Source: a virus. From it: 20,725 nucleotides of DNA. Every line of letters begins with the position of its first letter. Within the stretch, counting starts at the first letter, position 1. The notes below the pieces were generated by a model. It made no database searches, was not told where the DNA came from, and was given only the letters and a program-made list of their open reading frames with translations. The position numbers and the translations under genes were made by a program. Where the stretch lies: IMG/VR virus record IMGVR_UViG_3300028394_002462, positions 1 to 20,725 of that record. One strand, written 5' to 3'. This document shows, one piece after another, positions 1 to 20,725 of the stretch.

Positions 1-382
1 TGCTCTCGAGGTTGAGCATGGGCTTCGTCCGATGCACGCCACCATTGAGCGCGAGGTCAATGCCCCAGCGCACGTCCTCCGGCTCTGCGTCGGTGGTAAG
101 CGAGTTGCCACCGTCGAATACGATCAGCGTGCGAACCGGACGCGCGGCTAGATCGCGCGCCACCCACAGAACTTTGTCGGCACGCACCCACACCCATCCG
201 TTCGTATCGTCCTCGTCGGGCGGCGTCTGGCGTGTCCACAGCGCGAACATATGCGAGCCGCCGCTCTGGTCCTGGTATCCCCTGACGTACTCGGTGGGCA
301 TGCCGCGCCTCTCGCTGTCGCCGGGAGCGCCGCCCGGCACCATTGCCGGGACGGCTTTCCCTACGTTCACGTGGAGATCCAC
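1..382 (-). CDS. Unrecognised protein, 3' end beyond the window edge
   Basis: An open frame with no stop runs from a GTG at 380-382 off the left end, giving about 127 visible residues. The frame reads like a real protein, with a balanced mix of residues and stretches such as GWVWVRADKVLWVARD and RTLIVFDGGN, whereas the competing frame on the same strand (57-419) is arginine-rich and low in complexity. The next upstream in-frame stop lies inside the end of the preceding gene, so the GTG is the first plausible start; an ATG at 341-343 is the alternative. Neither has a strong ribosome binding site. The gene follows the 421-705 gene by about 38 bases and is probably in the same leftward operon. 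I do not recognise the family and assign no function. Confidence 0.6.
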   Translation of the reverse strand, partial: MDLHVNVGKAVPAMVPGGAPGDSERRGMPTEYVRGYQDQSGGSHMFALWTRQTPPDEDDTNGWVWVRADKVLWVARDLAARPVRTLIVFDGGNSLTTDAEPEDVRWGIDLALNGGVHRTKPMLNLES

Positions 383-420
383 GCATCGGTTCTTTAACGT
401 GGGGTCGCGTAACGCGCACC

Positions 421-705
421 CTACGTGTCAGTGTCCATCATCCACGGCTTCGGCTCTTCGCCCGGGGCGAGAACCTCGAGGAACCGACTGTTCTCGTTGT
501 ACATGAACAGCCCGTTGCCGTAGTCGTCTAGGGGTGCGACGAAGCGGTGGCCCCGAGTGTCGAGGTCTTCGACCAGCGCCAGCAAGAGCACCGGCTCAAG
601 CTTCCGCTCCGGACCATCCTCACCTTGCTCCTCTACGACCGCCCTTGTGCCCGGATGCGCGGGGATCACCTGGTGGATGCGGTACCGCTCTTTCATCCTC
701 TGCAT
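421..705 (-). CDS. Hypothetical 94-residue phage protein
   Basis: The ATG at 703-705 is preceded by a strong ribosome binding site (GAGGAGG, about eight bases upstream), which supports both the gene and this start; an ATG three codons later is also possible. The product is acidic, with no cysteine pairs, signal peptide or membrane segment. It has a short hydrophobic helix-like run (LEPVLLLALVEDLD) and ends in Asp and Thr residues. It is the first gene past the proposed replication origin, so its leader RNA could carry the G-rich element at 733-753. I do not recognise the family. Confidence 0.65.
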   Translation of the reverse strand: MQRMKERYRIHQVIPAHPGTRAVVEEQGEDGPERKLEPVLLLALVEDLDTRGHRFVAPLDDYGNGLFMYNENSRFLEVLAPGEEPKPWMMDTDT

Positions 706-732
706 GACCTACCTCCTCGTGTTGCGGTGGCA

Positions 733-753
733 CCCTCCCCACCCTCCCCACCC
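733..753 (-). other. Predicted G-quadruplex motif
   Basis: The minus strand reads G3-T-G4-A-G3-T-G4-A-G3, five G-runs with one-base loops. This satisfies the usual intramolecular quadruplex rule with one run to spare, and one-base loops are the most stable class. It overlaps the first origin-like decamer and lies about 28 bases upstream of the 421-705 gene start, so it could form in single-stranded DNA during replication or in the leader RNA. Folding has not been tested. Confidence 0.7.
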
Positions 754-807
754 ACTTTCCTCCCCTCTACACTCTCTCTAATACTTACACTCTTTCTAGG
801 AAAAAGA

Positions 808-826
808 GGTTGGGGAGGGTGCCACC
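808..826 (+). repeat. 19-bp direct repeat, copy 1
   Basis: GGTTGGGGAGGGTGCCACC, identical to 896-914. The inverted element at 726-744 matches it at 17 of 19 positions. Confidence 0.85.
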
Positions 827-862
827 TTTGGGACCTATGAACGGTTGTACCTAGACTTCTCG

Positions 863-894
863 GGTGGCACCCTCACCGTAAAAAGGGTGCCACC
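863..894. repeat. Inverted repeat, 10-bp arms
   Basis: GGTGGCACCC (863-872) and GGGTGCCACC (885-894) are perfect complements separated by 12 bases. They can form a ten-pair hairpin or serve as two facing protein-binding sites. No U-tract follows on either strand, so a simple intrinsic terminator is not favoured. Confidence 0.8.
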
Positions 895-895
895 A

Positions 896-914
896 GGTTG
901 GGGAGGGTGCCACC
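896..914 (+). repeat. 19-bp direct repeat, copy 2
   Basis: GGTTGGGGAGGGTGCCACC, identical to 808-826. It ends four bases before the stop codon of the helicase gene on the other strand. Confidence 0.85.
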
Positions 915-917
915 CGC

Positions 918-2159
918 TCAGGTCGCGGGATGGACCATCTCGTACCGACGGACCTTGACTCCGTCGATTTTGCGCTCAACGCGTCGGTGCGTGCCGATGC
1001 GGGCCATCATCATGCCGACCTTCGTGGCCATGGCGGACCACTGCGAGGCGGGCACCTCTTGCTCCTCGAGGAAGTCGGCGACCGTGAACGCGTGCTTTGC
1101 GCGGGCGTACTGGACGAGGCGCGGGAAGAGCGGGTCTTGCGTCTCGTATCCGCTGTTCTGCTCCTCGCGCTGCTGCTCGAGCTCGGGCTCAAGCCAGTGC
1201 TGTTCGCCCTGCCGCCATGCTTCCATGGCCTCGGCCCAGACCTGTTCGTACTCGGCCTTGACCAGCTCGGTGTCGACGGCGTCGACCGATACGACCCACC
1301 ATCGCCGGTTGCCGGTCGGGTCGTGAAGCGGCTCGTCGTCGTTCGTGGTGGCGAAGAAGGCGCAGGTGCGCGGCACCTCGATCGTGTGCTTGCCGTACCA
1401 GGGACGGTACTTGTCGGTGGCCGAGCTGATGTAGTTCTTGACCGTGTCCTGGTCTGCCTTGCGCTTGCCGGCCAGCTCGGCGAGCTCGTAGATCCAGACG
1501 CCTTGGAGCGCGACGTACTTCTCCTTGCTGTCCCAGTCGATCTTGGTGTTCGAGTACCACGCTGGGTCATGGGCCATGATCTGGCAGAGGGTGCTCTTGC
1601 CCTTCCCGTGCGCGCCGTGAAGTACGAGGACCGTGTCGAGCTTCGAGCCGGGTTCCATCACGCGCCGCACGGCGCCGATGCACGTCTTGCGCGCGTAGGC
1701 CCGATGAAGCGGCGTGTCGATCACCTGCGCCCATCGGGTGAGCCACGTGTCGAGGCGCGGGACGCCATCCCACTCCAGCGAGGTGAGCCAGTCGCGGACG
1801 GGATGGTATCGGTTCTCATAGGCGATGAGCTCGAGCACCTCGTTCGTGTCCACCTTCTTGAACTCGACCCGGTGACGGCTGGCGATCTTCAGTCGCATCT
1901 CCGTCACGTCATGGTCGGCGATGGACTTGCCGTTGACCATGATGTTCTGTTTGAGCTCGCTGTACTTGATGTCGCCTGCAAACATCGGGTCGCCTCGAAG
2001 GATGGTGTCGAGGTTGAGCAGGCTGGACTTCGGGCGACTGGGGATGATCTGCCCGCCTGCGATTTTCGGAGGGTTCATTTCGAGGTCGAGGTCGAAGGGC
2101 TCCTCCTCGTCTGGCGGCGCGAGGTTGAGCATGGCGCGCATTTCGTCTTTGGTGGGCAT
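918..2159 (-). CDS. VapE-family (D5-like) replicative helicase/ATPase
   Basis: The product (413 residues) matches the virulence-associated E family of phage and satellite replication ATPases, superfamily 3-like helicases that unwind DNA at the origin. Visible motifs are a Walker A loop GAHGKGKST (182-190), a Walker B-like VWIYELAEL (221-229), a sensor-1-like FFATTND (268-274) and the family's GNRRWW arginine motif (283-288). The preceding SLEWDGVPRLDTWL (127-140) is also typical. The N-terminal 110 residues are a less conserved linker. The C-terminal 60 residues look like a small winged-helix module, as expected for origin binding. The ATG at 2157-2159 is preceded by AGAGGA; an upstream extension to 2258 would overlap the primase gene and is rejected. 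The gene starts eight bases after the primase-polymerase stop, so the two are probably translated together. Confidence 0.93.
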   Translation of the reverse strand: MPTKDEMRAMLNLAPPDEEEPFDLDLEMNPPKIAGGQIIPSRPKSSLLNLDTILRGDPMFAGDIKYSELKQNIMVNGKSIADHDVTEMRLKIASRHRVEFKKVDTNEVLELIAYENRYHPVRDWLTSLEWDGVPRLDTWLTRWAQVIDTPLHRAYARKTCIGAVRRVMEPGSKLDTVLVLHGAHGKGKSTLCQIMAHDPAWYSNTKIDWDSKEKYVALQGVWIYELAELAGKRKADQDTVKNYISSATDKYRPWYGKHTIEVPRTCAFFATTNDDEPLHDPTGNRRWWVVSVDAVDTELVKAEYEQVWAEAMEAWRQGEQHWLEPELEQQREEQNSGYETQDPLFPRLVQYARAKHAFTVADFLEEQEVPASQWSAMATKVGMMMARIGTHRRVERKIDGVKVRRYEMVHPAT

Positions 2160-2167
2160 GGGATCCT

Positions 2168-3022
2168 CTAGGACAGAAGGGTGTGGAGCGGCGCGTGCCA
2201 CCCGCAGGAGTTGAGATGCGAGCACTTGGCGTGGCCGGGACCGGAGACGGTCCACCACACCGACTTATCGGCGCACTGCGGGCACTTGACATGCCGCACA
2301 TGCAGAGTGTGAATGTCGGCCCCGAGCTGCTGACCGAGCGTGGTTCGCGCACTCGGGTCGAGGCGCAGCACGCGGGCGAGCTCCCGGTCGGCGGCGTCAC
2401 GCGACCAGGGCGTGCGCCTCGGGATGGACACGGCCTTCGGCACCGGGGGCCTCGGCTTCTCCTTGACCATATCGAAGAGCCACGAGGGCGCGTCCACCGC
2501 TTCCCGCGTGAATCCCGGCTCGTGGATCCACGCGTAGACGTGACCGCTTCGGTGAATGGTTGGTGGGGCACAGACGTACCCGCCCTCGCCACGCACATCG
2601 ACACCGGGCGCCATGCGCTGAGCGTTTCGGATGGTCACCCCTTCGGGGTAGCGCCAATAGAGATGCGCGCCCCGCGCGGTCCGCACTCCGAGTGTATGCA
2701 CTAGTCCGTGCTGTTTCACTTGCTCGTCGTACCACTCTTGAGCAGCGTCCCCGTCGATGTCGAGGACCCACACGCCCGAGACGCTCCCGGTCACAATGCC
2801 CACCCCTGCGCGTGGGTTCATTGTCCACCATTCGCGTACCTGGGCTTCGTCGGTCGTCGCCTTCTCGTGCCAGCCGTATAGGCGCGGGTGCTTGCCCCGC
2901 TGCTTCTCCTCGCAGTCAATACCCTTCCGACACGCGCACGTCTGCGTGACGGGGTCGACCTCGTATAGCGGGTGTACGCGTAAGCCCGCAGCTGCGTACC
3001 GCAGCGCGTATCGGATGTTCAC
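2168..3022 (-). CDS. Primase-polymerase (prim-pol, bifunctional DNA primase/polymerase N-terminal family)
   Basis: The 284-residue product resembles the archaeo-eukaryotic-type primase-polymerase domain common in phages and plasmids, which makes primers and can extend them. The N-terminal insert has the family's cysteine pattern followed by GKHPRLYGW (43-51). Catalytic-type motifs are VLDIDG (87-91, Asp88 and Asp90), RTARGAH (114-120) and GVDVRGEGGYV (140-150). Residues 247-275 form a C-terminal zinc ribbon (Cys247, Cys250, Cys267, Cys273), a fold often used to bind template DNA. Many relatives fuse this domain to a helicase; here the helicase is the separate downstream gene. The start is a GTG at 3020-3022 with AGGA six bases upstream; an in-frame TAA just above rules out a much longer form. 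Confidence 0.92.
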   Translation of the reverse strand: MNIRYALRYAAAGLRVHPLYEVDPVTQTCACRKGIDCEEKQRGKHPRLYGWHEKATTDEAQVREWWTMNPRAGVGIVTGSVSGVWVLDIDGDAAQEWYDEQVKQHGLVHTLGVRTARGAHLYWRYPEGVTIRNAQRMAPGVDVRGEGGYVCAPPTIHRSGHVYAWIHEPGFTREAVDAPSWLFDMVKEKPRPPVPKAVSIPRRTPWSRDAADRELARVLRLDPSARTTLGQQLGADIHTLHVRHVKCPQCADKSVWWTVSGPGHAKCSHLNSCGWHAPLHTLLS

Positions 3023-3052
3023 GATGTCCTGCCGTATCGCTCGCCGGGAGGT

Positions 3053-3075
3053 GCGGGGGGCTTAGCGCCCCCCGC
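3053..3075. other. Strong GC hairpin in the primase leader
   Basis: GCGGGGGGC (3053-3061) and GCCCCCCGC (3067-3075) are perfect nine-base complements around a five-base loop. There is no U-tract on either side, so this is not a classical intrinsic terminator. It lies between a candidate promoter (3115-3144) and the primase GTG at 3022, so it would be in the 5' leader RNA and could attenuate transcription or mark an end for the upstream transcript. Confidence 0.65.
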
Positions 3076-3077
3076 GA

Positions 3078-3095
3078 GCGGGTGATCAAGCCCGC
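3078..3095. other. Second, weaker hairpin in the primase leader
   Basis: GCGGG (3078-3082) pairs with CCCGC (3091-3095) around an eight-base loop. It sits two bases from the stronger hairpin at 3053-3075, giving a tandem structured leader. Confidence 0.4.
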
Positions 3096-3114
3096 GTCCG
3101 GCGAGGACATCCGT

Positions 3115-3144
3115 ACATTAACGGCGTCCCCTCGCTGGCGTCAA
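3115..3144 (-). promoter_or_regulatory. Candidate promoter for the primase-helicase genes
   Basis: On the minus strand TTGACG (3139-3144) is followed after 18 bases by TAATGT (3115-3120). The -35 is a good sigma70 match; the -10 is only fair. It lies in the gap between the virion-like gene (stop at 3148) and the primase, where a new transcript would be expected. Confidence 0.4.
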
Positions 3145-3147
3145 CGA

Positions 3148-3735
3148 CTACCCGATGATCTCGACGGTCATGGCGTCCAGGCGCGCGACGTTGCCGGCGT
3201 TCGCCACCGACCACGTGCCGATGAGGTCGAGCAGCTGGTCGGCGGTCGTGTCGACCGTCACGCTGGCAGTGCCCACGACCTCGGCGCCAGCCACGTACCC
3301 GCCCGCCGCGGCGAACAGATGCTCGCTCGTCGCACGCACAGCACCGGAGGCCCCGGTGCTACGCACGAGGATGTCGGCGCGGAGGTGGAACACGTCGCTG
3401 GTGGCCGGGTCACGTGCGGCGATCGTGGTAATGGTCGTCGACCCGAGCTTCAGCACGACGCCGAAGGTGTCGGTGCTGTTCTGCCCGACGATGGTCCCGA
3501 GGGCCATGACCCGGATGTGCGTGCCCGCGGTCAGCGCGCCGGCCGGGATGCTGACGCTACCGAACGAGGTCGCGACGGTCGTGTTCTGCACCGTCGCGCT
3601 CTGCACGGCGTAGATCTGCCCGCCGACCTTCGCCGCGGGGTGCGTGCTCAGTGCGCGCTTGGTGGTGATGACGCCGGTCACGGCGGCGTCGTGGTCGAGG
3701 GAGCGGGACTGCATGAACTCAGGAAGCTTGCTCAT
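3148..3735 (-). CDS. Beta-rich virion-like protein (possible decoration or fibre protein)
   Basis: The 195-residue product is rich in Thr, Ser, Ala, Val and Gly with alternating beta-type stretches, such as ATVQNTTVATSFGSVSIPAG (47-66) followed by GTHIRVMALGTI. This 'unstable noun - two-strand - IPAG.L..G..IRV' style is typical of beta-sandwich phage structural proteins, usually decoration, head-fibre or tail-associated. There are no enzyme motifs. The ATG at 3733-3735 has a good AGGAG ribosome binding site; the longer frame to 3780 lacks one. The location is odd, since it lies inside the leftward regulatory and replication arm, far from the other structural genes. It may be a late-expressed insertion with its own promoter in the 58-base gap upstream. 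The structural role is inference from composition. Confidence 0.7.
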   Translation of the reverse strand: MSKLPEFMQSRSLDHDAAVTGVITTKRALSTHPAAKVGGQIYAVQSATVQNTTVATSFGSVSIPAGALTAGTHIRVMALGTIVGQNSTDTFGVVLKLGSTTITTIAARDPATSDVFHLRADILVRSTGASGAVRATSEHLFAAAGGYVAGAEVVGTASVTVDTTADQLLDLIGTWSVANAGNVARLDAMTVEIIG

Positions 3736-3793
3736 TTTGACTCCTACGGGGCGGGTGCGCGCTGAGGATAGCACGCTCACCCCTCGAGGTGTA

Positions 3794-4162
3794 CTACGCC
3801 GCCACCTCTCGCCGCCGCTTGGGCCGCGCGCCCCTCTGGCGCCCGACCATGTACGGCAGGTCCATCTTCTTCGCCCACTCTTTCACTGCACACTGAAGAG
3901 TCTTGCGGTCCATCGGGCTCCGCGTCTCCTCGGCGATCTCGTCCCAGGTGAACGCGCCCGTGTTCCAGAGCGCGAGGTGCTCGTGGTACTCGTCGCGCAT
4001 CCGGTACCGGGTGGGCGGGCACCCCCACGCGACGAGGATCTCGCGCATGGTCGAGGTCCGCATCCGTTCCCGGCGCGCCATCCACTCGAGGGACACGCCG
4101 TCCATGCGCTCCATGATCCAGAGCAGCACGAGGACGGGGTCATGGTTCGTAGGGGCGCTCAT
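3794..4162 (-). CDS. Possible DNA-binding protein with HTH-like segments
   Basis: The 122-residue product has two helical stretches that could each hold a helix-turn-helix: residues about 22-46 (GVSLEWMARRERMRTSTMRE) and about 70-97 (FTWDEIAEET followed by DRKTLQCAVKEWAKK). It ends in a basic tail, GRQRGARPKRRRE (107-119). This would fit a small phage transcription regulator or a terminase small subunit, but no family-specific motif settles it. The ATG at 4160-4162 overlaps the zinc-ribbon gene's stop as ATGA, so the longer frame to 4222 is rejected. It is the last gene of an unbroken chain of overlapping genes that begins at 6015. Confidence 0.65.
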   Translation of the reverse strand: MSAPTNHDPVLVLLWIMERMDGVSLEWMARRERMRTSTMREILVAWGCPPTRYRMRDEYHEHLALWNTGAFTWDEIAEETRSPMDRKTLQCAVKEWAKKMDLPYMVGRQRGARPKRRREVAA

Positions 4163-4386
4163 GGCTTGCCCTCTTGAACCATCGCCGTGACGTCTTCGGT
4201 GGCGAGCTCGACGGTAAACCATTCGTGCCGCTCAGGGCACACACGACGGCGCACGACCACGTCGGACGTGTACCAGGACGCTACCTCTCCAGCTGCGCGG
4301 ATGCGCCCGCAGTAAACGCCCGGGCTGTCGTTGGGCTGGCGAGTGTCCACGACGCGCGAGGCCTTGCCGCAGCGGGTGCAGGTCAT
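4159..4386 (-). CDS. NrdR-like zinc-ribbon protein
   Basis: The 75-residue product resembles the N-terminal zinc ribbon of the ribonucleotide reductase repressor NrdR. It begins MTCTRC (Cys3, Cys6), continues with VVDTR (12-16) and later RRRVCPERHEWFTVE (46-60), echoing NrdR's VIDSR, RRRREC and RFTTFE. The last metal ligand pair would be Cys50 and His54 instead of two cysteines, with Cys26 spare. The ATP-cone domain of NrdR is absent, so nucleotide sensing is not expected. It may bind DNA or simply share the fold. The ATG overlaps the upstream stop as ATGA, which fixes the start; a longer frame to 4521 is rejected. Confidence 0.75.
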   Translation of the reverse strand: MTCTRCGKASRVVDTRQPNDSPGVYCGRIRAAGEVASWYTSDVVVRRRVCPERHEWFTVELATEDVTAMVQEGKP

Positions 4387-4721
4387 GGCTCCTCCTCGCG
4401 GCGGTGCTCGCCGCGTTCGATACGGTCGGCGTTCAGGAGAAGCAGGCCGCGCCCCGCTGGTGAGAGCGACGGTACGCCACGCTCGATGGGATGTGGCGCG
4501 TTCGCGTGTGCGCGGAGCCACGCCACCACGGCGGCGCGCTCCAGAGCTTGGCCTTTGTCGCGTGCGAAGTCGTAGGCTCGCGCGATGTCCTCGTTGTCAG
4601 CTCTACGCATTGATCGAAGCTCGCGCAGCTCTGATATGAGCTCCTTCACTGCCGGTGACGTGTAGAGCCCATGCTTCTCGTTCTCGGCGATCCGCGCCTC
4701 GAGGTCGTCTAGGTCGATCAT
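4383..4721 (-). CDS. IERGEHRR-motif small protein, member 3 (112 residues)
   Basis: This is the third and longest of three tandem related genes. It carries ERAAVVAWLR at 61-70 and ends in IERGEHRREEEP (101-112). The N-terminal 60 residues are charged and helical, including LISELRELRSMRRADNEDIA. The segment between the two motifs (71-100) is longer than in its relatives. No catalytic or metal-binding motif is visible. It overlaps both neighbours by four bases (ATGA), implying coupled translation. The shared motifs suggest one ancestral gene was duplicated. Function is unknown; a protein-interaction role fits the composition but is a guess. Confidence 0.8.
   Translation of the reverse strand: MIDLDDLEARIAENEKHGLYTSPAVKELISELRELRSMRRADNEDIARAYDFARDKGQALERAAVVAWLRAHANAPHPIERGVPSLSPAGRGLLLLNADRIERGEHRREEEP
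4389..4421 (+). repeat. 33-bp direct repeat, copy A
   Basis: This 33-base stretch is identical to 4724-4756. Its last 21 bases also occur at 4999-5019. On the minus strand it encodes the IERGEHRREE end of the member 3 protein. Confidence 0.85.
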
Positions 4722-4984
4722 GACTCCTCCTCGCGGCGGTGCTCGCCGCGTTCGATCTTGTCAGCAAGAATGGTGCAGGCATCTTCGATGGAGATGGTGA
4801 TGCCGACCCCGTGGATGGCGCGCTCACGCAGGTGGGCCACCACGGCGGCGCGCTCCTCGTTGCGGGCTGCGTCCATCGCGTGCATGACATGCTCGCTGTC
4901 ATCACGAAGGCGGCAGCGAAGTTGCTCCAGTTCATCGAACGCGTTCGCGAGAATACGAAGCGTTTCGGCTCGTCCATTCGTCAT
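4718..4984 (-). CDS. IERGEHRR-motif small protein, member 2 (88 residues)
   Basis: The middle gene of the tandem trio. It shows ERAAVVAHLR at 44-53 and ends in IERGEHRREEES (77-88). The N-terminal half is a probable amphipathic helix (LRILANAFDELEQLRCRLRD). Only about 23 residues separate the two motifs, compared with 30 in member 3. ATGA overlaps join it to both neighbours. It shares a 33-base identical DNA segment with member 3 at the 3' end but differs strongly in the N-terminal half, so it is an old or recombined duplicate. No function can be assigned. Confidence 0.8.
   Translation of the reverse strand: MTNGRAETLRILANAFDELEQLRCRLRDDSEHVMHAMDAARNEERAAVVAHLRERAIHGVGITISIEDACTILADKIERGEHRREEES
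4724..4756 (+). repeat. 33-bp direct repeat, copy B
   Basis: Identical to 4389-4421, at the equivalent 3' end of the member 2 gene. Confidence 0.85.
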
Positions 4985-5142
4985 GCCTTCTCCTTCCTGC
5001 GGTGCTCGCCGCGTTCGATGATGTCTCGCAGTTGCCGAACGCGAAGCGTCCCCATCAACAGGTCGTGCGCCTCGGCGATCTCTAGTTCCCGGTCGAGCAG
5101 CGCGAGGACGGCGGCGCGCTCCTTCTGTTCTTCGTGCGTCAT
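4981..5142 (-). CDS. IERGEHRR-motif small protein, member 1 (53 residues)
   Basis: The smallest of the trio starts at an ATG (5140-5142) that overlaps the RusA stop as ATGA, and its own stop overlaps the next ATG in the same way. It has ERAAVLALLD at 8-17 and ends in IERGEHRRKEKA (42-53), the same two motifs in the same order as its neighbours. It looks like a minimal form: a short N-terminus, the first motif, about 24 variable residues and the tail. The overlaps on both sides and the motif conservation are the main reasons to call so short a gene. Function unknown. Confidence 0.75.
   Translation of the reverse strand: MTHEEQKERAAVLALLDRELEIAEAHDLLMGTLRVRQLRDIIERGEHRRKEKA
4999..5019 (+). repeat. 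Direct repeat, partial copy C (21 bp)
   Basis: Matches the last 21 bases of the 33-base repeat at 4389-4421 and 4724-4756, at the 3' end of the member 1 gene. Confidence 0.8.
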
Positions 5143-5606
5143 GGCGTCACCTCGCGCATGGTGACCTCGACCCGCGGCTGCTCATTCCCCCAGGCGAACC
5201 ACGAGGACGCTGCGATGCTCACGATGCACCGGTCATTCTGGACCACGCGGGCGATCTGCATCGCGTCGAGAGTGATCTTCACGACGTTGTCCAGGTCGTG
5301 CCGCGAGGTCGCCGGAAGGCGGTACTCGGGCAGTCCCCACAGCGCGCGGTCGATGTAGGAGGGGCGCGTCTTCGGGCGCGGATGGTAGGCGCGGATCTCG
5401 GCCTCCCACAGCGGAGCCGACTCGTTGCATGGGATGTAGTACCTGCCTCCGCAATGGCTAAGATGCTGCTCGCGCAACTGGTGCGCGCCCTCGTGCTCCC
5501 ACGCACGGGTAGTCTCCGGCGTGCGGGCGCTCCCGGTCGCGCGCGTGAACACGGGACGCCCCTTGCCTCGCGGCTCGAGCAGGATGGTGTAGCTGCGCTC
5601 GATCAT
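5139..5606 (-). CDS. rusA: RusA-family Holliday junction resolvase
   Basis: The 155-residue product fits RusA, a homodimeric endonuclease that cuts four-way junctions during phage recombination. It starts with a beta strand and the basic segment RGKGRPVFTR (13-22). The core motif DLDN (104-107) is followed by Lys110, LDAM (113-116) and Asp125. The spacing of Asp104, Asp106, Lys110 and Asp125 equals that of the essential Asp70, Asp72, Lys76 and Asp91 of E. coli RusA, so the enzyme is probably active. A 30-40 residue insertion between the basic segment and the core makes it longer than the 120-residue E. coli protein. ATGA overlaps link it to both neighbours. It probably acts with the ERF protein and exonuclease of the rightward operon. 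Confidence 0.88.
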   Translation of the reverse strand: MIERSYTILLEPRGKGRPVFTRATGSARTPETTRAWEHEGAHQLREQHLSHCGGRYYIPCNESAPLWEAEIRAYHPRPKTRPSYIDRALWGLPEYRLPATSRHDLDNVVKITLDAMQIARVVQNDRCIVSIAASSWFAWGNEQPRVEVTMREVTP

Positions 5607-5809
5607 GGCTTCACCTTGAGCACGTCAGGACCGAAGCGCACCACGCCATCGAGGCGTGCCTCTGCCACCGCCCAGCGGGTAGCGTAGTCGATCATCTTGC
5701 GTTCACACTCCGCGTGCCGGGCCTTCTCGTCCTCGAGGGCGCGCTCGGCCGTTTCCAGACGCGTGAGGAGGCTGTCGATGAGCGTGCGCAGCTGCATCGC
5801 TTCGTTCAT
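5603..5809 (-). CDS. Small coiled-coil protein
   Basis: The 68-residue product is mainly one long predicted coiled coil (about residues 5-50) with heptad-like leucines and many Glu, Arg and Lys residues, such as LIDSLLTRLETAERALEDEK. It ends in a short hydrophobic segment. No enzymatic motif is visible. The ATG overlaps the repressor's stop codon as ATGA, so it is the second gene of the leftward operon and would be made together with the HTH protein. It could be a partner or antirepressor, but nothing in the sequence proves that. Confidence 0.75.
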   Translation of the reverse strand: MNEAMQLRTLIDSLLTRLETAERALEDEKARHAECERKMIDYATRWAVAEARLDGVVRFGPDVLKVKP

Positions 5810-6015
5810 TCCACACCTCCGTCCTTCATGTAGAGCTCGGCGATGTCCGAGGCCGTGAGGCCCAGAGCCTTGTAGAGCTCCATGATCACGCGAGCGGCCG
5901 GCCGGCGACGACCGTTCTCGTACGCCTTGATGGCGCTGATTCCGACACCGACGAGGTCGGCGAGCTGCGCCTGAGTGAGCCCGGCGGCTTTACGTCTGTC
6001 TGAGAGCGATCCCAT
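5806..6015 (-). CDS. Cro/CI-type HTH repressor
   Basis: The 69-residue product is a single XRE/Cro-type helix-turn-helix domain. The motif runs from about residue 13 to 37 (LTQAQLADLVGVGISAIKAY, then ENGRRRP), the classic helix 2-turn-helix 3 pattern. There is no C-terminal LexA-like cleavage domain, so it is a Cro-like or minimal repressor, not a full-length CI. The ATG at 6013-6015 is preceded by GGAG; a longer frame to 6099 would run through the promoters and is rejected. It is the first gene leftward from the divergent control region and very likely binds the half-sites there, repressing both its own promoter and the rightward operon. Confidence 0.88.
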   Translation of the reverse strand: MGSLSDRRKAAGLTQAQLADLVGVGISAIKAYENGRRRPAARVIMELYKALGLTASDIAELYMKDGGVE

Positions 6016-6029
6016 TTTTCTTTCTCCAC

Positions 6030-6050
6030 GGGTTGACGTTCCGTGAACCC
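6030..6050. promoter_or_regulatory. Candidate operator O1
   Basis: The 21-base element has arms GGGTTGACG (6030-6038) and CGTGAACCC (6042-6050) around TTC. The arms are complementary at eight of nine positions. It covers the -35 box of the rightward promoter and the expected leftward start site. Size and symmetry fit a dimeric HTH protein. Confidence 0.7.
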
Positions 6051-6061
6051 ATTCATAGTAT
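6033..6061 (+). promoter_or_regulatory. Rightward early promoter
   Basis: TTGACG (6033-6038) and TAGTAT (6056-6061) are separated by exactly 17 bases, a good sigma70-type match. Transcription would start near 6068 and give a 33-base leader to the ERF gene. Confidence 0.75.
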
Positions 6062-6080
6062 GTGGGTGTCGGGTCGTCAA
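6052..6080 (-). promoter_or_regulatory. Leftward early promoter
   Basis: On the minus strand TTGACG (6075-6080) and TATGAA (6052-6057) are separated by 17 bases. The -10 overlaps the rightward promoter's -10 by two bases, so both cannot be occupied at once. Transcription would start near 6045, about 30 bases before the repressor ATG. Confidence 0.75.
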
Positions 6081-6083
6081 CCC
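6063..6083. promoter_or_regulatory. Candidate operator O2 (one strong half-site)
   Basis: CGTCAACCC (6075-6083) is the exact complement of the O1 left arm GGGTTGACG. The partner position 6063-6071 (TGGGTGTCG) matches only partly. It covers the leftward -35 box. Its centre is 33 bases from that of O1, about three helical turns, so two dimers could sit on the same face of the DNA. Confidence 0.5.
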
Positions 6084-6100
6084 CCCGACGAAGGAACACG

Positions 6101-6877
6101 ATGAACTACGCAAGTCAGGATATCGGCGAGCTGGCGAAGGCCCTCGCCGCCGCGCAGGGCGAGATGAACGCCGCCAGCAAGGACGCCACGAACCCGCACT
6201 TCAAGACGCGCTACGCGGACCTTGCATCCATCATGGACGCGTGCCGCGGCCCACTCACGAAGCACGGCCTCGCGGTCACCCAGCTGCCCGGCCGTGACGA
6301 GGCCGGACAGGTCACGCTCACCACGACGCTCATGCACGCCAGCGGACAGTGGATCAGCTCGACCATCGGCGTGCGTCCCGCCCAGGAGAATCCGCAGGTT
6401 GTGGGATCCATCCTCACCTACCTGCGCCGCTACACGCTCGCCTCGGTCGTGGGCGTGGTCAGCGATGACGACGATGGAGAGGTCGCGAGCCAGCCCGTGC
6501 GTACCGCCAGCATGGCGCCTCGTCCGCAGACGGCGCGTGCGGAGTACACCCGCGAGGATCCGGTCGTTCCCCCGCCTGACGTGAAGGCGCGCCTCGATGC
6601 GACTGCACAGCGTGTGGCTGACCGCGTGACGCCCAGCGCCACCGTCGAGTCCTACACCCGCTCCACGCTCTGCCCCGAATGTGGCGGCGCGATGTGGGAC
6701 AATCGTGAGAAGAAGACGAACCCCAAGGCGCCCGACTTCAAGTGTAAGGACAAGTCGTGCACGGGTGTGATCTGGCGCTACAAGGCCCCACCTGCGCATC
6801 AGCCCATCCCGGGAGGACCGCTCGACGCCGAGCTTCGAGGCGCTCCCCCGCCGTCTGACGACGACATCCCGTTCTAG
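6101..6877 (+). CDS. erf: ERF-family single-strand annealing protein with zinc ribbon and SSB-like tail
   Basis: The 258-residue product belongs to the ERF family of phage recombinases, which anneal complementary single strands. Family features are an N-terminal helix with LAKALAAAQGEMNAASKDAT (11-30), then NPHFKTRYADLASIMDACR (31-49), LTKHGLAVTQ, and the GSILTYLRRYTLASVVGV segment (102-119) followed by acidic residues. After a linker comes a zinc ribbon (Cys191, Cys194, Cys215, Cys220). The protein ends PPSDDDIPF (250-258), matching the DDDIPF tip that E. coli SSB uses to bind partner proteins. The ATG at 6101 has an AAGGA ribosome binding site; an upstream extension to 6062 would run into the promoters. 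It is the first gene of the rightward operon. Confidence 0.9.
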   Translation: MNYASQDIGELAKALAAAQGEMNAASKDATNPHFKTRYADLASIMDACRGPLTKHGLAVTQLPGRDEAGQVTLTTTLMHASGQWISSTIGVRPAQENPQVVGSILTYLRRYTLASVVGVVSDDDDGEVASQPVRTASMAPRPQTARAEYTREDPVVPPPDVKARLDATAQRVADRVTPSATVESYTRSTLCPECGGAMWDNREKKTNPKAPDFKCKDKSCTGVIWRYKAPPAHQPIPGGPLDAELRGAPPPSDDDIPF

Positions 6878-6902
6878 CCCTACGCATCACTAGGAGGTCC
6901 AC

Positions 6903-7055
6903 ATGGCCGCTATCGTTACCTGTCTCTCTCCCATCCTCGCCGCCACGTTCTGCGCGCTGTTCGCGTGGTGCGGCGACTATGAGCTCGCTCTCTGGTGCCT
7001 GCTGCTCGGTCCCGCGGGCATGTTCGCAGCTCCCTACCTCGAGGACGCACGATGA
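6903..7055 (+). CDS. Small membrane protein, 50 residues
   Basis: A strong ribosome binding site (AGGAGG, 6892-6897) precedes the ATG at 6903, and the TGA overlaps the exonuclease ATG as ATGA. The product has two hydrophobic stretches, IVTCLSPILAATFCALFAW (4-22) and LALWCLLLGPAGMFAAPYL (28-46), with a charged GDYE turn between. It would fit a two-segment hairpin in the inner membrane. Three cysteines are present. Its role is unknown; position between an annealing protein and an exonuclease is unusual for a membrane protein. Confidence 0.7.
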   Translation: MAAIVTCLSPILAATFCALFAWCGDYELALWCLLLGPAGMFAAPYLEDAR

Positions 7056-7738
7056 AGTCCGGAAAGCTCTACATCGACATTGAGACACTCCCCCCGCTGC
7101 TGTGGCCAGAGCACGAGCGCACGGCCTACGTCGCCTCGAAGGTGCCCGGGCAGTACCGGAAGCCCGAGAGCATCGCGGCGTGGTGCCAAGAGAACTACGA
7201 AGAGACCTGGTCGCGCGCGGCGCTCGACTGGCGCATCTCGCGCATCGCGTGCATCGGCGCGATGTGGGAGCCTGACGACAGCGATACCCTGCGGTCTGCG
7301 TGCTTCGTGGGCGGTCCCACCGACGAGCAGGAGCTCCGCATGTTCACGCAGCTCGCCGACTTCCTCCGCGAGCACAAGGCGTGGGCGGGACACGTCATCG
7401 GGCACAACGTGCTCGGGTTCGACATTCCTCGCCTGCACATCACGTCCGCGCGCCTTGGGCATGTGCTGGCTGGATGGTTCCACGAGGTGAGCGAGGACCA
7501 TCGCAAGCGCGTAACGGACACGATGCACCTCGCCTTTCCGACGCGTGAACGCGTGAGCTTGGCCGACCTTGCCGGCGCCTTGGGCGTGGGCGAGAAGTCG
7601 GGCCATGGGTCGGAGGTCCTGCCGCTCTGGCTGGAAGGCCGGCAACCGGACATCACCGACTACTGCCTCAACGACGTATCCATCACTCGCAAAGTCTACC
7701 TCGCCCTCAACGGAGTGTACCCCCATGCCGATTCTTGA
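7052..7738 (+). CDS. DEDDy-type 3'-5' exonuclease (DnaQ-like)
   Basis: The 228-residue product has the motifs of a ribonuclease H-fold proofreading-type exonuclease: LYIDIET (6-12) with Asp9 and Glu11, IGHNVLGFDIPRL (116-128) with Asp124, and DYCLND (203-208) with Tyr204 and Asp208, the ExoIII pattern of the DEDDy subclass. Two divalent metals would be held by Asp9, Glu11, Asp124 and Asp208. It has no polymerase domain and probably trims 3' ends for recombination or repair. It starts at the ATG at 7052 that overlaps the membrane-protein stop, and lies two genes after ERF, an arrangement in which annealing protein and exonuclease work together. Confidence 0.88.
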   Translation: MKSGKLYIDIETLPPLLWPEHERTAYVASKVPGQYRKPESIAAWCQENYEETWSRAALDWRISRIACIGAMWEPDDSDTLRSACFVGGPTDEQELRMFTQLADFLREHKAWAGHVIGHNVLGFDIPRLHITSARLGHVLAGWFHEVSEDHRKRVTDTMHLAFPTRERVSLADLAGALGVGEKSGHGSEVLPLWLEGRQPDITDYCLNDVSITRKVYLALNGVYPHADS

Positions 7739-8054
7739 CTGGACCGTGATCGTCATCAGCAAGCCCGTGTCGCACATCGCGTGGACGCACAGCCTGCGGG
7801 ATGGGGCGCACCTGATCGTCAATCAGAGCGCCGCAGGCCACTACACGTGGGAGCTCATGACGCGCGACCCCATCACAGACCAGCGCGGCCGGGCGTCGTC
7901 GCTGGAGGACGCCCAGCGTCAGGCCGAGGGCGCCGCCGTGGCGATGGGCCTCGTGGACGTGGCTAGTGCATACAGTAGGGGCGAGACCATGGCGAACATG
8001 GACCGCGCCCAGGTCGCGAGCCTGATCGATCTGGCGCTGCGAGATCAGTCGTGA
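7725..8054 (+). CDS. Hypothetical protein, 109 residues
   Basis: The ATG at 7725 lies 14 bases inside the exonuclease gene, and the last three codons lead into a GTGA overlap with the next gene. The first half reads as a beta-strand protein (ILDWTVIVISKPVSHIAWTH), then GHYTWELMTRDP, followed by a helical stretch (SLEDAQRQAEGAAVAMGLVD). There are no cysteines, metal motifs or membrane segments. I do not recognise it. Tight packing between the exonuclease and the methyltransferase suggests a shared transcript. Confidence 0.7.
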   Translation: MPILDWTVIVISKPVSHIAWTHSLRDGAHLIVNQSAAGHYTWELMTRDPITDQRGRASSLEDAQRQAEGAAVAMGLVDVASAYSRGETMANMDRAQVASLIDLALRDQS

Positions 8055-8251
8055 AGCCACCCGGCCATACCTGCCCGGCTATCGACCGGGCACAGTCCGC
8101 TCTCCGTCGTCTCGCGTGGCGCTGCGCGAACCCAGATCATCAGGGCATCACGCCTGGCGAGGTGCTGGTTGAGGGCCTCGCGGCGCTGGAACAGGTACGC
8201 GAGGAGAACAGGCAGATGCGCGCGGCGTACCACGCGAAGGTCAACCCATGA
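8051..8251 (+). CDS. Small TCPxID-motif protein, 66 residues
   Basis: The GTG at 8051 overlaps the upstream stop (GTGA) and its TGA overlaps the methyltransferase ATG (ATGA), so both ends are fixed by context. The product begins KPPGHTCPAIDRAQSALRRL and ends in a helix LEQVREENRQMRAAYHAK. Small phage proteins with a TCP-x-ID start and a coiled C-terminal helix ('LE.lReaN..LR') are common, but their role is not established. There are two cysteines and no membrane segment. Confidence 0.7.
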   Translation: MKPPGHTCPAIDRAQSALRRLAWRCANPDHQGITPGEVLVEGLAALEQVREENRQMRAAYHAKVNP

Positions 8252-9396
8252 GGGCGCGCATCCTCGTCGGCGACTGCCGCGAGAGCATGGCCACGCTCGA
8301 GGCCGAGAGTGTGGACGCGGTCGTGTGCGACCCGCCGTACGAGCTCGGCTTCATGGGCCGGAAGTGGGACTTGAGCGGTATCGCCTATGACCTTGAGGTG
8401 TGGCGTCAGGCTCTGCGCGTGCTGAAGCCCGGCGGGCACCTGCTCGCCTTCTCAGGGTCGCGAACCTATCACCGCATGGCGTGCGCCATCGAGGATGCGG
8501 GGTTCGACGTGCGCGACCAGATCATGTGGCTCTACGGGAGCGGGTTCCCGAAGTCGCACGACGTGTCGAAGGCCATCGACAAGGCGGCGGGTGCGGAGCG
8601 GGAGGTCGTGGGGAAGCACCCCCAACCGGGGAGCACCAACGGAAGGCTCGCCATGGGAGACGGCTGGCAAGTCGCACCCGACATCACCGCTCCCGCCACC
8701 GACGACGCCCGCCGCTGGTCCGGATGGGGCACGGCCCTAAAGCCAGCGCACGAGCCGATCTGCATGGCGCGGAAGCCGCTGGTCGGGACCGTCGCGGCGA
8801 ACGTGCTGCGGTACGGTACGGGTGCGATCAATGTGGATGGGTGTCGCGTAGGAACAGACAGCACACGTCGCGACACGGGTTCTGCGGCTATGTGGAACAA
8901 TGCAGGGCGTGTCGTCGGAGGTAGTGACTGTGGACGCTGGCCCGCCAACGTCCTCCACGACGGCAGCGACGAGGCAACCGAGGGGCTACGCGACGCGGCG
9001 CGGTACTTCTACACTGCGAAGGCCGACAGGTCCGACCGTGAGGAGGTGATCGGTGACGTACCAAGGCGCAGGCCTCCTGCCGTCGAGTGTCAGGGCGATT
9101 TTGGCAAGAGTGGCCTAAACAGTCCACGGGCAGGCGCTGGTAGGACAGCGCGCGATCTAGTGAACATCCACCCTACCGTGAAGCCCACCGACCTCATGCG
9201 CTACCTCGTGCGTATGGTCACGCCACCCGGTGGCCTCGTGCTGGACCCATTCACCGGGTCCGGTTCCACCGGCCGCGCCGCCATGCTTGACGGGATGCGC
9301 TTCGTCGGGTGCGAGCTCTCGCCCGAATACGCCGAGATTGCGCGGGCGCGCATCCGGTTTACGCTCGGGCCGCTCTTCGCGCATCTGGTCGAATGA
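8248..9396 (+). CDS. Beta-class DNA methyltransferase, probably N6-adenine
   Basis: The 382-residue product has the catalytic motif IV DPPY (28-31) near the N-terminus and motif I DPFTGSGST (333-341), the S-adenosylmethionine site, near the C-terminus. This order is the beta class of N4/N6 amino-methyltransferases. DPPY favours adenine as substrate. Other typical segments are GSGFPKSHDVSKAID (97-111), INVDGCRV (194-201), GRWPANVLHDGSD (229-241) and HPTVKP (308-313). The target recognition region lies between, so the specificity cannot be read. No partner restriction enzyme is in the window, so it is probably an orphan phage enzyme protecting DNA from host restriction or affecting its regulation. 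It is joined to its neighbours by ATGA overlaps on both sides. Confidence 0.93.
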   Translation: MRARILVGDCRESMATLEAESVDAVVCDPPYELGFMGRKWDLSGIAYDLEVWRQALRVLKPGGHLLAFSGSRTYHRMACAIEDAGFDVRDQIMWLYGSGFPKSHDVSKAIDKAAGAEREVVGKHPQPGSTNGRLAMGDGWQVAPDITAPATDDARRWSGWGTALKPAHEPICMARKPLVGTVAANVLRYGTGAINVDGCRVGTDSTRRDTGSAAMWNNAGRVVGGSDCGRWPANVLHDGSDEATEGLRDAARYFYTAKADRSDREEVIGDVPRRRPPAVECQGDFGKSGLNSPRAGAGRTARDLVNIHPTVKPTDLMRYLVRMVTPPGGLVLDPFTGSGSTGRAAMLDGMRFVGCELSPEYAEIARARIRFTLGPLFAHLVE

Positions 9397-9563
9397 TGTT
9401 CGCGTGGCTAACCGTGGCGACCATCGTGCTGCTCGTGGGCGCGATGGTGCAGCTGCTCGCACGGGTCGCCGTGTGCGTGCTGCGCGCTATCGTGTCTCGA
9501 CTACGTCAACGTCAGCAGAGCGCACGTCGGTCGAGCAGTCTCCGCGGACTGTGTCGACCGTGA
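9393..9563 (+). CDS. Short single-pass membrane protein, 56 residues
   Basis: The ATG overlaps the methyltransferase stop as ATGA. The product starts MMFAWLTVATIVLLVGAMVQ and has one strong hydrophobic segment (about 3-33), then a very basic tail (RQRQQSARRSSSLRGL). The composition fits a membrane anchor with a cytoplasmic tail. Its 3' 77 bases overlap the unknown gene on the other strand, which weakens the tail end of the call. Its short length means it could also be a chance frame. Function unknown. Confidence 0.5.
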   Translation: MMFAWLTVATIVLLVGAMVQLLARVAVCVLRAIVSRLRQRQQSARRSSSLRGLCRP

Positions 9564-9816
9564 ACTCTGGCCCCCACGCCTGACGCGCCTTCGCGACGGC
9601 ACGGCGCCAGACGCGACGTACCTGCGCGGCCTCGTCCTCGGCCTCGTTGCACAGCCGATGCGTCGTGACCTGCACACGCACCACGACGGGGTCGACCTCG
9701 ACCACCTGTGCGGTGATCGTCAGACCGACCGGCCACTCGCACGCGTCGAGGCGCGGGTCGGCGATGGAGAGGACCTCACCGACCTCGACCGCGCACGAAA
9801 CGTCTAGCCCTTCCAC
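9487..9816 (-). CDS. Unknown protein at the end of the late operon
   Basis: A minus-strand frame of about 109 residues follows the peptidase gene, starting at a GTG (9814-9816) within its last codons, or at a GTG at 9838-9840. The sequence reads as a real protein: beta-type segments (ITAQVVEVDPVVVRVQVTTH) then an amphipathic helix (EDEAAQVRRVWRRAVAKARQ). There are two cysteines and no known motif. The start is uncertain because neither GTG has a clear ribosome binding site. It collides with the short membrane gene of the rightward operon, overlapping by 77 bases. Confidence 0.55.
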   Translation of the reverse strand: MEGLDVSCAVEVGEVLSIADPRLDACEWPVGLTITAQVVEVDPVVVRVQVTTHRLCNEAEDEAAQVRRVWRRAVAKARQAWGPEFTVDTVRGDCSTDVRSADVDVVETR

Positions 9817-10259
9817 GGCGCGTAAGTCTTGCCGTCCCACGTGAGCGCCTGGCGGCTCTTCTCGCGGGCACGGTAGGGCTCACCCAGCGAGACGTGGATC
9901 CACGACACCTTACCGCCCGGGCCCTCGAGGATCGCCTGTCCGTAGGGGATGCCGCTCTCCTTCACGATCCACGCGAACACGACCTCAAGCGCCACGCCGG
10001 GCACGACGATGTCCGCGGCCTGCCCGCTCATGTGCTGCGAAGTCTTCGACCCGCCCACCGCCGTGTTCACGGCAGGACCACGAAACGCGCTGTTGATTCG
10101 CACGGCACCGAACTTTGCCCGGATCGGCTCGAGGACCGTGGTCGCCAGCGCCGTCAGCGCACCCATACACGCCTGCGCCTCCTGACGGTTGACCGCCTGG
10201 AGCGCGGTCTGCCCGGTACGTGTGAGCTCGTCAAACGTGAAGTGTGGGGACAGGTTCAC
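9804..10259 (-). CDS. M15-type zinc peptidase, probable endolysin
   Basis: The 151-residue product has the catalytic pattern of the M15 peptidase family, which cleaves peptide bridges in bacterial cell walls. It starts NLSPHFTFDELTR, then RINSAFRGPAVN (54-65) and SKTSQHMSGQAADI (71-84). The zinc ligands should be His76, Asp83 and His122 in WIHVS (120-124). There is no signal peptide or separate wall-binding domain, so release needs a holin. The start is the GTG at 10257-10259, which overlaps the upstream stop as GTGA; a longer frame to 10433 is rejected because its first 58 residues are low in complexity. It is next to two membrane proteins that could complete a lysis cassette. A tail-associated lysin is less likely. 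Confidence 0.87.
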   Translation of the reverse strand: MNLSPHFTFDELTRTGQTALQAVNRQEAQACMGALTALATTVLEPIRAKFGAVRINSAFRGPAVNTAVGGSKTSQHMSGQAADIVVPGVALEVVFAWIVKESGIPYGQAILEGPGGKVSWIHVSLGEPYRAREKSRQALTWDGKTYAPWKG

Positions 10260-10783
10260 GGCTTCCTCCCTGCGGGCGCTGGCTTCTTCTTCGCGGCCTT
10301 CTCGAGCTTCTCGACGCGCGCGATCAGCAGCTCGGCGTCGAAGTCGTCGGGAAAGTCGGGCAAGGTCATGCGCGAGGCTTTGGCCTCGACCGCGGCGATA
10401 CGCGCCTCCAGCGAGGTGTGCGCTGCCACGCACGGCGGCGGGCTCACGCTAGGGGCCTGCATCTTCGCGTTCAGCTCAGCCATCGCCAGCTCGTGCGCCT
10501 GCTCGGCCTGCTTGTTGGCGAGCTCGGCCTTCTGCTTCGAGCTCTGCGAGTAGAACTTCCACCCGGCGCCGCCGCCGAGGACCGCGACGATGGCGAGGAC
10601 CACACCAATCATGCCGCCTTCCTCGGCGCCCTGGGCGATCGTGACGATCTCCTCGGGCGACGGGGTCGCAGCCTGCGCCTCATGCGCGATCAGGCCCGCG
10701 TCATCGCTTACCTGCTCCACGATGGCGTCCTTCGCTGGCTCCTGTGCGGGAGGCTTCTCCTCGACGGTGAAGTGCTCGGGCAT
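10256..10783 (-). CDS. Single-pass membrane protein with coiled coil, possible lysis protein
   Basis: The 175-residue product has an acidic N-terminus (1-55), one hydrophobic segment GMIGVVLAIVAVLGGGAG (57-74), then a long charged coiled coil (about 80-110, KQKAELANKQAEQAHELAM) and a Pro-rich break followed by a second helix and a Lys/Pro-rich tail. The TM-plus-coil layout resembles holin-like or inner-membrane spanin-like phage proteins, and it sits directly upstream of the peptidase with a GTGA overlap. The acidic leader before the membrane segment is not standard for either family, so the lysis role is inferred from position. Confidence 0.7.
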   Translation of the reverse strand: MPEHFTVEEKPPAQEPAKDAIVEQVSDDAGLIAHEAQAATPSPEEIVTIAQGAEEGGMIGVVLAIVAVLGGGAGWKFYSQSSKQKAELANKQAEQAHELAMAELNAKMQAPSVSPPPCVAAHTSLEARIAAVEAKASRMTLPDFPDDFDAELLIARVEKLEKAAKKKPAPAGRKP

Positions 10784-11133
10784 CAGCGGATCTCGTTGAT
10801 GAGGATCTCAATGTTCACACTCGTGTGCGAGATCGAGAACATGCCGAGCTTCGTGATCGGCGCGATGCCCGTGTTGGGGTTCGTTCCGACGGTGAACGTC
10901 CGCTGATTGTCGATCGTGAAGTACACGTTTGCTGGCGCAGCGCCGCCATCGGTAAGCGTCTGATCGGTGGACAGATACAGCCCCTTGGTGGCATTGTCGC
11001 GGTTGTGGACGATCACTTGATACTGCCCCGAGGTCGGCAGCGTGATCAGGCGCACCTGTCCAGCAGTGCCAGGCGTGGTCGTCCAAGCGACGAGCGGGAG
11101 AGTAGACGGAGCGGAGAGGTCGAGAGCGGCCAT
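10783..11133 (-). CDS. Small beta-rich protein, probably virion-associated
   Basis: The ATG at 11131-11133 has a strong AGGAGG ribosome binding site. The 116 residues are almost all beta type (SGQYQVIVHNRDNATKGLYL, then PANVYFTIDNQRTFTV) with few charges and no cysteines or enzyme motifs. This style is common in phage decoration, tail and fibre-associated proteins. The stop overlaps the next ATG (TGATG). It lies between small structural genes and the lysis genes, so a late virion role is likely but not proven. Confidence 0.7.
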   Translation of the reverse strand: MAALDLSAPSTLPLVAWTTTPGTAGQVRLITLPTSGQYQVIVHNRDNATKGLYLSTDQTLTDGGAAPANVYFTIDNQRTFTVGTNPNTGIAPITKLGMFSISHTSVNIEILINEIR

Positions 11134-11141
11134 AATGCCTC

Positions 11142-11327
11142 CTAGTCGAGCGCGTCGACGGTGAGCAGGTAGACGAGCTTGCCGGCGAGCGCGAGCAGCT
11201 TGCGGCGCTCGGCACGGGTGATCTTCGTGCCGCCGTCGCCGTCGACCGCGCGGGCATCCTTGATGGCGTCGAGGAGGACGAGCACCTCGGCCGGGAGCTT
11301 CATGATTTCGTCAGGGGATAGGGGCAC
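11142..11327 (-). CDS. Small helical protein, 61 residues
   Basis: The GTG at 11325-11327 is preceded by AGGAG with good spacing and overlaps the upstream gene by 17 bases. The product is a helical, charged protein (LSPDEIMKLPAEVLVLLDAI, then KITRAERRKLLALAGKLVYL). The GDGGTKITRAE segment recalls an EF-hand-like loop but lacks the full pattern. No known family. Confidence 0.65.
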   Translation of the reverse strand: MPLSPDEIMKLPAEVLVLLDAIKDARAVDGDGGTKITRAERRKLLALAGKLVYLLTVDALD

Positions 11328-11595
11328 TGGTCACTCCTGTGTGCGTGTGGGCCATCGCGGCGACGGTCGCCAACTGGCGCTCGATAGCGTCGAGACGACC
11401 TTCGATACGGCGCTGCGACGAAATGATCTGCTCGAGCTGCGAGGCGTCCACCTTGGGGGCTGCGCTCGCCTCGGCAGACTGCATCCCCAGGACACCGCCA
11501 CCGCCAGCCATTGCGGCGCCGACGATCAGCAGCGCCCATACCGGGACTGCGACGAGGCGCTGCGACCACGCTGCCTGAGATTGACTGTCGGCCAT
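11311..11595 (-). CDS. Membrane-anchored coiled-coil protein, possible holin or spanin-like
   Basis: The 94-residue product has one hydrophobic segment VAVPVWALLIVGAAMAGGGG (15-34) after a short polar N-terminus, then a coiled coil ASQLEQIISSQRRIEGRLDA (51-70) and a polar tail. A single membrane segment followed by a periplasmic or cytoplasmic coil is seen in phage lysis accessory proteins. The ATG at 11593-11595 is preferred because GGGGG stands just upstream; a GTG four codons earlier also fits. With the 175-residue membrane protein and the peptidase downstream it may form a lysis block. Role inferred from context. Confidence 0.65.
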   Translation of the reverse strand: MADSQSQAAWSQRLVAVPVWALLIVGAAMAGGGGVLGMQSAEASAAPKVDASQLEQIISSQRRIEGRLDAIERQLATVAAMAHTHTGVTSAPIP

Positions 11596-11607
11596 CAATG
11601 CCCCCAC

Positions 11608-11631
11608 TGATGCGCCGATACTAGCGCATCA
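11608..11631. other. Perfect hairpin between late genes
   Basis: TGATGCGC (11608-11615) and GCGCATCA (11624-11631) are perfect eight-base complements around an eight-base loop. It covers the stop codon of the upstream gene and lies in the 33-base gap before the first membrane protein. No U-tract follows, so it may be a translation or RNA-stability element. Confidence 0.5.
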
Positions 11632-11817
11632 CGCGCGGAAACGCACGACCAGACGGCCCTCATCGTCGAGGCCCTCGCTCCAATCCTCGCCCCACGAGGC
11701 GCACGTCACGCCAGCCGGGAGGCGCGCGGCGTCTACCGTGTAGCCGACCTGTAGATCGATGGTGACCACGCTCGGGTTGGCGGCGACGATGGCGAGGACG
11801 TAGTCGGTGCAGTCCAT
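11629..11817 (-). CDS. Small acidic protein, 62 residues
   Basis: The ATG at 11815-11817 lies three bases from the preceding stop. The product is acidic, beginning MDCTDYVLAIVAANPSVVTI with beta-type composition and ending in GLDDEGRLVVRFRA. Two cysteines are present and there is no known motif. Tight spacing between virion-type genes supports it. It may be a small virion accessory protein. Confidence 0.65.
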   Translation of the reverse strand: MDCTDYVLAIVAANPSVVTIDLQVGYTVDAARLPAGVTCASWGEDWSEGLDDEGRLVVRFRA

Positions 11818-11819
11818 GG

Positions 11820-12800
11820 TCAGACCTTGAGGAGCAGCGCATCGGCTGCGGTAGAGGGATGGTAGGCGACGATGTAGCCCTGCTCGACGCTAAGGTATCG
11901 CCACGTGTTCGTACTTGCCGCGTCGGACGTGTGGTACATCTCGCGGAGCTGGCCCCAATAGGTCGAGTTGATGACGCCCACCTGCACGGGGATCCGCGGG
12001 ATCTCGCCTGCACGATTGGCCCAGCCGGTCGGAAAGGAGGTCGAGGTCATCGGAGCGAGCGTGCGGATTAGACCGGTAACCGTCGTGGAGGCGTTGTTGA
12101 ATGCGCCAAAGTGCGAGGTCCCATTGACCGTGTAGTGCCCGAGGAAACCGCCATCGGCGGCACCGATCGATGCCCAGGTCGCGGAGAGGTTGGCGACGCT
12201 GCCAGATCCAGACATTGAGTAGATCCGGCCGTCGCTCTCGCCCGTGCCGGCCGACGTGGAGAGCGGGTCGATGATCGCGCCGAAGCACATGACGGAGGTC
12301 AGGGAAGCAGAAGCGGCCACGAACGGCTGCACGATGCATCCCTCTTGCGACTCCCACATAGCGACGCGGTCATAGGCAGCGACCGAGAACGCGCGCGTGC
12401 CTCGCCAATAGCCCGAGAAGCCAGACGTAAACGGCTGCGCGTCGTACCAGTTCCCGAAGGTCCCGCTCCCACGGTTCATCCCGTAGACGAGCGCGTTTAC
12501 GAGCGTATTCGTATCGGGAGACAGAAGAGGGTAGGCGCGCACCGTCGATGTCGTGCCGCCGATGATGTACCGCATGTCGAGGGCGTTCGTCGGCGGGTTC
12601 CCGTAGGTCGCCTCAGTCGTGCTTGAGATCTGCTGGCGCAGCCACGTCCACGCGCTTCCGCTACCCGGTGTGCGTGTCGACCCGTTCGCGTAGGTCGTCG
12701 CCGTGCCGAGCGTGTAGATCGCGTCAAGCATGGCCGGCACGGTCGATGAGCCGAGCGTCGCCGTGCCTACGTACTTCCATGCGAGAGGAGACAGTGCCAT
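11820..12800 (-). CDS. Virion-like protein, 326 residues
   Basis: The product is rich in Ser, Thr, Gly and Ala with aromatic residues, as in phage tail or appendage proteins. It begins MALSPLAWKYVGTATLGS and ends with the pattern YWGQLREMYHTSDAASTNTW, then VEQGYIVAYHPSTAADALLLKV. An end of the form 'W-GQLREMYH ... GYIVAYH ... ALLLK' is seen in uncharacterised phage structural proteins. There are no catalytic motifs. The ATG overlaps the fibre gene's stop as TAATG, and the gene lies directly after the fibre gene. A tail-fibre partner or baseplate appendage is the best guess. Confidence 0.72.
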   Translation of the reverse strand: MALSPLAWKYVGTATLGSSTVPAMLDAIYTLGTATTYANGSTRTPGSGSAWTWLRQQISSTTEATYGNPPTNALDMRYIIGGTTSTVRAYPLLSPDTNTLVNALVYGMNRGSGTFGNWYDAQPFTSGFSGYWRGTRAFSVAAYDRVAMWESQEGCIVQPFVAASASLTSVMCFGAIIDPLSTSAGTGESDGRIYSMSGSGSVANLSATWASIGAADGGFLGHYTVNGTSHFGAFNNASTTVTGLIRTLAPMTSTSFPTGWANRAGEIPRIPVQVGVINSTYWGQLREMYHTSDAASTNTWRYLSVEQGYIVAYHPSTAADALLLKV

Positions 12801-13441
12801 TAGGAGATTACTCCTGGCGCCACCTCGGCGCTCTGTGTGGAGATGGAGTCGTAGATGAAGTCCTCATAGGTAGCCGGGTCGTTGAGAAACCCGACCGCCG
12901 CGACGATCGATACCCACTGCAGGGTACCTCCTCGACGCACTAGCATCGTCTCATCGGCGGTGGCCTGCACGACCTGTGCAGCGCCTCCACCGTTAAACGC
13001 TGCAACGCTTGTCGTGCTGCCCGTATGTCCGCTCGAGGTCCACCCGAGCGTTGAGAGCGCGGAGTGCGCTGGCACCGCGGGAGTCCCGTGGGTGTGATCC
13101 TGCCTAGCGACGTTAGTGCTCGTGCCAACGGCGCTTGACTGCCCGAAGGCCGTCTCCGACACGACCGACGAGGCGAGCGGGACCGTGGGCGTGCCGTGGC
13201 TGTGATCGCCGCGCGCGTAGTCCGTCGAGGTCCCCACGGCCGGGCTCTGCCCGAAAGAGGTTTGGCTGACGACCGACGAGGCCGGCGTCCCACCGCCGCC
13301 GCCGCCGCCCGAGGCCGCGACTGTGACCGTGAGGACCTCGCCCGTGAGGCTCTCGGAGATCGTCACGTTCGTGCCGGCGACCAGCTGCGCCACGCGGGCG
13401 AACTGACCGGTGCTGTTCCGTGTGAGCGGTATGCGTGCCAT
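12800..13441 (-). CDS. Tail fibre protein with HxH repeats
   Basis: The 213-residue product has an N-terminal domain (1-45), a poly-Gly hinge (45-51), then two 36-residue repeats (54-89 and 90-125) that are 27 of 36 identical. Each holds an ARxDHxHGTP motif (DHSHGTP and DHTHGTP). HxH motifs bind metal in phage needle-like fibres such as T4 gp37. The C-terminal part (126-213) is unique. The start is the ATG that overlaps the previous stop as TAATG; an upstream extension to 13582 is rejected. Its position after two large tail proteins fits a receptor-binding fibre. Metal binding is inferred from the motif. Confidence 0.83.
   Translation of the reverse strand: MARIPLTRNSTGQFARVAQLVAGTNVTISESLTGEVLTVTVAASGGGGGGGTPASSVVSQTSFGQSPAVGTSTDYARGDHSHGTPTVPLASSVVSETAFGQSSAVGTSTNVARQDHTHGTPAVPAHSALSTLGWTSSGHTGSTTSVAAFNGGGAAQVVQATADETMLVRRGGTLQWVSIVAAVGFLNDPATYEDFIYDSISTQSAEVAPGVIS
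13067..13282 (-). repeat. Two tandem 36-codon fibre repeats
   Basis: Codons 54-89 and 90-125 of the fibre gene are diverged copies, 27 of 36 residues identical, each with an HxH motif. They look like an internal duplication that lengthens the shaft. Confidence 0.85.
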
Positions 13442-15033
13442 TAGGCCCCCGCCTCGATGTATCGCAGCGTGAACGTCACCGTGCCGTCCTCGCCCCAGGT
13501 GACGCCCTCGATCATCATCATCTGATCTTGCGCGGCGATCTCCATGTCGGTCAACGTCACAAGGTCCCCACGGCGTAGCCACCCGTATCGCTGAGGCGCG
13601 ACGTACTGCACCATGCGGGACGGCTGCCCGTAGCGCGCGGCCTGTGCGACGAGGACCTTCGTTGCCGTGATGGCGTCATGCACGACCGTCGTCTCGACCA
13701 CCTTGCGCCGTAGACCGTACCGAGAGACGGGAGCGATGAGCTGCTTGATCGCGACGCGGAAGGGGTCGGCAACATGGACCTCTCCCGTGATGCGCCTGAA
13801 GGACCGGTAGCCGCCGGTCTGCGGGTCCCACGTATAGCGGAGCTCCACGTAGGTGGCGACCTCGTCGGAGCCCTCGTAGCTGATGCGCCCCACTCGCTCG
13901 AGGCTCGGGTCCACGTCGGTGGATAGCGCGGCGAGGGCCTGCGTCGCGTCAGGGTAGACCGGCCACAGGTACGGGTAAACGCCGCCGGGGCCTGCCGACA
14001 TGGCAAAGGGGAAGACCGTCGCGAGGACCTCGGTCATGTACTCGCCGAGGGCCACGGGTTCGTCGATGTACCCCGAGGTCGCGTATTGATTGAGCCCGGT
14101 GCGGGCCCCGTCGACCCGCGACCAATCGACCCGAAGCGCCGAGCGCCGAAGCACGTGGGCGATCAGGTCGCCAGCGCCACGGATGGCCTGCGCGCTCTCG
14201 TCGACGAGGGCCGCGCCGTTGTTCCAGATGACGAACAGATCATCCGTCAGCACAAGCGACGACGTGCTCGTGTCGACCACGACCCACGCCACGACGGGGA
14301 TCCCGCGCGTGACGCCGAAGTACTCGCGAACGTCCTCGTAGTACACCACGAACGTCTCCGTGGTGCCGGCGCTGTCGATGATGTCGACCGAGAACGCCTC
14401 GACGTAGTGACACGCGACCGCGAGGTAGACCAGACTTCCGACCGTGCCGATGATCGGCGCCGGGCTTCCCGCGGACACGCCATCCCCAGGTGTGCCCCAC
14501 ACCATCGGCACGATCACGCCAGCGTCACCCGCCGTCGCTGCCGGGTTCCCGCTCACAGCCTCGGCCAGCCACGACGCGATCGTGATGGGTTCGAGAGGGA
14601 GCGTCGTCTGATCGTCGGCGACCATCTCCTCGAGACTGCAGGTCACGGGCTCCCACTCGGCGCCGTACTCCGGGTCGACCAGCTTTCCACGCACGATTAC
14701 GCGACGCTCGTCCCACTCGGTACCCGCCGCCCACTGCGAGAGCTCGCCCACGGCCCCGTCGAGGGCGTGGCCTTGGGCGATCAGGCCGGGCACGTCGAGC
14801 GGTAGGATGAACGAGAGCGGCACCGAGAGGCGCGGGCTCTCAACGCTCCAAATCTCGAGGGCTTCCTCGACCTGCGGCGCGTCGATGAGATCGGGCGTCG
14901 TCGTGACGCTGCCGGCCCCGTCTACGATGTAGAGCCCATCAGTCGACAGGTGGAACGTGCCGCCTGCCCACGTGATCGAGAGCACCCAATAGAGGTCCCC
15001 GCGGAGCTGCGCCTCGGTCCACCGGTCGGTCAC
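13441..15033 (-). CDS. Large tail protein, probable baseplate or tail-tip component (530 residues)
   Basis: The GTG at 15031-15033 overlaps the upstream stop as GTGA and has a GAGGAGG ribosome binding site; the longer frame to 15102 is rejected. The N-terminus reads as a beta-sandwich (RGDLYWVLSITWAGGTFHLS), and the whole chain mixes beta strands with helical linkers, ending WGEDGTVTFTLRYIEAGA. A middle segment GNPAATAGDAGVIVPMVWGT resembles a proline/glycine-rich linker. No enzyme motif is visible. Position between the tape-measure and fibre genes suggests a tail-tip or baseplate part. The exact role cannot be told from the sequence. Confidence 0.78.
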   Translation of the reverse strand: MTDRWTEAQLRGDLYWVLSITWAGGTFHLSTDGLYIVDGAGSVTTTPDLIDAPQVEEALEIWSVESPRLSVPLSFILPLDVPGLIAQGHALDGAVGELSQWAAGTEWDERRVIVRGKLVDPEYGAEWEPVTCSLEEMVADDQTTLPLEPITIASWLAEAVSGNPAATAGDAGVIVPMVWGTPGDGVSAGSPAPIIGTVGSLVYLAVACHYVEAFSVDIIDSAGTTETFVVYYEDVREYFGVTRGIPVVAWVVVDTSTSSLVLTDDLFVIWNNGAALVDESAQAIRGAGDLIAHVLRRSALRVDWSRVDGARTGLNQYATSGYIDEPVALGEYMTEVLATVFPFAMSAGPGGVYPYLWPVYPDATQALAALSTDVDPSLERVGRISYEGSDEVATYVELRYTWDPQTGGYRSFRRITGEVHVADPFRVAIKQLIAPVSRYGLRRKVVETTVVHDAITATKVLVAQAARYGQPSRMVQYVAPQRYGWLRRGDLVTLTDMEIAAQDQMMMIEGVTWGEDGTVTFTLRYIEAGA

Positions 15034-18000
15034 AGTTCCTCCTCGAGTCGGATCGACGAGGTCCGCACGACTTCGCCGGTAGCCCCGTCGCTGGAGAGCC
15101 ACTCCTCGCCTTGCACCGTCTCAATGCTCACGTCGGAGACGATGCGCCCGAAGAGCATCAGATCCGGGTGGCTCGCTTGGTAGACCGTGCCGAGAGCCTT
15201 TCGCTCGATCCACGGCAGGTACACCACCGGGGTCGCGCTGCCGTAGAGCTCGCGAACCAGACCATCCATCGAGAGCGGCGCATCGTACCAGGTCGCCGCG
15301 GCCTCTCCACCACCCGAGGCCGCGGCGTTCACGTAGTCGGCCGGCGTCCCTGTCCGCACTGCCGACACGTCGGTGCCATCCGTCCACCCAAACTCAACCG
15401 ACCGGCGAGCCGGCCCGAAGTTCTGCGCTCGACGAGCACCCGAGCGCCCCGTCGTTAGCGCCGTGTTCGCCGCTGTCTGCATCGTGCGGCCCCAGCTGTA
15501 GCGCCGACCGAACGCCATCACGTGCCCTAGGGCGAGCGTGCCGATCTCGAAGTAGCTCTCGACCGTGTGCTGTGTCGGGATCGTGAGCCGGTACGCGTTG
15601 TACCGCGGGTCATTGTTCCACACGAGGATCCCGCTGCGGTGAACGATGGCGCCGGTGGTCCCGCTTGCGCCGATGCCCGAGGTGTTTGCGATCTCGAGGC
15701 GCAGCTTGCGACCTGCGAGGTTGGTCCACCCGCCTTCGCTGCTCGAGGAGATGGCCTTCGCTGTGAGGCCAGCCGCAGCGGTCGTGTCGGGTACGAAGCG
15801 AGCACCTCGAAGGATGCCGTGCGGCCAGAAGTAGCCGGCCGAGGTCGCGGCCGTCGTGTCAGGCTCGATCATCGTGCCAGCACGTGTCCACCGCAGCGGT
15901 GCGCTAGAGGCGCTCATGTCGATCGTGCCGATGGCCACGAACGTACCGGCACCGTTGCGCCCTTCGAGGGTCGCCGTGCGGAAGTTGCACCCGCCGAGGT
16001 AGAGGGCGCCGAGAGGACCGCGCATGGGCGTCACCGCACCCGCGCCGGTTTCGATCACCCACGTAAGGATCTGCTGCGTCGCGTCGGTCGAGCGCCACGT
16101 CTGACGCGGCGAGGGAGCCACGCTCGCCAGGACATTCTCCACGGCGTAGTCGTGTCGCGGCGTGATCGTCCACTCGTCGCCAACGAGCGTCGGGCCAGCC
16201 ACCGCGCGTGCCGACATCCCAAAGGCCAGCAGCTGCGGGTACGCCGAGAAGGGGCGACCCGGCAGATCGGTGGGGAGCGTGAGATTGTAGACCGATGAGA
16301 CGCCGGCCACGGCCTGCCAGCCTACGCCGTACCAGTTCGACTCGGACGCGTTGGCCTGGTTGAAGTGTCCCCAGGTGATCGATGTTGCCGCGGCCGTGAC
16401 ACCGGCATCGGACACCGTCGACACGTTGCAGATGCGCGTCGCGGGGCGCAACGTGGCGAGCCCGCCGGCAGAGGTCGACAGGTATACGACGGCGTTACAC
16501 CCGGCCGCGCCGTTGTTCTCGAGGAAGGCGCGCACGTGAATCGTCGTGCTCGCCGTGACCGTCGTCGTGGCAAGGGTCGCGCCGCCGTTGCTGTCGAGCA
16601 CGTCAACGGTCGTGCCCGAGTAGCGCACGCGGAAGCCGTAGGTATTCGTCCCGTTGCTCGAGGCGAGGCGCAGCTCGCTCCGCTGCGTGATTGCAGCCCA
16701 CTCGGCGAACGCCGCCACCGTGTGGTTCGCGGAGAGCGCAGGGCCCGCCTGCGTGTACGTGTTGACCGCCGCACCGGGCACCTGCAGGTTGAGGTACCCG
16801 CCAGCATTCAGCGACACCACAGGGATACCGGCAGTCGCCAGCGTCCACCCGGCCGAGTCCGGCAGCCAATAGGGCAGCCACGTCAGACGCGACCCGAGCA
16901 GGCTATCGCTGCGCGCCTCGCTTGCCGGGGACCACGGCATACCCGCCGTCGTGTACCCCGCGATCGCCGTGCATCCGATCTGACCCGGCCACGTCGCCGA
17001 GTCCCACTGCGACACGAGACGGAGCGTGCCGTTGTACGCACTCACCGTGCCGCCGACCCACTCGTTCCCGGTGCCGGCGAAGAGCGGCACGTTGGGGACC
17101 GTGGCGCTCTGAAAGCCGACCTCGGTCCATGTCGTGAAGATCTCCGTCGTGCTGCGCGCGATCTGGGTCTGCTGGTTCGTGACGAAGTCGACCGCGAGGA
17201 CGTACACGGTCCCGTCATCGTCGCGCGTGGCGCAGAGTTCAGTCGAGGCCGAGAGCTGCCCACCTACGGTCAGGTTTGCTGAGGGCGCCGAGAGCGCCGA
17301 GAGCGTCGTGGTGACCACCGTCTGCCACGCGACCCACGCCGAGGGTAGCACCTTGTAGAGCACGGCCGAGTTGGCGCCGTAGGTCGTGCGGGAGCTTGCG
17401 CAGAAGACGGCGACGAATGACCCGGATGGCGTCACGACGAGGTCATGCACGCCGCCCGTGTAGTCGTTGGCTGCGGTCGTGTTGTCGACCGCTTGCACGA
17501 GCGCAAACGACGCGCCCTCGTCGGACGATGCGTATTGCCGGAACGAGTCCGCAACGGTCGCCGTCGTGTCGCGGAAGGCTAGCACCATAAGGACCTGACC
17601 CGCCGAGTACGCCGCCCGCAGACGACGAGGCGGTGTCGCGGTCCCATCGAGCTCGTCACGGATCGTGCTGTCGGCGCTCTTCGTCCAGGTGGCGCCGTCG
17701 TCGGTGCTGACCCACGCGCGGATCGTGTACTGCCCCGCTGCAACGGTCTTCGTGGACAGAAGGAGCAAGCGCCCCTCGGGCAGACGCACGAGCGTCGGGC
17801 AGTACGCCACAAGGCCAATCGCCTGGGCGTCGATGACGATCGTTGTCGTCGTGGTCCCTACCGTGCGGAGCACCACGAGCGAGCGGATAGCGCCGGCAGA
17901 CGTGAACCGCTGCGCCGCGGTGAGCATCGTCCCGTCGTCGGTGTGGATCGTGTGCAGGTTCCCGTATTGATTGGCAGCGCCACCCGACGCAAACGTGTGG

Positions 18001-18329
18001 AGCGGGCTCCACCCGGCGAACACGAGCGGACCATTCCAGCCGAGCCAATCGGTGCCGTTTGTCCGCAGCGCGAAGGCGCCCGGCTCGATCTCACCATCGG
18101 GCGAGGAGGATACGCCACCCGCTCGCACCGTGCGGATCGTGACCGTGCCGCTCGACATCTCGCCGCTCGACTCGAGGACCATTGACGAGGCGCTCGTCGG
18201 CACCGGTACGCCAGGATGCGCGCCCGCCTCGGAGTACGTCGAGAGCGACGTAGAGAATGACGACGCGTTGATGCGCTCGTCGTGAACGAGGATGCCGCGG
18301 AGAGCGTTGACCGTGACCGCGCTGCCCAT
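15030..18329 (-). CDS. Large tail protein with Asp-box repeats and a lectin-like domain
   Basis: The 1099-residue product follows the tape measure by two bases. The N-terminal 110 residues look like a tail-attachment domain. From about 120 to 420 the chain has a repeated beta pattern with Asp-boxes, STDDGATW (208-215) and SSDEGASF (268-275), marks of sialidase-like beta-propellers. A later segment (about 490-650, with RSELRLASSNGTNTYGFRVR and TIHVRAFLENNG) resembles a concanavalin-A/laminin-G-type sugar-binding sandwich. The C-terminal 400 residues look like tail-hub structure. This suggests a receptor-binding or capsule-binding tail protein; no glycosidase catalytic residues can be named, so enzymatic activity is unproven. 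The stop overlaps the next GTG. Confidence 0.8.
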   Translation of the reverse strand: MGSAVTVNALRGILVHDERINASSFSTSLSTYSEAGAHPGVPVPTSASSMVLESSGEMSSGTVTIRTVRAGGVSSSPDGEIEPGAFALRTNGTDWLGWNGPLVFAGWSPLHTFASGGAANQYGNLHTIHTDDGTMLTAAQRFTSAGAIRSLVVLRTVGTTTTTIVIDAQAIGLVAYCPTLVRLPEGRLLLLSTKTVAAGQYTIRAWVSTDDGATWTKSADSTIRDELDGTATPPRRLRAAYSAGQVLMVLAFRDTTATVADSFRQYASSDEGASFALVQAVDNTTAANDYTGGVHDLVVTPSGSFVAVFCASSRTTYGANSAVLYKVLPSAWVAWQTVVTTTLSALSAPSANLTVGGQLSASTELCATRDDDGTVYVLAVDFVTNQQTQIARSTTEIFTTWTEVGFQSATVPNVPLFAGTGNEWVGGTVSAYNGTLRLVSQWDSATWPGQIGCTAIAGYTTAGMPWSPASEARSDSLLGSRLTWLPYWLPDSAGWTLATAGIPVVSLNAGGYLNLQVPGAAVNTYTQAGPALSANHTVAAFAEWAAITQRSELRLASSNGTNTYGFRVRYSGTTVDVLDSNGGATLATTTVTASTTIHVRAFLENNGAAGCNAVVYLSTSAGGLATLRPATRICNVSTVSDAGVTAAATSITWGHFNQANASESNWYGVGWQAVAGVSSVYNLTLPTDLPGRPFSAYPQLLAFGMSARAVAGPTLVGDEWTITPRHDYAVENVLASVAPSPRQTWRSTDATQQILTWVIETGAGAVTPMRGPLGALYLGGCNFRTATLEGRNGAGTFVAIGTIDMSASSAPLRWTRAGTMIEPDTTAATSAGYFWPHGILRGARFVPDTTAAAGLTAKAISSSSEGGWTNLAGRKLRLEIANTSGIGASGTTGAIVHRSGILVWNNDPRYNAYRLTIPTQHTVESYFEIGTLALGHVMAFGRRYSWGRTMQTAANTALTTGRSGARRAQNFGPARRSVEFGWTDGTDVSAVRTGTPADYVNAAASGGGEAAATWYDAPLSMDGLVRELYGSATPVVYLPWIERKALGTVYQASHPDLMLFGRIVSDVSIETVQGEEWLSSDGATGEVVRTSSIRLEEEL

Positions 18330-18331
18330 CG

Positions 18332-20413
18332 TTACCCCCTCTGTCCGAGCCTACGTCCTGCGTTTAACGCACGAGGAAGGGTCGCGTTCGTTCGCAGATG
18401 ATCGCGCACGAAGTAGTCGAAAGACTTGTGCTTGTAGACGATCTGCACCGCGTGCCCGCCGCCATGCCCGCCGCTGATCCCGGCGTTCGCCTGACGGATC
18501 GCGTCGTCGCCGAGCATTGTGCGGCCCATCGGGTTGAGGACCGCCTCCCCGCTCCGAACAATCGCCATGCTCTCGTCAGGCTGGCCGATGAGCCCGCCCT
18601 TGTGGAACTTGGGCTCGGTGCTCTGCACCGTCGCAAGCTGGACGGCGCCGGCTGCGGCTGCACCCGCTGCGGCTAGCGCGTTGAACGGAGGAGGCGCAGA
18701 TGCCAGAGCCTGCGCGACAGCTGCCGCCGTGTTGACGACGACCTGTGCGATCTGGAGCGCCTTGTTCACCTCGAACGCCTTACGCGCTGCTTCCTTCGCA
18801 TCCTCGACGCGCTCCTTAGCCTGCCGGCGCTCTTCCTCGGTCGCGTCCTTCCCGAGGCGCTTACGGGCTGCGATAGCCTCCTCGACCTTGCTGTTTGCCT
18901 GCTCGGTGAAGAAGTCGCTCACCTGCTGGAGGTTGCCGTACAGGTCGTTGGCGTAGCTCTGCACACCCGAGAAGAATGACGCCACGTCCTCGACGTTGAA
19001 CGTCTCCTCCTGCGCCTCCTTGATCTGCTCGAGCTTCGCCCGGTACTCATCGAAGGTGATCGTCCCATCGCGCATCGCCTGCGTGACCTGTTCGGTCAGC
19101 GTGGCGAACTGCTCTTGACGCGTGGGGACCTCGGGCGGGATGAGCGCCTCAAACGCGCTTTGTAGCTCCTTCGCCGCCTCTGCCTGCCGCTTGAGGTAGG
19201 CGTCGATCTCCTGGTCGTCCAGCGCCTCGAGCTGCTTGTCGAGCACAGCGATAGCCGCCGTCACCGTGCCGAAGGCCTCTGGGTGCTTCTCGAGCTCGGC
19301 GCGTAGCTCGCGCTGCTGCTGGAAGATGCGCCCGGTCTGGTCGAGCTGCGAGTCGATGATGCTGCGCGCCTTCGAGAGCACCACGTCGAGCTCGCGCTGC
19401 TGTGCAGCCTCGACGGCCAGAGCCTCAGCATGCGCGCGCGCGGCGGCTGCTGACGCATCCTTCGCCGCTGCACGGCGCTTGTCGTTGCGGGCTACCTGGT
19501 CGATAGCCTCGGCCTCGAGGCGCATGAACTCGATGCTATCCTCGGTCGTTGCGTTGACCTCGACCAGACGCGCACGGCGCTGTGCCTGCGCGGTCGTGAT
19601 GGCTTCGATCTCGGGCCCCAGCTGGGCCAGCTTCGCGCGCTCCTCGTCGGTCGCCTTCCCGAGGAGGATGTGGTTCGCGATAGCCGTCTGCTCTGCCTGA
19701 CGCAGCGCGAGGATGGCGTCAGCGCGTGCGATCTGCTCCTGCGTCGCAGCCGTCGTCGCCGCGGCTTCCTCGCGTAGCGCCTCGCCTCGCTTCCTAGCGG
19801 TCTGCGCCGCCATCGTTTCGAGGCCGGTCGAGATCCGGATATAGTCGTTGACGCCGGAGAGGCTAGACGCGAACTTCGCGTTTGCCTCGTCCGCTGCCTT
19901 CGTCGCCGCCTCGTACTTCTCCAGAGCGACGGCCGTCTGCTCTGCGCGTCGCTGCTCCTCGAGAATGAGCTCCCCGATGGGGGCGAGCCCCGCAGCGAAG
20001 AGCGCAAGCGTAGCCGTCAGAGGGAGCAGGATCGCCCCGAAGCCCTCGAACGCCAGCGCGCCCACCTCGCCCACGTCCGCGAGGTCGGCCACGTTGCGCG
20101 CACTGTCGCCGAGCGCCGGCCCCAGCATCGACAGGGCGCCCGCCAGCTTGCCCGCAGAGGAGCCTACGGTACCGAACCGGTCTCCGACCTTGCCAACGTC
20201 CGCAGCTGCCTCACGAGCGCTCTCAGAGGCGCTAGTCATCGCCCGCTTGCTGGCATCGGCCGCAGCCTTCGCAGCACGCTCGCTCGCGCGAATGCTCTTG
20301 TTGAGCTCCGCGGTCATGAGCCGCGCCTGCTCCGCGGTCAGCCCAGGGATGCTCTCCAGCTGCTGACGCAGCCCCGAGAGGTTGGCATCGACTGAAAGCT
20401 CAACGGTAGCCAT
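18332..20413 (-). CDS. Tail tape measure protein
   Basis: The 693-residue product is almost entirely helical. The N-terminal 110 residues are Ala/Ser/Lys-rich (MATVELSVDANLSGLRQQLE). A hydrophobic segment (118-150, FEGFGAILLPLTATLALFAA) follows, then long coiled coils rich in Glu, Lys, Ala and Gln. A second Ala-rich hydrophobic region near 600 precedes the typical ending HKGGLIGQPDESMAIVRSGE, a pattern seen in many tape measures. The protein sets tail length and may help DNA enter the cell. About 693 residues predicts a tail of roughly 100 nm at the usual 0.15 nm per residue. The ATG has GGGAG upstream. Confidence 0.9.
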   Translation of the reverse strand: MATVELSVDANLSGLRQQLESIPGLTAEQARLMTAELNKSIRASERAAKAAADASKRAMTSASESAREAAADVGKVGDRFGTVGSSAGKLAGALSMLGPALGDSARNVADLADVGEVGALAFEGFGAILLPLTATLALFAAGLAPIGELILEEQRRAEQTAVALEKYEAATKAADEANAKFASSLSGVNDYIRISTGLETMAAQTARKRGEALREEAAATTAATQEQIARADAILALRQAEQTAIANHILLGKATDEERAKLAQLGPEIEAITTAQAQRRARLVEVNATTEDSIEFMRLEAEAIDQVARNDKRRAAAKDASAAAARAHAEALAVEAAQQRELDVVLSKARSIIDSQLDQTGRIFQQQRELRAELEKHPEAFGTVTAAIAVLDKQLEALDDQEIDAYLKRQAEAAKELQSAFEALIPPEVPTRQEQFATLTEQVTQAMRDGTITFDEYRAKLEQIKEAQEETFNVEDVASFFSGVQSYANDLYGNLQQVSDFFTEQANSKVEEAIAARKRLGKDATEEERRQAKERVEDAKEAARKAFEVNKALQIAQVVVNTAAAVAQALASAPPPFNALAAAGAAAAGAVQLATVQSTEPKFHKGGLIGQPDESMAIVRSGEAVLNPMGRTMLGDDAIRQANAGISGGHGGGHAVQIVYKHKSFDYFVRDHLRTNATLPRALNAGRRLGQRG

Positions 20414-20422
20414 GGGTTCTCC

Positions 20423-20725
20423 CTACGCCGCCACGCGTCGCGCTGCGGTCTGCAAAGCCTTGTCGATCTCTGGGAGGCGCTGCTTCACGAGGCGCTTGCC
20501 GTAGTCGAGCACGACGATCTTCCAGACGTTCTTCCCGTCGCGTGGGCGCGCGCTCTCGGTGTTGATGCGGAACACGCCGATAGGACGCCGGGTGCGTGTG
20601 TACCGTTCGACCGTGTAGCCCTCGGGGATGGTCCCCGTGTTGCGGTACTGCTGCATGATGGTCGAGAACTCTTCGCCATCCACGCGACGCCCGAGGCGAG
20701 AGAACGGACCTGGGCGGTGCACGTA
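20423..20725 (-). CDS. Tail-completion-like protein, 5' end beyond the window
   Basis: The frame is open to the right edge, so the start is missing; a GTG at 20720-20722 is probably internal. About 100 residues are visible, basic and mixed, with GTIPEGYTVERYTRTRRPIG and a helical end, LPEIDKALQTAARRVAA. The position just upstream of the tape measure and the basic helical C-terminus recall HK97 gp10-like tail completion proteins, but no decisive motif is visible. Confidence 0.55.
   Translation of the reverse strand, partial: YVHRPGPFSRLGRRVDGEEFSTIMQQYRNTGTIPEGYTVERYTRTRRPIGVFRINTESARPRDGKNVWKIVVLDYGKRLVKQRLPEIDKALQTAARRVAA

Follow-up and report, generated by a model that had tools for sequence, protein, structure and literature searches.

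A putative mirror-symmetric bidirectional early promoter with a single predicted repressor in a phage family

How might a small phage control two early operons that point away from each other across a gap of 85 bp? This question is raised by positions 6016–6100 of a 20,725-nucleotide stretch of viral DNA (IMG/VR record IMGVR_UViG_3300028394_002462, the window hereafter), which matched a portion of the 29.9-kb contig G001, itself starting with a terminase gene, at 99.97–100% identity. An earlier sequence-only reading of this gap had described interlocked divergent promoters with operator half-sites, possibly under the control of a single Cro-like protein, and all of the sequences and coordinates it gave were correct when checked in the window.

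The gap is bordered on its left by the first gene of a leftward (replication) operon, encoding a 69-aa XRE/Cro-like helix-turn-helix (HTH) protein (5806–6015, minus strand) with an ATG start and GGAGA upstream on the same strand. The protein matched Pfam HTH_3 (PF01381; E = 1.1e-13, 51.4 bits against a cut-off of 23), and by sequence it falls in the fold family of 434 Cro/CI, P22 c2 and C.AhdI (PDB 1r63, 2r1j and 1y7y). The rest of the leftward operon (918–5606, minus strand) encodes a RusA resolvase, a prim-pol, a VapE-like helicase and small unknown ORFs. On the opposite side, the rightward operon begins with an ERF-family single-strand annealing protein (6101–6877, plus strand; Pfam ERF, E = 5.9e-27; PHROG Erf-like) and also contains an exonuclease-like protein and an N6/N4 DNA methylase (8248–9396, plus strand) with no recognised endonuclease.

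The 5806–6015 protein was the only HTH_3 protein in the window, and one HTH_3 protein per contig exceeded the Pfam cut-off in the family and its sister clade (13/13) and in a third group (6/6); the contigs searched for HTH_3 proteins and integrases are not all known to be complete, and regulators outside HTH_3 are possible. Two further ORFs of the leftward operon could bind DNA and may represent such regulators. A basic ORF of 142 aa (3794–4222, minus strand) shows two HTH-like stretches by eye, has no PHROG or Pfam match, and is a possible second DNA-binding protein, while the ORF at 4159–4521 (minus strand) gave an NrdR-like zinc ribbon match (E = 8e-5) below the curated cut-off.

Sigma-70-type scoring of both strands of the window placed the two proposed promoters first (rightward) and second (leftward) among 206,940 sites, in agreement with the earlier description of an interlocked divergent pair; the weights were approximate E. 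coli sigma-70 values and may not suit the sigma factor of the phage host. The rightward promoter (TTGACG-17-TAGTAT; 6033–6061, plus strand) has its -35 element at 6033–6038, its -10 element at 6056–6061 and a predicted +1 at approximately 6068. Its leftward counterpart (TTGACG-17-TATGAA; 6052–6080, minus strand) has its -35 element at 6080–6075, its -10 element at 6057–6052 and a predicted +1 at approximately 6045, hence the predicted start sites lie 23 bp apart. A fixed consensus promoter scan of the window returned the rightward promoter as its sole match, and missed the leftward promoter because the latter has no T at the sixth position of its -10 element. Support for the putative leftward promoter is weaker, given this departure from the usual -7T. 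Among ten distinct inter-operator spacers from related phages, the -7T was absent from the leftward -10 element in nine and from the rightward -10 element in six, so promoter strength is uncertain in several relatives.

The two -10 elements lie on opposite strands and overlap on a shared symmetric core, as in published bidirectional promoters. Its T-A step (6056–6057) forms positions -12/-11 of both -10 elements and is the exact dyad centre. The near-symmetry previously described for the region was upheld, with its centre moved from 6056 to 6056.5. Across ten distinct spacers, each 12 bp long, no columns other than T6056 and A6057 were invariant, and an invariant adjacent pair arose in 0/200,000 within-spacer shuffles, a figure that is not a probability as the sequences are related. 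It follows from the geometry of the interlocked, predicted promoters that two polymerases are excluded from binding at once. The 54-bp dyad as a whole pairs at 17/27 positions, a level reached by 10/2000 shuffles of the 85-bp region, and taken alone it is only moderately unusual. Whole-region symmetry was rejected as sole proof of the arrangement, as 17/27 pairs were equalled or beaten elsewhere in the window.

Two 21-bp putative operators flank this core. O1 (6030–6050) reads GGGTTGACG-TTC-CGTGAACCC, with half-sites GGGTTGACG at 6030–6038 and CGTGAACCC at 6042–6050, and O2 (6063–6083) reads TGGGTGTCG-GGT-CGTCAACCC, with half-sites at 6063–6071 and 6075–6083, the last being the complement of GGGTTGACG. 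The sequence-only reading had placed half-sites on both -35 hexamers (6030–6038 and 6075–6083) and had completed O1 with a third half-site at 6042–6050, all of which we confirmed; the half-site at 6075–6083, left there as a lone one, pairs with 6063–6071 to form O2. Reflected about 6056.5, O1 falls exactly on the position of O2, and the centres of the two are 33 bp apart, approximately three helical turns. Relative to the predicted starts, O1 occupies positions -38 to -18 at the rightward promoter, which include its -35 element, and positions -5 to +16 at the leftward one; in O2 these roles are exchanged, with the leftward -35 element covered together with -5 to +16 of the rightward promoter. 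The outer half-sites thus double as -35 hexamers, and the inner half-sites lie over the predicted start of the opposite promoter. O1 is the better palindrome, with 8/9 arm pairs against 6/9 in O2, and the left half-site of O2 is degenerate in the window relative to the consensus. The palindrome GGGTTSACG-N1-5-CGTSAACCC occurred once in the window and was absent from 100/100 shuffles, and a relaxed operator pattern, GGKTSWC-N5-GWSAMCC, gave one match in total over 200 dinucleotide shuffles of the window.

In 11 related phage contigs of 20.7–30.3 kb, the relaxed pattern was present exactly twice per contig, both times in this gap and with starts 33 bp apart (11/11), and a reversed control pattern had no match in the same 11 contigs. 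The pattern was derived from these sequences, and the informative part is that it was found nowhere else in them. A search of 2.9 million viral contigs for the paired pattern with a 14-bp gap returned 23 matching stretches, 20 of which belonged to this family. The predicted operator sequence, GGGTTGACG-N3-CGTSAACCC, is confined to this group of phages. The other three matches (L216, L225 and L230) were rejected as unrelated GGGTGTC repeat arrays in replication-type genes; these arrays of GGGTGTC...GACACCCC palindromes (L216:788–839, L225:5152–5293 and L230:8296–8347) lie in or beside such genes and are possibly iteron-like.

Eight representatives of the main group kept TTGAC in every outer half-site, with variation at three positions of the O1 inner half-site, as expected if the outer half-sites serve as both operator and -35 element. 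Furthermore, the length of the inter-operator spacer is constant, whereas the leader just downstream of O2 contains insertions and deletions. This conservation among aligned relatives is conclusive evidence that the predicted control region is real. In five contigs (L005, L006, L007, L008 and L010), a small additional gene separates ERF from the rightward promoter and leaves the control region as it is. Upstream of the HTH gene, L010 also has the O1 variant GGTTGCAG instead of GGTTGACG, which alters the -35 element and outer half-site and may be a natural variant or an assembly error. A hairpin, GUCGGG...CCCGAC (6068–6089, plus strand), is predicted at the 5' end of the rightward mRNA, directly before the ribosome-binding site. 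It was predicted in 7/7 folded variants with energies no better than those of shuffles; its 3' arm lies outside O2 and is shifted by indels among relatives, with pairing retained.

Does the neighbouring XRE protein read these dyads? An out-of-sample, more distant group (L260–L267) was retrieved with an alignment of the ERF protein and not with the operator pattern. The arrangement was located directly in six of its seven contigs, and the seventh (L266) shows it too, with the 33-bp spacing and central TA kept. At position 7, C replaces A in three of the four half-sites, namely the two outer ones and the inner one of O1, and the XRE protein, 42% identical to that of the window, has RYSVSKWERGHRRP in place of ISAIKAYENGRRRP in its recognition helix. 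The position-7 change moves the -35 element away from consensus, hence promoter function alone is insufficient as an explanation and the change appears better explained by an altered protein code. In the sister clade (L057–L066), which is more distant, the divergent gene encodes an XRE protein still less like that of the window, with 31% identity over 52 residues, and a different dyad, TTGCG-N5-CGCAA, adjoins the XRE gene once per contig (8/8), as does the palindrome GCACTATAGTGC, also found once per contig; it appears that this clade has another solution for the locus. Upstream of ERF in this clade, the rightward start looks leaderless (TAGTTATGGGGCATG).

Operators and recognition helix therefore change together in L260–L267 and differ together in L057–L066, which is support, not proof, for predicted binding of the dyads by the adjacent XRE protein. 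As the sequence-only reading had supposed, the 5806–6015 protein is likely to be the common regulator of both promoters, with one HTH_3 protein per contig and operator changes that track protein changes.

In our view the locus is probably a bidirectional early promoter of mirror symmetry under one repressor. A pair of sigma-70-type promoters would share 6056–6057 as the start of both -10 elements, with polymerase bound in one orientation at a time. The 69-aa Cro-like protein would be made from the leftward transcript and would bind O1 and O2 as dimers. Since each operator overlies one promoter's -35 element and the predicted start of its opposite, one bound dimer, on O1 or O2 alone, should block both directions. 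As the protein accumulates after infection, the replication (leftward) and recombination (rightward) arms would come under simultaneous negative autoregulation. What we infer from the DNA and protein sequences is that the promoters are active, that the protein dimerises and binds, that it represses both directions, and when it does so. The earlier proposal that a single polymerase can bind is borne out by the geometry, though at bidirectional promoters of E. coli polymerase competition was found to be of consequence only under strong activation of one direction (PMC12825309). Its description of the region as a switch is less well supported, as from the geometry both directions are expected to be repressed together rather than chosen between, and to work in one direction at a time a switch would require some additional feature that the region does not show. 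For the broader proposal of an autorepressed bidirectional promoter, in which either operator shuts both orientations, as a family-wide means by which apparently non-integrating phages balance their replication and recombination arms, we regard the chances as about even.

A lambda-like two-way decision would have one operator filled first, with one direction repressed and the other left alone or stimulated, and would involve an unrecognised second regulator or lysogeny module. The position of an XRE protein divergent from a recombination gene does resemble immunity regions, and with 8/9 arm pairs in O1 and 6/9 in O2 their affinities may differ; however, a single occupied operator should block both promoters, through the -35 element of one and the start of the other. 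Furthermore, the relatives searched yielded one HTH_3 protein per contig and no integrases: no tyrosine integrase (Phage_integrase) was found in 12 relatives and five contigs of the third group, and no resolvase-family integrase among 13 contigs. Among 84,980 species genomes of bacteria and archaea, none contained the exact control region. ERF was tried as a route to a prophage copy or host and was rejected, its eight relatives in species genomes being only 36–54% identical and scattered over phyla, and isolated phages gave only distant matches (ERF, HTH and helicase). A lambda-like decision is thus unlikely in our estimation, and the lack of an integrase together with one HTH_3 protein per genome suggests that the control region is probably not a lysis-lysogeny switch.

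The XRE protein could alternatively act as a restriction-modification controller (C) protein, with one operator used for activation and the second for repression. C.AhdI is indeed among its PDB sequence matches (1y7y, E = 7e-5) and the rightward operon carries the N6/N4 methylase (8248–9396), but this gene is not adjacent to the control region, the scanned proteins included no recognised restriction endonuclease to make up a linked endonuclease and methylase pair, and the overlap of both operators with -35 elements and start sites favours repression, as judged from the geometry, all of which makes a C protein very unlikely. We give similarly little credence to the dyads being protein sites only, with the true promoters elsewhere or only one direction active and with the T-A step and 33-bp spacing reflecting dimer-dimer contact. 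Cooperative dimers would need a fixed spacing such as 33 bp, close to three helical turns, the -7T is often absent, and the -10 and -35 consensus is based on E. coli; against this, the dyad is where the two top-scoring promoters of the window lie, and the invariant T-A step falls outside both operators.

The autorepressed bidirectional promoter that we favour bears on a class whose control has been described as largely unstudied (PMC12825309). No phage with a regulated bidirectional promoter was found in the literature searched, which is not evidence of absence. The locus offers a compact natural case whose operator, spacer and regulator show parallel changes among aligned relatives, and in which polymerase orientation, operator occupancy and the recognition code are addressable on a fragment of <100 bp. 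The arrangement also hints at how one protein could suffice to restrain early expression in the two directions in a small phage that lacks a recognisable lysogeny module.

The lambdoid OR region, with its CI-Cro switch, has divergent promoters with operators over them and a small Cro-like HTH protein. The phage region is alike in its divergent promoters under operators and its Cro-like protein, but differs in having interlocked promoters that share a -10 element. As the sequence-only reading had noted in setting it apart from the two-repressor lambda switch, two divergently encoded CI- and Cro-like repressors were not found, each contig having one HTH_3 protein (13/13); exactly two operators per contig were present rather than the three of the lambda type, and no integration module was found, with no Phage_integrase or Resolvase match in the contigs searched.

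The pLS20 conjugation switch Pc/Pr also has overlapping divergent promoters, two operators and one autoregulated HTH regulator, RcoLS20 (PMC4207663), features shared with the phage region, where autoregulation is predicted. RcoLS20 represses Pc and activates Pr through numerous short motifs, with the DNA looped to an operator further away (PMC4207663), whereas the phage region has only two compact dyads in a mirror layout. Prokaryotic bidirectional promoters (Warman et al.) have a near-symmetric -10 element common to opposite strands (PMC12825309, PMC10268837), usually between divergent genes, with starts 7–25 bp apart and 23 bp among the common distances (PMC10268837, PMC12825309), and PacrA/acrR is one such promoter, at which AcrR represses both genes (PMC12825309, PMC10268837). 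The phage region resembles these in its shared -10 element and 23-bp start distance, predicted here and not mapped, and with its predicted starts it fits the published class. It departs from them in that its -35 elements, operators and -10 element are all mirror-placed, each operator touches both promoters, and the region is an early control region conserved in a phage family. This complete mirror placement of -35 elements, operators and shared -10 element, as predicted here and conserved across the family, is different from the known cases.
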